A stretch of DNA of 64,000 bases from positions 1 to 64,000 of the forward strand of contig NZ_QQBI01000007.1 of the NCBI RefSeq assembly GCF_004302915.1, in the 5' to 3' direction. The translations under genes and the position numbers were made by a program. The notes under the pieces are model-generated. The model saw only the letters and a list, made by a program, of their open reading frames with translations, searched no databases and had not been told where the DNA came from. The first letter of the stretch is position 1. Every line of letters starts with the position of its first letter. This document shows positions 1 through 64,000 of this stretch, piece after piece. Source of the DNA: Komagataeibacter xylinus (GTDB taxonomy: Bacteria; Pseudomonadota; Alphaproteobacteria; Acetobacterales; Acetobacteraceae).

Positions 1-25
1 CTCAATGGCTGATCACCATATCCGT

Positions 26-72
26 GCTGGGGAATTTTCCGACAGCACATGTGGGGAATTTTGAAACAGCAT
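26..72. mobile_element. Probable IS21-family terminal repeats
   Basis: Two copies of a motif with core GGGGAATTTTNNNACAGCA lie 24 bases apart (29-47 and 53-71). Read on the minus strand they give TGCTGTNNNAAAATTCCCCA twice. Tandem internal repeats of this type are typical of transposase-binding ends of IS21-family elements. The stop codon of the adjacent recombinase falls at the edge of the outer copy, so the element end appears to have truncated that gene. The body of the element would lie to the left of base 1 and cannot be seen, so the family assignment is inference. Confidence 0.5.
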
Positions 73-834
73 TTACAGCTTGCCGGTGTCGGGATCCTTG
101 ATGAAGCGCTGGCGGTTCCACACCAGCCTGCCCACGTACATCTCGTTGTTGAGAATACCGGTGCCGCGTAGCCGGTTGCCATTGATGGTCGAGAAGCCCC
201 ACGCTCCACTGCCCGGTGCGGAGATGCCTTCGTCGTTGAGACGGAAGGCGATCGCGCGCGGTCCCAGTCCGGCCGCGAAGTCGCGGAAGATGCGACGGAC
301 AACGTCCGCCTCATGCGGATTGATGGTCCGGTCGCCCCGGATCGGCTCCCCATTGGCGTCGAGCCTGCGCACGACATCATAGCCGTAGGCGTTGCCGCCG
401 CCGGACTTGCCCTGCTCGACCCGGCCGCGCAGGCCGCGATGGGTCTTCTCGGCCAGGTCTTTCAGGAAGAGGGCGTTCATTGTGCCCTTGAGGCCGACAT
501 GGAGGTGGGAGACTTCGCCCTCGGAAAGGGTGACGATCCGCACGCCGGCATAGTTCATGCGCTTGAACACGCCGGCGATGTCCTCCTGGTCTCGGGACAG
601 GCGATCCATCGCCTCGGCCAGCACAATCTGGAACCGTCCGCGCTGTGCGTCGGCGATCAGCGCCTGGATGCCGGGCCGCATCAGGGAGGCGCCCGAGATG
701 GCGTGGTCGGTGTATTCCTCGACGATGGTCCAGCCCTGTTTCTCCGCGTGGGTGCGGCAGACGCGAAGCTGGTCGGCGATCGAGGCGTCGCGCTGGTTGT
801 CGGACGAATAGCGGGCGTAGAGCGCGACCTTCAT
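73..834 (-). CDS. Serine recombinase, C-terminally truncated
   Basis: This 253-residue protein starts with a resolvase domain; the YARYSSDNQRDAS motif holds the likely nucleophile Ser10. It then has a Recombinase domain from about residue 150. Large serine recombinases cut and rejoin DNA at attachment sites through a covalent 5'-phosphoserine link and normally run to about 500 residues or more, with a zinc ribbon and coiled coil. Here the reading frame stops right after the DPDTGK segment, where IS21-like terminal repeats begin, so the DNA-binding C-terminus is missing. It is probably inactive. It follows a small gene by 13 bases, an arrangement common for phage or element recombinases. Confidence 0.85.
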   Translation of the reverse strand: MKVALYARYSSDNQRDASIADQLRVCRTHAEKQGWTIVEEYTDHAISGASLMRPGIQALIADAQRGRFQIVLAEAMDRLSRDQEDIAGVFKRMNYAGVRIVTLSEGEVSHLHVGLKGTMNALFLKDLAEKTHRGLRGRVEQGKSGGGNAYGYDVVRRLDANGEPIRGDRTINPHEADVVRRIFRDFAAGLGPRAIAFRLNDEGISAPGSGAWGFSTINGNRLRGTGILNNEMYVGRLVWNRQRFIKDPDTGKL

Positions 835-847
835 GACGAGCTTTCCC

Positions 848-1036
848 TTACGGTCTGGAGCGGCGGCGCTGCTCCTGTTGCTGCGACCGGAACCAGTCCC
901 GTGCCGCGCGGCGTGCTATCAGGCGGACCAGCGCCACAAGACGCGGGTCGGGGGCACTGGGGTGCAGGACAAGCCGCAACTCCGGCTCGGGCGGCCGATA
1001 TACCGGGGCAATGGACTGGCTGGATCTGTCCGTCAT
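848..1036 (-). CDS. Small basic protein upstream of recombinase
   Basis: A 62-residue reading frame that begins MTDRSSQSIAPVYRPPEPEL and ends in an Arg/Gln-rich tail (residues about 40-62, RLIARRAARDWFRSQQQEQ). Short proteins with the RLIARxAAR pattern are often found just before serine recombinases in alphaproteobacterial elements, and the 13-base gap to the recombinase suggests co-transcription. I chose the internal ATG over the one 42 bases upstream because the upstream part looks like non-coding sequence. Function is unknown. Confidence 0.55.
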   Translation of the reverse strand: MTDRSSQSIAPVYRPPEPELRLVLHPSAPDPRLVALVRLIARRAARDWFRSQQQEQRRRSRP

Positions 1037-1281
1037 CGTCGCTCTCTTCCGACCGCAAGGCAAGGAAAACAGACACACGATCCGGACAGATGACTGTTAT
1101 TTCAATGGAAATCCGTAATATGGAAAGTCGCGCTTGTGCGTGTTCCAGCGTAAGGAATCGTAGTTATGGGTAGTCCCGGATAGATGCGCGTCGTACAAAT
1201 ACTGGCGTATGACGGGGCAAAAGAAGGCTGATCACGACAGGCAGACGGTCGCCCTCTTTCGTGGCCAGCTCTCGACAAGCG

Positions 1282-2151
1282 TCAGGCGAGATTGTTTTTT
1301 CTGGCGTTCTGTATGTCCGTTACGCCGTAGTGTTGCCGGATCAGATCGCCCAGTCCGGTAGCCGCGCGACTGAGCGGTCCCGCCCGCGAGTGGAGCACCA
1401 GATCGACTGAACCGGGAGACGGCAATGTCTGGTTCACGATACCCGGAACAAGACCTTCTGTCAGATCCTCAGCGAGGGGTGATACTCCCAGTCCGGCATT
1501 AATCGCAGCCAGAACGCCCGCGAGTGAGGGACTCACGTAGGCGATTGTCCAGGGAATCCCTGCTTTTTCAAGCGCCCTGATGGCGCGCTCACGATAGATG
1601 CAGGGCTCCGGAAATACGACCAGGGGCACTGTCCCGGTTGCGGATGCCCGTCCCGCCCAGACTACGACCCGTCTGGCAAGAATTTCACCTCCAGCGGGCC
1701 GCTCCTGCTTGGTCAGCACATGGTCAAGACGCTGGACATCCAGAGCCGACAGGAGATGGTCGCGGTTACCGACCTCGACCTCAAGGCGCGCGTCGGGATG
1801 ATCTCGAGCGAAGTCTGCGAGCAGATGTGTGAAGCCACGGCCGCTGGCGAAATCGTCAGGCAGTCCGATCCGCACGGCTCCTGTAAGGGATGTCCCGGCC
1901 AGACGTAACCGGGCCTCCTGGTCCAGCCGCAGGATCTCACGCGCATAACCGATGAGTTCGCGTCCCTGAAGCGTTAGAGCGACAGATCCACCGCGATCGC
2001 GTTCCATAAGCCGGTGGCCAGCCTGTTCTTCCAGACGCTTGATATGACCGCTGATTGTCGACTGGGTGGCATTGAGATGCCGTGCGGCTTCCGTGAAACC
2101 ACCGGTGTCGATAACGGTCAGAAAGCTGCGAAGGCAGATCGGCGAGAACAT
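1282..2151 (-). CDS. LysR-family transcriptional regulator
   Basis: The 289-residue protein has an N-terminal winged helix-turn-helix (residues about 3-60, with FTEAARHLNATQSTISGHIK) followed by a substrate-binding domain. LysR proteins usually regulate a divergently transcribed neighbour, here the epoxide-hydrolase-like gene starting at 2245. The chosen start (MFSPICLRSF) places the helix-turn-helix at its usual position; a longer frame to 2223 would add an AT-rich leader lacking family features. The intergenic region is AT-rich and probably holds both promoters. The ligand cannot be told from sequence. Confidence 0.88.
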   Translation of the reverse strand: MFSPICLRSFLTVIDTGGFTEAARHLNATQSTISGHIKRLEEQAGHRLMERDRGGSVALTLQGRELIGYAREILRLDQEARLRLAGTSLTGAVRIGLPDDFASGRGFTHLLADFARDHPDARLEVEVGNRDHLLSALDVQRLDHVLTKQERPAGGEILARRVVVWAGRASATGTVPLVVFPEPCIYRERAIRALEKAGIPWTIAYVSPSLAGVLAAINAGLGVSPLAEDLTEGLVPGIVNQTLPSPGSVDLVLHSRAGPLSRAATGLGDLIRQHYGVTDIQNARKNNLA

Positions 2152-2244
2152 GACTTCTCTTATCTTAAAATACAATATGATGTGATTATATATCTGTTTC
2201 TGAATTAAGATGAAAGCGCGCATAGCAGGAGCGGAGGTACGCTC

Positions 2245-3138
2245 ATGCAGGACATAACGATCACAACATCCCAGCTCGACATTGCGTGTCGAATATCAGG
2301 ACCGGAAGACGGGTTTCCCGTGATCCTGCTTCATGGCTGGCCGGACGACGCGCTGACATGGAACCGGCTTCTGCCGGATTTGCATGCCGCCGGTTTCCGG
2401 ACCTATGTGCCCTGGTTGCGCGGCTGCGGCCCGACGCGCTTCCGGGAAGCAGATATCCCCCGAAATGGGCAGCTTGTGGCTCTCGCCCAGGATATGCTCG
2501 AAATGGCAGAGGTCGTGGGGCTTTCCCGTTTCAGCGTCATTGGACATGACTGGGGCGCACGAACTGCTTACATTGCTGCTGTTCTGGCTCCTGACCGGAT
2601 AGCAGGGTGCGTGGCCCTGTCCGTGGGGTGGGGAACGAATGATGCGGGTCAGGCAATGTCTTATCGCCAGATGCAGAATTACTGGTATCACTGGCTTATG
2701 GGACTTGATCGCGGCGCCGGGCTCATCCGAAACGATCGCCAGCGCTTCATGCGCTACATCTGGTCGATCTGGAACCCGGCATGGAAAATCCCCGAAGACG
2801 AATTCGCAGCGACGGCTCAGGCATTTGAAAATCCCGACTGGGCAGAAATCACACTGCATTCCTATCGCGTGCGCTGGGGGCTGGCAGAGCGTTTCCAGGC
2901 GTTCGAAGACCTTGAAAAACGCGTTGTTACCGACCCGATCATTCATGTGCCCACACTCGTAATCCATGGAGGTGAGGATCCATGTAATGACCCGGAAACA
3001 TCAGCCGGTAAGGACCATCTGTTCACAGGCCGTTATGAGAGGCATGTTCTGACTGGAATTGGCCATTTCCCACAGCGTCAGAGCGTATCCTCGTTAACGG
3101 AGCTGATAATTCCTTTTCTTTTTCGAAACAGAGGCTGA
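2245..3138 (+). CDS. Alpha/beta hydrolase, epoxide hydrolase-like
   Basis: This 297-residue cytoplasmic enzyme has the alpha/beta-hydrolase fold. The oxyanion motif HGWPD is at residues 30-34, the nucleophile elbow GHDWG at 100-104 with Asp102, a candidate acid at Asp245, and the catalytic His at 274 (GIGHF). An aspartate nucleophile in GHDWG is characteristic of soluble epoxide hydrolases and haloalkane dehalogenases rather than esterases. A ribosome binding site GGAGG at 2233-2237 supports the start. It is divergent from the LysR gene, which probably controls it. Substrate unknown. Confidence 0.82.
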   Translation: MQDITITTSQLDIACRISGPEDGFPVILLHGWPDDALTWNRLLPDLHAAGFRTYVPWLRGCGPTRFREADIPRNGQLVALAQDMLEMAEVVGLSRFSVIGHDWGARTAYIAAVLAPDRIAGCVALSVGWGTNDAGQAMSYRQMQNYWYHWLMGLDRGAGLIRNDRQRFMRYIWSIWNPAWKIPEDEFAATAQAFENPDWAEITLHSYRVRWGLAERFQAFEDLEKRVVTDPIIHVPTLVIHGGEDPCNDPETSAGKDHLFTGRYERHVLTGIGHFPQRQSVSSLTELIIPFLFRNRG

Positions 3139-3171
3139 GGGCCAATCTGAATTGCAACATGCTGAGCCGGA

Positions 3172-5085
3172 TCAGGAAACGTGGATATGGCGGAGGGTCT
3201 GGCAGTGGGCACCCGCTAGTCCAGTGAAAGACGCTCCCGTCATGATAAGCTGAGCGCCTGCGTATTCCGGAGCCGCCAGTAACTCAATAAAGGGTTGGAC
3301 AATAAAATTCTCTTTATCCTCTATGGCTTCGCCGAGGAATTCGCCAGGCAGGTCAATGATTGACAAGCCAGGATAATGACAACCTGCTCTAGGCGACAAT
3401 GAAAGTAGGGCATAATGGTAAGCCATCATGAAGAAGAGCGAGTCTGTTCCACCAAGAGCCATCACCCAGCGGCGGTTACCCACCCTGAAGGCCACATCCC
3501 GGCGAGAGAGGTCGACACGAATGGCACTGTGGCGCCATGTGCCTGGGCGAAGCTTGTTGAGCGCATCGATATAGGCATTCATTCCATTTTCAAGTATGGC
3601 AGAGGCGGCGTTGAAATCGATTTTTTCCAAAGCCGCTTCTACCCTATCCTTGACAGGGGCAATGCGCTTTTCCAGCGCATCAATGCGAGCGTTCAGGTCG
3701 GTTTCCAGACCTAGCGCCGCCGCGATACGGTCCAGTTGACGCTGGCGCTCGCTAGACTGCCCCAAGGCTACATCAATCTCGCTGACTTGCGCTTGAACTA
3801 GAGCCGCTACTGTTTCACGTGCCGGAAGAAGTTCATTCTCGATTGTTCGTAGCGCTTCTTCATTGCGGGTGAGTTCCAGGTTATGGCGAGCAGTATCTCG
3901 GTTGATTACGTCAACCAGTTTGTTAGCTTCTTCGAGTTCACTGGACAGACGATTTCGTTCAAATTGCAGCCGAACACTGCCCATTCCTTCGATCACAGGA
4001 ACTGGCGGTAGGTGCTGGTGACAGAGGAAACACTCCCCGGTCGGGACACTTACGGGAGCAAGCGCCTGGTCGCAGGCTGGACAATGAGTAACTTTGAGAT
4101 CCGCCAAGATCGAGCCAGCGTCTTCCGCCCTTTCCATGCGTGCGAGTTCTTCAATGAGGTCAGCGCGATAGCGCGCGATATCTCGTGCACGTTCATTGAG
4201 GGCATCACGCTGTCTGGTCTGTAATTCCAATTGAATCGCAGTAGATGCGCGGTCTTTACTTAATTTTGCGACACGGATTTCTTCTTCTGGTGTGAGAGCC
4301 TGTTTCGCACCGCTTTCAAGAATTTTTACTCGCTGCGCACGTAGATTCGATATTTCTGCTAAGAGGTGCGTCTGGGCTGCCTGAACAGTTACTGCGGTAA
4401 CATCGACCGTGGCGTCTTTGTCGGAGAGTAGATCCCGGGCAAGCTCATTAAGTGTCTGCTTATATTGAGCGCGACGGGCTCTTAATCTTTCAACATCTAA
4501 CTTGAGTTTTACAAGTTCTCCGTAGTCAGGTGTGAAGATATGTTCTCCAAGGCCCAAAAATTCGAGCAGGCAAGCATGGAATTCCGCATCTGGTTGTTGG
4601 TCTACTAGCGAACTCCAAAAACGCTGCTGGCGGTAGATATGCCGCAGCAACATACGGAAACTCAACTCTGGCCAAGTTTGACCGGACATTGGATTACCTT
4701 TGGGGAAATGCAATAAAGGAATTTCGAGCTGATTAAGTAACCAATGTTGGAAACTCTTTGCTAGCATTGCCTGGCCTTCGACGTAGACCTTTCCCTTTCC
4801 GCCAGCTTCGCGCCAACGTCGTTCAATGTGAAACGTATCGTCTCCAATGAGCAAGTCAGCTGCTGCACTGTCATATTTGTCGGCAAGACCGGTTTCCTCG
4901 GCACCTTCATAGGGATTATTCCCGGTATCGCCGAGCAAGAAATCGAGCGTCTGAAGCCATTTGGTTTTGCCTGTATTGGGCCTCCCTACAAGCAAGCAGA
5001 CACCAGGCTCAAAATGGAGTGTTTCGACGCTGCCCAAGGCTAGACGTCGTTCAAGCTTGGAGATGGAGAGAAGCGGTTTGGTCAT
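3172..5085 (-). CDS. SMC/Rad50-like DUF3732 ATPase of an ABC-three-component system
   Basis: The 637-residue protein has a Walker A motif GRPNTGKT at 34-41, long coiled-coil arms (about 190-330 and 365-480), a zinc ribbon between them with Cys335, Cys338, Cys352 and Cys355, a signature-like segment ALGGTDSLFF at 543-552, and Walker B LSIIDLPGEF at 574-583. This is the layout of a Rad50/SMC-type ABC ATPase and matches the DUF3732 family. It is the last gene of a three-gene operon and starts one base after the middle component stops. By analogy with Lamassu LmuB it should sense foreign DNA ends or structures and license the nuclease; this role is inferred. Confidence 0.85.
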   Translation of the reverse strand: MTKPLLSISKLERRLALGSVETLHFEPGVCLLVGRPNTGKTKWLQTLDFLLGDTGNNPYEGAEETGLADKYDSAAADLLIGDDTFHIERRWREAGGKGKVYVEGQAMLAKSFQHWLLNQLEIPLLHFPKGNPMSGQTWPELSFRMLLRHIYRQQRFWSSLVDQQPDAEFHACLLEFLGLGEHIFTPDYGELVKLKLDVERLRARRAQYKQTLNELARDLLSDKDATVDVTAVTVQAAQTHLLAEISNLRAQRVKILESGAKQALTPEEEIRVAKLSKDRASTAIQLELQTRQRDALNERARDIARYRADLIEELARMERAEDAGSILADLKVTHCPACDQALAPVSVPTGECFLCHQHLPPVPVIEGMGSVRLQFERNRLSSELEEANKLVDVINRDTARHNLELTRNEEALRTIENELLPARETVAALVQAQVSEIDVALGQSSERQRQLDRIAAALGLETDLNARIDALEKRIAPVKDRVEAALEKIDFNAASAILENGMNAYIDALNKLRPGTWRHSAIRVDLSRRDVAFRVGNRRWVMALGGTDSLFFMMAYHYALLSLSPRAGCHYPGLSIIDLPGEFLGEAIEDKENFIVQPFIELLAAPEYAGAQLIMTGASFTGLAGAHCQTLRHIHVS

Positions 5086-5086
5086 G

Positions 5087-5641
5087 TCAGATTACCTTAC
5101 CCATTTCCTTACGTCCCACTTCTGCATCAAATAGGCGATAAATGAGATCTTTGAGATACGTTCCGTTCTTACGGCCGAAAACTGACTTAATCTGCTTCAT
5201 CCGAGCGACTATCGGCGCGAAGGAAGATTTTTTGGTTAGTAATTTAGCACGTTCACGACCAACATTAGTCAGTGAAATATTATAGGATCTTCCCTTTTTG
5301 ATGACCGTGATTAATCCTCTTGCTTCAAGATTAGCCAATACATGGTAGTAACGTTTGTCCCATGGACCATAATGATGACGCACCATTGAGGCTTCTACAG
5401 CGTCTTCTTTAGAGGATTGCGGTGCGACACTCCCCTCTTCGGCAGCGCGCGCGACCTCAAAGAAATCCGGATAACGCGTGAAGAAATCGAGCTTGGCCAT
5501 CTTGGTAAGACCTTCGATACGTCCAGCTGTTCCGCAGACTTCCATGAGCAGCATGAGCCGGGCGGCGTGGAACTCGAGAATATCGTCAGCGGAGAGCGGC
5601 AGGCTTGCAGGCTGAGAGCCGAGACTATGTATAGACTTCAT
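5087..5641 (-). CDS. ABC-three-component middle component, winged-helix protein
   Basis: This 184-residue protein sits between the nuclease and the ATPase, overlapping the nuclease stop by four bases (ATGA) and ending one base before the ATPase start. It has a helical N-terminus (residues 20-60) and a winged-helix-like part with WDKRYYHVLANLEARGLI and a basic wing (about 115-150). Small linker proteins at this place are called middle components in ABC-3C systems and LmuC in Lamassu. It probably bridges ATPase and effector. There is no catalytic motif. Confidence 0.75.
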   Translation of the reverse strand: MKSIHSLGSQPASLPLSADDILEFHAARLMLLMEVCGTAGRIEGLTKMAKLDFFTRYPDFFEVARAAEEGSVAPQSSKEDAVEASMVRHHYGPWDKRYYHVLANLEARGLITVIKKGRSYNISLTNVGRERAKLLTKKSSFAPIVARMKQIKSVFGRKNGTYLKDLIYRLFDAEVGRKEMGKVI

Positions 5642-6795
5642 GGTGCAGGCCGTTCGAAGCGAAGCAAACAGCGATCTGTGATGTCGTACAGGCAGCCTTT
5701 TAGAAAAACTGCGATATCGTTACCGTCAGAAGACGGTGCGATTTCCGTCATGCGCTTGAGACAAGCAGCATGAAATGCCTGCCCGCTCAGTTGCAACTCC
5801 CCTGCCATAAACTCTGCGCGCAGAGATATGACCTCGGATTTTACCTGACGCTGCAGTTGGTACATGCGATCCGGCTCCATATAGCGGGGCGATCGAACCT
5901 CAGTTGCATAGTCTCGCCGTAGTTCGAGGGCGAGCGAAACCATGTCCTCTGGCAGATTAACCGCGCGCATCTTGGCTGCAAGTTGTCCCCCTGCACTGAC
6001 GACGTGAGTCGCTTGTAACTCACCTAGGCGTCGCGCCCACCAATCGCAAACGTCGGCGCGCGAAATAATTTTCTTCGCTCTATCAGGAATCCATTTGGCA
6101 TCGCCAGCGGCCTTGACCCAAGCGCGCAATTCGTCCAGCAGTCCTTCAAGTTGTTCGAGTAGCAATGGTATACCGGCCGCATTACAGAGGGCAAAAAGCC
6201 GGCGCAGATTGTCGTTGTGTGCTGTTACTAGATCGTTACGAACGTCCCAGTAGCAGTGATCAACCCAAAAGCGGCAGTCGTTGCCTTTCGGCGACGTTAG
6301 TTTCGGAAACTTGGTTTCGAGATACGTGTAGACTACCTTAATTTTTTCAGAAGCGAGGGTGCGTCCCTCTGAACTACAGGTGTAGGTTAAAGGTACGAGA
6401 TCGTTATTTACCTGTCTAATGGTAATAATTCTAAAATTGCTAGATTCTTTGTGGCGATCTCGACCGAGAGATGCTTCAAATATTGAATCACTATTCTTTG
6501 TTTTCTTTTGGCATAGCTTTGATAAAGACCAAAGTTGATCCTGCTCGCTGCCTTTGACTTGTACGTATTCCGCCTCCTCTTCGTCTTGCTTGGACCAAAG
6601 GAGGACAAGGTCATCGTGTGTTTCGCAATGGACCCGAAGCAGGCTGGCATTCTCAAGCATTGTGATGAGAAATCCGGCTGCAATTTCATCTTGGTAGTTG
6701 AAGCCTTTACGCGCCTCTGGTCCACCTTCTTCGATCGGAGCGACATCACCGACCGAAGGCCAGCTGAGGGGCGTCGCTTCTTTGTCACTATCCAT
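5638..6795 (-). CDS. Cap4/DUF4297-type dsDNA nuclease effector
   Basis: The 385-residue protein carries an N-terminal PD-(D/E)XK-like nuclease domain: GFNYQ at 31-35, an acidic motif ETHDDL at 59-64, and EYVQVK at 76-81 giving the QxK core. The GFxYQ...VQVK pattern is that of DUF4297 (Cap4) nucleases. The rest is helical and may contact the ATPase complex. It is the first gene of the operon, and a TTGACA box (minus strand, 6830-6835) lies upstream with no clear -10. Family knowledge says such effectors degrade DNA non-specifically when triggered, aborting phage growth or removing plasmids. Activity here is inferred. Confidence 0.8.
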   Translation of the reverse strand: MDSDKEATPLSWPSVGDVAPIEEGGPEARKGFNYQDEIAAGFLITMLENASLLRVHCETHDDLVLLWSKQDEEEAEYVQVKGSEQDQLWSLSKLCQKKTKNSDSIFEASLGRDRHKESSNFRIITIRQVNNDLVPLTYTCSSEGRTLASEKIKVVYTYLETKFPKLTSPKGNDCRFWVDHCYWDVRNDLVTAHNDNLRRLFALCNAAGIPLLLEQLEGLLDELRAWVKAAGDAKWIPDRAKKIISRADVCDWWARRLGELQATHVVSAGGQLAAKMRAVNLPEDMVSLALELRRDYATEVRSPRYMEPDRMYQLQRQVKSEVISLRAEFMAGELQLSGQAFHAACLKRMTEIAPSSDGNDIAVFLKGCLYDITDRCLLRFERPAP

Positions 6796-7067
6796 CGAAA
6801 GCCGTTCTCAGACTAACGGGGACGTCCAGTGTCAAATCCCAAAAAATAATTGCTGGCTCCCCTCAATCCTTTAAAACCGTAGCATGGCTGGAATGCCTGC
6901 TTTTGGGAAGATGATTTGAGTCTCTGAGCGGCTTACGTGTGCGAATGGCAGGCATGAATGTCGATTATATGAATGGCTAATCTCTTATATGTGCTGCTCG
7001 AAAATTGCCCTCGCTGCTTTCCTCCTGAATGGATGCTCAAATGTAATAAGGCTATGTCTGTCAGGTA

Positions 7068-7931
7068 CTATTGAGCCTGTTGTATGATCCAGCTTTTTAG
7101 AATCTCGATGTGCATCGTCACTTCCGTCCCTATGGGCTGGATCAGCCCATAGGATGTCCCGTCAACGCCGAATCCAGCAGGCGCCAGCAGCCGTCCATTC
7201 GTAACATCGCCTGTCGCGATGATCTGGGGTGACAGTGCGACACCTAGGCCGCTGGCGGCAGCCTCTAACATCAGGAAATGATGGTCGTAGAGACGGATGT
7301 CGTGTGGCGCTGGGGTGTCGGGCCGGGTGGCCAGCCATTTCTGCCATGCCTCGGGGCGGGTCCGCGAGCCGAGCGCCAGATAATCTCCAGCCTTGAAACG
7401 TTCCACCATATCAGGCCGCATGACTGGGCCGACTGCCTCTGCCGTAAGCTTCGTTACGGTCCAGTCCGGATCCATCGGAAAGTCAAGCCGTCGGATTGCT
7501 AAGGTGATGCGTTCCCGCTCGAAATCCAGTGGGCCACCACCGGTCGAGAGATGCACGTCGATGCCGGGGTGACGATCCTGAAAATCCGAGAGGCGTGGAA
7601 TCAGCCAGCACATCGCCAGCGAACGTTCGCAGGAAAGTACGATCGGTCGGGCGGCGAGAGGCGACCTGATCTCGGCGAGCGCTGTCGATATTCCCTTCAG
7701 TGCATCGCTCGTGGCCAGCGCCAGGCGTTCACCATCCCGGGTCGGTCGCACGCCACGGCCCTCAGGTTCCAGCAATTGCAATTTCAAATCGGCAGCCAGT
7801 TTGGACACCCGGCGGCTGATCGCTCCATGCGTGAGAGCCAGCTCCACGGCAGCTGCTCGCACGGAACCGAGGCGCGTTACCGCTTCGAACGCACGCAGAT
7901 CGTCCAGAGACGGGATGTCGGATCGCTTCAT
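7068..7931 (-). CDS. LysR-family regulator (GcvA-like)
   Basis: A 287-residue LysR protein with its winged helix-turn-helix at residues 8-65 (LRAFEAVTRLGSVRAAAVEL, then HGAISRRVSKL) and a substrate-binding domain resembling the GcvA subgroup. It is divergent from the PdxA-family gene at 8008, with only 76 bases between the starts, so it most likely controls that two-gene operon. The stop lies 272 bases from the nuclease gene start, and that spacer shows no gene. Confidence 0.87.
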   Translation of the reverse strand: MKRSDIPSLDDLRAFEAVTRLGSVRAAAVELALTHGAISRRVSKLAADLKLQLLEPEGRGVRPTRDGERLALATSDALKGISTALAEIRSPLAARPIVLSCERSLAMCWLIPRLSDFQDRHPGIDVHLSTGGGPLDFERERITLAIRRLDFPMDPDWTVTKLTAEAVGPVMRPDMVERFKAGDYLALGSRTRPEAWQKWLATRPDTPAPHDIRLYDHHFLMLEAAASGLGVALSPQIIATGDVTNGRLLAPAGFGVDGTSYGLIQPIGTEVTMHIEILKSWIIQQAQ

Positions 7932-8007
7932 TGGTCAGTTTTTATCACCAGAACAGGTCAGTTCATATCGATTTTCTGTGGATCTTGTTCCGTATATTGT
8001 CATCATC

Positions 8008-9012
8008 ATGAGTGAAACACCTTCCTTCAATCACCAGCCGTTGGCGGTCACGATGGGCGATCCCGCCGGGATCGGACCGGAAATCGTGGCCCGGATGTTT
8101 CTACGGCGACCGGCGCAACGGCGCTGGATCGTCGTCGGCGATCCTCTGGTGATGCGTGATGCGTTGGCCGGGCTCGATCCAGCGGCGCACGTGCGCCGGA
8201 TCACAACATTGGCCGAAGCCCGCTTCGACGACGACGTGCTGCACGTCCTGGCGTCGTCGGCGTGTGCGTCCCTGCCGCCCGTGGGTCAGATCACCGTCGA
8301 AAGTGGCCGCGCCGCCTATGCGGCGATCCTTTTGGCGGTCCAATTGGCGAAGAGGGGGACAGTAGGCGGCATCGTCACCGCACCGATCCACAAGGAAGCG
8401 CTCGCTGCCGCTGGGCTGCACTACCCCGGCCATACGGAAATTCTCGCCGAACAGGCCGACGGTGCGACTGTCGCCATGATGCTGGCGAACGAGGATATCC
8501 GCGTCGTGCTGGTGACCATCCATTGTTCGCTGCAAGACGCAATCCGGCGTGCCGATTTCCCTGCGCAGATGGCGGCGATCCGCCTGGCCCACGCTGGTGC
8601 GCGGGCTCTGGGCATAGAACGGCCGCGTGTCGCAGTGGCCGGTCTCAATCCCCATGCCGGAGAAGGTGGCCTGTTCGGTCATGAGGAAGCCCGCATCATC
8701 GCGCCCGCCATTGCGCTGGCGCAGAGTGAAGGCATCGATGCGTCCGGTCCGTGGCCGGGCGACACCGTGTTCATGCAGGCGCGCGAAAGGCGCTTCGATG
8801 TCGTGGTCGCGCAATATCATGATCAGGGGCTGATCCCGGTGAAATATATGGGTCTGGCACAAGGGGTGAACATCACGCTCGGCCTGCCGTTTGTGCGCAC
8901 AAGCCCCGACCACGGCACTGCTTTTGACATCGCGGGGCGCGGTATCGCCGATCCCTCCAGTCTGGAGACCGCCTTTGATTATGCCCTTCGCCTTACCGGA
9001 GCCACAGTATGA
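8008..9012 (+). CDS. PdxA-family 4-hydroxythreonine-4-phosphate dehydrogenase
   Basis: The 334-residue protein shows the family motifs VTMGDPAGIGPEI near the N-terminus, YPGHTEIL, GPWPGDTVF, the metal-binding YHDQGLIPVKYM and TSPDHGTAFDIAG near the end. PdxA oxidises 4-phosphohydroxy-threonine in vitamin B6 synthesis, whereas PdxA2 paralogues act on 4-phospho-D-threonate or D-erythronate from sugar acids. The LysR neighbour and mobile context favour a catabolic PdxA2 role, but the usual DUF1537 kinase partner is missing. The ATG at 8008 was chosen because the upstream open frame overlaps the divergent LysR gene. Confidence 0.88.
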   Translation: MSETPSFNHQPLAVTMGDPAGIGPEIVARMFLRRPAQRRWIVVGDPLVMRDALAGLDPAAHVRRITTLAEARFDDDVLHVLASSACASLPPVGQITVESGRAAYAAILLAVQLAKRGTVGGIVTAPIHKEALAAAGLHYPGHTEILAEQADGATVAMMLANEDIRVVLVTIHCSLQDAIRRADFPAQMAAIRLAHAGARALGIERPRVAVAGLNPHAGEGGLFGHEEARIIAPAIALAQSEGIDASGPWPGDTVFMQARERRFDVVVAQYHDQGLIPVKYMGLAQGVNITLGLPFVRTSPDHGTAFDIAGRGIADPSSLETAFDYALRLTGATV

Positions 9013-9689
9013 CCCGCCCCGATTTTATCTTCATGTTGACCCGCCACGACCGGACGGTGGAGAACGCGGTCAATCTGATAGAAATTATCCGTGCTGCTGG
9101 TGTCCGTCATATCGGGTTCAAGGATATCGGCCTGCCGTTCGAATCTCTTCAGACCCTGGCTCACAAGATCAGGCAGTCGGGGGCATCGACCTATCTGGAA
9201 GTCGTCTCCCTCGATTGCGAAAGCGAGCTTCGCTCGGTGCGGTCCGGTATCGCTCTGGGTGTCGATTATCTGCTCGGCGGGACTCATGTCGATGATGCGC
9301 TGCGACTGCTGAAAGGCACGGATATCCGTTATTACCCCTTTCCAGGCCGGATCAGCGGGCATCCCAGCCATCTCGAAGGGACCGAGGGCGAAATCGTGCG
9401 TAGTGCGGTCGATCTTGCCTCCCGGCCCGGCGTGCATGGACTGGATTTGCTGGCCTATCGGTTCGCGGGAGATGTACCCAGCCTGATGCGGAAGGTCCGC
9501 GCCGCAGTGACGGGCAAGCGGGTCATCGTCGCGGGTTCAATCGATCGGGAGGAACGGATCCGGGCTGTGGTGTCGGCGGGCGCCGACGGTTTTACGGTCG
9601 GTACGGCGGCACTCGACGGTGCGTTCCCGACATCCCGTGATCTGACGGGGCAGATCGATTACGTCCGGATGTTGCTGTCTCGCCTCTGA
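9009..9689 (+). CDS. TIM-barrel protein paired with PdxA-family enzyme
   Basis: This 226-residue protein overlaps the stop of the PdxA gene by four bases. Alternating strands and helices, with GFKDIGLPF early, LGGTHVDDALRLL in the middle and a C-terminal phosphate-binding pattern (VIVAGSIDREERIRAVVSAGADGFTVGTA, residues about 170-198), suggest a ribulose-phosphate-binding TIM barrel of HisA or tryptophan-synthase-alpha type. It may act on a phosphorylated product of the dehydrogenase, for example as an aldolase or isomerase. I do not recognise a characterised family, so the reaction is open. Confidence 0.65.
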   Translation: MTRPDFIFMLTRHDRTVENAVNLIEIIRAAGVRHIGFKDIGLPFESLQTLAHKIRQSGASTYLEVVSLDCESELRSVRSGIALGVDYLLGGTHVDDALRLLKGTDIRYYPFPGRISGHPSHLEGTEGEIVRSAVDLASRPGVHGLDLLAYRFAGDVPSLMRKVRAAVTGKRVIVAGSIDREERIRAVVSAGADGFTVGTAALDGAFPTSRDLTGQIDYVRMLLSRL

Positions 9690-9899
9690 CGCAGAGTCGA
9701 TGGAGAAGATTGATAGATTTAAAAGAGAAAAAGACTAATGCGTCCAGTCTTCCTGTCATTACTGTTATTTTCTGCCGAAAAAGGGGAGAGCGTGCTGGCT
9801 CGGGTGTAGCCGTCAGAGTCAGAGGGCTGCGCGGATTTTCGTGACGGGTTGAGAGGGTGGGAGAGTGTCTCCTGTCCGCCCGTCATGGAGTGTTTCGCC

Positions 9900-11981
9900 A
9901 TGGCGACCGCCATTCCCAAAATTACCCTGAGTTCCTCCCGTGACATTCCGTTCAACAGGCTGGTGCTATCCCAGTCCAACGTGCGGCGTGTGAAATCCGG
10001 CCTGTCGATCGAGGAACTGGCCCGCGACATCGAGCGCCGAGGGCTGCTGCAGAGCCTGAACGTCCGTCCCGTTCTCGACGATACTGGGGTTGAGAGCGGA
10101 ACTTACGAAGTCCCCGCTGGCGGTCGGCGCTTTCGCGCGCTCGAACTGCTGGTGAAGCAGAAGAAACTGGCGAAGACGGCGGCCGTGCCGTGCGTCGTGC
10201 GCGAGGCCGGATCGACCATTCTCGCCGAGGATGACTCCCTGGCCGAGAACGTCCAGCGTGTGGCCCTGCACCCGCTGGACCAGTTCCGTGCCTTTCGTGA
10301 TATGCTGGAGAAGGGCATGTCCGAAGAGGAAATCGCTGCCGCGTTCTTTGTCGCACCCGCCGTGGTCAAACAGCGCCTGCGGCTGATGACGGTATCCGAC
10401 AAGCTACTGGATATCTATGAGCAGGATGGCATGAAGCTGGAACAGCTGATGGCCTTTTCCATCAGCGATGATCATGCCCGCCAGGAACAGGTCTGGGACA
10501 TCGTATCCCAGAGCCATAACCGTGAACCCTATGTCATCCGCCGCATGCTGACGGAAAAGACCGTGCGGGCCTCGGATCGTCGCGTGCGCTTCGTCGGACT
10601 GGACACCTATCTCGCGGCCGGTGGTCCTATCATGCGCGACCTGTTCGAGGCGGATGACGGAGGCTGGCTGCAGGATCCGGCCATTCTGGATCGGCTGGTC
10701 ATGGAGAAATTGCATGCAGCCGCAGAGAATATCCGCGCCGAGGGCTGGAAGTGGGTCGAGACGGCTCTGTCGTTCCCATGGGGCCACACACGGCAGTTCG
10801 CGGAGATCGATGGCACGGAAGTGCCGCTGACCGATGAAGAAACGGCCCGTCTCGAAGCCCTGCGTGCCGAGCAGGAAACCATCGAGGCTGAATACGCCCA
10901 GGCCGACGAATACCCTGATGAGGTGGATGCAAGGCTGGGCGAGATCGAACAGGCCATTCTTGTCCTGGAGGAACGACCTCTGGCGTTCGATCCCGCTGAC
11001 ATGGCGCGGGCAGGGGCCTTCGTCAGCCTCGACAGTGATGGCACATTGCAGGTGGAGCGCGGTTTCGTGCTACCCGAGGACGTGCCGAGTGAGCCGGAAG
11101 AGACCGATGATGCCGGCAGCGCCGATGAATACGATCGCCCTGCATATGATGGGCAGGATGAACGTCTTGCGGGTTATGGCGGCGACGAAGGCGGAGTGGG
11201 CGATAGCATCGCTCCCGACGTTGAACCCGAAGAAGAAGACGGGATCAAACCGCTGCCTGACCGGCTTTTCACCGAACTGACGGCCTGGCGCACGCTCGCG
11301 TTGAGAGATGCCTTTGCCAGCAACCCGCACATCGCGCTGACCGAACTGCTGCATACGCTGGTGCGTGATGTTTACTGGCAGACACCGGGTGCGGATTGCC
11401 TTGAAGCCTATGTCCGGGAAATCCCGCTGCCGGTCCATTCGCCGGATATGCCGGGCAGCCTTCCAGCCCATGCGCTGCGCCAGCGCAACGAGGGCTGGAA
11501 GCACGACCTGTCCGATGACGAGGATGCGCTGTGGCGCTGGATCGACGGGCTGGATGACGCCAGTCGCATGGCGCTGCTGGCCCATTGCCTGTCCTTCGGG
11601 GTCAATGCGCTCTACGAGCGCATGCCCGCCTATGGCGCGGTATCCCAGCGCAGCGTCACCGAGCGCCTCAAGCGGGCCGATCGACTGGCGTCAGCCCTCA
11701 GCCTCGATCTGGTCGAGGCGGGCTGGCAGCCGACGGTCGAGAACTATCTCGGCCGGGTGACCAAGGCGCGCATTCTGCAGGCGGTGCGGGAAGCACGCGG
11801 CGATGAGGCGGCTGGCCGCATTGCCCACCTGAAGAAGCCCGACATGGCGCGCGAGGCCGAGCGGTTGCTGGAAGGTTCGGGCTGGTTGCCCGAGGTGCTG
11901 CGCACGATAGGGCGGCCAGATGACACCCCTGCCGAAATGCGGGAAGCGGGCGAAGGCGTGGAGGCCATTGCCGCCGAGTAA
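9900..11981 (+). CDS. ParB/RepB/Spo0J-like partition protein
   Basis: A 693-residue protein whose N-terminus has the ParB nuclease-like fold (IPFNRLVLSQSNVRRVKSG at about 16-34, then the PAGGRRFRALELL and LAEDDSLAENVQR boxes) and a KorB/HTH segment around 140-190. The C-terminal 400 residues are acidic in the middle (about 395-465) and otherwise helical. Such long ParB-like proteins open the conserved block of alphaproteobacterial ICEs, where they may bind DNA for maintenance or regulation. No ParA partner is visible. I start at the ATG at 9900 (MATAIPKITL) because it gives the family N-terminus; a longer frame begins at 9849. Confidence 0.88.
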   Translation: MATAIPKITLSSSRDIPFNRLVLSQSNVRRVKSGLSIEELARDIERRGLLQSLNVRPVLDDTGVESGTYEVPAGGRRFRALELLVKQKKLAKTAAVPCVVREAGSTILAEDDSLAENVQRVALHPLDQFRAFRDMLEKGMSEEEIAAAFFVAPAVVKQRLRLMTVSDKLLDIYEQDGMKLEQLMAFSISDDHARQEQVWDIVSQSHNREPYVIRRMLTEKTVRASDRRVRFVGLDTYLAAGGPIMRDLFEADDGGWLQDPAILDRLVMEKLHAAAENIRAEGWKWVETALSFPWGHTRQFAEIDGTEVPLTDEETARLEALRAEQETIEAEYAQADEYPDEVDARLGEIEQAILVLEERPLAFDPADMARAGAFVSLDSDGTLQVERGFVLPEDVPSEPEETDDAGSADEYDRPAYDGQDERLAGYGGDEGGVGDSIAPDVEPEEEDGIKPLPDRLFTELTAWRTLALRDAFASNPHIALTELLHTLVRDVYWQTPGADCLEAYVREIPLPVHSPDMPGSLPAHALRQRNEGWKHDLSDDEDALWRWIDGLDDASRMALLAHCLSFGVNALYERMPAYGAVSQRSVTERLKRADRLASALSLDLVEAGWQPTVENYLGRVTKARILQAVREARGDEAAGRIAHLKKPDMAREAERLLEGSGWLPEVLRTIGRPDDTPAEMREAGEGVEAIAAE

Positions 11982-12008
11982 CCCTTATGAGGTCCGGAAC
12001 TTTGAGAT

Positions 12009-12039
12009 AGCGGCTTCCGGTGCCCGGAAGCCGCTTTTT
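12009..12039 (+). terminator. Rho-independent terminator after parB-like gene
   Basis: A perfect 12-bp stem (12009-12020 with 12024-12035), a three-base loop, then TTTTT. It lies 28 bases after the ParB stop codon and before the DUF932 gene. Confidence 0.88.
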
Positions 12040-12117
12040 CATGTCCGGCGCCCCGGAAAGAGGGAGAGGTCGGCTTCGCCTTCTGTGCCGAATAACCGGC
12101 ATAGAGGAGAGTTTTCC

Positions 12118-13320
12118 ATGACCACGACCACCATCCTGCCCCCTGCATCCCGTGGCGCTGCATCCGGCGGCTTTAAGATCGATCCTTCGCGTGGGGAGCG
12201 TAGCGCCCGCGTCTCGTCCGAATGGTTCTCGCGCCCCGACGACGAGCGGTATCTCTCGCTGTCAGATCTGCACGCCGCGACCCTGGCGCGCGCGGATCGG
12301 GCCACGGCGCGTACTGTCGAGAGCCGCGCCATTCGCGTGGAGGCCTCGCGCGACAATGCCGAGCGCCTGACCCTGACCGTGCCGGGACAGAATGAGCCGA
12401 TTGCACCGACGCACTGGTCGTTTGGCCAGATGTGCAGTCTGGTTGGTGCGCCATCGTCGTACCTGCGTAACCTGCCGGCCCCACTGGCAGCGATCAATCT
12501 GCAGCACGGGCTGCTGTCGCATCGGGCCGAACTGGTCAAGACGCTGGAGACCGAAGACGGTCGGGTGGAATTGCGCGCCGTGACCGGCCCCGATTACGGC
12601 CGCATCTGGGACCATGAACTGGTCAGTGCAGTGCGGAAGATCGCCGGTGACGGCACAGGTGATACCAACTGGAAGGTTCCCGGTGTGATCGACTGGGCCA
12701 CCATGACCCATAACCCCTATGTCGATATCATCAAGGAGACGACCACCCTGTATGCGTCAGACAGAGACGTTTTTTTATTCCTCGTAGACGATACGCACCC
12801 GATTGAAGCCGGGCGGCTGCCCAACGGCGACCCCGATCTCTATTTCCGGGGCTTCTATGCCTGGAACTCGGAAGTCGGCAGCAAGAGCCTCGGCATAGCG
12901 TCATTCTATCTGCGCGGAGTGTGTCAAAACAGGATGCTCTGGGGTGTGGAAAATTTCGAACAGATCACGATCCGGCATAGCAAGTTTGCAGCGTCTCGCT
13001 TCGTGCATCAGGCGACCCCGGCGCTACGGAATTTCGCCACGGCCAGCCCGGCGTCGTTTGTCTCCGGTATCCAGGCATCCCGGCAGGCACTGGTCGCGAG
13101 AACAGACGAGGATCGGGAAAGTTTCCTGCGTCGGCGTGGGTTCTCGAAACCGGAAACCACCAAAATCATCGAAACAGTGCTGAACGAGGAGGGACGTAAG
13201 CCCGAGAGCGTGTTCGATTTCGTGCAGGGGATCACGGCACTGGCGCGGACGAAGGCCAATCAGGATACGCGGCTGGATATGGAGGGTAGGGCACGCAAGC
13301 TGATGGAGAAGGTCGGATGA
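12118..13320 (+). CDS. DUF932 (phage/plasmid-like TIGR03299) protein
   Basis: This 400-residue protein matches the DUF932 family in length and pattern: a helical N-terminus, the GPDYGRIWDHELVSAVRKI box near 155, and the core YFRGFYAWNSEVGSKSLGIASFYLRGVCQNRMLWGVE split over about residues 242-278. DUF932 proteins are frequent next to parB and HU genes on conjugative elements; their biochemical role is unknown. The start at 12118 follows a purine-rich stretch (GAGGAGAG) and lies after the terminator of the previous gene. Confidence 0.88.
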   Translation: MTTTTILPPASRGAASGGFKIDPSRGERSARVSSEWFSRPDDERYLSLSDLHAATLARADRATARTVESRAIRVEASRDNAERLTLTVPGQNEPIAPTHWSFGQMCSLVGAPSSYLRNLPAPLAAINLQHGLLSHRAELVKTLETEDGRVELRAVTGPDYGRIWDHELVSAVRKIAGDGTGDTNWKVPGVIDWATMTHNPYVDIIKETTTLYASDRDVFLFLVDDTHPIEAGRLPNGDPDLYFRGFYAWNSEVGSKSLGIASFYLRGVCQNRMLWGVENFEQITIRHSKFAASRFVHQATPALRNFATASPASFVSGIQASRQALVARTDEDRESFLRRRGFSKPETTKIIETVLNEEGRKPESVFDFVQGITALARTKANQDTRLDMEGRARKLMEKVG

Positions 13321-13357
13321 ACGCGCCCGTCATCAGAAACCGGCATGATGGGGAAGG

Positions 13358-13384
13358 GGCGGCGGACAGGGTCCGCCGCCTTTT
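13358..13384 (+). terminator. Rho-independent terminator after DUF932 gene
   Basis: A perfect 10-bp GC stem (13358-13367 with 13371-13380), loop AGG, then TTTT. It sits between the DUF932 stop and the end of the convergent HU gene. Confidence 0.85.
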
Positions 13385-13397
13385 GCCTGTCGGCAGG

Positions 13398-13673
13398 TCA
13401 GTCGTTCAGGCTGTCCTTGAGCGCCTTGGCAGGCGTGAAGGCCAGCTTGCGCGAGGCCGCGATCTGGATGGTCGCACCTGTGGCCGGGTTGCGGCCTTCG
13501 CGGGCGGCGACTTCCCTGACCTTGAACTTGCCGAAGTTCGGCAGGGTGATTTCATCACCGGCCTTGGCGGCGGCGGTCATCGCTTCGATCAGGGCGTCCA
13601 GCACCTTGCGGGTATCGGTTTTGCTCGTGTCGGTGGTGGTGGCGATATGATCGACCAGATCGGCAATCTTCAT
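13398..13673 (-). CDS. HU-family DNA-binding protein
   Basis: A 91-residue histone-like protein with the full HU/IHF fold: dimerising helices (residues 1-40), then ITLPNFGKFKVREVAAREGRNPATG (about 44-68), including the tip-of-arm motif RNPATG that intercalates into bent DNA. It is transcribed opposite to its neighbours. On a mobile element it could help compact DNA or assist recombination and replication. I start at MKIADLVDHI; an in-frame ATG 18 bases upstream would add six residues. Confidence 0.93.
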   Translation of the reverse strand: MKIADLVDHIATTTDTSKTDTRKVLDALIEAMTAAAKAGDEITLPNFGKFKVREVAAREGRNPATGATIQIAASRKLAFTPAKALKDSLND

Positions 13674-13762
13674 GAAACTATCCTTTTGCATTCGGGCCTG
13701 TGCCCGTTGCCTCTGCCGTTACGGGGGAATCATGGCGGCATCAAGCCTGCAGGGAGGGGGAG

Positions 13763-14842
13763 ATGACCAATACGCAGTCATGGGATGCTGGCGATCTGGC
13801 CCGCAGGCTGGCCGAAAACGCCGAGGCGGTATGCCGGCATTACCTCTCCGCCGGGCGACGGCACGGTAATTACTGGCTGGTCGGCGACGTCCACAACACG
13901 CCGGGACGGTCGCTCTATGTCCGCCTGCATGGTGGGCCGGACGGACGTGGCCGCGCGGGCAAATGGACGGATGGCGCGACAGGGCAGCATGGCGATCTGC
14001 TCGACATCATCCGCGAAAGCCTCGGGCTGCTGGATTTTCGCGCTGTCGCCGATGAGGCCCGGCGCTTTCTCTGCCTGCCGCAGTCCGAGCCACGATCGGC
14101 CCCTGATTGCGGCCGTTCTCATGCGTTCAGCCACGATACTTCCGGGCAGGCATCTGGCACCGCAGACGCCGCACGTCGGCTCTGGGCCATGTCCCGCCCG
14201 ATTGCGGGCACACAGGCGGAAGCCTGGCTGCGCCATCGTGACCTGACGCGCCTGTCAGACCTGTCGTCCCTGCGTTTCCATCCTGACTGCTACTACCGGG
14301 CCGATGCCGACAGCCCGACCGAGACCTGGCCCGCGCTGATCGCCGCCGTGACCGACCTTGAGGACCGCGTTACCGGCGTCCACCGCACCTGGCTGGCGCG
14401 CGACGGACGCGGCAAGGCGCCAATCGAAATGCCGCGTCGGGCGATGGGCGACCTGCTCGGTCACGCCGTGCGCTTTGGCACAGTGTGCGACGTTCTGGCG
14501 GCAGGCGAGGGGATCGAGACGGTGCTGTCGCTCCATGAGGTCATGCCCGATCTGCCGCTGGCTGCGTGCCTGTCCTCGGCGCATCTCGCCGCCATGGCCT
14601 TTCCCCCCACGCTGCGCCGCCTCTATGTGCTGCGTGATGACGACCCGGCCGGAGACCATGCGGTGACGACCCTGCAGGCCCGGACGCAGGAGGCCGGGAT
14701 CGAGTGCCTCGTGCTGTCACCGCGTCTGGCGGACTTCAACGATGATCTCCGCTATCTCGGGCGTGGCGCGATGCGGGCGATCCTGCATCCCCAGCTCGCC
14801 CCGCAGGACGTGGTGCGGTTTCTGCATCCGGTCACGCACTGA
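13763..14842 (+). CDS. TOPRIM primase-like protein (DUF7146)
   Basis: A 359-residue protein with a CHC2-like N-terminal part (YWLVGDVHNTPGRSLYVRL, residues about 36-54; GRAGKWTDGATGQHGDLLDII) and a C-terminal TOPRIM domain, where GEGIET carries the catalytic Glu and RDDDPAG the Asp motif (about 245-310). It is likely to make primers or otherwise help replicate transferred single strands. The zinc-finger cysteines of classical DnaG are not evident. The start follows AGGGAGGGGGAG. Confidence 0.82.
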   Translation: MTNTQSWDAGDLARRLAENAEAVCRHYLSAGRRHGNYWLVGDVHNTPGRSLYVRLHGGPDGRGRAGKWTDGATGQHGDLLDIIRESLGLLDFRAVADEARRFLCLPQSEPRSAPDCGRSHAFSHDTSGQASGTADAARRLWAMSRPIAGTQAEAWLRHRDLTRLSDLSSLRFHPDCYYRADADSPTETWPALIAAVTDLEDRVTGVHRTWLARDGRGKAPIEMPRRAMGDLLGHAVRFGTVCDVLAAGEGIETVLSLHEVMPDLPLAACLSSAHLAAMAFPPTLRRLYVLRDDDPAGDHAVTTLQARTQEAGIECLVLSPRLADFNDDLRYLGRGAMRAILHPQLAPQDVVRFLHPVTH

Positions 14843-14975
14843 GGCGGGCCGGGAAGGGGGTGTGAGATCCGTCTTCTTTCCCGTGTAGCGCGGGGCTGTC
14901 CCGTTTCCGGATAAGGCGCGCCCGCGGCCTTTCAGGAAGGGGAGCGGGCGTCAGCCAGGCCGGGCCTGCAATGGC

Positions 14976-15063
14976 GGAGACGGCTATTTTCCGCCGCGCG
15001 GGACTGCGTCCGCGCTTTGCATCGCGAAGCAAAATAGCCGTCTCCCTGCCATCCTCCACTGCG
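14976..15063 (+). promoter_or_regulatory. Structured leader A upstream of DUF2493 gene
   Basis: A perfect 15-bp inverted repeat (14976-14990 with 15031-15045) encloses a smaller GC hairpin with a TGC loop. It is followed by an 18-base block (15046-15063) of pattern CTGCCRTCCTCCRCTGCG. The same architecture recurs at 16667-16743 before the DUF736 gene, and in both cases the block ends about 100 bases before the start codon. It is probably a cis-acting RNA or DNA element. Confidence 0.6.
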
Positions 15064-15163
15064 TTCCGGCCGCGCGTTGCGCGGTTCCGGCCTGGCCTTC
15101 GTCTGCCGCTATCCGCCCCCGGAAAGGCCGCGAGGGGCGCGGCCAGAACCGGAGGACAGACCC

Positions 15164-16099
15164 ATGACCCGCACACAGGATGATTTCGAACCCGTACACG
15201 CCACTTCTTCCACCGCCCATGTGCTGGCCGAACTCCAGCTTTACGGCCACCGTCCCTTCGAGGACGAGCCGGACCCGAGGCCCTTGCCCGACGCCAGCCA
15301 GATTGAGGGAGCGGTCGCTGACATCTTCGACGCGCTGTCCGCCACGCTGACCGACACGCGACTTGAACCCGATCTCGAACCGTTGCTCTGGTCCACCGTC
15401 AATGTCTTTCACCGCATGGTCGGGCAGGTGGAGCGTGATCTTGACCGCAACGAGGTGGCGCAGAAACGCAGCCAGCAGGAACAGGATGGCAGTGAGATCC
15501 GCTCGGTGGAACTGGAGCGCCTCATCGCCGAGGGGCTGACACTGCTGGAGCGACGCAACGCTTACGAGATATTCCGCGACCTGGCCTGCGACCAGTTCGA
15601 ACGCCTGACAATGTCGCCCTGGCGGCCACGCTCCGGCTCGCTGGTCAGCCGCAGCACGCTGACGGCGTCCATGATCGACAGCCGCGATTTTCTCAACGCC
15701 CGCCGCAAGGCCGAAACCGAACTGCTCGTGCCCCCCGGGCCAAAGGTCGCGGTCACCGGTGGGCTCGATTACGAGGACCATCGCCTGATCTGGAAGCGTC
15801 TGGACAAGGTGCGGGAGAAGCATCCCGACATGGTGCTGCTGCATGGAGGCTCACCCAAGGGGGCGGAATTCATCGCTTCCCGCTGGGCCGATCAACGCGA
15901 AATTCCGCAGATCGCCTTCAAGCCCGACTGGAACCGGCACGGCAAGGCCGCCCCGTTCCGGCGCAACGACGCCCTGCTGAAAGTTCTGCCCGTCGGTGTC
16001 ATGGTGTTTCCGGGATCGGGCATTCAGGACAACCTGGCCGACAAGGCCAAACAGATGGGTATCCCGGTCTGGAGGTTCCACAGGGAGGGTGGCGCGTGA
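15164..16099 (+). CDS. DUF2493 (SLOG superfamily) protein
   Basis: The 311-residue protein has a helical N-terminal 190 residues and a C-terminal Rossmann-like domain with KVAVTGGLDYEDHRLIWKRLD (about 196-216), VLLHGGSPKGAEFIASRWA and VMVFPGSGIQDNLADKAKQMGIPVW. GGxxKG and PGxxG motifs place it in the SLOG superfamily, which binds nucleotides or nucleic acids. DUF2493 genes recur in this element type but have no known role. The start at 15164 follows GGAGGACAG. A structured leader precedes it. Confidence 0.85.
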   Translation: MTRTQDDFEPVHATSSTAHVLAELQLYGHRPFEDEPDPRPLPDASQIEGAVADIFDALSATLTDTRLEPDLEPLLWSTVNVFHRMVGQVERDLDRNEVAQKRSQQEQDGSEIRSVELERLIAEGLTLLERRNAYEIFRDLACDQFERLTMSPWRPRSGSLVSRSTLTASMIDSRDFLNARRKAETELLVPPGPKVAVTGGLDYEDHRLIWKRLDKVREKHPDMVLLHGGSPKGAEFIASRWADQREIPQIAFKPDWNRHGKAAPFRRNDALLKVLPVGVMVFPGSGIQDNLADKAKQMGIPVWRFHREGGA

Positions 16100-16841
16100 G
16101 CGCCATTCCCATGCCTGACAATTGCTGCCGGACGCCTGAGCCGCAATGACGTCGGGTTCCCCAGTTCCTGCGCACATGATGGCGGGAAGCACGTTCGCCC
16201 GTCACCCGGAAGGCCCCGCCTGGAGAACCGGCGGGACGGAGTTCGATGGCAGCCCCGTGCGTCTGCGGGGACGGTCCATGGGGATGAAAAGCCCGCGCCA
16301 ACCCCATCGGTGAAAGGGCCGGGACGGCAGGCAGCGAACGAGGGATCATCCGGCCCGCTTTGAAAGGATGCGCCTGTGCCGGGAGCGGGGGCCTGTCGCA
16401 CTGCACGGGCGACCCTGCCCATGAGCGGGTGAAAAGGCGGCGTAACATCGGGGACGGCAAAAACGACCACCGGACGGGGCCAGTTTACAACAGTGGCAGC
16501 GTGACAGTCTCGCGCCAGATCGCATCGTCCCCCACCTGACGGACCGGTCATGCCGGCATCGTATCTCCGGGGGGGCTGTCGGGTCCGCACACCATGGCCT
16601 CTGTCGGATGGCTGATCTAGCCGAAGACCGGCTGCGCCTCGATCGGCTGGCCGCAACGGCGTTCCAGAACTTTCTTCCCCTGACGGCTGCGCCGTCATTC
16701 CTCGCGAGACAAGAAAGTTCCGGCCCTGCCGTCCTCCGCTGCGCTGCGGCCCTGAAGGGTGCTCTGCCGCTCGCCTCCGGCTGGTCGATCGCCATCGAGG
16801 CCACGGTGGTCGCGGCCCGATAACAGCATGGAGATACGACA
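16100..16841 (+). other. Long non-coding region before the first DUF736 gene
   Basis: About 740 bases without a convincing gene. GC-rich open frames exist on both strands but overlap each other and have no recognisable motif. The last 175 bases hold structured leader B. The first 500 bases show no strong hairpin or repeat that I can name. Confidence 0.5.
16667..16743 (+). promoter_or_regulatory. Structured leader B upstream of DUF736 gene
   Basis: A 10-bp perfect stem (16667-16676 with 16711-16720) encloses a 6-bp hairpin with a TGC loop (16682-16696). It is followed by the block CTGCCRTCCTCCRCTGCG (16726-16743), 16 of 18 bases identical to that in leader A. The stem sequence differs from that of leader A yet remains complementary. 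The block ends 98 bases before the DUF736 start. Confidence 0.6.
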
Positions 16842-17165
16842 ATGGCTAACATCGGTTCCTTCAAGAAGGTGGGCGAAGGCTTCGAAGGCGAAATCGTCAC
16901 CCTGGCCCTGCAGGCCCGCAACGTCCGCCTGGTGGCCGAAACCAACCGTCCCAACGACAACGCCCCCAACTACCGCGTCTATCTGGGCAGGATTGAACTC
17001 GGTGCGGCCTGGACCCGCCGCTCCAGCGAAGGCCGCACCTATCTGAGCCTGAAGCTGGATGATCCTTCCTTCGCCGCCCCGATCTTCGCCAACCTGTTCA
17101 CCGACGAGGACGGCGAGGGCTACTCCCTGATCTGGACCCGGCCCCGCAGCCGGAACGGGGAGTGA
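16842..17165 (+). CDS. DUF736 protein, copy 1
   Basis: A 107-residue protein of the DUF736 family, with the typical N-terminus MANIGSFKKVGEGFEGEIVT, the NAPNYRVYL motif and the ending YSLIWTRP. Members are abundant on alphaproteobacterial conjugative elements and are predicted small beta-rich cytoplasmic proteins of unknown role. A second, diverged copy lies at 21620. This gene stands alone, with the structured leader upstream and a strong terminator downstream, so it is probably highly and separately expressed. Confidence 0.92.
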   Translation: MANIGSFKKVGEGFEGEIVTLALQARNVRLVAETNRPNDNAPNYRVYLGRIELGAAWTRRSSEGRTYLSLKLDDPSFAAPIFANLFTDEDGEGYSLIWTRPRSRNGE

Positions 17166-17180
17166 GCTCCCCACCACCAA

Positions 17181-17225
17181 CCCCGCCCGGTCTCTCCGGG
17201 CGGGGCCTTCCGGGGTTTCTTTTTC
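17181..17225 (+). terminator. Rho-independent terminator after DUF736
   Basis: A 10-bp GC stem (17181-17190 with 17196-17205), a five-base loop, and a T-rich tail ending near 17225. The roughly 280 bases beyond it, up to 17509, hold no gene that I can support, only a 7-bp inverted repeat at 17367-17388. Confidence 0.85.
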
Positions 17226-17509
17226 TACGTGCTCTTCCAGGGCGCGGGCGATCGTGCTGGTCGCCCGACGTGAGACGCCGGCGGAATACGAGGCTTTCCC
17301 TCAGCCTTCCCCTTGTACCATGCGCGAGGGCGAACCGCGTCAAGGACGCGTGGTCCCCCCAATTTTGCCCGGCGCACCCGTGCCGGGCACGCCGAACAAA
17401 ATCGGCTCCCCCACGCGCCGGCGAGCCGGTCGCCTGCGGCGATCCCTGACCCGGTCCGCCCCGGCATGAGCCGTCCGTCCTGTCTTCGAGAAACGAAAGG
17501 AACAGGACG

Positions 17510-17665
17510 ATGACCACGCTACACGACCATATCCAGATGCTGCGCGCCGAACTGACCAGCTTTCATCTCAGCAAACGCGAGCGCCGACAGATCGAGCGCG
17601 AACTCAAAGAGGCGCTTGTACAACAGACCCGTATCGAATCACACAGGCCGCCACCGCCCCATTGA
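17510..17665 (+). CDS. Small helical protein, 51 residues
   Basis: The frame begins MTTLHDHIQMLRAELTSF and runs to 17665. It is strongly charged and helical, with a basic stretch SKRERRQIERELKEAL (residues about 20-35) and a Pro/His tail. A purine-rich ribosome binding site (AAAGGAACAGGACG) sits just upstream. Short proteins of this kind are found in the same position of related elements. Function unknown; coding status rests on the ribosome binding site and composition. Confidence 0.55.
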   Translation: MTTLHDHIQMLRAELTSFHLSKRERRQIERELKEALVQQTRIESHRPPPPH

Positions 17666-17691
17666 GGGCGGATACGGCAGGGTGAGGAAGC

Positions 17692-17925
17692 CTATTTCTG
17701 ATCGTCCGTCGGGAAGTGACTTTCGTCCAGCAGCGCGGCCGGCCGCACGTCCAGTGCCTGCGACGCATGCCACAGCGAGAGCAGCGTCGCGTTCTGGCGC
17801 CCGGTCTCGATCCAGCTGATATAGGCGCGGTCCACGCCCATCCGTTCCGCCAGGGCCTCCTGGCTGAGACCGGCGGCGCGTCGCAGGCGCCTCACGTTCG
17901 CGCCGAAAAGTCCTCGGATATCCAT
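17692..17925 (-). CDS. XRE-family helix-turn-helix regulator
   Basis: A 77-residue single-domain protein with a Cro/C1-type helix-turn-helix: VRRLRRAAGLSQEALAERMG, then VDRAYISWIETGRQNATLLSL. It probably represses its own promoter and the divergent excision-control genes downstream of 18197, as XRE regulators do in related ICEs. A 9-bp inverted repeat with a 13-base spacer (17946-17976) lies 21 bases upstream of the start and is a candidate operator. The same stretch carries an oriT-like nic sequence. Confidence 0.9.
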   Translation of the reverse strand: MDIRGLFGANVRRLRRAAGLSQEALAERMGVDRAYISWIETGRQNATLLSLWHASQALDVRPAALLDESHFPTDDQK

Positions 17926-17976
17926 CCGCAGGATAGGAACGATTTGTGTATTATCGCGCTACGTATTATAATACAC
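17926..17976 (-). other. Candidate oriT: IncP-like nic plus inverted repeat
   Basis: On the minus strand CCTATCCTGC (17928-17937) equals the ten central bases of the IncP (RK2) nic region as known from the literature. Eight bases 5' of it is an inverted repeat, GTGTATTAT-N13-ATAATACAC (17946-17976). RK2 has the same order, with the TraJ-bound repeat 5' of nic at a similar spacing. Alternatively the repeat is only the operator of the XRE gene and the nic match is chance. Confidence 0.42.
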
Positions 17977-17994
17977 GGAGCGTCAAATGCCTTC

Positions 17995-18023
17995 TCACGT
18001 GATGCGCTATGGGCATCACGTGA
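17995..18023. promoter_or_regulatory. Perfect 11-bp inverted repeat
   Basis: TCACGTGATGC (17995-18005) is repeated inverted at 18013-18023 with a seven-base loop. There is no T tract, so it is not a terminator. It lies between the XRE gene and the excision-activator genes and may be an operator or part of an extended oriT. Confidence 0.5.
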
Positions 18024-18196
18024 TGTCGCGGAAACCGAAGTTTCCGGCTCGTCTGGCGTGAATTGCCCCTCAATATCGAAACTACCCGAACCTTGCCGGA
18101 TATATTTGGGATCACCTCCCTGAGTCTTCGGGACTACCCGTTTCGGTTCCGCACCGGATACTGGGTCGAATCCATGACATATCGGGGGAGGGGGAC

Positions 18197-18403
18197 GTGC
18201 CGACAATCCGGCCGTGGGATGCCGCACCCCTTCGTCGCGCCTACGCCGGGCTCGACCCTGCCGGTCTCGCCCAGGAATGGCTGCGACACAATCCGGCCTA
18301 CCGGCGCGATCATGCAGCAACCATGACGACGGGCAAGGTTGACGCCGAGGCATGGCGTGCCTTCGCCCGTCGCTGGGGGTTACGTTTTCCCTGTCGATCC
18401 TGA
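18197..18403 (+). CDS. DUF6499 N-terminal part of FseA-like excision activator
   Basis: A GTG-started, 68-codon frame following GGGGGAGGGGG. Its sequence (LRRAYAGLDPAGLAQEWLRRNP-like, ending WRAFARRWGLRFP) is the N-terminal domain normally joined to DUF2285. It runs out of frame after WGLRFP, but a +1 shift at 18386-18389 continues into VDPDLPAWLAP of the DUF2285 frame, giving a 261-residue product. In ICEMlSymR7A two such frames are fused by programmed +1 frameshifting to make FseA, the activator of the excisionase gene rdfS. The same explanation fits here; a frameshift mutation or sequencing error is the alternative. Confidence 0.75.
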   Translation: MPTIRPWDAAPLRRAYAGLDPAGLAQEWLRHNPAYRRDHAATMTTGKVDAEAWRAFARRWGLRFPCRS

Positions 18404-18983
18404 TCTCCCCGCCTGGCTTGCCCCCGCCTTCTGGGATCCGGACAGCGCGCCGGAGGTTGCCATGCGTGGCGATGGGGGTGACATCCTGTCCCGTCTCACG
18501 CCATACGCGCGGGCACGACATGATGGTCCCGATGGCATCCATCTCGTGCTGGACAGTGCGGCGGGTCCGCTGCGCATCGTCATAGTCGTCGATCGGCAGC
18601 CCGATGCGTCAGGAACCTGGTTCGTCATCGATGACGGGCACCTCCCGACCCGTCTGGCCTGCGTGGCACGCTTCGGCCGCCTGCTTGCCGGACAGGCGCC
18701 CGGTCTTCTGCCCTCCAGCTTGCGCCTGAGTCCCCAGCAGAAACTGCGCCAGATCCGCATGCTCTGCATCGCCGAAGGCCGGCGCACGGGGGTGACAGCG
18801 CGCCGGATCGCAGCCGGCATATACGGCGAGCGTATCCTGCAACTGTCCCGCAATGAATGGCGTGCCAGTTCTTGGCACCGCGCCTTTTACCGCGATCTTG
18901 GCGGTGCCGAATTCTATCTGAACGGCGGCCACATCGCCCTCCTTCAGGGGCTGAAGCAGGGGGGTGACATTTTGGCAGCCTGA
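18339..18983 (+). CDS. DUF2285 C-terminal part of FseA-like excision activator
   Basis: This frame overlaps the previous one by 65 bases in the +1 frame. From the slip site it encodes about 197 residues: VDPDLPAWLAPAFWD, a beta-rich middle, and the C-terminal DUF2285 domain with LRQIRMLCIAEGRRTGVTARRIAAGIYG and LRNEWRASSWHRAFYRDL-like helix-turn-helix elements (last 80 residues). Residues before GGYVFP read as out-of-frame translation of the upstream gene, so an independent start at 18339 is unlikely. DUF2285 proteins activate excision genes in ICEMlSym-type elements, and the next gene here is excisionase-like. Confidence 0.8.
   Translation: MTPRHGVPSPVAGGYVFPVDPDLPAWLAPAFWDPDSAPEVAMRGDGGDILSRLTPYARARHDGPDGIHLVLDSAAGPLRIVIVVDRQPDASGTWFVIDDGHLPTRLACVARFGRLLAGQAPGLLPSSLRLSPQQKLRQIRMLCIAEGRRTGVTARRIAAGIYGERILQLSRNEWRASSWHRAFYRDLGGAEFYLNGGHIALLQGLKQGGDILAA
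18386..18392 (+). promoter_or_regulatory. Candidate +1 ribosomal frameshift site
   Basis: Zero-frame codons are CGT TTT CCC TGT. A Phe tRNA on TTT (18386-18388) can slip forward onto TTC (18387-18389), a better match to its GAA anticodon, after which CCT GTC GAT follows. This restores the conserved RFP-VDPDLP junction. The zero frame ends five codons after TTT (TGA at 18401-18403). Confidence 0.6.
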
Positions 18984-19080
18984 ACTTTGTCATCCCTCCC
19001 CAAGTCTCATTCTCCGGCAGCGTCCTCCCATGAGCCGCGACATTCCGCACGCGGCCCGATCCATCGGGAGGAAAGACCCC

Positions 19081-19380
19081 ATGCGTGTCCAGCCGACACT
19101 GCCACCGCGCTATCTGCGCACCCCGGACGCGGCCAATTTCGTTGGCCTGTCCATCCGCACCCTCGAAAAACACCGGAGTTGCGGCACCGGTCCGCTCTAC
19201 CGCCAGCTTGGTGGCCGGATTGTCTATGCCGTGGAAGACCTCTGCGCCTGGGCCGACCTGAACGTCAGGCTCTCCACCGGAGACGGTGGCGGTATCCCGA
19301 TGCCGTCCGATCCCCGAGCTTACATCATCCGCTTGCAGGCCAGGGCTCGCAAAGCCCAGCAGCGGAGTGCCGGACAATGA
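19081..19380 (+). CDS. Excisionase-like wHTH protein (RdfS/AlpA-like)
   Basis: A 99-residue protein whose first 60 residues form a MerR/AlpA-type winged helix-turn-helix: YLRTPDAANFVGLSIRTLEKHR, then GPLYRQLGGRIVYAVEDLCAWAD. This is the fold of recombination directionality factors such as RdfS, which helps the integrase excise the element. Its position, downstream of the DUF2285 activator and overlapping repA (ATGA), matches the rdfS-traF-rlxS region of ICEMlSymR7A. A generic helix-turn-helix regulator is the alternative. Start chosen at 19081 after GGGAGGAAAG. Confidence 0.75.
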   Translation: MRVQPTLPPRYLRTPDAANFVGLSIRTLEKHRSCGTGPLYRQLGGRIVYAVEDLCAWADLNVRLSTGDGGGIPMPSDPRAYIIRLQARARKAQQRSAGQ

Positions 19381-20450
19381 TGCCGGCCGCCGATAGCTGG
19401 CGTCAGCCCGACCGCCGCTTCGTGGTCACGGGGGCGGCAAGGCCCCGCGACGTCCGCGATCTAATGGGCCGCCCGTTCTTCCCGTTGGGGAAAACGCCGC
19501 GTGTCATCCCCGTCGATTACGAGGCGCGGCATGCCAGTGTGACGGTATCGGCACCGGACGGATCGGGCATGGCCACGATCTGGGATGCGGACGTGCTGCT
19601 GTGGCTGACCGGACAGATCGTCGATGCCCTGAACCACGACCTGTGGGTATCGCGCCATGTGCGCTTCACGCCTTGGCGTCTGTTCCAGGATCTGGGCTGG
19701 GCGACGGGGGCGAACGAGTATCGGCGCCTGCACGGCGCGCTCGGGCGTCTGGCGGCCACGACCGTCGCTACCAACATCCGTAATGGCGCGGACTGGCGGG
19801 AGAAGCCGTTTACCTGGATCAGTGACGTCCGGATTTCCCGTGAGGATGGGGTGGCCCTGACGCTGGCGGACTGGCTGATGGAGGCCGCCTGTGACCGTTC
19901 CCGCGTCCTGAGCGTCGACCCTGCCTATTTCCGTCTTGGCGGGGGATTGGAGCGGTGGCTTTACCGTCTGGCCCGACGCCATGCCGGGCGACAGAAGGAG
20001 GGATGGTGCTTCGATCTGGCGGACCTGCATGCGCGCTCGGGCAGCCTGACCCGGCGTCGTGACTTCACCGCGAAAATCCGTGCCATCGTCATCCGTCAGA
20101 CGGTTCCAGGTTACACGTTTCGCGTCATTTCTGGCGGAAAACTGGGAGTTTTATGCGCCGCTCCAACGAGTCAATCCACCGGGATTGTGGATAACGATGT
20201 GAAACCTGTCGTCGGACCGGCGGCGCATCATATCGTGGGACCGTTGGCGGATTCATCGTCGGACCATTGGCGAAAAACGGCGCAACCCATTGGTTTTGAA
20301 GGCGGAATCGGCCTCTTAACTTATATAACTTATATAATAACTTATTATGTAGGGGATTCCGATCTTTTCGCTCCCCTTCCGGCAGCCCGGTCGGAGCATG
20401 GAAAAAAGGCTCGGGAAGCGGTCGCGGATCGCATGGTCGGTGTCCCATGA
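19377..20450 (+). CDS. RepA-like replication initiator
   Basis: The 357-residue protein belongs to the replication initiator A family: ARHASVTVSAPDGSGMATIWDADVLLWL (about 50-78), FTPWRLFQDLGWATGANEYRRLHGALGRL (about 101-129) and a second winged helix with WCFDLADLHARSGS. It overlaps the stop of the wHTH gene by four bases. Its last 90 codons are unlike the family and contain a DnaA box, three iterons and an AT-rich array, so coding and origin functions overlap. An initiator on an integrating element would allow transient replication; on a plasmid it would be the main initiator. Confidence 0.85.
   Translation: MMPAADSWRQPDRRFVVTGAARPRDVRDLMGRPFFPLGKTPRVIPVDYEARHASVTVSAPDGSGMATIWDADVLLWLTGQIVDALNHDLWVSRHVRFTPWRLFQDLGWATGANEYRRLHGALGRLAATTVATNIRNGADWREKPFTWISDVRISREDGVALTLADWLMEAACDRSRVLSVDPAYFRLGGGLERWLYRLARRHAGRQKEGWCFDLADLHARSGSLTRRRDFTAKIRAIVIRQTVPGYTFRVISGGKLGVLCAAPTSQSTGIVDNDVKPVVGPAAHHIVGPLADSSSDHWRKTAQPIGFEGGIGLLTYITYIITYYVGDSDLFAPLPAARSEHGKKAREAVADRMVGVP
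20186..20350. other. Candidate iteron-type oriV inside the end of repA
   Basis: A perfect DnaA box (TTATCCACA on the minus strand, 20186-20194) is followed by three direct repeats of a 17-base core, TCGTSGGACCRKYGGCG (20209-20225, 20233-20249, 20256-20272), then an AT-rich stretch at 20314-20348 with three copies of TAACTTATW (20317, 20326, 20338). DnaA box, iterons and AT-rich unwinding region in this order is the textbook iteron origin. The AT-rich part stands out sharply from the GC-rich surroundings. Confidence 0.65.
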
Positions 20451-20935
20451 CCGACTGTTCTTTCCGGCCACGGAGCGATGTGCTCACCACGGTCGAACTG
20501 ACCTGGATCGAGAAGCGCATCGAGCACTGGGTCCGGTTCGGTCATCCCATAGAGGATCGCATTCTCGACCGTCGGCGCAGGCTGATGAGCTTCACGCCGG
20601 ACAGCGTGTTCGCTTTCATCCGCTGGGCCGCGAACGATTTCGGCACTGTGGTGTCCTGCATCGACATCGTGCGCGCCGTCGGGGCGCAGGAAGCGTGCCA
20701 GACCGTGCCCTTTGTTCGTCCCGGCGGCGAGAGCCTGCTGCGCCAGAGCGGCTGGCCCAAGGTGCGCCGGGTGCTGGAAGCGATCGATGGCGTGGAGGCG
20801 CTGGGGATTGATCCTGCCGCCGCCTGTCCCGATCACTGGCGCCATCTGCATCATCGGCTCACGGCGGCGCAGGAGCCGCGTCCCTACACGTCAGAGCGCC
20901 ATGAGGCATGGCTGCGCAGGAGGGCCATGTCATGA
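20447..20935 (+). CDS. DUF2840 protein
   Basis: A 162-residue protein of the DUF2840 family, with LTWIEKRIEHWVRFGHPIEDRILDRRRR near the N-terminus, then FAFIRWAANDFGTVVSCIDIVRA and the ending RPYTSERHEAWLRRR. It overlaps the repA stop by four bases and the traF start by four bases, so the block is one operon. DUF2840 genes consistently precede traF in alphaproteobacterial conjugative elements; the role is unknown. Confidence 0.9.
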   Translation: MTDCSFRPRSDVLTTVELTWIEKRIEHWVRFGHPIEDRILDRRRRLMSFTPDSVFAFIRWAANDFGTVVSCIDIVRAVGAQEACQTVPFVRPGGESLLRQSGWPKVRRVLEAIDGVEALGIDPAAACPDHWRHLHHRLTAAQEPRPYTSERHEAWLRRRAMS

Positions 20936-21561
20936 CCCGGCGCGGCTGGTTCTTCGCCACGTATTTCGCCGTGCTCGGGGTGGGCGCTTCGCTGGCGTTT
21001 CATCCCGCGCCGCGCTGGGTCTGGAACGAGACAGCCAGCGTTCCGGTCGGGCTGTATCGCATCCAGCCCACCACCCCGGTCCATGTCGGCGACATTGTCG
21101 CAATCCGCCTGCCGGAGCACGAGGCGACGCTGCTGGCGACGCGCGGCTACCTGCCGTTCGGTGTGCCGCTGCTCAAGCCTGTGGCGGCTCTCGCGGGGCA
21201 GAGTGTCTGCCGGAATGGCCCGCACATCACCATCGACGGGAAAGCCGCCGGCGAGGCGAAATCCGTCGACCATCGAGGCCGCAAGCTGCCCGTCTGGCAG
21301 GGGTGTCAGCATCTCGGGCCAGGACAGGTCTTCGTCATGAACGTCGCCGTGCCGACCAGTCTGGACGGGCGGTATTTCGATGTCCTGCCGATGGACACCG
21401 TCATCGGACGCGCCGTGCCGGTGCATGTTCGCATGGGCGAGGCGGAGCCAGCGCCGCCGCATTTCGATCCCTTCCCAGAACTGGATGATCCCGTGCGGAA
21501 GGGGCCGCTCCTGGGACGGCCGATGATGCCCGCGAAAGAGAGCGAACCGCCCATTCAATGA
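20932..21561 (+). CDS. traF: TraF-type S26 signal peptidase
   Basis: A 209-residue inner-membrane serine protease with one N-terminal membrane segment (residues 6-24), the catalytic Ser36 in ASVPVGLYRI and the general-base Lys82 in PLLKPVAALAGQ. In IncP-like transfer systems TraF processes and cyclises the pilin TrbC. The pilin gene is about 19 kb away at 40336, with cargo between. The start at 20932 overlaps the DUF2840 stop; an upstream in-frame ATG at 20908 is less likely. Confidence 0.9.
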   Translation: MTRRGWFFATYFAVLGVGASLAFHPAPRWVWNETASVPVGLYRIQPTTPVHVGDIVAIRLPEHEATLLATRGYLPFGVPLLKPVAALAGQSVCRNGPHITIDGKAAGEAKSVDHRGRKLPVWQGCQHLGPGQVFVMNVAVPTSLDGRYFDVLPMDTVIGRAVPVHVRMGEAEPAPPHFDPFPELDDPVRKGPLLGRPMMPAKESEPPIQ

Positions 21562-21619
21562 TGGTCATCCATCCCCTGAATTCTCTGTCGTTCCCACTCT
21601 GTCGGAAAGGATTTTTCTC

Positions 21620-21961
21620 ATGAGCCAGATCGGATTTTTTACCCGAACCGCCGATGGTTTCGCCGGACGGGTGCGCACCCTGTCGCTGGATGCCGAACTG
21701 ACCTTCGTGCCAGCGGAAAACAATGGCGCGGAACATGCGCCGGATTATCGCATCCATCTGGGCGACGGGGATACTGGCCCCGAGTTGGGCGCGGGATGGA
21801 AACGCACCGGGGAACGTGCCGGCGAGTATGTTTCCGTGCTCCTGGACGATCCCACTTTCATGCAGCCAATCCGCGCCACGCTGTTCCAGGCCGGGCGGGG
21901 CGGGCGCGAGTGGCAACTGGTCTGGAACCGGCCTGTGAAACGCCCAGGAGGCAGGGAATGA
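21620..21961 (+). CDS. DUF736 protein, copy 2
   Basis: A 113-residue DUF736 protein (MSQIGFFTRTADGFAGRVRT, then APDYRIHLGD and WQLVWNRP). It is clearly diverged from copy 1 at 16842 but keeps the same fold pattern. It overlaps the start of the lytic transglycosylase gene by four bases and follows a good ribosome binding site (GGAAAGGA), so it belongs to the traF-relaxase operon. Role unknown. Confidence 0.9.
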   Translation: MSQIGFFTRTADGFAGRVRTLSLDAELTFVPAENNGAEHAPDYRIHLGDGDTGPELGAGWKRTGERAGEYVSVLLDDPTFMQPIRATLFQAGRGGREWQLVWNRPVKRPGGRE

Positions 21962-22641
21962 GACGCCGGTTTTTCATGTCCGCTGGCGTGCTCGCCGTGC
22001 TCGCGCTGCCGCTCTTGCCCGTTACTGTCCACGCGCAGGATTGGGACGATCTCGTGCGAAAGGCGGCAGAGCAAAACGCGATCCCGGCGACGTGGGTGCG
22101 GGCCGTCCTCCATGCCGAAAGTGCCGGCGACCCGCACGCAGTTTCCGGCGCCGGTGCGATGGGTCTGATGCAGCTCATGCCGGGCACCTGGCGGGACGTC
22201 CGCCGCGCCCTCAATCTCGGCGCCGATCCTTTCGATCCGCATGACAACATCGCGGCCGGGGCAGCCTATCTGCGATGGCTGCACGACCGCTATGGCGATG
22301 CGGGTTTCCTCGCCGCCTACAATGCCGGTCCGGCCCGTTACGACGAGCATCTGGCGACCGGCCGGCCTTTGCCTGGCGAAACGGTGTCCTATGTCGCGTC
22401 TGTCGCTCGGCTGATCGATGACCCATCGTCCAGCGTGAATTTTTCCATCGCTCCGACGCATAACTGGACCTCCGCTTCGCTCTTCATTTCCGGCAGCGAA
22501 AGCGCGTTTCCATCGTCATCTCAAGGCATTTTTTTAAGCCGATCCGGGTCGGCGATTTTTACTTCGCCCACGCTCTTCGCTGGTCATGTCCGTAACGCGC
22601 CGGGAGTGGGCTCGACGCATGGGGCGGAGCAAGGGAAGTGA
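21958..22641 (+). CDS. Lytic transglycosylase (SLT domain)
   Basis: A 227-residue secreted muramidase. A signal peptide (residues 1-26, ending VHA) precedes an SLT domain with catalytic Glu54 in HAESAGDPHAVSGAGAMGLMQLMPGTW and the AAYNAGPARYD motif. It opens the peptidoglycan locally so that the type IV secretion channel can be built. The last 75 residues are unlike the family and low in complexity, as if the original C-terminus were replaced. The start overlaps the DUF736 stop. Confidence 0.9.
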   Translation: MRRRFFMSAGVLAVLALPLLPVTVHAQDWDDLVRKAAEQNAIPATWVRAVLHAESAGDPHAVSGAGAMGLMQLMPGTWRDVRRALNLGADPFDPHDNIAAGAAYLRWLHDRYGDAGFLAAYNAGPARYDEHLATGRPLPGETVSYVASVARLIDDPSSSVNFSIAPTHNWTSASLFISGSESAFPSSSQGIFLSRSGSAIFTSPTLFAGHVRNAPGVGSTHGAEQGK

Positions 22642-22745
22642 ATCACGAAAACCCCGGAAAAGGACGGAAAAAGGGAGGGCTGGATAAAAGGCCGCACATC
22701 GCGGCTCGGTCGGGGGGCGGTTTTCCGGGGTTTTTGAGGTCTTGC

Positions 22746-22776
22746 CGCGAGGTGCGTGGATTTCCCGCACCTCGCG
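22746..22776. repeat. 11-bp inverted repeat before relaxase gene
   Basis: CGCGAGGTGCG (22746-22756) is repeated inverted at 22766-22776 with a nine-base loop, 58 bases before the relaxase start. It may be an operator for relaxase expression or a relaxase recognition hairpin. No IncP-like nic core is next to it. Confidence 0.5.
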
Positions 22777-22833
22777 TCAAGGTGTCATCTCTTTGATCCG
22801 GCGCGATATTCCGCGCGGTGCAGGGCATTTTTC

Positions 22834-24573
22834 ATGAACAGAGATGAAGAATTCCGGGTTCGACCGGGGCGCATCCGCTCCACCCGCGCCCGGCAGGCGC
22901 GGCCTTTCGTGACGCAGGTGCTGGCGTCCGTGCAGCGGGCCGGTGGCAGGGTCTCCCGCGCGGGAAAAATCAGTGCCGGGCGTCGCTCCACCTTCGGGCG
23001 CGGGCGGGCCGCTGCCCATGCTGCCAATCGCCTGCTGACCAGCCGTTCGCGGGGTGTCGTGATCAAGGCTCGCGTCGTGCGACACGCGCCGCGTGCCACG
23101 CCACTGGCGGCACACCTCCGTTACCTGCGTCGAGAGGGCGTGACGCGGGACGGAGAGGACGCACGCCTGTTCGGCAAGGACAGCGATAACATCCGCGCCT
23201 CGGATTTCGCGGAACGATGTGATGGGGACCGCCACCATTTCCGCTTCATCGTCTCCCCCGAGGATGCGCCGGAGATGTCGGACCTGCGCGCCTTCGCGCG
23301 GGATCTGATGGGGCAGATGGAGGCCGACGTCGGCACGAAACTCGACTGGGTCGCCGTCGATCACTGGAACACCGCGCATCCCCATCTACACGTCATCGTC
23401 CGGGGCGTCGCGGAGGACGGTTCCGACCTCGTGATCGCGCGCGATTATATCCGCGAAGGCATGCGTGCCCGTGCCCAGGATCTGGTGACGTTGGAACTCG
23501 GGCCGCGCACCGATCACGACATCCACCAGGCGGTCGAGCGGCAGGTGAACGCCGACCGCTGGACCCAGCTCGACCGTCAGCTTCAGAAGGACGCGGGAGA
23601 GGATGGCGTCATCGATCTCGGGCGCGCGCCGGGCGCAACGCCGGATGCCTTCGCCACCGTGAAGCTGGGTCGTCTGCGCCGTCTGGAGACGATGAGGCTG
23701 GCGCACCAGGTCGGACCGGATCGCTGGCGGATGGACGAGAGCGCGGAGGCGACGCTGCGGGAGATCAGCGAGCGCAACGACATCATCAAGCGCATCCACC
23801 GGGGGTTGACGGAGCAGAAGATCGACCGCGCCGCATCATCCTGGGTGCTGGCGGGGGGGGACACCACCGATCCCGTCATCGGTCGGCTGGTTGATCGCGG
23901 CCTCGACGATGAGCTGCGCGGCACGGCCTATGTGGTGATCGACGGGATTGACGGACGCACCCACCATGTCCGCCTGCCAAACCTCGAAGCCGCTGGTGAC
24001 GGGTCAGTCGGTTCCATCGTGGAACTGCGACATTTTGCCGACAAACAGGGACGTGACCGTGTCGAGCTGGCCGTGCGCTCGGACGTCACGCTGGAGAGGC
24101 AGGTGACGGCGGAGGGCGCGACCTGGCTCGACCGGCAGGCCATCACGCGGGAGCCTCTTGCGCTGGCGTCCACCGGGTTCGGCGCGGAAGTGAAAGAAGC
24201 GATGAAAAAGCGGACAGATCATCTGGTGGAGCAGGGGCTGGCCAACCGCGACGGCGAGAGCATCCGTTATGCCAGGAACATGATCGCTACGCTGCGCGAG
24301 CGGGAGTTGGACGCGCTGGGCCGGAGCCTTGCCGGGAAGTCAGGGATGCCGTTCCGGCGGAGCGGCGAGGGTGATCCCGTTACCGGCACCTACCGTCAGC
24401 GTTTCAACCTGGCGTCGGGCCGGTTCGTGATGATCGACGACGGACTGGGCTTCGAGCTGGTGCCGTGGTCGTCGTCGCTGGAAAAACAGCGCGGGCAGGG
24501 GGTATCGGGTATCATGCGCGGCGATGGGGGAATTGACTGGTCGTTCGCCCGAAAACGGGGGCTGGGTCTATGA
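22834..24573 (+). CDS. VirD2-like relaxase (DUF3363)
   Basis: A 579-residue MOB relaxase. After a basic N-terminal tail come the motif I region HLRYLRREG with the candidate catalytic Tyr97, and the metal-binding histidines of DHWNTAHPHLHVIVRG (His182, His184, His186). The C-terminal half is the DUF3363 domain. It nicks the transferred strand at oriT and leads it through the secretion channel. This is the RlxS type of ICEMlSym-like elements. The ATG at 22834 is followed by the typical Arg-rich start. GC content falls sharply after this gene, where cargo begins. Confidence 0.9.
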   Translation: MNRDEEFRVRPGRIRSTRARQARPFVTQVLASVQRAGGRVSRAGKISAGRRSTFGRGRAAAHAANRLLTSRSRGVVIKARVVRHAPRATPLAAHLRYLRREGVTRDGEDARLFGKDSDNIRASDFAERCDGDRHHFRFIVSPEDAPEMSDLRAFARDLMGQMEADVGTKLDWVAVDHWNTAHPHLHVIVRGVAEDGSDLVIARDYIREGMRARAQDLVTLELGPRTDHDIHQAVERQVNADRWTQLDRQLQKDAGEDGVIDLGRAPGATPDAFATVKLGRLRRLETMRLAHQVGPDRWRMDESAEATLREISERNDIIKRIHRGLTEQKIDRAASSWVLAGGDTTDPVIGRLVDRGLDDELRGTAYVVIDGIDGRTHHVRLPNLEAAGDGSVGSIVELRHFADKQGRDRVELAVRSDVTLERQVTAEGATWLDRQAITREPLALASTGFGAEVKEAMKKRTDHLVEQGLANRDGESIRYARNMIATLRERELDALGRSLAGKSGMPFRRSGEGDPVTGTYRQRFNLASGRFVMIDDGLGFELVPWSSSLEKQRGQGVSGIMRGDGGIDWSFARKRGLGL

Positions 24574-24771
24574 CCGGGAAGGGGGGGGCAGCAGAATGTC
24601 TGCTTCAGAACTGGCCTGATCATAAACTGCCACCATGGGAGCACGTATAGTCCTTGAATTTTCGATGAGGATTTTTCAGATTCTGACACGTGAGGATGAG
24701 GCCGTATAATTATTTCGGGTAATCTTCCCATCAAATGCAGAATCGACTAGCTGCGAAAAAAGTCACGAGAA

Positions 24772-25170
24772 CTAATTATCAAACGGAGAAAGTGCTTCAA
24801 TAATTCGGCATTCTGAAATATTACCTCCCCGGCATGATTTTATTATCGTAGAAAGTTCATGACGCAATGCCTTGAGATCCGCAATTTTGTGCTCAATCTC
24901 TGCCATATGGTCACGAGCAATTCTATCAACTGTCTTACAATCCTGGGTTCCCTGATCCGCTAGGGATAATAGAACTCTTACCTGATCTAATGAAAAACCC
25001 AGATCACGGGATCGACGAATAAAAGACAGTCTCGCGAGCGCCGCATCATCATAAACGCGATAATTGCCATCGGTCCGCTGTGGCGGAGCCAGCAGTCCGA
25101 TCCGTTCATAATAGCGGATCGTCTCGACTTTGGTATTCGTTGCCTTTCCCAAGGCGCCAATCGATCGCAT
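24772..25170 (-). CDS. MerR-family metal-responsive regulator (CadR/PbrR type)
   Basis: A 132-residue MerR protein: helix-turn-helix GALGKATNTKVETIRYYERIGLL, a dimerisation helix, and metal ligands Cys78, Cys113 and Cys121, the three-cysteine arrangement of Cd/Pb/Zn sensors such as CadR and PbrR. It should twist the divergent promoter when metal is bound and switch on the CDF exporter, possibly also the RND genes behind it. The ATG at 25170 is chosen because the domain starts there; the frame is open further upstream into the divergent gene. Confidence 0.88.
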   Translation of the reverse strand: MRSIGALGKATNTKVETIRYYERIGLLAPPQRTDGNYRVYDDAALARLSFIRRSRDLGFSLDQVRVLLSLADQGTQDCKTVDRIARDHMAEIEHKIADLKALRHELSTIIKSCRGGNISECRIIEALSPFDN

Positions 25171-25180
25171 TCCCTGCCTC

Positions 25181-25213
25181 TTGACCCTGTAGTTGCTACA
25201 GGGAGCATACATT
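25181..25213 (+). promoter_or_regulatory. MerR-type promoter/operator
   Basis: A TTGACC -35 box (25181-25186) overlaps a palindrome CCCTGTAG-TTG-CTACAGGG (25185-25203). A -10-like CATACA or TACATT follows after a 19- to 21-base spacer, longer than the normal 17, as is usual for MerR-activated promoters. Confidence 0.75.
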
Positions 25214-25243
25214 AAAACAGATGATTCGTCAGGGAGGCGCTGG

Positions 25244-25894
25244 ATGGCAGGAGGATGCTGTGGTGGATGCACAGATACGCCGCTACCAATCAATAAATCA
25301 TGGCGGAGAGCGCTCCTGATCGCGCTTTTTCTCAATGCCAGCATGTTTGCCGTTGAAGCTGGGGCTGGCGTGTCGGTTGGATCTGCATCCTTACAGGCGG
25401 ACGCGATTGATTTCCTTGGCGACAGCGCCAACTACGCAATAAGCCTCAGTGTTGCCGGAATGGCATTGCGATGGCGAGCTGGCGCGGCCTTTCTGAAAGG
25501 CCTGACCCTGTTCGTGGCTGGGATATGGGTAATGGCCAATGCTGGGTGGATGGTAATGAACAGCAACCATCCGCCTCACCCAGACGCAATGGGCGGCATT
25601 GGTCTGCTTGCCCTCGCGGTCAATCTGGCCTGTGCCCTCATATTATGGACACACCGGAAAGGTGATGCCAACCGCCGTTCCGTATGGATCTGCTCTCGTA
25701 ATGATGCGATCGGAAATGTTGCCGTTGTGCTGGCAGCTCTGGGCGTGTTTGGCACTCGTTCTGCGTGGCCGGATATTGCGGTAGCTGCCATCCTTGCGAT
25801 GCTTGGTATTAGTGGAGGTGTGCAGATTATGCGACAATCGAGAGTAGAACTAACAGATAACAAATCAGATATATCACGACATATTAATGTATAA
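25244..25894 (+). CDS. Cation diffusion facilitator-type metal exporter, short form
   Basis: A 216-residue membrane protein with about six membrane segments. It lacks the cytoplasmic C-terminal domain of classical CDF proteins such as CzcD (about 300 residues). The N-terminus GGCCGGC is Cys-rich and may bind metal. Asp residues in QADAIDFLGDSANY and SRNDAIGN match the paired metal-site segments in helices II and V. Such short CDF-like proteins commonly sit next to MerR genes. It probably exports Zn, Cd or a similar ion and is controlled by the MerR operator upstream. Confidence 0.8.
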   Translation: MAGGCCGGCTDTPLPINKSWRRALLIALFLNASMFAVEAGAGVSVGSASLQADAIDFLGDSANYAISLSVAGMALRWRAGAAFLKGLTLFVAGIWVMANAGWMVMNSNHPPHPDAMGGIGLLALAVNLACALILWTHRKGDANRRSVWICSRNDAIGNVAVVLAALGVFGTRSAWPDIAVAAILAMLGISGGVQIMRQSRVELTDNKSDISRHINV

Positions 25895-27329
25895 ATCATA
25901 TAATACTCTAGAATATATTAAGCAGGTAAGGAGACGCACACGCTATAATGCGGCATTCATTCTCCTGATTTTTCCCCTGCTCTGTGGCTGCACAAATAGT
26001 GGTCACTCAAATATTTCGCCGGAATCAGATGTCCAGAAATTTTCCAGCCGTCAATTTACGGATGCCGGATTGCAAGAATTCATTACAAAAGTTCTCGGAC
26101 CAAACGTATCGAGTCAGGAAAACGCATGGGGCATCACTCGCCTGACGCTTGCTACCTTGTATTTTCATCCCGATATCCTTGTAGCTAAAGCTGAACTGGA
26201 AACGGCTCGCGCTGGAATCAAGACAGCCGGTCAACTGCCCAATCCCAGTTTCACGGTGCTGGGTGGCCCATCGGCTCATTACGTCGGCTACGGCGCGTCA
26301 ATACTGATCGAATTTTTCGGCAGGCGTTATCACCGTATCAAAGAAGCCAGATATCGGGCTGCCGTCGCGCAATGGGAAGTCATCAATACTGCATGGAAAC
26401 TACGCAGCGACACGCGGTCTGCTCTTCTCGGCGTCTGGGCTGTATCCGGGCGCCTCAAGCTTGTGGAAGAGACTGCGGCAGCTAAACGCGAACTCTTTAC
26501 CCTGGAACAGGCACGTTTTGATCAGGGGCGAGCATCCGCTTTCGAAATATCGCAGGTACGGACGGAAATGATCCATGCCGAGTTGTCTGTCAGTGATCTG
26601 CGGCGCGAGTATGCCGTCCGTAAGGCAGCTCTGGCTGGAGCAATCGGGGTTCCTGCCGAAGCACTTGATTCCATTGCTCTTGATACAAAAGCATTTGATG
26701 TCTGTCCCGACCTCATAGAATACCGCGATTCACAGGACATGAGATACCAAGCCGTAATGCAACGCGCGGATCTGCGGGAACTTCTTGCGTCTTATGACGC
26801 CGCCCGACAGGCTCTACGGGTCGAAGTTTCTCGACGCTATCCCGACGTCACCATCAGTCCCGCCTATAACTGGGATATTTCAAATCGCTTTGAGGTAAAT
26901 CCCTCTCTGCAAATTCCGATTTTCAATCAGAACGAAGGCCCCATAGCTGAAGCTGTTGGGCAGGAGCATGAGGCGGCGGCTCGTCTCCGGCGTGCAGAGA
27001 ACACGGTGTTTAAGTCCATCTCGCAGGCTACGGCCAATTACCGCGGCACGACATCAATTCTGCTACAGGCGGAAGAACTTGCCAAAACCGTACGGGTAAG
27101 GCTGAACCAGATGCAGCACCGCCTTCAGTCAGGTGCAATCGACCGACCAACGATGGTTATGACTCATATAGAGCAGCTTCAAGCGGAGACCGCTCTTCTT
27201 GAAGCAGAAATTCAGCAACGGCAAGCCATAGGTCAGATCGAAGATGGCATGCAGCAGCCCATTTTTGATCACACCAATGCCGCGCAGGCTTCCGGCCTAC
27301 TTGAAAATAACCAAAGGAACTCACCATGA
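25887..27329 (+). CDS. CzcC-like outer-membrane efflux protein
   Basis: A 480-residue TolC-family lipoprotein. The signal peptide ends in LLCGC, so Cys35 or Cys37 would be lipidated. Two outer-membrane-factor repeats follow, with SFTVLGGPS and VTISPAYNWD segments typical of CzcC/CusC homologues. It overlaps the end of the exporter gene by eight bases and the next gene by four, so all belong to one operon. GC content is lower than in the element core, suggesting a different source. Confidence 0.85.
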   Translation: MYKSYNTLEYIKQVRRRTRYNAAFILLIFPLLCGCTNSGHSNISPESDVQKFSSRQFTDAGLQEFITKVLGPNVSSQENAWGITRLTLATLYFHPDILVAKAELETARAGIKTAGQLPNPSFTVLGGPSAHYVGYGASILIEFFGRRYHRIKEARYRAAVAQWEVINTAWKLRSDTRSALLGVWAVSGRLKLVEETAAAKRELFTLEQARFDQGRASAFEISQVRTEMIHAELSVSDLRREYAVRKAALAGAIGVPAEALDSIALDTKAFDVCPDLIEYRDSQDMRYQAVMQRADLRELLASYDAARQALRVEVSRRYPDVTISPAYNWDISNRFEVNPSLQIPIFNQNEGPIAEAVGQEHEAAARLRRAENTVFKSISQATANYRGTTSILLQAEELAKTVRVRLNQMQHRLQSGAIDRPTMVMTHIEQLQAETALLEAEIQQRQAIGQIEDGMQQPIFDHTNAAQASGLLENNQRNSP

Positions 27330-28360
27330 AAGCGAGGGCCTTCTGGCTGCCTCTTGCAGGTCTTTCGGTCTTCCTAGTTCTAAACGGGACAGACATTGCC
27401 ATTGCAGATGATGATGATCAACCAGTTTCGGTTCTTGGTGCAGAGGCGACCGTGACGGTCTCCCCGGAAGCAGTTACGAAGAGCGGCATTGCTTCTGCAC
27501 GACCCAGCATCGTGCCTTGGAGAAAGCTGGTTCCCGCCTATGGTTACGTTCTGAACGCAACACAACTTATCACTCTTGTTAGTAATTATGCTGACATGAA
27601 AGCGCGGCTGGAGAGCATGCAGGCACAGCAGACGCTTGCCCGTGCGAAACTCGATCGTGACAAAGGACTGTATCGCGATCGGCAGAATATCTCTCAGGAA
27701 CAATTCCAGGAGACAACAGCTAGATTTCAGTCCAATTCAGCTATGGTAAAAGCAGAACAGGTCCGGGTGAATAACGCACTTAATATTATCAGACAGCAAT
27801 TTGGTTCGGTCATATCTGACGCTACCGAAAAAAATACAATTTTCATTACACAGTTACTTCAACAACAAGTGGTCTTGGTCAAGGTGACCCTTCCACCAGA
27901 TACGGATCTACCAACCCCACCAAGTCAGGCGGATGTGACCGATTATGGAAACACGGGTGGACACGGGACAATGCTCCACTATTTGTCTCCTGTAACCATG
28001 ACCGATCCTGCTATTCAGGGGCGTAGCTTTTTCTATTTTGCGTCGGCTGAAAGTCAGCTTGTCGCGGGCATGAATGTTTCCGTTCTCCTGCCTACCGAAG
28101 AGGAACGTCGCGGTATCCGGATACCTGCATCAGCTATTATCTGGCTGCAAGGTAAGTCGTGGATATACCGTGATAACGGACACGGAAAATTTACACGCTT
28201 ACCCCTTACGACCGACGTGCCGGACCGAGAAGGTGGCTACTTGATCCAAGATACTCCAGGACAAATCACACACGAAACGCAAATCGTCATAGAGGGTACG
28301 CAATTACTTCTGTCTGAAGAATTCCGAGCTCAGCTTGAATCAGGAGACGATGACGACTGA
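27326..28360 (+). CDS. CzcB/CusB-like periplasmic adaptor
   Basis: A 344-residue membrane-fusion protein. A signal peptide (residues 1-27) is followed by a run of Asp residues, the hairpin domain (MKARLESMQAQQTLARAKLDRDKGLY, about 91-116), and a C-terminal membrane-proximal domain (IPASAIIWLQGKSWIYRDNG). Another Asp run closes the protein; both may bind metal. It links the RND pump to the outer-membrane channel. The N-terminal barrel is short compared with CusB. Confidence 0.8.
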   Translation: MKARAFWLPLAGLSVFLVLNGTDIAIADDDDQPVSVLGAEATVTVSPEAVTKSGIASARPSIVPWRKLVPAYGYVLNATQLITLVSNYADMKARLESMQAQQTLARAKLDRDKGLYRDRQNISQEQFQETTARFQSNSAMVKAEQVRVNNALNIIRQQFGSVISDATEKNTIFITQLLQQQVVLVKVTLPPDTDLPTPPSQADVTDYGNTGGHGTMLHYLSPVTMTDPAIQGRSFFYFASAESQLVAGMNVSVLLPTEEERRGIRIPASAIIWLQGKSWIYRDNGHGKFTRLPLTTDVPDREGGYLIQDTPGQITHETQIVIEGTQLLLSEEFRAQLESGDDDD

Positions 28361-31300
28361 TGACGGGACGTTCTTTCAGCCTTCAGGCAGCTATTATCGG
28401 GTTTTCGATCCGCTTCCGGGGCGTGGTTATCGCAACCGCATGTCTGTTGTTCTTCTATGGCCTGTATGGCTTGAGACATGCCAGCTATGATGTGTTTCCG
28501 GAATTCATTCCGCCACGGGTCACGATCCAGACCGAAGCCGCTGGTTTTACGCCGGAACAGGTCGAAACATTGGTTAGTCGCCCAATGGAAATTGCCCTGA
28601 CCGGCCTCCCGGGTATTCAGCGCGTGCAATCGACTTCGATTCAGGGACTGTCAGTCGTCAACGTCCTGTTTGCGACATCGACCGATATTTATCGAGCCCG
28701 GCAACTGGTCGGGGAACAAATGAATGTTGTTGCACAGCAATTGCCAGCCGGTGTTCATGCTCCGACTATGACGCCACTGACCTCATCCGCCGGTCTGGTA
28801 CTGGTGATCGGTCTGACGTCGGAACAACAGTCCCTTATGCAGTTGCGCACGCTTGCTGACTGGTCATTAAGGCCGCGTCTGCTGGCGTTGCCTGGTGTGG
28901 CTGGAGTCAGCGTGTTTGGCGGGGAGCGTCGGTCACTCCAGATACAGGTACATCCAGACCAACTCATCTTGCATCATATCGGACTCGATGACGTCCTTGC
29001 GGCTGCCCAGGAAGCGACTGGCATACAGGGGGCCGGCTTTATTGATACCCCGAACCAAAGAGTCGTTCTTCAGTCTGACGGTCAGGCCCTGACGCCAGAA
29101 AGTCTGGCCCGCACTGTGATTGTCCGCTCTGAGAATGGTGCTGTCACACTGGGCAGTATTGCCACTGTAACTGAAGCCCCTATTCCTGCCTTCGGCGCGG
29201 CCAGTATCGAGGGAAAGACAGGCATTGTAGTTAATATATGGGAACAGTACGGTGCCAATACAATGGCCGTGACCCGGGAAATCGAGGCGGCACTTACCGA
29301 TTTCCGCCCGCAATTGCAGGGACAGGGGATTACATTGCATGCTGACCTGTTCCGACCCGCCAATTTCATTACGACCGCATTGGGGAATGCCACACGAGCA
29401 TTGCTTCTGGGCGGTTTTCTGGTGGTTGTCGTAATCTTTCTTTTCCTTTTTGACCTGCGAACCGCTGCAATCTGTTGCGCCACCATACCTTTGGCTATTC
29501 TGATAGCCCTGTCGTTGCTGGAGACACTCGGGGTTACTTTGAATGCCATGACCTTGGGGGGCCTTGCTATTGCCATCGGCGAGGTTGTGGATGACGCCGT
29601 GATCGGGGTCGAAAATGTTACACGCCGATTGCGTGAAAACCGGCTTCTGGTCCAGCCCGCATCTACAGCGCGCGTCGTACTCGATGCGTGCGTTGAAGTC
29701 CGCAGTGCAGTGGTTTACGCGACCTTTGCTGTCATTATCGTTTTCTTGCCTGTCATCGCCCTTCCCGGACTTTCGGGACGACTGTTTGCTCCACTGGCAA
29801 CAGCTTATGTTCTTGCGGTCATGGCTTCTCTTGCCGCTGCTGTAACCGTTGTACCTGCACTCTGCGCATGGCTCTTGGCGACGCCTGGAGAAATCCGGAG
29901 AGAGCCCCCCCTGGCAGGATGGACCGCCAGAGCTTATGAACGTCTTCTGGCCAGATTAATGCGCCATCCCCGATTTGTTATAGGCGGGATGATCCTGACC
30001 ACCTTGATAGGGTTTGCGGCCCTTCCATTCCTTGAAAGCGATTTCATTCCCGATTTCAAGGAAGGCCACCTTATCATTCATATGACGGCAGTTCCGGGGA
30101 CTTCCCTGGAACAGTCTCTGAAATTAGGCAGACAGGTTACAGAAAAACTTCGTCAGCTTCCCGAAATCCGTTCGGTTGCTCAGAGAGTCGGACGCGCCTC
30201 GCTGGATGAGGACACGTATGGACCACATACCAGCGAGTTTGAGGTTGATTTGAATCAGGTGGATGGGAAGGCTTCCCGACAGATTGATGCCCGCGTTCGC
30301 AAAGCGCTTGACGGGTTCGTTGGGGCCAGTTTTTCTGTCAGTAGTTTTTTGACGATGCGCGTAAACGAAACCCTTTCTGGTTCGTCTTCGGCTGTGGCAA
30401 TCAATATTATTGGCGATGATCTGGATGTATTGGATATCCAGGCAAATAATATTGTCCGCATGTTGCATCAGATACATGGCGCAACAGATGTCCGGATAGA
30501 AGCACCTCCTGGTGTTCCGGAACTTGCTATTCGGCTACGCCCTGCTGATCTGGAGCGCTGGGGGCTTCGGTCGGCGGATGTACTCCGATCCATCCATACA
30601 GCCTGGCAGGGTGAAACCGTGGGGCAGATATACGAGCGTTCTGCGGCTTTTAATGTTATGGTTCGTCTTGATGACGCAAGTCGTAATGATGTTGCGTCTG
30701 TCGGTTCCCTGCCACTGCATACTGTTCACGGAAACTACGTACCACTCCGCGTTGTTGCAGACATATATGAGACGAACGGTCGCTATCAGGTGTCACATCT
30801 GGGAGCACAGAGAACACAGACTGTCACCGCAAATGTTACAGGACGATCAGCTCAATCTTTCGTTCAGGACGCACGCACGGCTATAGCAAAAAATATCAAA
30901 CTGCCTCTTGGAACCTACGTTCAGTTTACATCCGCAGCGGAAGCTGAATCACAATCACGCAGGGAACTGTTTATAAATTCCGGGCTCGCTGCCATAGCGG
31001 TCATGATTCTGCTCTCAATAATCACACAAGGATGGCGCAATCTCGCTCTGATACTCGTCAATCTTCCCTTCGCATTTGTGGGCGGCATTCTGACAATCAT
31101 TGTTTCCGGCACAACGCTAACTCTTGGGGCAACAGTCGGCTTCGTTACACTATTCGGGATTACGCTTCGGAATTCGGTGATGATGATTTCGCATTTTGAG
31201 GCTTTGGTCGAGCAGGAAGATCTCACATGGGGAGTAACAACAGCGCTCCGGGGGGCCAGAGACCGCGTCGTCCCCGTACTCATGACATCGCTCGTTACGG

Positions 31301-31494
31301 CGCTTGGACTGGCGCCTCTGGCTGTTGATATGAATGCGCCTGGGCGGGAAATCGAAGGACCTATGGCTGCTGTCATTCTTGGAGGGCTCATGACATCAAT
31401 GATACTTAACCTGTTTGTTTTGCCTATTCTTGCTGTCAAATTTGGTAATTTTTCTGAAAACGAAACGGGAGTTCCGGAAACCTTGTTCAAGTGA
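28360..31494 (+). CDS. Heavy-metal RND efflux pump (CzcA/CusA-like)
   Basis: A 1044-residue inner-membrane proton/metal antiporter with 12 membrane segments and two large periplasmic loops. Helix IV carries LGGLAIAIGEVVDDAVIGVENV, where the acidic residues are those used for proton relay in the heavy-metal (HME) RND family. Its ATG overlaps the adaptor stop (TGATG). The three genes form a complete Czc/Cus-type complex. I cannot tell the metal; the MerR and CDF neighbours favour Zn, Cd or Co rather than Cu or Ag. Confidence 0.88.
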   Translation: MTGRSFSLQAAIIGFSIRFRGVVIATACLLFFYGLYGLRHASYDVFPEFIPPRVTIQTEAAGFTPEQVETLVSRPMEIALTGLPGIQRVQSTSIQGLSVVNVLFATSTDIYRARQLVGEQMNVVAQQLPAGVHAPTMTPLTSSAGLVLVIGLTSEQQSLMQLRTLADWSLRPRLLALPGVAGVSVFGGERRSLQIQVHPDQLILHHIGLDDVLAAAQEATGIQGAGFIDTPNQRVVLQSDGQALTPESLARTVIVRSENGAVTLGSIATVTEAPIPAFGAASIEGKTGIVVNIWEQYGANTMAVTREIEAALTDFRPQLQGQGITLHADLFRPANFITTALGNATRALLLGGFLVVVVIFLFLFDLRTAAICCATIPLAILIALSLLETLGVTLNAMTLGGLAIAIGEVVDDAVIGVENVTRRLRENRLLVQPASTARVVLDACVEVRSAVVYATFAVIIVFLPVIALPGLSGRLFAPLATAYVLAVMASLAAAVTVVPALCAWLLATPGEIRREPPLAGWTARAYERLLARLMRHPRFVIGGMILTTLIGFAALPFLESDFIPDFKEGHLIIHMTAVPGTSLEQSLKLGRQVTEKLRQLPEIRSVAQRVGRASLDEDTYGPHTSEFEVDLNQVDGKASRQIDARVRKALDGFVGASFSVSSFLTMRVNETLSGSSSAVAINIIGDDLDVLDIQANNIVRMLHQIHGATDVRIEAPPGVPELAIRLRPADLERWGLRSADVLRSIHTAWQGETVGQIYERSAAFNVMVRLDDASRNDVASVGSLPLHTVHGNYVPLRVVADIYETNGRYQVSHLGAQRTQTVTANVTGRSAQSFVQDARTAIAKNIKLPLGTYVQFTSAAEAESQSRRELFINSGLAAIAVMILLSIITQGWRNLALILVNLPFAFVGGILTIIVSGTTLTLGATVGFVTLFGITLRNSVMMISHFEALVEQEDLTWGVTTALRGARDRVVPVLMTSLVTALGLAPLAVDMNAPGREIEGPMAAVILGGLMTSMILNLFVLPILAVKFGNFSENETGVPETLFK

Positions 31495-32086
31495 CAGGTA
31501 TGGGCCACTGCTGCACCGAACTACCTGAAGATTATGTCCGATATGCCAATAGAACCCAGAATGAAAACTGCTTCCGTATCACGCTCGGCCACCATTCGGT
31601 CTGGCTCGACCTTCTGGTTGGGTTCGGAATTGCCTTCATGAATCTTGACGCTGTCCAGAAAATCTGGATTGCCGCCCGCACCGAACATCATCGTGTCAAG
31701 GCCGAAAACCGAAAGTATCGTTGCCCGATCCAAATGATTTATGCTCCCTGCCCAGTGGCTTTGGGCGGTCTTGCTACGGCCAACCTAAGCGCCTGTATTC
31801 TTGCTGGTTATTTCCCATAACGATCACCCCACTCTCGGCTCCAAGTGATAGCGGGGGACTGCGCGGACTATGTCCGCTATGCGAAAGGCGAGCCAACCCA
31901 CTTTTATGTCCGACATGTAGGCGACTACCGCCTGTCTGCTCTGTTTCTGCTGAGCCGACAGACAGTTTAGGGAGTAAGCGGAATGTCTGGTCTGAGCGGA
32001 AAAATTGAGGAAGCCGACAGTCGTGATCTCCGTTTCCTCACATAGGATAGCTTGACTTACGACAATATATCCACAAACAAGGATAT
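31495..32086. other. Intergenic region between RND pump and ars operon
   Basis: About 590 bases with no recognised gene. Short frames exist on both strands (a 109-codon frame at 31491-31820 plus strand, a 70-codon frame at 31521-31733 minus strand) but neither has a known motif or clear ribosome binding site. It is likely a junction of two cargo modules with gene remnants. Confidence 0.5.
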
Positions 32087-32088
32087 AT
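32065..32088. promoter_or_regulatory. Candidate ArsR operator at the arsR start
   Basis: The inverted repeat ATATATCC-N8-GGATATAT (32065-32072 and 32081-32088) overlaps the ribosome binding site AAGGA and the first two bases of the arsR start codon. ArsR bound here would block its own operon. Confidence 0.6.
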
Positions 32089-32440
32089 GGATACAGAATC
32101 CGCCCTCGCTGCCCTGAGCGCCCTGTCGCAGTCCACGCGACTGGAGATCTTCCGCCTGCTGGTGCGCCACGAACCGGATGGACTACCCGCCGGAGACGTC
32201 GCGCGGCATCTCGATGTCCCGCAAAACACGATCTCGGCCCATCTCGCCACCCTGACCCGCGCCGGGCTGCTGACCTCGCAACGCCATAGCCGGCTGATCG
32301 TCTATCGCGCCTGTCTTCCGAGCCTGCGGGACCTGATGCTTTTCCTCGTCAGGGACTGCTGTGCTGGCAGCCCCGAACTCTGCGCGCCCCTGATCGCGAC
32401 CCTGTCCTCCTGCTGTCCATCCCCGGAATCCTGCTCATGA
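32087..32440 (+). CDS. arsR: ArsR-family arsenite-responsive repressor
   Basis: A 117-residue winged-helix repressor with helix-turn-helix LPAGDVARHLDVPQNTISAHLATLTRAGLL (about 33-62). Arsenite ligands are probably Cys91, Cys92 and Cys99, a C-terminal cluster like that of the Acidithiobacillus ArsR rather than the helix-4 type of E. coli. Another Cys pair lies at 109-110. First gene of the ars operon; it overlaps arsC by four bases and has an inverted repeat over its start. Confidence 0.9.
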   Translation: MDTESALAALSALSQSTRLEIFRLLVRHEPDGLPAGDVARHLDVPQNTISAHLATLTRAGLLTSQRHSRLIVYRACLPSLRDLMLFLVRDCCAGSPELCAPLIATLSSCCPSPESCS

Positions 32441-32858
32441 CCATCACGATCTATCACAACCCAGCCTGCGGCACGTCGCGCAACGTGCTGGCACTGATCC
32501 GCAACAGCGGCGAGGAACCTCGCATTATTGAGTATCTGAAAACGCATCCCAGTCGTGAGGAACTGGTCAGTCTGATTGCCCGTATGGGCGTTCCGGTGCG
32601 CTCGGTCCTGCGGGAAAAGGGCACGCCCTTTCACGAACTCGGCCTCGACAATCCGACCCTGACGGACGATACGCTGATCGACGCCATGATCGCACACCCG
32701 ATCCTGATGAACCGGCCGATCGTCGTCACCCCCCTCGGTGTTGCGCTCTGCCGTCCGTCCGAGGCGGCTCTGGAAATCCTGCCCAACCCGCAGCGGGGCG
32801 CTTTCGTCAAAGAGGACGGCGAGAAGATCGTCGATGAATCCGGAAAGCGGATCTCCTG

Positions 32859-32859
<1 letters not shown>
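32437..32859 (+). CDS. arsC: Glutaredoxin-dependent arsenate reductase
   Basis: A 140-residue cytoplasmic enzyme of the E. coli plasmid ArsC type. The catalytic Cys11 is in [11 protein letters not shown], and RPIVVTPLG (about 93-101) carries the conserved Arg that stabilises the thiolate-arsenic adduct. It reduces arsenate to arsenite with glutathione and glutaredoxin. Its stop overlaps the arsB start, so arsenite can be exported at once by the next gene product. Confidence 0.94.
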
Positions 32860-34153
<1,294 letters not shown>

Positions 34154-34154
<1 letters not shown>

Positions 34155-34876
34155 TGCATGAATGGACCGATATCACAATGACCGAACCTGACTTGCCGGC
34201 CCTTCACCCCGAATATCTTGAACAGGTCGATCTCGCGCGGCTGGAACCGCAACCGCGTGTGGATCATCCGCCGCGTATCCTTCTGCTCTACGGCTCTTTA
34301 CGCCCCCGATCTTTCAGCCGGTTGCTGGTGCTTGAGGCGGAACGCATCCTGAAGGTGCTGGGGGCCGAGACACGGGTGTTCGACCCGACCGGCCTGCTGG
34401 TAGCGGATTCCGTGCCCGCAACCCACCCGAAAGTGCAGGAACTGCGGGAACTCTCGATCTGGTCTGAAGGCCAGGTCTGGTGCAGCCCCGAACGGCACGG
34501 CAACATCACTGCCGTGTTCAAGAACCAGATCGACTGGTTGCCCCTGACCGAAGGCTCGATCCGCCCGACGCAGGGCCGCACGCTGGCGGTCATGCAGGTT
34601 TCAGGCGGATCGCAGAGCTTCAATTCCGTCAATGCGCTGCGGGTTCTGGGCCGGTGGATGCGGATGTTCACCATCCCCAACCAGTCCAGCGTGCCAGTGG
34701 CCTATACGCAGTTCGGTGACGATGACCGCATGAAGCCGTCCCCCCTCTATGACCGGATGGTAGATGTCATGGAGGAACTGATGAAGTTCACATGGCTTTT
34801 ACGCGACCGGGCCGACTACCTCGTGGACCGCTATAGCGAACGGAAGACGGAATTCCGTCTCCCGGAAAGCCTGTGA
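34154..34876 (+). CDS. arsH: ArsH NADPH-dependent FMN reductase
   Basis: A 240-residue flavodoxin-fold protein with the FMN phosphate-binding loop [11 protein letters not shown] (about 50-60) and the ArsH signature [20 protein letters not shown]. ArsH proteins oxidise trivalent organoarsenicals to less toxic pentavalent forms. The ATG at 34154 overlaps the arsB stop (TAATG); [10 protein letters not shown] at 34178 is an alternative start. Confidence 0.93.
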
Positions 34877-35964
34877 GCCGGGCAATGGCGGAACAGTTCG
34901 ATGTTGTGATCGTGGGCGGTGGTCAGGCGGCACTCGCCGCATCGTATTTTCTACGACGGACCGGGCTGCGTTACGTCATTCTCGATAACGGGACGCAGGC
35001 GGGTGGTGCGTGGGTGCATGGCTGGGACTCCCTGCATCTGTTCTCGCCCGCGTCCTACAGTTCGCTCCCCGGCTGGCCGATGCCCGACACGCCCGATGGC
35101 AGCTACCCCACCCGCGACGAGGTACTTGACTATCTGCACCGCTACGAGGCGCGCTATGCGCCGCCGATCCGCCGTCCTGTGACGGTCGGACGTGTGGAAC
35201 GCGCTGACCAGAAATTCCTGAATGTCCGAACGAACGCGGGTGATTTCCTCAGCCGCGCTGTCATCGGGGCGACCGGCACATGGTCTGCACCCTTTGTTCC
35301 CGATTATCCGGGCCAAAGGTTATTTTCTGGGGCGCAAATCCATTCCTCCCATTATTGTAAAGCGGCACCTTTTACCGGCCAGCGTGTGCTCGTGGTGGGT
35401 GGGGGCAACTCCGGTGCGCAGATTATGGCGGAGCTGTCCCTTGTCGCCCAGGCAACATGGGTCACGCTGCATGACCCCGTCTTCCTGCCCGATGACGTGG
35501 ACGGACGGGTCCTGTTCGAGCGGGCGACCGCTCGGGTTCTCGGCGGCCCGTCGGCCATGCCCACCGGCGGCTTTGGCGATATCGTTATGGTACCGCCTGT
35601 GCGCGCCGCCAGGGAGCGAGGCGTGCTTCACGCGCTGCGTCCGTTCGTACGTATGACGGCAAGGGGCGTCGTCTGGCCCGATGGGCGGGAAGAAGCCATC
35701 GACGCGATCATCTGGTGTACCGGCTTCCGTCCTGCACTCTCTGCATTTGCACCACTCGATGTGATCGAGCCGGACGGGTTGATCCGCGTTAACGGGCAGC
35801 AGGCCGTCAGGGAGCCACGTCTCTGGCTGCTGGGTTATGGCTCCTGGTGCGGCCCCGCATGCGCCACCCTGCTGGGGGCGGGCCGTGTCGCGCGATCCAT
35901 GGTCCGGCAACTGGCGGCCTGGCTTGCGTCACCGGCACAGGGTGTCCGCTTACCAAAACCTTGA
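34873..35964 (+). CDS. ArsO-like flavin monooxygenase
   Basis: A 363-residue FAD/NADPH oxidoreductase. The FAD motif GGGQAA is near residues 15-20 and the NADPH motif [11 protein letters not shown] near 175-185. It resembles the ArsO family found at the end of ars operons next to arsH. Its reaction with arsenic compounds is not firmly known. The frame opens with GTG at 34873 overlapping the arsH stop; ATG at 34885 is an alternative start. It is the last gene of the operon. Confidence 0.82.
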
Positions 35965-36014
35965 GCGACTCTCTTTACGACCGACATGAGGCGACAGCGG
36001 AAGTTCCGCGTCCC

Positions 36015-36326
36015 TCATGCCCTGCTGACCAATTCGTCCAGCGCCCTGATGATCGCCTCCTGATCGGATTCGGTCAGGACGCCGACGGCGGCTCCAAGCC
36101 GCGCGGCGGGGACGGTCGCCAGATCGAACGGGTTTGCGAAGACGTCCTCCCCGTCGACAAGCAGATGCGGCGTCAGCGGATGGTCCGGCGGGGCACTGCC
36201 GGAGCATCTGACGAGCGGCATGACGACACGGCCCACGCTGCGGTCCAGGCGATTGCTCTGGATCTGGACGAGGAACGGGATGTCCCGGTTCCGACCGGGG
36301 TTCCGGTAAATCGCGAATTGCGGCAT
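36015..36326 (-). CDS. ccdB: CcdB-family toxin
   Basis: A 103-residue toxin with the CcdB pattern MPQFAIYRNPGRNRDIPFLVQIQSN and VGRVVMPLV. CcdB poisons DNA gyrase, so cells that lose the element die once the labile antitoxin is gone. It follows its antitoxin by four bases on the opposite strand to the neighbours. Placed between metal cargo and the transfer operon, it should stabilise the element. Confidence 0.9.
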   Translation of the reverse strand: MPQFAIYRNPGRNRDIPFLVQIQSNRLDRSVGRVVMPLVRCSGSAPPDHPLTPHLLVDGEDVFANPFDLATVPAARLGAAVGVLTESDQEAIIRALDELVSRA

Positions 36327-36330
36327 CGGA

Positions 36331-36600
36331 TCAGAGCGTCGAGAATTCGTCGCTCAGGAAGCCGTGCCGCGCGTGCAGATCGTTCACGGCGTCGATCACG
36401 CCATCGAGCTTGCGTTGTTCGTTCTCGCACTGTTGCCGCGCGGATTGCAGGTAGTCGCCCAGCAGGGTCTCGACCGTCGCCGAGAGATTGGGCGTCACTT
36501 CCCGGACCTGCGCCAGCAGATCGGTGTTGAGCGACAGATTGACCGGGCGGCGGGGCGCGCTCCGATCATAGGAAACGCCGAGGCTGGTGCGGCTGGGCAT
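36331..36600 (-). CDS. ccdA: CcdA-family antitoxin
   Basis: An 89-residue protein with a ribbon-helix-helix N-terminus (PVNLSLNTDLLAQVREVTPNLSATVETLL) for DNA binding and a C-terminal toxin-neutralising tail ending HGFLSDEFSTL, typical of CcdA. It represses its own operon together with CcdB. The start at MPSRTSLGVS is preferred; an ATG 21 bases upstream is in frame. Confidence 0.88.
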   Translation of the reverse strand: MPSRTSLGVSYDRSAPRRPVNLSLNTDLLAQVREVTPNLSATVETLLGDYLQSARQQCENEQRKLDGVIDAVNDLHARHGFLSDEFSTL

Positions 36601-36773
36601 GATCCGACTCCTTATGCGCATATCGTGCGCATGAGATGAGGATGCCGACGCCAGACCGCAACGCGCAAGTATTTTTTCGCTCCTGTCCGCTCTGGTACGA
36701 TGGGTGCCGGATCATGCTTGCACGTTGGAAAACCCCGGTTCTTCGCTGTCTCCCATGACAAGGGGAGGGATCG

Positions 36774-38774
36774 ATGGACCAGCCGGGAACACGTATCCAG
36801 TGGGGGCAGGCGCTCGTGGTCCTGTCCATGATCGTGCTGTCGTGGTGGACGGCGACACAATGGACGGCCTGGGAACTGGCGTTTCAGCCGGAACTCGGCC
36901 GACCGTGGTTTATGGTCCTGCACCGCTGGCCGGTCTACGCTCCGCCGCTGTTTTTCTGGTGGTGGTATGAGTTCGATGCCTACGCACCTGCGGTCTTCGC
37001 GCGCGGCGCCTGGATCGCGGGTTCCGGTGGGGTGCTGGCCTTCGCAGCCGCCGTGGCGCTGTCCGTCCACCGCGCCCGTGAGGCGAAGCGGGCCGCGACC
37101 TATGGCTCCGCCCGCTGGGCCGAGGACGCGGAAATCAGTGCCGCCGGGCTGCTGGGCGAGGATGGCGTGGTGCTGGGGAAATACCGCCGGGCCTACCTCC
37201 GGCACGATGGCCCCGAGCACGTCCTGACCTTCGCGCCGACCCGCACTGGCAAGGGTGTAGGCATGGTGATCCCTACGCTCCTGACCTGGCCGGGTTCAGC
37301 CATCATCCATGACATCAAGGGCGAGAACTGGCAGATCACCGCCGGTTTTCGGAATCGCTTTGGGCGGGTACTGCTGTTCGACCCCACCAATCCGGCGTCT
37401 TCGGCCTACAATCCGCTGCTGGAGGTCCGGCGCGGGGCGTCGGAGGTTCGCGATGTGCAGAACATCGCCGACATCCTGGTCGATCCCGAGGGATCGCTGG
37501 AGCGGCGCAACCATTGGGAGAAGACCTCCCACGCCTTGCTGGTCGGCGCGATCCTGCATGTGCTCTATGCCGAGGACGACAAGACGCTCGCCGGCGTGGC
37601 GAAATTCCTCTCCGACCCGAAGCGGTCGATCGAGGCGACCCTGTCGGCCATGATGCGTACACAGCATCTCGGGAAGGCAGGGCCGCATCCCGTCGTGGCG
37701 TCGGCGGCGCGGGAATTGCTCAACAAATCGGACAACGAGCGCTCCGGGGTGCTCTCCACCGCCATGTCGTTTCTTGGCCTCTACCGTGATCCGGTGGTGG
37801 CCACCGTGACCAGTCGCTGCGAATGGCGGATCGGCGATCTGCTGGAGGGCGACCAGCCCGTCTCCCTGTATTTCGTCATCCCGCCCTCGGATATCAGCCG
37901 CACCAAGCCACTGATCCGCCTGATCCTCAACCAGATCGGGCGGCGGCTGACGGAGGATCTGTCCGGCCGGGAGGGGCGACGCCGTCTGCTGCTGATGCTC
38001 GACGAGTTTCCTGCTCTTGGCCGCCTGGACTTCTTCGAGAGCGCGCTCGCCTTCATGGCGGGCTACGGGATCAAGGCGTTCCTGATCGCGCAATCCCTCA
38101 ACCAGATCGATAAGGCGTACGGGCAGAACAACAGTATTCTCGATAATTGCCATGTGCGGGTCAGTTTCGCCACGAACGATGAACGTACGGCGAAACGCGT
38201 ATCCGATGGTTTGGGTGTGGCCACCGAGATCCGGTCGCAGAAGAACTATGCCGGGCACCGTCTGTCGCCCTGGCTTGGACACCTCATGGTGTCGCGCCAG
38301 GAGAGCGCGCGGCCCCTGATGACGGTGGGCGAAGTCATGCAGATCCCGGCACGGGAGGAAGTGGTCATGGTGGCGGGCTGTCCGCCGATCCGTGCGCGGA
38401 AGGCGCGGTATTTCCGGGATCGCCGCTTCGTCGAGCGCGTCCTGCCGCCGCCCGATCCCAGGCAGTTGCTCCGGCCTGTCCGGCCCGATGACTGGAGTGG
38501 TCGTCCGTCTCCTGTCACCCCGCCACCGGAGCAGACGGGGTCGCCGGCAGCACCGGATAAACCCGACGACGCGGATAGTGATGAATCCCTCGGCACGGGA
38601 CGGAAATGGTCGCGCGAGCATGATCCGGCGGATGTCGGCAAACACAGGAAGCGCACAGGCCCCGACCTGTTTGGCGAGGAACTGCCACCTGACATGGAAG
38701 CACGGGATCGCGCCGACCTGACGCGGATTGCCCGGCAGGCTGGCCTCGACCGTGGCAACGATCTCGGGCTGTGA
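36774..38774 (+). CDS. traG: Conjugal transfer coupling protein TraG/VirD4
   Basis: A 666-residue inner-membrane ATPase. Two N-terminal membrane segments (about 12-30 and 78-97) precede a Walker A motif APTRTGKGVG at 154-163 and a Walker B LLLMLDEFPALG at about residue 402-413. It hands the relaxase-DNA complex to the Trb channel. The gene opens the transfer operon about 12 kb from the relaxase, with metal cargo between. The C-terminal 130 residues are Pro- and acid-rich. Confidence 0.94.
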   Translation: MDQPGTRIQWGQALVVLSMIVLSWWTATQWTAWELAFQPELGRPWFMVLHRWPVYAPPLFFWWWYEFDAYAPAVFARGAWIAGSGGVLAFAAAVALSVHRAREAKRAATYGSARWAEDAEISAAGLLGEDGVVLGKYRRAYLRHDGPEHVLTFAPTRTGKGVGMVIPTLLTWPGSAIIHDIKGENWQITAGFRNRFGRVLLFDPTNPASSAYNPLLEVRRGASEVRDVQNIADILVDPEGSLERRNHWEKTSHALLVGAILHVLYAEDDKTLAGVAKFLSDPKRSIEATLSAMMRTQHLGKAGPHPVVASAARELLNKSDNERSGVLSTAMSFLGLYRDPVVATVTSRCEWRIGDLLEGDQPVSLYFVIPPSDISRTKPLIRLILNQIGRRLTEDLSGREGRRRLLLMLDEFPALGRLDFFESALAFMAGYGIKAFLIAQSLNQIDKAYGQNNSILDNCHVRVSFATNDERTAKRVSDGLGVATEIRSQKNYAGHRLSPWLGHLMVSRQESARPLMTVGEVMQIPAREEVVMVAGCPPIRARKARYFRDRRFVERVLPPPDPRQLLRPVRPDDWSGRPSPVTPPPEQTGSPAAPDKPDDADSDESLGTGRKWSREHDPADVGKHRKRTGPDLFGEELPPDMEARDRADLTRIARQAGLDRGNDLGL

Positions 38775-38781
38775 GGGCGCA

Positions 38782-39213
38782 ATGAGGACATCCCCAAAGA
38801 AGGCGCGGCTGTCGGTCTATCTGGAACCGAAACTGCTGGACGCCCTGACCGTCCATGCGGCACGGCGCGATCTTTCCCTGTCTCTCGTGGCGGAAGCGGC
38901 CATCGCATCCTTCCTGTCGCCAGATGCTGACGAGCGGCGGGAAGCGGCGATGAGCCGCAGGCTGGACCGTCTCGACCGGCAGGTCGCCCGCATGGAGCGG
39001 GATCTCGGGATCAACCTTGAGACACTGGCCCTGTTTATCCGCTACTGGATGACGATCAGCCCGCCCTTGCCGGAACCGGCCGCAGCCGCAGCGCGGGCGC
39101 AGGGGGCGGAACGGTATGAGGCGTTCGTGGCCGCCCTTGGCCGACGACTCAGTCGGGGGCCATTTTTCCGGCATGAGATCCCGGAGGATATGCCTCCCAC
39201 ATCGGAATCATGA
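38782..39213 (+). CDS. CopG-family ribbon-helix-helix protein
   Basis: A 143-residue protein that starts with a ribbon-helix-helix domain (KKARLSVYLEPKLLDALTVHAARRDLSLSLVAEAAI, about 5-40), then a helical and coiled middle (SRRLDRLDRQVARMERDL) and a hydrophobic segment near 89-105. It lies seven bases after traG and before trbB, where a CopG-like gene is usual in this family. It may regulate the trb genes or take part in relaxosome assembly. Confidence 0.87.
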   Translation: MRTSPKKARLSVYLEPKLLDALTVHAARRDLSLSLVAEAAIASFLSPDADERREAAMSRRLDRLDRQVARMERDLGINLETLALFIRYWMTISPPLPEPAAAAARAQGAERYEAFVAALGRRLSRGPFFRHEIPEDMPPTSES

Positions 39214-39308
39214 TGTCCGCAGCCAGCAAGTAAAAACCGCATCCGTTACGATCCTGTACGATCGCAGGAAAAGGCTGTTGAAATCGGGAGAAAGCAGCAC
39301 TCTCTAAT

Positions 39309-39358
39309 AATCCCCGTCGTCGTCCGGAAAGGCCGGATGACCCAAACGGACGGGGATT
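39309..39358 (+). promoter_or_regulatory. Hairpin covering the trbB ribosome binding site
   Basis: A perfect 10-bp stem (39309-39318 with 39349-39358) encloses a smaller 5-bp hairpin (39323-39327 with 39333-39337). The right arm contains GGGGA (39352-39356), the ribosome binding site of trbB at 39362. In mRNA the site would be closed unless the stem is opened. It has no T tract and is not a terminator. Confidence 0.65.
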
Positions 39359-39361
39359 CTC

Positions 39362-40339
39362 ATGGCGGTTACACCGATTGAGAGCAGCGCCCGACAGCGT
39401 GGGATTTCCATGCTGCGTACGGCGATGGGGCCGGCGATTGCCCGGCATCTCGCTGATCCCGCTGTGGTCGAGGTCATGCTCAATCCCGATGGGCGGCTGT
39501 GGATCGATCGGCTGTCAGAGGGGCTGGGCGATACGGGCGACAGGATTACGCCAGCCGATGCCGAGCGCATCGTGCGTCTGGTCGCACACCATGTCGGGAC
39601 GGAGGTGCATGAAGCGGCACCACGCGTATCGGCCGAACTGCCAACAGGCGAACGGTTCGAAGGATTGCTGCCGCCTGTGGTGACGGCTCCGAGCTTCGCC
39701 ATCCGCAAACCGGCCGTCGCCGTGTTCACCCTCGACGATTATGTCGCAGCCGGGATCATGACCGATGCGCAGGCACATTTCCTGCGTCATGCGGTCTCGG
39801 AACGGAAGAATATCCTGGTCGCGGGCGGAACCTCGACGGGCAAGACCACGCTGGTCAACGCCCTGCTGGCCGAGGTTGCGAAAACTTCCGACCGGATCGT
39901 GCTGATCGAGGACACGCGTGAACTGCAATGTGCGGCACCGAACCTCGTGTCTCTGCGCACAAAGGACGGCATCGTCACGCTGTCCGAACTGGTCCGTTCG
40001 GCTCTACGCCTGCGGCCTGATCGTATCCCGATCGGCGAGGTGCGCGGCCCCGAGGCTCTGGACCTGCTCAAAGCCTGGGGCACCGGCCATCCCGGCGGGA
40101 TCGGCACGCTGCATGCCGGCACCGCCATCGGCGCGCTGCACCGTATGGAGCAGCTCATTCAGGAAATTGTGGTCACGGTGCCGCGTGGCCTGATTGCCGA
40201 GACCATCGACGTGATCGCGGTTCTATCCGGACGGGGCAACGCCCGCCGGCTGTCCGAACTCGCCACCGTGGACGGGCTCGACCCCGTCACAGGTGCCTAT
40301 CGCATTCATTCAATCGATACCGATGGAGATTCCCAATGA
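39362..40339 (+). CDS. trbB: T4SS ATPase TrbB (VirB11 family)
   Basis: A 325-residue hexameric secretion ATPase with Walker A GGTSTGKT at 155-162, the Asp box LIEDTRELQ and the Walker B/His region [29 protein letters not shown]. It powers pilus assembly and substrate transfer at the inner face of the membrane. It is the first trb gene, preceded by a hairpin covering its ribosome binding site, and overlaps trbC by four bases. Confidence 0.95.
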
Positions 40340-40668
40340 ACCTCACGCTGTTACGCGCGCGTCGACACGCGCCTGCCATTTCCGCTATGCTGCTGCTTTC
40401 GGTCGCATGGTGCTCCTCAGCCCTGGCTTCGGGCTCCGACATGCCGTGGGAGGAACCGCTCAACCAGATCCTTGAATCCGTGCAAGGGCCGGTGGCCAAG
40501 ATCATCTCGGTCATCATCATCACTGTGACCGGTCTGACCCTGGCCTTCGGGGAAACATCGGGCGGGTTCCGCCGCCTGATCCAGATTGTCTTCGGCCTGT
40601 CCATCGCTTTTGCGGCGTCCAGCTTCTTCCTGTCGTTCTTCTCCTTCTCCGGCGGAGCGCTGATTTGA
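40336..40668 (+). CDS. trbC: Conjugative pilin TrbC
   Basis: A 110-residue prepilin (VirB2 family). The signal peptide (residues about 15-33) is followed by MPWEEPLNQILESVQGPVAK and two hydrophobic segments (about 53-71 and 81-105). By homology with RP4 it is trimmed and cyclised by TraF, encoded at 20932. Confidence 0.93.
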   Translation: MNLTLLRARRHAPAISAMLLLSVAWCSSALASGSDMPWEEPLNQILESVQGPVAKIISVIIITVTGLTLAFGETSGGFRRLIQIVFGLSIAFAASSFFLSFFSFSGGALI

Positions 40669-40946
40669 TGGCGCTCGGGTATGAAGATGACGCGGTGCCG
40701 GGCTTTCATGTCCCGGTGCATCGCTCGCTGACCGACCCGATCCTGCTGGGGCGTGCGCCGCGCGCTGTAGCCATCGCCAACGGCACGCTGGCGGCGGCCA
40801 TAGCACTCGGCCTGCGGCTGTGGCTGATCGGCGCCGTCTTCTGGATCGTCGGTCATGGGCTCGCGGTCTGGGGAGCGAAGCGTGACCCGCTGTTCGTGGA
40901 GGTGGGCCGGCGGCATCTCCGCTACCCCGCCTGGCTACGCGCATAG
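40668..40946 (+). CDS. trbD: Conjugal transfer protein TrbD (VirB3 family)
   Basis: A 92-residue inner-membrane protein with GFHVPVHRSLTDPILLGRAPR near the N-terminus and two adjacent membrane segments (about 38-70). It works with TrbE. Its ATG overlaps the trbC stop (TGATG); a TTG codon directly before is an alternative. Confidence 0.93.
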   Translation: MALGYEDDAVPGFHVPVHRSLTDPILLGRAPRAVAIANGTLAAAIALGLRLWLIGAVFWIVGHGLAVWGAKRDPLFVEVGRRHLRYPAWLRA

Positions 40947-40959
40947 GGAGGGCAGGGCG

Positions 40960-43392
40960 ATGATGTCCCTTGGCGAATATCGCAACCATGCTGCCCTCCT
41001 GTCCGATTTTCTGCCCTGGGCAGCGCTCATTGAGAAAGGTGTCGTGCTGAACAAGGACGGCAGTTTCCAGCGCACGGCAAAAATACGCGGACCCGATCTG
41101 GACAGCGCCACCCCTGCCGAACTGGTGGGTGTGACGGGGCGGCTGAACAATGCGCTCCGTCGTCTGGGCTCAGGCTGGGCTGTGTTCGTCGAGGCGCAGC
41201 GCGTCCCGGCAACAGTGTATCCCGAAAGCGATTTCCCGGATGCCGCCAGTCAGATGGTCGATCTGGAACGCCGGGAGCAGTTTGAGGATGAGGGCGCGCA
41301 TTTCGAGAGCCGATATTTCCTGACCCTGGTCTGGCTGCCACCGGCGGAATCATCAGGCCGTGTCGAGCGTTTTCTCTATGAGGGACGGGAGGGCGAGGGA
41401 CCAGACCCGCATGGCATGCTCCATGCGTTCGTGGACCGCACGGATCGGATGCTGGCCCTGCTGGATGGTTTCATGCCCGAGACCGCCTGGCTGGATGACG
41501 GCGAGACACTGACCTATCTGCATTCCACCATTTCCACCCGGAACCAGCGCGTCAGGGTGCCCGAGATCCCGATGCATCTGGATGCCCTGCTGGTGGACCA
41601 GCCGCTTTCGGGTGGGCTGGAGCCGAAACTCGGCGATGCATATCTGAAAACCCTGACGATCACCGGTTTCCCGTCGCGGACCTTCCCCGGAATCCTGGAT
41701 GACCTGAACCGGCTGGCGATGCCGTATCGCTGGTCAACCCGCGCCATCCTTCTGGACAAGACTGACGCGACGAAGGTGCTGACGAAAATCCGTCGCCAGT
41801 GGTTTGCAAAGCGCAAGAGTATTGCAGCCATTGTCCGGGAAGTAATGACAAACGAGGCGTCGGTTCTGGTGGACAACGACGCTGCCAACAAGGCGGCCGA
41901 CGCCGATCTGGCCTTGCAGTCCCTCGGTGCCGATGATGTCGGGCAGGCGTATATCACCGCGACGGTCACGGTGTGGGATGGCAGCGCCAGCATCGCGGCC
42001 GAAAAGCTTCGTCTTGTCGAAAAGATCATTCAGGGGCGCGACTTCATCTGCATGATGGAAAGCCTGAATGCGGTGGAAGCCTGGCTGGGATCTCTGCCGG
42101 GGCATGTGTACGCCAATGTGCGTCAGCCTCCGGTCTCGACGCTGAATCTGGCGCACATGATCCCGCTCTCTGCCGTGTGGGCAGGGCCGGAGCAGGACGG
42201 GCATTTCAAGGCTGCACCGCTTTTCTACGGCAGGACGGCCGGAGCGACCCCATTTCGCTTTTCCCTGCATGTCGGCGATGTCGGCCACACGTTGATCGCC
42301 GGGCCGACAGGAGCGGGCAAATCCGTCCTGCTGGCGCTGATGGCGCTCCAGTTCCGCCGCTATGCCGGCTCGCAGGTCTTCGTCTTCGATTTCGGCGGCT
42401 CCATGCGTGCGGCGACGCTCGGCATGGGCGGAGACTGGCACGAGCTCGGGGGTGGACTGACCGACGAGGATGATGGGCATCCCGCCGTATCACTCCAGCC
42501 GCTGGCAAGGATCGACGATGCCGACGAGCGCAAATGGGCCACGGAATGGCTGGGGCAGATCCTTGCCGGCGAGGGGGTGACCCTGACTCCCGAGGTGAAG
42601 TCTCACCTCTGGTCGGCACTAAATTCCCTGGCGTCGTCGCCCGTTCATGAGCGGACCCTGTCCGGACTGGTAGCACTCCTCCAGTCCAATGCCCTGAAGC
42701 AGGCGCTGGTGACCTATTGTCTGGGCGGTCCCTATGGCCGCCTGCTCGATGCGGACGCCGAACGTCTTGGCGATGCGGACGTCGTCGTGTTCGAGACTGA
42801 GGGGCTGATCGGTTCCGGCGCGGCATCATCCGTGCTGTCCTACCTGTTCCACCGCATTGAGGGCCGTCTGGACGGCCGCCCGACACTGCTGGTCATCGAC
42901 GAGGGCTGGCTGGTGCTCGATGACGGCGATTTCGCCGGCCAGCTTCGGGAATGGCTGAAAACCCTGCGTAAGAAGAATGCGTCGGTGATTTTCGCCACCC
43001 AGTCCCTGTCCGACATCGCGAACTCCCGTATCGCGTCAGCGGTGGTAGAAAGTTGCCCGACGCGGATCTTCTTGCCGAACGAGCGGGCGATCGAACCTCA
43101 GATAGCCGCGATTTATCGGGATTTCGGGCTGAATGACCGGCAAATCGCCATCATCGCCCGCGCGGCCTCGAAGCGGGAGTATTACTGCCAGACGCAGCGC
43201 GGCAACCGTCTGTTCGAACTGGGGCTGGGACCAGTGGCGCTCGCCCTGTGCGCGGCATCCGGGAAGGACGACCACAGGCTGATCGATGGCGTACTGGCCG
43301 AGCACGGACGGGATGGTTTTCTGCCTGCGTGGTTTGAGGCACGCGGCGTCATGTGGGCGGCAGACCTTCTGCGGGAAGGGGGCGTGCCGTGA
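40960..43392 (+). CDS. trbE: T4SS ATPase TrbE (VirB4 family)
   Basis: An 810-residue ATPase with a CagE/TrbE N-terminal domain and a C-terminal motor carrying Walker A GPTGAGKS near 448-455 and Walker B TLLVIDEGWLVL near 645-656. It energises pilus subunit extraction and channel assembly. The start MMSLGEYRNH is 13 bases after trbD and behind a GGGAGGGCAGGG stretch; the frame is open upstream inside trbD. Confidence 0.95.
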   Translation: MMSLGEYRNHAALLSDFLPWAALIEKGVVLNKDGSFQRTAKIRGPDLDSATPAELVGVTGRLNNALRRLGSGWAVFVEAQRVPATVYPESDFPDAASQMVDLERREQFEDEGAHFESRYFLTLVWLPPAESSGRVERFLYEGREGEGPDPHGMLHAFVDRTDRMLALLDGFMPETAWLDDGETLTYLHSTISTRNQRVRVPEIPMHLDALLVDQPLSGGLEPKLGDAYLKTLTITGFPSRTFPGILDDLNRLAMPYRWSTRAILLDKTDATKVLTKIRRQWFAKRKSIAAIVREVMTNEASVLVDNDAANKAADADLALQSLGADDVGQAYITATVTVWDGSASIAAEKLRLVEKIIQGRDFICMMESLNAVEAWLGSLPGHVYANVRQPPVSTLNLAHMIPLSAVWAGPEQDGHFKAAPLFYGRTAGATPFRFSLHVGDVGHTLIAGPTGAGKSVLLALMALQFRRYAGSQVFVFDFGGSMRAATLGMGGDWHELGGGLTDEDDGHPAVSLQPLARIDDADERKWATEWLGQILAGEGVTLTPEVKSHLWSALNSLASSPVHERTLSGLVALLQSNALKQALVTYCLGGPYGRLLDADAERLGDADVVVFETEGLIGSGAASSVLSYLFHRIEGRLDGRPTLLVIDEGWLVLDDGDFAGQLREWLKTLRKKNASVIFATQSLSDIANSRIASAVVESCPTRIFLPNERAIEPQIAAIYRDFGLNDRQIAIIARAASKREYYCQTQRGNRLFELGLGPVALALCAASGKDDHRLIDGVLAEHGRDGFLPAWFEARGVMWAADLLREGGVP

Positions 43393-44162
43393 TGGAAAAA
43401 CTTTTCCCTATCCGGGCAAAACATTTCCGTCCCGGATGTGTTGCGGCCCTTGGAACCGCCCTGGGATTTATCGCGCCAATCGTATCAGCCCATGCCCAAT
43501 GGGCGGTCTATGACGGCGCGAACCATGTCGAGAACGTACTGATCGCGGCCCGGACGCTCCAGCAGATCGACAACCAGATTACCTCGCTGGCCAACCAGGC
43601 GCAGATGCTGGTCAATCAGGGTCGTAATCTGGCAAGCTTGCCGCTCTCGACATTGTCGACGTTGCAATCGACGATTTCCCAGACCACGGCACTGCTCGCT
43701 CGGGCGCAGAACATCGCCTACAGCGTCCAGTCCGTCGAGCAGCAATACCAGCAGGCGTACACGTCCGTCTCGTCCGGCATGTCTGACGGCGCCCTGTTCA
43801 GCCAGGCACAGACACGGTGGCAAAATTCCGTCGGCGGGTTTGAGGACGCCCTGAAATTGCAGGCGCGGGTGGTAGGAAACATCCCGAGCGATAGTTCGGC
43901 CATGACGCAACTGGTTTCCGCCAGTCAGACTTCCACCGGGGCGTTACAGGCCGCGCAGGCGGGCAATCAGCTTCTGGCCCTGCAATCCCGGCAACTGTCC
44001 GACATCCAGGCGGAACTGGCCGCGAACGGGCGTGCCATGGCCCTGCAACAGTCGCGCGATGCCGCGACAGAAGCAGAAAGTGACGCGCAGTATCAGCATT
44101 TCTCGCAGCATGACGCCTATGTGCCGGGCACCGTGTCCATGTTCGGCGGAAGTGGGAACTGA
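43392..44162 (+). CDS. trbJ: T4SS periplasmic protein TrbJ (VirB5-like)
   Basis: A 256-residue secreted protein. The signal peptide ends near SAHA (about residues 16-35), followed by a helical, Gln-rich coiled body (ARTLQQIDNQITSLANQAQML). VirB5-like proteins sit at the pilus tip and touch the recipient. The ATG overlaps the trbE stop by one base. The gene that usually follows in RP4, trbK (entry exclusion), is missing. Confidence 0.93.
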   Translation: MEKLFPIRAKHFRPGCVAALGTALGFIAPIVSAHAQWAVYDGANHVENVLIAARTLQQIDNQITSLANQAQMLVNQGRNLASLPLSTLSTLQSTISQTTALLARAQNIAYSVQSVEQQYQQAYTSVSSGMSDGALFSQAQTRWQNSVGGFEDALKLQARVVGNIPSDSSAMTQLVSASQTSTGALQAAQAGNQLLALQSRQLSDIQAELAANGRAMALQQSRDAATEAESDAQYQHFSQHDAYVPGTVSMFGGSGN

Positions 44163-44167
44163 CGGTC

Positions 44168-45574
44168 ATGGCCACGAACGATATCGGTGTTATCGACAAT
44201 TTTCTGAATACCTTCACGACCACGATCGACAGTGGCTTCGGCCTTCTGAATGGAAACGTCATCTCGCTGGCTGGGTCGTTGTCCGTGCTGGATGTGGCTC
44301 TCGCTGGGCTGTTCTGGGCCTGGGCTGCGGATGAGGACATCATCCAGCGGCTGGTGAAGAAGACGCTCTATATCGGGTTCTTCGCTTTCCTGATCAACAA
44401 TTTCGACCATCTTGCGAAGGTGGTGTTCGACAGCTTCGCCGCCTTGGGTCTCAGGGCGGGAGGGGGCAATCTGCTGCTTTCGGATTTCCTCCATCCCGGC
44501 CGGCTGGCCGCGACCGGTTTCGAGGCGGCCCAGCCGCTTCTGGACTCGGTTCACAATCTTCTCGGTCCGGTCGCCTTCTTCAAAAATTTCATCCAGATCT
44601 TTGTGCTGTGCTTGTCCTGGCTGATCGTGCTGGCGGCGTTCTTTATACTGGCCGTGCAGCTTTTTGTGGCCCTGATCGAGTTCAAGCTGACCAGCCTCGC
44701 CGGTTTCGTGCTGATCCCCTTCGCCCTGTTCAACCGGACGGCGTTCCTGGCCGAGAAGGTGCTGGGCAATGTCGTGTCCTCGGGCGTGAAGGTGATGGTG
44801 CTGGCGGTGATTTCCGCCATCGCGTCCGTCCTGTTCAGGCAGTTCAACACCTCCTACGGCGATGCCGTGCCGACCATCGGCCAGGCGGTCTCGGTCGTGC
44901 TGGCATCGGTGTCGATTGTTGGTCTGTCCATCTACGGCGGCAGCATCGCCAACGGGCTGATTTCCGGCGCGCCCCAGCTTGGGGCTGGTGCTGCTGTCGG
45001 GACCGGCATGGCCGTCGGTGCCATGGGCGCTGCCGCTGCGGCCGGTGTCGGGGCTGTTGCCTCCGGTGGTGCCGCAGCCCTTGGCGCGACTGCTGCTGCC
45101 GCGCGCGGTGGGGCCGCGATCGCGGGTGCGGCCAACACGGCTTATTCCATGGGAGCCATGAACGCTGCCGGTGGCAGTGCCGGTGCCCATATGGCGGCTG
45201 GTCTGGGCGGTGTCGCCCGGGCGCCGGGCAGTGCTGCCGCAAATGCCGTGAAGAGTAAAATGTCTTCCGCAGCGGCCGCCATGAAGAAGAGCTACGGCGA
45301 AGGCGCGCGAGGCGCTTTCACCGCGACGGGCGGACGTTTCACGGGTGGGTCATCGTCTGATGCGAACGGCGGGCAGTCCGGTGATCCGTCAGGTAACGGC
45401 GGCGGGCCAACGGGTGGTGGTGAAGGTGGCGGTCCCGACGGTCAGTCACCCCGCTGGGCTCAGAAGATGAAGCGCCGCAATGCCGCCACCCATGCTGCCG
45501 AGGCCGCCCATATTATTCGCTCCGCCGATGGCGGAGGCGGATCTTCCTCAATCGATCTGTCGGAAAAGGAATGA
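44168..45574 (+). CDS. trbL: T4SS membrane protein TrbL (VirB6 family)
   Basis: A 468-residue polytopic inner-membrane protein with at least five membrane segments between residues 30 and 270. A Gly/Ala-rich hydrophobic stretch follows (about 270-340) and a Gly/Ser-rich C-terminal tail (about 390-440). It forms the inner-membrane part of the channel. It starts five bases after trbJ. Confidence 0.93.
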   Translation: MATNDIGVIDNFLNTFTTTIDSGFGLLNGNVISLAGSLSVLDVALAGLFWAWAADEDIIQRLVKKTLYIGFFAFLINNFDHLAKVVFDSFAALGLRAGGGNLLLSDFLHPGRLAATGFEAAQPLLDSVHNLLGPVAFFKNFIQIFVLCLSWLIVLAAFFILAVQLFVALIEFKLTSLAGFVLIPFALFNRTAFLAEKVLGNVVSSGVKVMVLAVISAIASVLFRQFNTSYGDAVPTIGQAVSVVLASVSIVGLSIYGGSIANGLISGAPQLGAGAAVGTGMAVGAMGAAAAAGVGAVASGGAAALGATAAAARGGAAIAGAANTAYSMGAMNAAGGSAGAHMAAGLGGVARAPGSAAANAVKSKMSSAAAAMKKSYGEGARGAFTATGGRFTGGSSSDANGGQSGDPSGNGGGPTGGGEGGGPDGQSPRWAQKMKRRNAATHAAEAAHIIRSADGGGGSSSIDLSEKE

Positions 45575-45579
45575 GGACG

Positions 45580-46263
45580 ATGTTCCGTCGCTCGACCACA
45601 CGCTACGGGACCACACCCGAGCCTGTCACGCCCTATCAGAAAGCCGCGCAGGCATGGGACGAACGGATTGGTTCTGCCCGCATCCAGGCCCGCAATTGGC
45701 GACTGATGGCGTTCGGCTCCCTGTTTCTGTCCGCAGGCCTTGGCGTAGGGCTGGTCTGGCAATCCGCGCGTGGCACCATCACCCCGTGGGTGGTGCAGGT
45801 GGACCGGCTGGGGCAGGCGCAGGTCGTGGCCCCAGCAACAGGAAGTTATACGCCCGCCGATCCGCAGATCGCCTGGTATCTGGCGCAGTTCGTCCACGAC
45901 GTACGCGCCCTGTCGTCGGACCCTGTGGTGGTGCGGCAGAACTGGCTACGCGCCTATGATTTCACCACCACGTCCGGCGCGCAGGCGCTCAATGACTATG
46001 CCCGCCTCAACGATCCGTTCTCGCGCATCGGGCACGAGCAGGTTGAGGTGGACATCGCCTCGGTGATCCGGGCCTCGCCCGGCAGTTTCCGTGTGGCCTG
46101 GACGGAGCGTCATTACCGCGACGGGGCGTTTACCGGCATCGAACGCTGGACCGCCATCGTCTCGGTCGTTCTGCGCACGCCACGTGATGCCGACCATCTC
46201 AGGAAAAACCCTCTGGGCATCTACGTCTCCGCTATCAACTGGTCGAAGGAGCTGGGCCAATGA
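45580..46263 (+). CDS. trbF: T4SS protein TrbF (VirB8 family)
   Basis: A 227-residue bitopic protein with one membrane segment (about residues 40-60) and a periplasmic VirB8 domain (WYLAQFVHDVRALSSDPVVVRQNW; FRVAWTERHYRDG). I prefer the ATG at 45580 because the ribosome binding site AAGGA (45566-45570) is nine bases away, whereas for the ATG at 45571 it would be adjacent. It overlaps trbG by four bases. Confidence 0.93.
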   Translation: MFRRSTTRYGTTPEPVTPYQKAAQAWDERIGSARIQARNWRLMAFGSLFLSAGLGVGLVWQSARGTITPWVVQVDRLGQAQVVAPATGSYTPADPQIAWYLAQFVHDVRALSSDPVVVRQNWLRAYDFTTTSGAQALNDYARLNDPFSRIGHEQVEVDIASVIRASPGSFRVAWTERHYRDGAFTGIERWTAIVSVVLRTPRDADHLRKNPLGIYVSAINWSKELGQ

Positions 46264-47261
46264 TCCGTCGTGCTCTTCGTTTTCTCCCCCTGCTTGTCCT
46301 GCCCCTGTCTGCCTGCGCAGGGCAGTATCATCCGCCGGTCATCCGCTACGATGACGCTGTTCAGGCCACGCGTCTGCCGGATCCGCCGAAGCCGGTGCAG
46401 GTCGTCGCGGTGCCGCAGCCACTCCCGTTGCCGGGGCAGCTTAAGCCGCTGCCGTCACGACGCGCGGTCCATCCGGCCCCCGAAGTCGCTGATCCGACCG
46501 TGCGCGTGACCCAGGCCAATCTGGCGGCGCGTATCCAGCCTACGCGCGCAGGGTTCATCAATGCGGTGCAGGTCTATCCCTACAGTGCGGGGGCACTCTA
46601 TCAGGTCTATGCCTCGCCGGGCGAGATCACCGACATCATGCTCCAGCAGGGTGAGAAACTGGTGGGCACTGGGCCTGTTGCGGCCGGTGACACTGTGCGC
46701 TGGATCATCGGTGATACCGAAAGCGGGGCGGGGGCCACAAAGCGGATTCATATCCTGGTCAAGCCGACCCGGCCGGACCTGACTACCAATCTGATCGTCA
46801 ATACGGATCGGCGGACCTATCTCGCGGAACTGCGTTCTACGCCGGCTACCTACATGGCGTCGGTATCCTGGGACTATCCCGAGGATGACCTGATCGTCCT
46901 GCACCGGCAGGACAGTGCGGCCGATGACGAAGCTCCCATTGAAACGGGCCTCAATCTGGACGCCCTGAATTTCCGTTATGCCATCCAGCCGGTGAAAGGC
47001 GGGAGACCACCCTGGCTACCCAGCCGGGCGTTTGACGATGGTCACAAGGTCTATATCGCTTTCCCGGCCGGGATCGGACAGGGTGAACTGCCGCCGCTAT
47101 TCGTGCTGGGGGCCGATGGCGGGCCGGAACTGGTCAATTATCGCGTGCGGCAGAACTGGATGATCGTGGATCGGCTCTTCGCCGCCGGTGAATTGCGGCT
47201 GGGTGACAAACATTCCGAACAGCGGGTGCGGATTGTCCGCACGGACGGACGGCGGACATGA
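46260..47261 (+). CDS. trbG: T4SS outer-membrane protein TrbG (VirB9 family)
   Basis: A 333-residue lipoprotein-like secretin partner. The signal peptide ends in LSAC, giving lipidated Cys19. After a Pro-rich linker comes the VirB9/CagX domain (VQVYPYSAGALYQVYASPGEITDIML; NLDALNFRYAI). It builds the outer-membrane core complex with TrbI. It overlaps both neighbours by four bases. Confidence 0.94.
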   Translation: MIRRALRFLPLLVLPLSACAGQYHPPVIRYDDAVQATRLPDPPKPVQVVAVPQPLPLPGQLKPLPSRRAVHPAPEVADPTVRVTQANLAARIQPTRAGFINAVQVYPYSAGALYQVYASPGEITDIMLQQGEKLVGTGPVAAGDTVRWIIGDTESGAGATKRIHILVKPTRPDLTTNLIVNTDRRTYLAELRSTPATYMASVSWDYPEDDLIVLHRQDSAADDEAPIETGLNLDALNFRYAIQPVKGGRPPWLPSRAFDDGHKVYIAFPAGIGQGELPPLFVLGADGGPELVNYRVRQNWMIVDRLFAAGELRLGDKHSEQRVRIVRTDGRRT

Positions 47262-48433
47262 CCGGGCAGGCGCCCACAGTGGGCGAAAATCCCGCAGGTG
47301 CTGCAACGCCGCCGCCCGATCTGCGTCTGCGGGCCGATCGGCCGCGCGTGGTCCGTCTGTCCCGCACCGTGGTCTGGTCGTTGGGCGGGGTGGGCATGGT
47401 CGCGGTGGCCTTCGCGCTGGGTTACGCTCTCCAGGCCAGCCATCGGTTGCCATCCACGCCCGCCACGCAGGATACCGATGTCCGTCCCTCGGCCGACGGA
47501 CTGGCTAGCCTGCCGTCCGATTATGTCGGTAATACCGTGCCGAAACTCGGTCCCGCGCTGCCCGGTGGTCTGGGGCACACCATCCTGAAGGCACAGGGAC
47601 AGGGGAAGGTGGCGTCCGGCACCGAAGATCACCGCGCCGCGCAGGAGGTCGAGGCGGCGATCGCCAGCAGGCTGTTTGTGCAGACGGGGGAGCGTGACCG
47701 CGCCGGCGAACAGGCGACCCCGCCCGCGCCGGGCGCTTCTGCCACTCAGGGGCGGGCGTCCGCCACGGCCGGGTCACAGGCCGGAAACCTCGCCTTTCTG
47801 GAAGGGCAGCCCGATCGCGCGACGACCAGTCCGGACCGCATCGCGCCGCCTGCCTCGCCCTACGTCCTCCAGGCGGGCACGGTGATCGCTGGCGCGCTGA
47901 ATACGAAAATCAGCTCCGACCTGCCCGGCCAGATCGTGGGCCATGTCACCCAGAACGTCTATGACAGCCCGACCGGGCGCTATCTTCTGATCCCGCAGGG
48001 TAGTACCCTGTTCGGGGCCTATAACAGCGGGATTTCCTTCGGACAGCAGCGTACCCAGATCATCTGGACGCGGCTGATCTTCCCCGATGGCGAGAGTCTG
48101 GTGCTGGAGAAGCTCCCCGGTGGCGATGCCATCGGCCAGTCCGGGCTGTCCGACGAGGTGAACAACCACTGGGGGCAATTGTTCAAAGCCGCCTTGGTGA
48201 CGACTCTGCTCAGCGTCGGTTCGGAAGCGGGCACGTCATGGAACGAGAACAATCTGATGCAGGCCATCCGCAGCGGGGCCAGCAACGGGTTTTCCATGGT
48301 CGGCAACCGGCTGATCGACCGCAGTCTGAACGTCCAGCCCACCCTGACCGACCGGCCGGGGCTGCCGTTCACCGTTCTGGTCGGGCACGACCTGCTACTC
48401 AAACTCTACCGGGAACAAGGACACATACGATGA
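47258..48433 (+). CDS. trbI: T4SS core protein TrbI (VirB10 family)
   Basis: A 391-residue protein with a short cytoplasmic part, one membrane segment (about 46-65), a Pro/Ala-rich periplasmic linker and the C-terminal VirB10 barrel (YVLQAGTVIAGALNTKISSDLPGQIVG; LIPQGSTLFGAYNSG). It spans both membranes and gates the channel. It overlaps trbG and the following DUF2274 gene by four bases each. Confidence 0.95.
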   Translation: MTGQAPTVGENPAGAATPPPDLRLRADRPRVVRLSRTVVWSLGGVGMVAVAFALGYALQASHRLPSTPATQDTDVRPSADGLASLPSDYVGNTVPKLGPALPGGLGHTILKAQGQGKVASGTEDHRAAQEVEAAIASRLFVQTGERDRAGEQATPPAPGASATQGRASATAGSQAGNLAFLEGQPDRATTSPDRIAPPASPYVLQAGTVIAGALNTKISSDLPGQIVGHVTQNVYDSPTGRYLLIPQGSTLFGAYNSGISFGQQRTQIIWTRLIFPDGESLVLEKLPGGDAIGQSGLSDEVNNHWGQLFKAALVTTLLSVGSEAGTSWNENNLMQAIRSGASNGFSMVGNRLIDRSLNVQPTLTDRPGLPFTVLVGHDLLLKLYREQGHIR

Positions 48434-48663
48434 CGAACCTGAAAATCCGGGAACTTCCCGATGAGAAACCGGTCAGAATGACCGTGGCGCTACCCGCCGA
48501 TATTCATCGTGACCTACTTGCCTATGCGGCACTTCTTTCCGGTAGCGCTGGGGCAATGGATCCAGCCCGGCTGGTCGCCCCCATGCTCCGGCAGTTCATG
48601 ATATCAGACAAGGGATTCGCCAGGGCGCGACGGCAGGCAAAAGCTGCATCATCGGAAAAGTAG
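48430..48663 (+). CDS. DUF2274 protein
   Basis: A 77-residue protein (KIRELPDEKPVRMTVALPADIHRDLLAYAALL) of the DUF2274 family, which regularly follows trbI. Its ribbon-helix-helix-like start, VRMTVALPADIHRDLLAYA, suggests DNA binding. It is the last gene of the trb operon; a convergent LysR gene ends two bases beyond. Confidence 0.88.
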   Translation: MTNLKIRELPDEKPVRMTVALPADIHRDLLAYAALLSGSAGAMDPARLVAPMLRQFMISDKGFARARRQAKAASSEK

Positions 48664-48665
48664 GC

Positions 48666-49580
48666 TTATGCTCGATGGGATTCGAGATGCCGGGCGAAGG
48701 TTTGGGCGCAGGGATTTTCATTGTCGGGCCTCCAGACAATGCCGAATTCCAGATGGGAGGAACCGGCTGCGTCACGGATTTCCATGATCGCGCTGTCGTG
48801 GCCATGTTGATCGCGGATTAGCGGTAGCCACGAGGCCGGAAGCAGGGCGATGCCTTCCTTGTTCTGGACGAGTGCGACAACCCGATTGCTGCCGATATCA
48901 TGACGACGGATTCGGGGATGGATATCGGTTTCACCGAGTTTTCGCCGGATAAGTTCCTTGAAATCCTGACCGGCATTATCACGTCCGATCAGGAATGTTT
49001 CATGACGCAGATCTTGCCATGAGATTTCCTGTCGTGTCGCCAGAGGGTGATCGGTGGAGAGTGCCGCCACGATGCGGTCGCTCCAAAGGGGCATGACGCG
49101 CAGGACTGGCGTCAGATTGCGACGTGTGACGACCGCGAAATCGATCTGTCCGCGCTGGAGGCGACGCACCAGTCTCTTGCCTGTGCCCTCGGAATAGCGA
49201 AAGATGATATCGGGATGCGTAGCACGGAACTCCGCCGTGAAGGCCGAGAGGCGTCCAGGCAGGACGCAGGTCTGGATGCCGATGGAGATCTGGCCATTCT
49301 CGCCCTTGCCCGTCCGCCGAGCGCGGGCGTTCATGCCAGCCACGTTATCCAGGATCATCTGGGTCCAGAGGACGAATTCCCGGCCGAACACGGTCGGTAC
49401 AGCGCCAACCGGAGAGCGGGTGAACAGCCTGACATCAAGCCGCTCCTCCAGGTTGTGCAGGGACCGGCTGACGGCTGACTGCCGGGTGTTCAGGAAACGC
49501 GCTGCGCCGTGGATACTGCCGTGCTCGGCGATTGCCCGCACGCATAGCAGTTGCCACAGATCGAACGGTGGCCGCCGCAT
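48666..49580 (-). CDS. LysR-family transcriptional regulator
   Basis: A 304-residue LysR protein with helix-turn-helix AEHGSIHGAARFLNTRQSAVSRSLHNLEERLDVRLF (about 18-53) and a substrate-binding domain. It reads toward the transfer operon. Its regulated gene is uncertain; the glutathione transferase upstream runs in the same direction, 72 bases away. This gene marks the change from transfer functions to accessory genes. Confidence 0.88.
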   Translation of the reverse strand: MRRPPFDLWQLLCVRAIAEHGSIHGAARFLNTRQSAVSRSLHNLEERLDVRLFTRSPVGAVPTVFGREFVLWTQMILDNVAGMNARARRTGKGENGQISIGIQTCVLPGRLSAFTAEFRATHPDIIFRYSEGTGKRLVRRLQRGQIDFAVVTRRNLTPVLRVMPLWSDRIVAALSTDHPLATRQEISWQDLRHETFLIGRDNAGQDFKELIRRKLGETDIHPRIRRHDIGSNRVVALVQNKEGIALLPASWLPLIRDQHGHDSAIMEIRDAAGSSHLEFGIVWRPDNENPCAQTFARHLESHRA

Positions 49581-49652
49581 GGCCTGTCACACCGTCTTGC
49601 TGTGATGTGACCTCAAGGCGGCAGGGATTGCCTTCATGCCTCAGCAATCTCC

Positions 49653-50246
49653 TTAGAGACCCGGCATGGGGATGAAACCCGGTAGATCCCGAACACGATC
49701 GAGCCAGCGCGTAAGAGCCGCGTACGGGGTAAGGTCGATACCGCCCTCGGGTGTCAGTGCGAGGTAGGGAAAGAGAGCGCAGTCGGCGATTGTAGGGTGA
49801 CCGAGCGCAAACCAGTCCTGTGTCTCGACATGCGCATTGAGCACCGGCAGGAGTTTGTCGGTCCAGCGCATGGCAGTGCCCATATCTAGGGGATACCCGA
49901 ATTTCCGGATCAGACGGGCAGCGTTTGGGCCGTTGCGGACGTCGTTCGACGCCACTGAAAGCCATTGTGTGATGGTGGCCTGCGACATGGCATCTTCAGG
50001 CCACCAGCTGCGGTCCGTCAGTCTGCCAGCAAGATAGACCAGGATGGCCTGGGAGTCCCGGAGTGTGAAGTCACCATCCACCAGAACCGGGATTTCCCCG
50101 AACGGGTTCAGTTTCCGAAAATCTGGATCACGGTTCTGACCTGCCGCAAGATCGACAGGAACAAGGTCCAGCTTCGTGTTGGTTAAGGCAGCGAAAAGTC
50201 GGATTTTGTAGCAGTTTCCGGAGACATCCAGATCATAGAGAAGCAT
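49653..50246 (-). CDS. Glutathione S-transferase
   Basis: A 197-residue cytosolic transferase: thioredoxin-like N-terminal domain with NPFGEIPVLVDGDFTLRDSQAILVYLA (glutathione-binding Pro and the DSQA motif) and an all-helical C-terminal domain with HPTIADCALFPYLAL. It probably conjugates or reduces electrophiles. The start MLLYDLDVSG is preferred over an in-frame ATG 42 bases upstream. It is divergent from the TetR gene at 50357, which may control it. Confidence 0.9.
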   Translation of the reverse strand: MLLYDLDVSGNCYKIRLFAALTNTKLDLVPVDLAAGQNRDPDFRKLNPFGEIPVLVDGDFTLRDSQAILVYLAGRLTDRSWWPEDAMSQATITQWLSVASNDVRNGPNAARLIRKFGYPLDMGTAMRWTDKLLPVLNAHVETQDWFALGHPTIADCALFPYLALTPEGGIDLTPYAALTRWLDRVRDLPGFIPMPGL

Positions 50247-50326
50247 CAGGGGGTGTCCTTTGGCTGGAGATAGAAGAACAGGAAACACATGGGTCTTGCC
50301 CGGCAGAAACTTGCAGTCTATTGTGT

Positions 50327-50342
50327 ACGAACGACTGTTCGT
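50327..50342. promoter_or_regulatory. Candidate TetR operator
   Basis: A perfect inverted repeat ACGAAC-GACT-GTTCGT lies between the divergent glutathione transferase and TetR genes, 15 bases before the TetR start. Size and position fit a TetR-family operator. Confidence 0.6.
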
Positions 50343-50356
50343 GAGTCAAAGGCGAA

Positions 50357-50938
50357 ATGCGAGAACCCGTTCCTATCCACCGGATTGTTGTCGAAGCCCG
50401 CGAACTGTTTCGCGAATACGGCTACGAAGGAGCGTCCATGCGTGATCTGGCCGATCGTGTGGGTCTGCGTCCGCAAAGCCTCTACACGCGCTTTCCGTCG
50501 AAGGAATCGCTGGTGCGCGAGGTGCTGGCCCTGACGCTCGACGACACGCTGGCCGATCTCCCGGATTCTAAGACGGACTGGCGTGCTGCCTGGCGGACGC
50601 TGATCAGGCGGATTGCGGAGACGTTCGAGACGCGGGGGCGCTGCGTGGGGCTGCATCTCGCTTATGGCGTGACAGCGCAGACACCGGACGCTCAGGAAGC
50701 GGTAAGGGCATTTTTCTTGCGATTACGCGATGCGATGGCCGGGATTCTGGATGCCGGGAAAGTCTGTGAACCGGCGGCTGTTGCAGAGGACATCCTTGCT
50801 CAACTCGAAGGAGCAACCCTCTGGATCGCAACATCTGGAGACATGACGCCGCTTCGCCGGGCTGCCGAAAGGGCTTGTGACATCGCTATTTTGTCGTCGG
50901 CTCTATCCCGGTCCACTGAAATAGAGAAAAAGCGTTGA
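50357..50938 (+). CDS. TetR-family transcriptional regulator
   Basis: A 193-residue repressor with helix-turn-helix [44 protein letters not shown] (about 15-58) and a helical ligand domain. It overlaps the damaged LOG gene by four bases and is divergent from the glutathione transferase. The 16-bp palindrome upstream is its likely operator. The inducer is unknown. Confidence 0.9.
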
Positions 50939-51509
50939 GAGTCGCTGTATTCTGCGGATCAGCCACTGGGAACGATCCTATGTACCAGAACGCAGCGGAG
51001 CAGCTTGGTCGGACGCTTGCTCGCCAGGGAATCGGTCTTGTTTATGGAGGGGGTCACGTCGGCCTGATGGGCGCAGTCGCGGACGCCCCCTGGCATATGG
51101 CGGAGAGGTCATCGGTGTGATGCCGCGGGCACTTGTCGATCAGGAAATTGCCCATCAGGGCCTGACCCGTCTGGATGTGGTTCCAGACATGCATGTCCGT
51201 AAAGACCGCATGTCGGAACTGGCAGATGCGTTTGTAGCATTACCGGGCGGTGCGGGAACTCTGGAAGAAATCTTCGAACAATGGACCTGGGCGCAGCTCG
51301 GGATTCATGAGAAGCCATGCGGTTTTCTGAATGTGAATGGCTATTTCGATCCTCTTTTATCCATGGTCAACAAAATGGTGGAGCAGGGCTTTATGAGGCA
51401 GGATTACAGTCAGATGCTCGTGGTTTCTGACAATATCGAAACATTGCTTCGAAGTTTTTCAGAGTACCGGCCTCCAGCGCGAAAGTGGTCTGAAAAACTT
51501 CCTGCATGA
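50935..51509 (+). pseudogene. LOG-family cytokinin-riboside phosphorylase, frameshifted
   Basis: Two frames together make a LOG/YvdD-like Rossmann protein. The first (50935-51120) encodes [13 protein letters not shown] and [18 protein letters not shown]. The second (51117-51509) encodes [13 protein letters not shown], the RKDRMSELADAFVALPGGAGTLEEIFE signature PGGxGTxxE and the C-terminus. Between them a run of five C (51086-51090) is one base short; one more C would restore [24 protein letters not shown] enzymes release free cytokinin-type bases from nucleotide 5'-monophosphates. Either the gene is broken or the base was missed in sequencing. Confidence 0.82.
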
Positions 51510-51591
51510 TGCCTGGAACACGCATGTGCCTATAACATCCCGTCCATCTACTGGGCTTTCTCTGGTTGAGACCGTCGATCCCAGTCCCCAT

Positions 51592-52518
51592 ATGCCGCGT
51601 CTAGTTGGAATTGGCCTTCTGGCGGCGGCACTATTTTCCATCACGTTTGTACTGAATCGTGCCATGAGCCTTGGTGGCGGCCATTGGGTATGGAGCGCCT
51701 CGTTGCGCTATGTCGATATGGCATTCTTGCTGACCGCATGGCTGCTTGTGCGGCGTGGTCCGCGCTATCTGGCAGCGGTCCTCCATCTCTTTTGCGCGCG
51801 GCTAGGGTTCTGGCTTCTGGCAGGCGGAATCGGGTTTGGCATATTCTATGCCTGCTGCTGCTTTGCTACTGATCATGCTCAAGGATGGATTGTCGCGGCA
51901 ACGTGGCAGTTAACGATTCTCGCTACTCCATTTGTACTGCGTGCATTTGGTGCCCGCGTTCCAATGCGTGGCCTTATCTTTTTGGGGTTTATCTTTCTTG
52001 GTGTCCTGACGCTGAACATTCAGCGTGCCTCAACCGGGTCGAGCGTAACGCAGATACTGTCAGGTGTTGTACCTGTGATGGTCGCTGCGGTTGCTTATCC
52101 CGTAGGTAACCAGTTGCTCAATTGTGCCAAGCACGCGGGTGATGAGGCATCTGTACTGTTGTCTGACCCGGTAGCGGCCGTGTTGCTACTTACGTTGGGG
52201 GCTTTGCCGGTTTTCGTACTTCTGATCCTGCTTTTCAACCCTCCCCTGCCGGGCGTGGCACAGGTAGGGGCAACAGCCCTGATCGCGCTTGTTGCCGGGT
52301 GCCTCGCTACCACATTGTTTCTTTACGCTCGCAACCTCTCTCGTGATCCGCTGCATATCGCAGCGGTGGACGCGACACAGGCGGCAGAAGTGGCATTTGC
52401 CCTGTTCGGAGAGATGCTCATGCTTGGGGCTGCTCCCCCTGATTTGTTGGGATGGGTCGGACTCGTTGCGGTTATCGGAGGGTTGATTGGTTTCACATTC
52501 CAGTCAACCGAAGGATAA
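51592..52518 (+). CDS. EmrE/DMT-family multidrug exporter
   Basis: A 308-residue membrane protein with about ten hydrophobic helices, beginning MPRLVGIGLLAAALFSITFVLNRAM, the usual start of the multidrug-resistance efflux (DMT) family. It is likely to export cationic drugs or metabolites. A GTG at 51526 would add 22 polar residues; I prefer the ATG at 51592, directly before the first helix. It follows the LOG pseudogene in the same direction. Confidence 0.8.
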   Translation: MPRLVGIGLLAAALFSITFVLNRAMSLGGGHWVWSASLRYVDMAFLLTAWLLVRRGPRYLAAVLHLFCARLGFWLLAGGIGFGIFYACCCFATDHAQGWIVAATWQLTILATPFVLRAFGARVPMRGLIFLGFIFLGVLTLNIQRASTGSSVTQILSGVVPVMVAAVAYPVGNQLLNCAKHAGDEASVLLSDPVAAVLLLTLGALPVFVLLILLFNPPLPGVAQVGATALIALVAGCLATTLFLYARNLSRDPLHIAAVDATQAAEVAFALFGEMLMLGAAPPDLLGWVGLVAVIGGLIGFTFQSTEG

Positions 52519-52744
52519 CGGTGCAAAGTAGAATTTGAATGTTACGGCACAAGCGTGGTGCATGCGATCAAGATTTATACTGTGACCGCAGACTGCGCAG
52601 GGACTGATGTAGATATGAAGCATGTCGAGAACCAGAGCGCTTGGTATCATGGAACATGAAGTAAGACATCGGTGGTATCTGGATTATCAGCTAAGAGAAA
52701 GCACGTCATCTTTCTAACCAAAAGGCCAAGAAAGGACGGAAATC

Positions 52745-53215
52745 ATGATGGATACAGAGAGCCGATCTGATCGGTACGATGCCTGGGTCTGGAACGGACC
52801 CGGAGATCCAGACCGATTGCAGCGTTTGGAGAAGCAGGCTGAACCGGTAGCCGCTGGTGACATCATCGTTGCTAACACCATGGCAGCTTTCAATCCCGTC
52901 GACTGGAAAATCATCCGGCATGGGCACCCTGCCTGGAAGTTCGGTCATGTGCCAGGTGTTGATGGCGTAGGCCGGATTGTCGCGGTCGGGGTTGGCGTCA
53001 CACTGCCTGTCGGACTGCGTGTGGCCTATCATCAGGGGCTGGGAAGGGATGGAAGTTTCGCACAGCGCACCGTGCTGAAGGCGGCAAGCGTCCTGCCGGT
53101 GCCGGATGGACTGAGTGATGAGCAGGCTGTCAGTGTGCCCTGTCCAGGGTCAATCAATCTCGCGCTTCTTGGTATGAATTTTCGCGACGGATTACGAATG
53201 ACCTGGTCAAGATAA
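52745..53215 (+). pseudogene. Zinc-type alcohol dehydrogenase-like oxidoreductase, truncated
   Basis: The 156 residues match only the N-terminal GroES-like half of a medium-chain dehydrogenase (NPVDWKIIRHGHPAWKFGHVPGVDGVGRIVAVG; FAQRTVLKAASVLPVPDGLSDEQA). Full-length proteins have about 330 residues with a Rossmann domain. After SVPCPG the sequence loses similarity and stops 19 codons later, so the cofactor-binding half was lost by deletion or insertion near 53150. No activity is expected. Confidence 0.75.
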
Positions 53216-53367
53216 AAACAAGATACACGTATGTGCATCGATATATCCGGGACGATTCCAACAACGGGATTAGCCGGATTTAGATGTCTGGAATCTGCTC
53301 CTATCGCTTCAGAACCCGACGTTCTGTTTCTCCCCACTTGCCTGCCTCTCTGGCTGACGCAGTGGCT

Positions 53368-53397
53368 CGCTATAAGTTGAGGTGTTTGCTTATAGCG
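53368..53397. repeat. 9-bp inverted repeat after RND pump gene
   Basis: CGCTATAAG (53368-53376) is repeated inverted at 53389-53397 with a 12-base loop, just beyond the stop of the minus-strand RND gene. A T tract is lacking, so a terminator role is only possible. Confidence 0.4.
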
Positions 53398-53399
53398 CA

Positions 53400-56300
53400 T
53401 TAGACCGTTTTGCTACGACGCGGCCTGATGACCGTGTAGACCGAGGGCAGCACGAACAGCGTCATGCTCGTGCCGACGATCATGCCGACGACAATCACCG
53501 TTCCCAGTCCGAAGCGGCTGTTCGCGCCCGCACCCGTGGCGATGACCAGGGGCGCAAGCCCCACGACCATTGCTGCTGTGGTCATGATGATCGGTCGGAA
53601 ACGGATGGCGGCGGCCGTCTCGATTGCTGTCCTGCGGTCTACATTGTCACGATGAAGGATCTCGTTTGCGAACTCGACCATCAGGATGCCATGCTTGCTC
53701 ACCAGCCCGATCAGCGTAATGAGTCCGATTTCAGTATAGATATTTAACGTCGTCACACCGAGTGCGAGCGGAATAAGGGCGCCGAACACGGATAACGGCA
53801 CACTGACAAGGATGATGACCGGATCGGTGAAGCTGTTGTACTGAACCGACAGGACGAGATAAATGGCAATCAGTGCGAAAAGGAACGCAAAAATCAGTGC
53901 GTTTCCTTCCTGTACATACTGACGTGAATCAGACTGCCAGTCATAGCTGTAGCCGGGCGGGAACTCCGCCGCCTTTGCCTTCAGGAAGCTCACGGCGTCA
54001 CCCATCGTAACACCTTTGGCGAGAATGGCCTGAAACGTGGCCGAGTTCTGCTGGCCGAACTGGGGTAGACGATTGGGTTCGACATCGACGCGCACGTTGG
54101 CCAGGGCCGACAGCGGTACCTGATGGCCGTTCTGATCGCGCATATAGTAGGTCTTCAGCGCGTCCGGCGTCAGGCGGGACAGGGGAACAGCTTGAGGGAT
54201 CACGTCATAGGACCGGCCATAATAGCCAAAGCGATTGACGTAGTTTTCCCCGATGAGCGTATTCAGCGCGTTGCCGATCCGCTCCATACGGATCCCGAGC
54301 GCATTGGCTTTGGTCCGATCGACCGTGACCCGGACAACCGGATTATCGAAGGCGAGGTCGCTATCGACCACGGCAAACAGACCGCTTTTAGAGGCTTCGT
54401 CCCGCAGGTGTGACATGACGCCGAAGACGTTGCGATAGCTGTCATCACTGCGGACGACCATCTGAACTGGCAGGCCGCCGGTTGAACCCGGCAGTGCCCC
54501 CATCTGGAACACGTAGACGCTGGTCCCCTGGATGGAAGCAACACGCTGTTGCAGGTCCATCTGGATCTGATCGGCGTTACGCCTGCGCTTGCCCCAGTCG
54601 TCGAGATTGACCCCGCCGACGCTGTTGGCGATCCCGTCAATTCCGTTCATCTGCCAATGGCTATGGCCTTCCGGGATTTCAGACATCTTTTCGTAAAGTG
54701 TCTGGGCGTAAGTCTCGACATAATGAAGGTTGGCGTATTGCGGGGCTTTGACCGCCGTATAGACGATATCCTGGTCCTCATTGGGCGCCAGTTCGCTCTG
54801 GGACACGTGTAGCATAACCGGAATAAGAAGGAAGATTACTGCGGCCGTGCCAAGCGGAACCCAGCGATGCCGCAGCGAAAAATCGAGCACGGTTTCATAG
54901 CGCGCCGTCATGAAACCGAAGGCATGCTCGGCCATTCGTTCCATGAATCCTTCCTTTTCTTTCGCTTTGAGCAATTTTGCACTCATGAGCGGCGACAGGG
55001 TGAGTGCGACGACACCGGAGACGATGACGGACCCGGCCAGCGTGAGCGCGAATTCCCGGAACAGCGTGCCCGTCAGTCCGCCCATGAAAGCGATGGGGGC
55101 GTAAACCGCTGTAAGTGTGAGGGTCATCGCGACAACAGGGCCTGCCACCTCACGCGCCCCAAGTAACGCGGCGTCGAAGGGGGACTTGCCCTCTTCGATA
55201 TGGCGATGGACGTTCTCGATCACGACGATGGCGTCATCGACCACGAGCCCAATCGACAGCACCATCGCCAGCAAGGTGAGCAAATTCAGGCTGAACCCGA
55301 AGGTGTACATCAGGCCGACGGCACCGAGCATCGAGAGGGGTATAGTGGCGATAGGCACGATCACCGCCCGCACGGTGCCGAGTGAGAGGTAGATCACAAG
55401 AATGACGATGAGCAGCGCCTCGATGAAGGTCTCGGTCACTTCATCGATCGACGCCTGGATGAAATGCGCGGTCTCGTAAGGAACGCGGACATCAATTCCC
55501 GGCGGGAGCGTCGCCTTGAGTTTCGGCATGATCTCGTTGAGACGCGAGATGATCGTCAGCGGGTTGCCCGTCGGCGACGGCTCCAGACCCACGAAGATCG
55601 AAGGTCGGGGTGTCGGCTTGCCGTTCGGCGGCCGAAGCGTGCTGGTCTGCGAACTGGTATCGGTATTGTCCGGTCCGAGTTCGGCGCGTCCGATGTCCCG
55701 CACCCGGATAACCCGGCCACCGGTCGAGCGCAGTACCATGTCACGGAATTCCTCGACCGTTTTCAGATCCGTGTTGAGGTTGATATTGCTGATCGTATAA
55801 ACGCCACGTATCCGGCCGGGTGCGGCCTGGAAATTGTTCTCCCGGATAGCCCGTGCCACGTCCTCGCCCGTCATGTCGTTGGCGGCCAGTTTCTCGGGAT
55901 CGAGCCAGAGGCGCATCGAAAGGCGCTGCTCTCCGAAATAACTGATTTCGGATACGCCCTCTATGCCCGAGAGCATCGGTGCTGCGACCCGATGGATATA
56001 ATCCGAGATTTCGTAGAGAGGCCGCGTTGTGCTGGCAAAACCGATATAGGCGACTGCGGTAAAGCCGCCCGAGGTGCGTTTGATGACCGGATCATACGCG
56101 CCTTCCGGCAACCGGTATTTGACGGCGTTCACCTTGGACATCACGTCGGTCAGGGCGCGCATGGAATCATAATTCAGCATCATGCGCACCGTCACCACGC
56201 TGAGGCCCTGCGTGGTGGTGGAGGAAAGGTAATCGATGCCCTCGACGGACGCGACGGCCTCGCTGATCGGCTGGGTCACGAAGCCCTGCATGAGGTCGGA

Positions 56301-56465
56301 TGACGCGCCCGGATAGCGGGTCGAGATCAGGATCGTGGAGGTTTCGAGGGTTGGATATTGACGTGTAGCGATGGAATTGAGGCCCTTGATCCCGAAGAGA
56401 ACAATCAGGATCGTCACGACAATCGCGAGGACAGGCCGCCGAAGAAAGCGATCAGTGAAACTCAT
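53400..56465 (-). CDS. RND multidrug efflux permease (HAE1, MexB/AcrB-like)
   Basis: A 1021-residue proton/drug antiporter: MSFTDRFLRRPVLAIVVTIL at the start, 12 membrane helices, and GLVVDDAIVVIENVHRH in helix IV with the proton-relay Asp pair. It pumps hydrophobic compounds from membrane or periplasm through the outer-membrane factor. Its start overlaps the adaptor stop by four bases. It is the last gene of the pump operon, which has ATACG-N8-CGTAY sites in front of the adaptor and outer-membrane genes. Confidence 0.93.
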   Translation of the reverse strand: MSFTDRFLRRPVLAIVVTILIVLFGIKGLNSIATRQYPTLETSTILISTRYPGASSDLMQGFVTQPISEAVASVEGIDYLSSTTTQGLSVVTVRMMLNYDSMRALTDVMSKVNAVKYRLPEGAYDPVIKRTSGGFTAVAYIGFASTTRPLYEISDYIHRVAAPMLSGIEGVSEISYFGEQRLSMRLWLDPEKLAANDMTGEDVARAIRENNFQAAPGRIRGVYTISNINLNTDLKTVEEFRDMVLRSTGGRVIRVRDIGRAELGPDNTDTSSQTSTLRPPNGKPTPRPSIFVGLEPSPTGNPLTIISRLNEIMPKLKATLPPGIDVRVPYETAHFIQASIDEVTETFIEALLIVILVIYLSLGTVRAVIVPIATIPLSMLGAVGLMYTFGFSLNLLTLLAMVLSIGLVVDDAIVVIENVHRHIEEGKSPFDAALLGAREVAGPVVAMTLTLTAVYAPIAFMGGLTGTLFREFALTLAGSVIVSGVVALTLSPLMSAKLLKAKEKEGFMERMAEHAFGFMTARYETVLDFSLRHRWVPLGTAAVIFLLIPVMLHVSQSELAPNEDQDIVYTAVKAPQYANLHYVETYAQTLYEKMSEIPEGHSHWQMNGIDGIANSVGGVNLDDWGKRRRNADQIQMDLQQRVASIQGTSVYVFQMGALPGSTGGLPVQMVVRSDDSYRNVFGVMSHLRDEASKSGLFAVVDSDLAFDNPVVRVTVDRTKANALGIRMERIGNALNTLIGENYVNRFGYYGRSYDVIPQAVPLSRLTPDALKTYYMRDQNGHQVPLSALANVRVDVEPNRLPQFGQQNSATFQAILAKGVTMGDAVSFLKAKAAEFPPGYSYDWQSDSRQYVQEGNALIFAFLFALIAIYLVLSVQYNSFTDPVIILVSVPLSVFGALIPLALGVTTLNIYTEIGLITLIGLVSKHGILMVEFANEILHRDNVDRRTAIETAAAIRFRPIIMTTAAMVVGLAPLVIATGAGANSRFGLGTVIVVGMIVGTSMTLFVLPSVYTVIRPRRSKTV

Positions 56466-57532
56466 TGTGCCAGTCCTTCCAGGCCAGCCATAGGAAGAAC
56501 CTCAGGAGTTTCGCGCACCGTTATGCCGTCCACGAGACGGTTCTGACCGCTGCTGACGACGCGATCGCCCGGCTTCAACCCGTCGTCAATGGCGACCCAG
56601 CCCATGCGTCGATCGCTTTCGCGTATTGCTGTCGGGTGGACAGCGAGGCCTTTGTCAGACGGGCGCTCTACAAAGACGGTTTCGCCATAGGCCGAGTACG
56701 TAACTGCCGTTTCCGGCACAACCATGCGTGGTGCGACGGTCGCTGTGAGACTCACATGCGCATAAGTTCCCGGATGGAGATCGGGTGGGGGATCATTGAG
56801 GAGGGCCTGGACCGACAGCGTTCGTGACCCGTCGATTTTCGGGTCGATGGCGGTAACAACTGCGTCGAAGTGATGGTCTGGATCGGTGTCGAGTGTGGTG
56901 TGGACGATCTGGCCAAGATGCACGCTGGCGGCATTTTCTTCGGCCAGAATGAAGTTGACCCGCATCCGGGCGTAGGACGTCAGCGTGGCGATGGCATCCC
57001 CCGGATTCAGATACTGCCCGAGATTGACCCGTCTGATCCCAATGGCGCCGTCGAAGGGCGCGCGGATATGCTTCTGGTCGATCACCGCCTGCACTCTGGC
57101 GACGTTGCCTTTCGCGGCTTCGAAGCGCGCCGTGGCTGTCTCCAGATCCTCGTGGCTCTCCACGCCGGTCCGGATGAGAGAACGGGCACGGGCCAGATCG
57201 GCCTCGGCCGCGCGCAATTCGCCGCTCTGGCGGATCAGCTCGCCCTGTTCCGGTGCGTCATTGAGGACCAGGAGCAGCTGGCCTTTCCGGACGATCGCCC
57301 CGGAATCGAAATCCAGTTCAGTGATCCGGCCGGCGATTTCAGGGGAGAGCGTTACCCCCTGGAACGGCTCGACCTGACCGATCGTCTCGATATGGGCGGC
57401 GAAGGGGACGGGTCTGACCGGCCAGACGGATACCGCCGTTGCCGGAGTGTCGGCAGCCCTGCCGGCGGCGGGCAGAGACATCAGCACCGCGAGAGCGGTG
57501 ACATGGCGCCAGGGGACGGAGAAGCGTCGCAC
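56462..57532 (-). CDS. RND periplasmic adaptor protein
   Basis: A 356-residue membrane-fusion protein. The signal peptide ends near GRAADTPA; the barrel-sandwich hybrid half-motifs are GRITELDFDSGAIVRKGQLLLVL and IRAPFDGAIGIRRVNLGQYL-like, around a helical hairpin (about 90-150). It ties the permease to the outer-membrane channel. The 94-base gap to the upstream outer-membrane gene contains a copy of the shared operator, so it may have its own promoter. Confidence 0.92.
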   Translation of the reverse strand: MRRFSVPWRHVTALAVLMSLPAAGRAADTPATAVSVWPVRPVPFAAHIETIGQVEPFQGVTLSPEIAGRITELDFDSGAIVRKGQLLLVLNDAPEQGELIRQSGELRAAEADLARARSLIRTGVESHEDLETATARFEAAKGNVARVQAVIDQKHIRAPFDGAIGIRRVNLGQYLNPGDAIATLTSYARMRVNFILAEENAASVHLGQIVHTTLDTDPDHHFDAVVTAIDPKIDGSRTLSVQALLNDPPPDLHPGTYAHVSLTATVAPRMVVPETAVTYSAYGETVFVERPSDKGLAVHPTAIRESDRRMGWVAIDDGLKPGDRVVSSGQNRLVDGITVRETPEVLPMAGLEGLAQ

Positions 57533-57555
57533 AGATATCTCCTGAAGTTATTGTT

Positions 57556-57573
57556 ATACGCGGATATACGTAC
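57556..57573. promoter_or_regulatory. Operator site 1, ATACG-N8-CGTAC
   Basis: The half-sites ATACG (57556-57560) and CGTAC (57569-57573) are eight bases apart, 24 bases before the adaptor start. The same spacing is found at 59182 and 60441. Probable binding site of the ArsR-like regulator at 59302. Confidence 0.6.
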
Positions 57574-57626
57574 ATAAAAGGCTGGAAAGTCCGGACATTG
57601 GAGGCCGAACGCGCATCAGATGCCGG

Positions 57627-59147
57627 TCATCGCGCCGCGAGCCGGACGGATCGCCACTGATCGGATGTGACATGGGCGTCGGCCAGGCCACCGCCCGTCG
57701 CCACCATGATCCGCACCGTCTGACGGAACATCTCGGTCTGTGCCCGCACCGTGTTCTGGCGTGCGAGCAGAACGAGCCGGCGGGCGTTGATCGGCTGGAG
57801 GATGTTTTCCCGACCCGCCTGATACCCGGCCTGACTCAGGGTCAGCGCATCATCGGCCGAGGTCAGGGCCTGCCGCTGGTTGTCCAGTTCCGTCGACGCG
57901 TTCTTCAGGCCGTTCAGACTATCGGCGACCTCCCGAAAGCCGTTGATGACCACTGACTGGTAGTGATCGAAAGCGATCCGATAGTCCTCTTCCGCCTGTT
58001 TTTTCCGGGCCTTCAGGGTGCCGCCGTGGAACAGCGGCAGAGCAGCGCCGCCGATCAGGCGCCACGCCGCACCGGCGGGGCCACCCATCAGACCTTCGGC
58101 AGCGGCGGCCGCACTGAGGGTCAGGCGGGGATACAGGTCAGCCGTCCGGGCACCGATTTCGGCATTCGTCGCGCGCATCATGGCTTCGGCGCCGATGATA
58201 TCCGGACGGGCATGGACAAGGTTGGAGGGCACGACCACAGGGATGTCTGGCGGAAGGCTGAAATCGGCGAGCGTCAGGATCGGTGCGGTCCAGTTGGCGG
58301 GCGAATGTCCGGTCAGGACGGCCAGTGTCGTTCGCGCGGCTTCATGGGCATTGATCAGCGACGGCAGGAGAGACTGGTCGTGCGCCAACTGCGCTTCGGC
58401 CGTCACGACATCCAGTCGGGGTCTCCTGCCCGCTTGCCAGGCGAGCGTTGCCAGCCGGAGCGTTTCCCGGTCGGTGTCGATCACACCCCGGATCACGGCG
58501 ATCTGGTCTGCTGTCGAGGCCGCTTCGAAGGCGGTCAGGACCGTGTCGCCGACCACCAGCAGCATTGTGACGTCCCGGCGTTCCCGTTCGGCATCCTTCT
58601 GCGCGCCAGCCATCTCGATCAGACGATGGTTGCCTCCAAAAATATCGGGATCATACGAAAGGTCGAGACCTGCCGAGTAGGCGGAGAAAGCGGGGAAGGT
58701 CCATGCCCAAGGGCCGAACAGGGAGGCCCCATATTCCTGTCGCCCCTCGGCGCCGGTGGCGTCGATCTGGGGCATCAGGCTGCCTTGGGCGGCATGGAGT
58801 CCCTCGGCCGCCTTGCGCAGGTTGGCCTGGGCTGCCTGGATCGACCAGTTGTTCCGGAGTGACTCTGTGACGAGGGCGTCCAGCCGGGGTGAGCGAAAAA
58901 GATACCACCAGTCGGAGCCTGACTTCCCGATGGCCTGATACGGGGAGTTGGACGAAGCTATGGTCGCTGTTTCCGACCATGTTTCGCCGAATGTTGCGGC
59001 ATTCGGTGGCTGGGGTGCCTTGTAGGTCGGGCCGACTGTGCAGCCTGTGAGGCCCGGCAGCAGGGCAACAAGAGCTAGCCAGGCCGGGCGTGGTGCGGCG
59101 GCGCCCCGCTTTGGCCTCTGGGTATGGAGCGGGAAATTGGATGGCAA
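57627..59147 (-). CDS. RND outer-membrane factor (NodT/OprM-like)
   Basis: A 506-residue lipoprotein channel: signal peptide ending LPGLTGC with lipidated Cys36, then CTVGPTYKAPQPP, and two TolC-type repeats with long helices. It completes the tripartite pump, although here its gene comes first in the operon, before adaptor and permease. Upstream is operator site 2, shared with the divergent ArsR-like gene. Confidence 0.92.
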   Translation of the reverse strand: MPSNFPLHTQRPKRGAAAPRPAWLALVALLPGLTGCTVGPTYKAPQPPNAATFGETWSETATIASSNSPYQAIGKSGSDWWYLFRSPRLDALVTESLRNNWSIQAAQANLRKAAEGLHAAQGSLMPQIDATGAEGRQEYGASLFGPWAWTFPAFSAYSAGLDLSYDPDIFGGNHRLIEMAGAQKDAERERRDVTMLLVVGDTVLTAFEAASTADQIAVIRGVIDTDRETLRLATLAWQAGRRPRLDVVTAEAQLAHDQSLLPSLINAHEAARTTLAVLTGHSPANWTAPILTLADFSLPPDIPVVVPSNLVHARPDIIGAEAMMRATNAEIGARTADLYPRLTLSAAAAAEGLMGGPAGAAWRLIGGAALPLFHGGTLKARKKQAEEDYRIAFDHYQSVVINGFREVADSLNGLKNASTELDNQRQALTSADDALTLSQAGYQAGRENILQPINARRLVLLARQNTVRAQTEMFRQTVRIMVATGGGLADAHVTSDQWRSVRLAAR

Positions 59148-59181
59148 GGCGGCCTCCGGGCGTCATGAACGAGTCTCTAAG

Positions 59182-59199
59182 ATACGAACATAGACGTAC
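59182..59199. promoter_or_regulatory. Operator site 2, ATACG-N8-CGTAC
   Basis: ATACG (59182-59186) and CGTAC (59195-59199) lie between the outer-membrane factor gene and the divergent ArsR-like gene, where they could control both. A further partial copy (ACATACGAATA) follows at once. Confidence 0.6.
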
Positions 59200-59301
59200 A
59201 TACGAATAAAAGACCAGCTTTATCGAGAAACCAGTTTGCGACGGAGGCTCTGAAGCAGGGTTTTCTTGACCGGTTCCCATGATACGCGTACCAATCCACG
59301 C

Positions 59302-59664
59302 ATGATCGCACGTCATCCGAAACGCGAGGATATCCGGCTCGACGCCGTGCTGACGGCATTGGGTAATCCCATCCGTCTTGCTGCGGTGCGGACGATTGCC
59401 GTGGGGGGCGAACATCCCTGCTGTGATGTGCTCCCGCAGATTCCGAAATCCACCATGACGCATCACTGGCGCGCCCTGCGTGACAGCGGTGTGGTCTGGC
59501 AGCGTCATATCGGTCGGGAATACCGTCTTGAGTTGCGGCGCGAGGATCTGGACAGTCGCTTTCCCGGTCTGCTGGATTCCATCCTCGGCCCGCTTGTCAG
59601 CGACCCGCTCACGCAGGAGACGATCGCCGAATACGATCGTTCCCGCCAAGGCGCACCTGTCTGA
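59302..59664 (+). CDS. ArsR-like winged-helix regulator
   Basis: A 120-residue protein with LDAVLTALGNPIRLAAVRTIAVGG followed by the recognition region IPKSTMTHHWRALRDSGVVWQRHIGREYRLEL, an ArsR/SmtB-type winged helix. Two adjacent cysteines (HPCCDV, about residues 46-47) might sense oxidants or electrophiles. It is divergent from the pump operon and 750 bases from the DsbA/esterase pair, and all three intergenic regions carry the ATACG-N8-CGTAY site, so it is the likely local repressor. Confidence 0.82.
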   Translation: MIARHPKREDIRLDAVLTALGNPIRLAAVRTIAVGGEHPCCDVLPQIPKSTMTHHWRALRDSGVVWQRHIGREYRLELRREDLDSRFPGLLDSILGPLVSDPLTQETIAEYDRSRQGAPV

Positions 59665-59691
59665 TGGGCATACCGGCGGGACGACTTTTGC

Positions 59692-60414
59692 TCAGGGAGT
59701 GCCAGAGCCGGATGGCGGGATGACGCATCCTGTGCTGTCGCAGGTCATGCCGCTGATAGGGCTCTCGGACGCGGTTTTGCGCGCATTGTTCCATGACTGG
59801 CGCAGGGCGGCCAACAATTGTGCTTTCGGCTGAGCGCCTGAAAGAGCGTAGGCACCGTCGAAGGCAAAGAAGGGCACGCCATGAATGCCGGCCTGTGACG
59901 CACGGGTTTCATCACACCTGACATCTTTGGCGAAGTCGGTGCTCGTCAGCGTGGCGCGCACGGCGTCGTCATCAAGACCGACATCCTGCGCAAGGCCGGC
60001 AAGTACGTCATGGTCGGCGAGAGGGGCGTTGTCGGTGAAATAGGCCCGGAACAGCCGTTCCGTCATGTCCGGGCCGCGACCGTGCTGCTCGGCAAATTTG
60101 GTTAGCCGATGCGCGTCGAAAGTATTGGTGTAGCGGACCGAGGCATAGCGCATGTCGAGGCCGCATCGCTCGCCCATGGACGTGATGTGGTCGATCATGG
60201 CTTGGGCGTCGCTCCGGCTTTTGCCGTATTTTCGCATGATGCGGTCGAGTGTTGTGGTGGTCACCGCCGGACCCGACGTCGGATCGAGTTCGAAGGCCCG
60301 GAAGACAATCTCGATTTCGCGGGCATGTTCGAATTCAGACAGGGCGGCTTCGAGAAACCGCTTGCCGATATAACAGTAGGGGCAGGCATAGTCAGACCAG
60401 ATTTCGAGTTTCAT
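59692..60414 (-). CDS. DsbA-family oxidoreductase (FrnE-like)
   Basis: A 240-residue thioredoxin-fold protein without signal peptide, with the CPYC redox motif at residues 11-14 (SDYACPYCYIGKRF), an inserted helical domain, and the cis-Pro motif GIHGVPFFAFDG. FrnE-like proteins are cytoplasmic disulfide oxidoreductases or isomerases linked to stress resistance. A C-terminal tail with two more Cys (MTCDSTGCVIP) is unusual. It is convergent with the ArsR-like gene and divergent from the esterase over operator site 3. Confidence 0.88.
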   Translation of the reverse strand: MKLEIWSDYACPYCYIGKRFLEAALSEFEHAREIEIVFRAFELDPTSGPAVTTTTLDRIMRKYGKSRSDAQAMIDHITSMGERCGLDMRYASVRYTNTFDAHRLTKFAEQHGRGPDMTERLFRAYFTDNAPLADHDVLAGLAQDVGLDDDAVRATLTSTDFAKDVRCDETRASQAGIHGVPFFAFDGAYALSGAQPKAQLLAALRQSWNNARKTASESPISGMTCDSTGCVIPPSGSGTP

Positions 60415-60440
60415 GACAGGCTCCATGACGCTTGCGATAA

Positions 60441-60458
60441 ATACGTATGTATTCGTAT
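60441..60458. promoter_or_regulatory. Operator site 3, ATACG-N8-CGTAT
   Basis: ATACG (60441-60445) and CGTAT (60454-60458) make a perfect inverted repeat between the divergent DsbA-like and esterase genes. Same layout as sites 1 and 2. Confidence 0.62.
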
Positions 60459-60528
60459 CATGGTCTCTATCAAGCCTGCGGTCACGTCGCTGTGACCGGG
60501 TACGGGCGATATAGGAGAAGCAGCCATC

Positions 60529-61209
60529 ATGATGACACCCCGCGTCCCGCTGGAATTTGCGACCGGCCCCGATCCGGTGGCTACCATCATTCTCATTCAC
60601 GGACTTGGAGCCAGCGGCGAGACGTTCCGGCCCGTGGCGCAGGCGCTGGATCTGAGCGCAGTTGGCGCCGTGCGTTTTGTCCTGCCCAATGCACCGGTCA
60701 GGTCGGTTTCCGTCTGTGGGGGCGAGCGGATGCCGGCCTGGTATGATCTGCTGGACCAGAATTTCGTGGCGCGGGAGGATGAGGCCGGACTGAAGGAAGC
60801 AGCGGCGTATTTCACGCAGCTGATCGATCGGGAAATCGAGCGGGGAATGGCGCCGGAGCGCATTGTGATCGGCGGGTTTTCGCAGGGCGGTGCAATGTCG
60901 CTGATGACCGGCCTGCGCTATTCGCGCCCTTTGGCCGGGATCGCCGATCTGTCAGGATATCTGCCTCTGGCACCCGCAACCGGCCGGGAACGTACTGCCG
61001 CAAGCCGCGCCACACCGATCTTCATGGGACATGGAACGCAGGACGGCATTGTTCCGCTGGCTCTTGCTGACGCAGCGCGCCGTCATCTGGCTGGCTGGGG
61101 ATATGACATAACCTGGCGGACCTATCCCATGGATCATACAATCATTGAGGCCGAAATCCGGGATCTGAACATCTGGCTGTCTGACGTGTTGAAGCCGACG
61201 ACCCTCTGA
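60529..61209 (+). CDS. Carboxylesterase/phospholipase-like hydrolase
   Basis: A 226-residue alpha/beta hydrolase of the carboxylesterase II type: LIHGLGASGETF, LPNAPVRSVSVCGGERMPAWYD, nucleophile motif GFSQGGAMS (about 115-123), Asp in GTQDGIVP and His in YPMDHTI. It hydrolyses short acyl esters. It starts 70 bases from operator site 3 and is followed by a glutathione transferase 15 bases later, so both may be induced together with the pump. Confidence 0.9.
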   Translation: MMTPRVPLEFATGPDPVATIILIHGLGASGETFRPVAQALDLSAVGAVRFVLPNAPVRSVSVCGGERMPAWYDLLDQNFVAREDEAGLKEAAAYFTQLIDREIERGMAPERIVIGGFSQGGAMSLMTGLRYSRPLAGIADLSGYLPLAPATGRERTAASRATPIFMGHGTQDGIVPLALADAARRHLAGWGYDITWRTYPMDHTIIEAEIRDLNIWLSDVLKPTTL

Positions 61210-61224
61210 GAAAGGACGCGTTCC

Positions 61225-61926
61225 ATGATCGATCTTTTCTACTGGCCGACCCCGAACGGTCACAAGATCACGCTGTTTCTGGAAGAAGCGGGGCTGGATT
61301 ACACCATTCATCCTGTCGATATCAGTGCGGGGGATCAGTTCCGGCCGGAATTTCTGGCCATTTCTCCCAATAACCGCATGCCCGCGATCATTGACCGGAA
61401 CCCAAAAGACGGCGGTGAGGCCATCAGTATTTTTGAATCAGGGGCAATCCTCCTCTACCTCGCAGAAAAAACGGGGCGGTTTCTGCCTGAGGATATCCGG
61501 GGCCGCACGGCAGTCACCGAATGGCTGTTCTGGCAGGTCGGCGGTCTGGGACCGATGGCGGGGCAGAACCATCATTTCGGACAGTATGCGCCGGAGAAAA
61601 TTCCCTATGCCGTCACACGCTATGTCAATGAGACCAACCGTCTGTATGGCGTGATGGACCGGCGTCTGGCGCGAGTGCCATTCCTCGGCGGTGCCGATTA
61701 CAGCATTGCGGATATGGCCAGCTATCCATGGGTCGTGCCGTGGCAGCGCCAGCAGCAGAACCTTGATGAGTTTCCGAACCTGAAGCGCTGGTTTGAAAAC
61801 ATTGCCGCGCGCCCGGCAACGATACGGGCCTACGAGAAGGGGAAAGACCTGTCGGCGGCGCCCAGCGTGACGGAAGAGGGGAAGAAAATCCTCTTTGGTC
61901 AGACAGCCCGATCCGTCGTCCGGTAA
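61225..61926 (+). CDS. Glutathione S-transferase, nu class (YfcG-like)
   Basis: A 233-residue protein with FYWPTPNGHKITLFLEEAGLDYTIHPVDIS, SPNNRMPAIIDRNP and the FESGAILLYLAEK motif, then MAGQNHHFGQYAPEKIPYA, all typical of nu-class enzymes with disulfide-bond reductase and peroxidase activity. It follows the esterase by 15 bases with a good ribosome binding site (GAGAAAGGA), so it is in the same operon. Confidence 0.92.
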   Translation: MIDLFYWPTPNGHKITLFLEEAGLDYTIHPVDISAGDQFRPEFLAISPNNRMPAIIDRNPKDGGEAISIFESGAILLYLAEKTGRFLPEDIRGRTAVTEWLFWQVGGLGPMAGQNHHFGQYAPEKIPYAVTRYVNETNRLYGVMDRRLARVPFLGGADYSIADMASYPWVVPWQRQQQNLDEFPNLKRWFENIAARPATIRAYEKGKDLSAAPSVTEEGKKILFGQTARSVVR

Positions 61927-61974
61927 GACAGGACAATCAGCAGTTGGAACCCGTCCTGACCTTGGCGTAGCAGG

Positions 61975-62322
61975 TCAACCGGTCTGATCGATGTAGCGCC
62001 CCAGCATATCCCTGCTGGCCTGAAGGCGGTCGATCTGTGCGTCCATCTTCCGTCGTTCACGTTGCAGAATGGCGCGCAGGTTATCACAGGGCTGGAAGCT
62101 TGGATCATCGGTCAGGATACAGGGCAGTAACTCCCGGATCGCGTCCAGTTTCAGGCCCGCTTCGGTGAGCATCTGGATGCGCCGGACTACGATCTCATCG
62201 CTTTCCGAATAGTCCCGATAGCCGGATTCCTGTCGACCGGGCGCGAGCAGGTCTTCCTGCTCGTAATAGCGCAGCATGCGGATACTCACACCCGTGCGAC
62301 GGGCCAGCTCGCCGATCTTCAT
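61975..62322 (-). CDS. MerR-family regulator
   Basis: A 115-residue MerR protein: MKIGELARRTGVSIRMLRYYEQEDLLAPGRQESGYRDYSE (residues 1-40) and a C-terminal helix with Cys in LPCILTDDPSFQPC. It is divergent from the oxidoreductase at 62391, and a perfect 16-bp palindrome lies between them. Possible role: sensing electrophiles or quinones. A second ATG three bases upstream (62325) is equally possible as start. Confidence 0.88.
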   Translation of the reverse strand: MKIGELARRTGVSIRMLRYYEQEDLLAPGRQESGYRDYSESDEIVVRRIQMLTEAGLKLDAIRELLPCILTDDPSFQPCDNLRAILQRERRKMDAQIDRLQASRDMLGRYIDQTG

Positions 62323-62332
62323 CATTTTCTCC

Positions 62333-62363
62333 TTGACCCTGACAGCGCTGTCAGACCTTAGCG
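62333..62363 (+). promoter_or_regulatory. MerR-type promoter/operator
   Basis: TTGACC (62333-62338), a perfect palindrome CTGACAGCGCTGTCAG (62339-62354), and a -10-like TTAGCG (62358-62363) give a 19-base spacer, the hallmark of MerR-activated promoters. It reads toward the oxidoreductase gene. Confidence 0.75.
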
Positions 62364-62390
62364 TGCCTGTCGCGTCACCGCACGGAGAAT

Positions 62391-63413
62391 ATGCACATGC
62401 GACTTTACCGACTGAAACATACCGAAAATGGCGTCCGTCCCGTTCTGGATGAAGCGCCGGATCCTTCGCCTGTTCCGGGCGAGGTTCTGGTGAAAATACA
62501 GGCTGCCAGTCTGAATTATCGGGATCTGCTTCTTCTGGGGGATCCGGCCATGACGGCAGGCGCTGGCCGCGTGCCACTTTCTGATGCTGCAGGTCTTGTT
62601 GCAGCAGTAGGGAAGGGCGTAGCCGACTGGAAGGAAGGCGATCCTGTATGCATTCCGTTCTTTCGGGACTGGATCGGCGGTATCTTTCGAAATGACTACA
62701 TGCGTTCGGCCTTTGGTGGTCCCAACACGGAAGGAGTTTTGCAGGACTATGTCAGCGTCCCGGCCGGGTCGCTCATCGCAAAGCCTGTGCATCTCTCGTT
62801 TGAGGAGGCCGCGACTCTACCGTGTGCTGCAGTGACGGCATGGCAGGCGCTCATGGTCAGGGGACATCTGCGCAAAGGCGATACCGTTCTTGTTCAGGGA
62901 ACGGGTGGCGTGGCGCTGTTTGCGCTTCAGTTTGCCGTAGCCAGGGAAGCGCAGGTCATCATCATCTCGTCTTCCGACGAAAAGCTTTCACGTGCCCGGA
63001 AACTGGGTGCATCCGAGCTGATCAATTATGTCAGGACGCCGCACTGGGATGAAGCTGTCAACACGCTTACCCATGGAGATGGTGTCAGCCATGTCCTGGA
63101 ACTGGGCGGACCGGAGACCTACCCCCGATCCATCAACTCGATCGGGGCTGGTGGCCACATTGCCCAGATCGGCGTGCTGACCGGCTTCGGGCCGCGCCCG
63201 GATATTGATCGCATCCGTAGCACCAATGCCAGTATTGATGGAATTACTGTTGGCTCTGGTGATCATTTTCGGGAAATGAATGCATTTCTGACACAGCAGG
63301 AGATCCATCCTGTCATCGACAGGGTCTTTCCTTTCGAACAGGCATATGAGGCCTATGACTATCTTCAGAGCGCGAAGCACTTTGGAAAGATCGTGGTCAA
63401 CGTCTCTTCATAA
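62391..63413 (+). CDS. NAD(P)-dependent medium-chain dehydrogenase (quinone reductase-like)
   Basis: A 340-residue enzyme with an N-terminal GroES-like domain (SLNYRDLLLLGDPA; PLSDAAGLVAAVG) and a Rossmann domain (VLVQGTGGVALFALQFAVA, about 168-186). Structural and catalytic zinc Cys are absent, so it is probably a zinc-free quinone or alkenal reductase. It is controlled by the divergent MerR gene. Unlike the truncated relative at 52745, it is full length. Confidence 0.88.
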   Translation: MHMRLYRLKHTENGVRPVLDEAPDPSPVPGEVLVKIQAASLNYRDLLLLGDPAMTAGAGRVPLSDAAGLVAAVGKGVADWKEGDPVCIPFFRDWIGGIFRNDYMRSAFGGPNTEGVLQDYVSVPAGSLIAKPVHLSFEEAATLPCAAVTAWQALMVRGHLRKGDTVLVQGTGGVALFALQFAVAREAQVIIISSSDEKLSRARKLGASELINYVRTPHWDEAVNTLTHGDGVSHVLELGGPETYPRSINSIGAGGHIAQIGVLTGFGPRPDIDRIRSTNASIDGITVGSGDHFREMNAFLTQQEIHPVIDRVFPFEQAYEAYDYLQSAKHFGKIVVNVSS

Positions 63414-63444
63414 AATGCCTTTCTCGGTTACTCTATTCGGAAGT

Positions 63445-64000
63445 TCAGGGCGTGCCCGTGAGTGATCCAGTCACGAACGCAAGGGCCACGGCATTGGTCA
63501 GGGCCTGGGCATGACTCTGCGCATAGGCTGCCTGAGCCTGTCGTAGCGCGCTGGCCGTACTCGATGCATCGGTCAGGGTACCAACGCCATGGGCATAAGC
63601 CTGTGCTGCAGCCCGAAAAGCGCGGTCAGCGGCCGCCCGCAGGGCCATGGCAGCGCTCACCTGTGACAGGCTTGTCTGAAGCGCGTCTTCCGTCGTGGCA
63701 ACTTCGCGCGTCGCAGTATCAGTCTGTTGCTCCAGAGTATCTTTCGCCTGTGCCGCCCGGGATTCGGAAAGGCGGATTTCATTTGTACGTTGGCCGCCCA
63801 TGAAAATCGGCCAGTCGAACTGCATGAAAGCTCCGCCTTCCGGTTGCACGATTCCCGCGTTGGGAGAAGGCGTCGGTGTACCGAGGAGATCGGTCCCACG
63901 CGTCCGCATCTGCCCGATATAGCCTTCGACATTCGCGCCTATGGAGATCCTGGGCATCAGCGAGGCGTGGGCCACGTCCACGGCGGCGTTTGCGGCGCGC
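63445..64000 (-). CDS. TolC-family outer-membrane protein, partial
   Basis: The frame runs off the right edge: codons before the GTG at 63981 continue open (RAANAAV), so the true start lies beyond base 64000. The visible 185 residues show AHASLMPRISIGANVEGYIG, FDWPIFMGGQRTNEIRLSESRAAQAKDTLEQQ and a long C-terminal helix, the second half of a TolC-type efflux channel. It ends 31 bases after the convergent dehydrogenase gene. Confidence 0.85.
   Translation of the reverse strand, partial: RAANAAVDVAHASLMPRISIGANVEGYIGQMRTRGTDLLGTPTPSPNAGIVQPEGGAFMQFDWPIFMGGQRTNEIRLSESRAAQAKDTLEQQTDTATREVATTEDALQTSLSQVSAAMALRAAADRAFRAAAQAYAHGVGTLTDASSTASALRQAQAAYAQSHAQALTNAVALAFVTGSLTGTP

Follow-up and report, generated by a model that had tools for sequence, protein, structure and literature searches.

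In the window, the 64,000-nucleotide stretch analysed here (bases 1-64000 of a 142,089-base contig; genome 3.63 Mb), the interval 18197-18983 very probably encodes an FseA-type excision activator of a conjugative element, whose synthesis depends on Phe-tRNA slipping +1, from UUU to UUC. The initial annotation had proposed a +1-frameshifted FseA-like activator, and this proposal is supported by the domains, the relation between the frames, the conserved slip site, the RdfS homologue and the FseA-box-like repeat, all of which were observed directly. In the proposed mechanism, most ribosomes would read DUF6499 and stop at the TGA at 18401-18403, and a minority would slip +1, the Phe-tRNA on UUU re-pairing with UUC, to make a 261-aa DUF6499-DUF2285 protein. 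This trans-frame protein would bind the repeat at 18965-18992 and switch on rdfS and the genes behind it, and rdfS activation would then allow the element to excise and transfer; the XRE protein encoded on the other strand would probably control fseA transcription via the repeat at 17939-17983. Slippage at a low rate, binding to DNA and excision are expected by analogy with ICEMlSymR7A, and the same comparison suggests that the shift may act as a throttle in this organism.

The FseA of ICEMlSymR7A (Msi172-Msi171, Mesorhizobium japonicum) has been described as a +1-frameshifted activator (PMC10359603), and FseA frameshifting has been reviewed (PMC5009743). According to the 2023 paper, in which 4709 FseA homologues were curated and about 61% needed the shift, FseA-like proteins with a +1 site occur throughout the alpha-, beta- and gamma-proteobacteria, WGL is encoded by UGGGGG at the shift site, and the FseA box consists of two inverted hexamers 16 bp apart, beside the rdfS promoter (PMC10359603). 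The window gene resembles the ICEMlSymR7A gene in having DUF6499 followed by DUF2285, a +1 shift next to WGL (UGGGGG) and predicted regulation of rdfS by way of two hexamers in inverted orientation, spaced 16 bp. It differs in that its host is an acetic acid bacterium and in that fseA lies directly before rdfS, with the repeat overlapping the fseA stop. The other homologues with a +1 site have the same two domains and site, and the window locus stands among them with no difference of principle (PMC10359603). The novelty implied by the initial annotation therefore fails, because FseA-like genes with a +1 site had already been reported across the proteobacteria. The window fseA belongs to an already described kind, and the mechanism stands as well supported. 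We found no literature on programmed ribosomal frameshifting in acetic acid bacteria.

Table 1. Features of the fseA locus and its surroundings (positions in the window)
Feature	Position	Strand	Evidence or remarks
Divergent XRE-family HTH regulator facing fseA	17692..17925	-	HTH_31/HTH_3; same place in 21 named loci
Near-invariant inverted repeat between XRE gene and fseA, candidate XRE operator	17939..17983	.	22/22 aligned loci including the window
fseA frame 0, DUF6499 (PF20109) N-terminal part	18197..18403	+	PF20109 E 8.6e-19; GTG start; 68 aa
+1 slip motif TGGGGG-TTACGT-TTT-CCC	18374..18391	+	slip codon TTT 18386-18388, re-pairing TTC 18387-18389
fseA +1 frame, C-terminal part with DUF2285 (PF10074)	18387..18983	+	PF10074 E 4.5e-14
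FseA-box-like inverted repeat TGACAT-16 nt-TTGTCA	18965..18992	+	overlaps fseA stop codon 18981-18983
rdfS homologue, winged HTH recombination directionality factor	19081..19380	+	phmmer to PDB 8dgl RdfS, E 1.5e-7
Replication-initiator-A-like gene (RPA)	19377..20450	+	PF10134 E 6.2e-63; overlaps rdfS stop (ATGA)
DUF2840 gene, same gene run	20447..20935	+	
TraF-like S26 peptidase gene	20908..21561	+	PF10502

The features of the locus are listed in Table 1. A DUF6499 frame is followed, one base on, by a DUF2285 frame, as the initial annotation had it. Frame 0 reads CGC TGG GGG TTA CGT TTT CCC TGT CGA TCC TGA across the junction, its stop being the fifth codon past the slip codon, and taking TTTC as a single step gives one continuous protein containing ...RRWGLRFPVDPDLPAWLAP.... 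Among the features that define the FseA family, the DUF6499 part carries AQEWLRHN, an AWEFLRRN-like motif, the C-terminal part is a DUF2285 domain, and the linked rdfS homologue has an upstream inverted repeat of two hexamers, their 16-nt spacing lying within the 15-16 bp typical of the family; as in frameshifted members, the domains are +1-related at WGLxF, where a pyrimidine comes after UUU. Searches of NCBIfam at E 0.01 returned nothing for P0001, either fseA frame, the rdfS homologue or the lone DUF2285-like protein considered below, and ordinary annotation splits a gene of this kind in two. The slip in ICEMlSymR7A FseA is reportedly also from UUU to UUC. In prfB (release factor 2), a G-rich, Shine-Dalgarno-like stretch precedes the site of a +1 shift. 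The window junction is like prfB in both respects but differs in that its slip site has no stop codon, frame 0 ending only at the fifth codon after TTT.

The break recurs in close relatives. With the C-terminal part as query, a search that would have picked up single-frame copies too, the genome collection yielded 21 loci (82-95% identity) in 20 genomes from six genera (Komagataeibacter, Acetobacter, Gluconobacter, Gluconacetobacter, Ameyamaea and Acidomonas). The +1 break is identical in all 21 (TGG GGG, TTG or GTG, CGT TTT CCC), and a GTG start behind a G-rich run is common to them and the window. The initial annotation had singled out the shift position and TTTCCC, and both are conserved, with the break at CGT TTT CCC in 21/21 loci; the run of four T that it placed at 18385-18388 is present in the window and in every one of these loci, and uninterrupted frames were looked for and found in 0/21. 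Positions 18383-18394 show no variation in the close set, and CGTTTTCCCTGT is invariant. Before TTT, variable sites fall mostly on third positions of frame 0 (39/63, vs 20/63 and 15/63), and after TTT they fall mostly on third positions of the +1 frame (150/198, vs 72/198 and 54/198), these column counts leaving out L070, a MAG locus whose C-terminal frame is shortened. Coding-type constraint acts on both fseA frames. In the window's genome and 39 relatives, 41 of 42 DUF6499 hits were called +1, the remaining one (L110) having been removed because it shared 400 identical nt with a locus called +1. As an independent comparison judged from sequence, this pattern confirms that selection apparently keeps the +1 shift of FseA-type activators in acetic acid bacteria. 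Among 72,556 plasmid records, 11 match the C-terminal frame, and in nine the match spans at least 80% of the frame. Matches in two Komagataeibacter plasmids are confined to residues 60-122 (NZ_CP117858.1) and 60-116 (CP004365.1), or 27-29% of the DUF2285 frame, at about 79% identity, and these plasmids may carry truncated or recombined copies because the match is limited to part of the frame.

Of 40 genomes comprising the window's own and relatives, 19 contained DUF6499; the class sample gave 25 of 385 and the phylum sample 43 of 398, each count including the window's genome. The survey comprised 149 loci, nine of which received no call (L035, L055, L058, L100, L104, L106, L124, L146 and L147; L035 had been fetched solely for its DUF2285). 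Removal of copies identical over 400 nt left 132 distinct classified loci, 104 two-frame and 28 one-frame. At the junction, TTT with C or T as the next base is found in 101/104 two-frame loci and in 46 of 48 clusters at 60% identity, against 1/20 single-frame loci and one of 12 clusters with a placed junction; the single-frame figures cover the 20 of 28 loci whose junction could be placed, and these 20 junctions were entered by hand for the statistical tests. The difference between two-frame and single-frame clusters (Fisher p 2.6e-9) and that in GGG (31/48 two-frame vs 3/12 one-frame clusters, p 0.02) are both overstated by these p values, because relatedness between clusters remains. Elsewhere in two-frame genes, TTT accounts for 27% of Phe codons (binomial p 6e-24). 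The near-total presence of TTT-pyrimidine in two-frame genes, compared with single-frame genes, amounts to a clean comparative test of the slip site.

Codon choice around the slip codon is also biased. Among cluster representatives, the Gly codon near the junction is GGG in 30/44 (background 17%), the Leu codon is TTG or TTA in 23/38 (background 10%) and the Arg codon before TTT is CGA in 19/24 (background 9%); one-frame loci have CGN at the like place in 11/20, and in none of those 11 is it CGA. TGT replaces TTT at the slip position in two two-frame lineages (L042; L118 and L119), which means that not every member can rely on UUU-UUC re-pairing. After a +1 step, re-pairing would fail for a tRNA that reads TGT, and the shift in these three loci, if any, would need another explanation. 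In the accessible parts of the FseA literature, we found no mention of the CGA/TTG bias or of TGT variants, and we do not claim that these are new. Pseudoknot-free folding of three stretches revealed no unusual RNA structure downstream (z 0.5 and 0.9), and a downstream stem as shift stimulator was rejected on these grounds. The frame-0 stop lies 3 to 237 codons from TTT across 47 cluster representatives. In L048, L098, L099 and L139, where DUF2285 is in the +1 frame, frame 0 has no stop for 162 to 237 codons counted from the slip codon, and a long alternative frame-0 protein is therefore possible. A second break, within the DUF2285 part, accompanies the usual +1 junction in L087, which was counted as two-frame in the junction tally and omitted from the start-codon tally.

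These comparisons also bear on whether the two frames are instead separate proteins with their own starts, as has been claimed for rihF1a and rihF1b of Azorhizobium (PMC9601964). Taken alone, the window sequence would make this possible, since its +1 frame has a GTG and a TTG ahead of the junction, 10 and 16 codons from it. However, in 18 of 47 cluster representatives the +1 frame lacks any start codon between the last stop and the junction, L094 and L050 have a +1-frame stop within two codons of it, variation upstream of the junction tracks frame 0, and the conservation of TTT-pyrimidine would be left unexplained. We therefore consider separate translation very improbable.

The genes behind fseA identify the likely target of the frameshifted activator. 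The excisionase-like gene that the initial annotation had seen there matches RdfS (Table 1); its HTH_17 match falls below Pfam's cut-off. We placed its start at 19081 and not at the in-frame ATG at 19030 because 19/21 relatives lack one base between the two (L070 is not comparable there). In 87/132 distinct loci, fseA has an RdfS-like gene less than or equal to 400 nt behind it and on its own strand, a tally based on best matches only and, for many loci, on 1.5 kb flanks. The hexamers of the window repeat (TGACAT 18965-18970, TTGTCA 18987-18992) belong to a GTGACA-N17-TTGTCA arrangement found in 21/21 named loci, and the repeat lies 89-94 nt upstream of the rdfS start, compared with 62-67 in the published logo (PMC10359603). 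Across distant loci, the statistical evidence for a repeat of this kind is mixed. When the entire fseA-rdfS interval was tested for inverted repeats, a spacing of 15-16 nt did not stand out. When the test was limited to a zone picked after seeing the data, it was positive, in that 26/42 cluster representatives reached at least 8/11 matches (mean 7.79 vs 6.33, sd 0.13, 300 plain shuffles), with neighbouring spacings raised too.

After rdfS, the genes run in the order RPA-type initiator, DUF2840, TraF-like S26 peptidase (presumably TraF, by position and family), DUF736, transglycosylase, DUF3363 relaxase and Trb-type transfer system. These genes are reminiscent of the rdfS, traF, msi107, rlxS set that FseA switches on in ICEMlSymR7A (PMC11963761). 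The trans-frame protein has a weak PDB match, over its DUF2285 part, to RovC of Yersinia (6xz5, E 0.018), an activator of a type VI secretion system, unlike FseA, and a distant relative of FseA (PMC10359603). This match would suit a frameshifted DUF6499-DUF2285 regulator of other genes, as RovC is for type VI secretion. Given the RdfS homologue and FseA-box-like repeat directly behind fseA, and the location of the locus within a conjugative element with a relaxase and Trb-type genes, we judge such a role very improbable, and retain excision as the likely target. Cargo occupies 24772-36621, between the relaxase and the transfer genes; by eye, it includes a MerR-like regulator and an RND-type metal efflux set of lower GC (0.51-0.54) and, further on, an arsenic operon with ArsB and a CcdA antitoxin.

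The frame could also be restored by RNA polymerase slipping on the T run, and not by the ribosome. The window does have four T in a row, but many homologues have only three (e.g. CGA TTT CGC), and three T are too short for known transcriptional slippage; the conserved item is an in-frame codon, not a run. Polymerase slippage is thus hardly credible. A sequencing error or gene decay would look alike in a single genome, but the same +1 break across the 21 loci, 20 genomes and six genera, the codon-phase switch at the junction, with coding-type constraint on both frames, and the retention of the repeat and rdfS behind the break rule both out for practical purposes. Ribosomal +1 slippage is the explanation that we retain.

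Upstream of fseA, the window departs from ICEMlSymR7A: no QseM-like neighbour was found beside fseA and no LuxR-type gene on the contig, and an XRE gene and a near-invariant candidate operator occupy this region instead. The XRE protein matches NCBIfam models only below their cut-offs. A perfect palindrome lies at 17995-18023 (TCACGTGATGC-7-GCATCACGTGA); it was rejected as a regulator site, its right arm being largely kept in relatives and its left arm often not. No TraR-type quorum-sensing activator is linked to fseA, the sole PF03472 (autoinducer-binding) match of the genome lying on contig C30 and the window on C79. In many other two-frame loci, a lone QseM-like DUF2285 match ends about 120-180 nt before the DUF6499 match. 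Such a match was present upstream in 22/48 two-frame clusters vs 1/19 one-frame clusters, in a survey covering 1.5 kb of flank for most loci, and the one-frame case (L143) resembles a second full copy. In nine of the 22 two-frame clusters there is also an XRE match farther upstream, that of L094 not being significant. The window's cluster (23 loci) showed no lone QseM-like DUF2285 match in the flanks upstream of fseA.

We infer that the window's arrangement is the same switch with the antiactivator removed, possibly an informative variant of the control circuit. A fuller proposal, which we put forward tentatively and hold to be somewhat doubtful, is that the acetic-acid-bacterium branch dropped the antiactivator layer and placed an XRE switch directly on fseA, leaving the +1 shift as the sole post-transcriptional brake; the shift signal would be a codon composite (UGGGGG, UUG/UUA, CGA, UUU-pyrimidine) selected at the nucleotide level, and the two UGU lineages may shift without re-pairing. 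A locus with no neighbouring QseM-like gene offers a simpler system for measuring the shift's own contribution to transfer control. Genome G000 has two more two-frame fseA genes, on contigs C33 and C54, and on its contig C32, another contig than the window's, a lone, weakly DUF2285-like gene (L035, 1462-2148) stands beside a divergent XRE-like gene, like a QseM/QseC pair.
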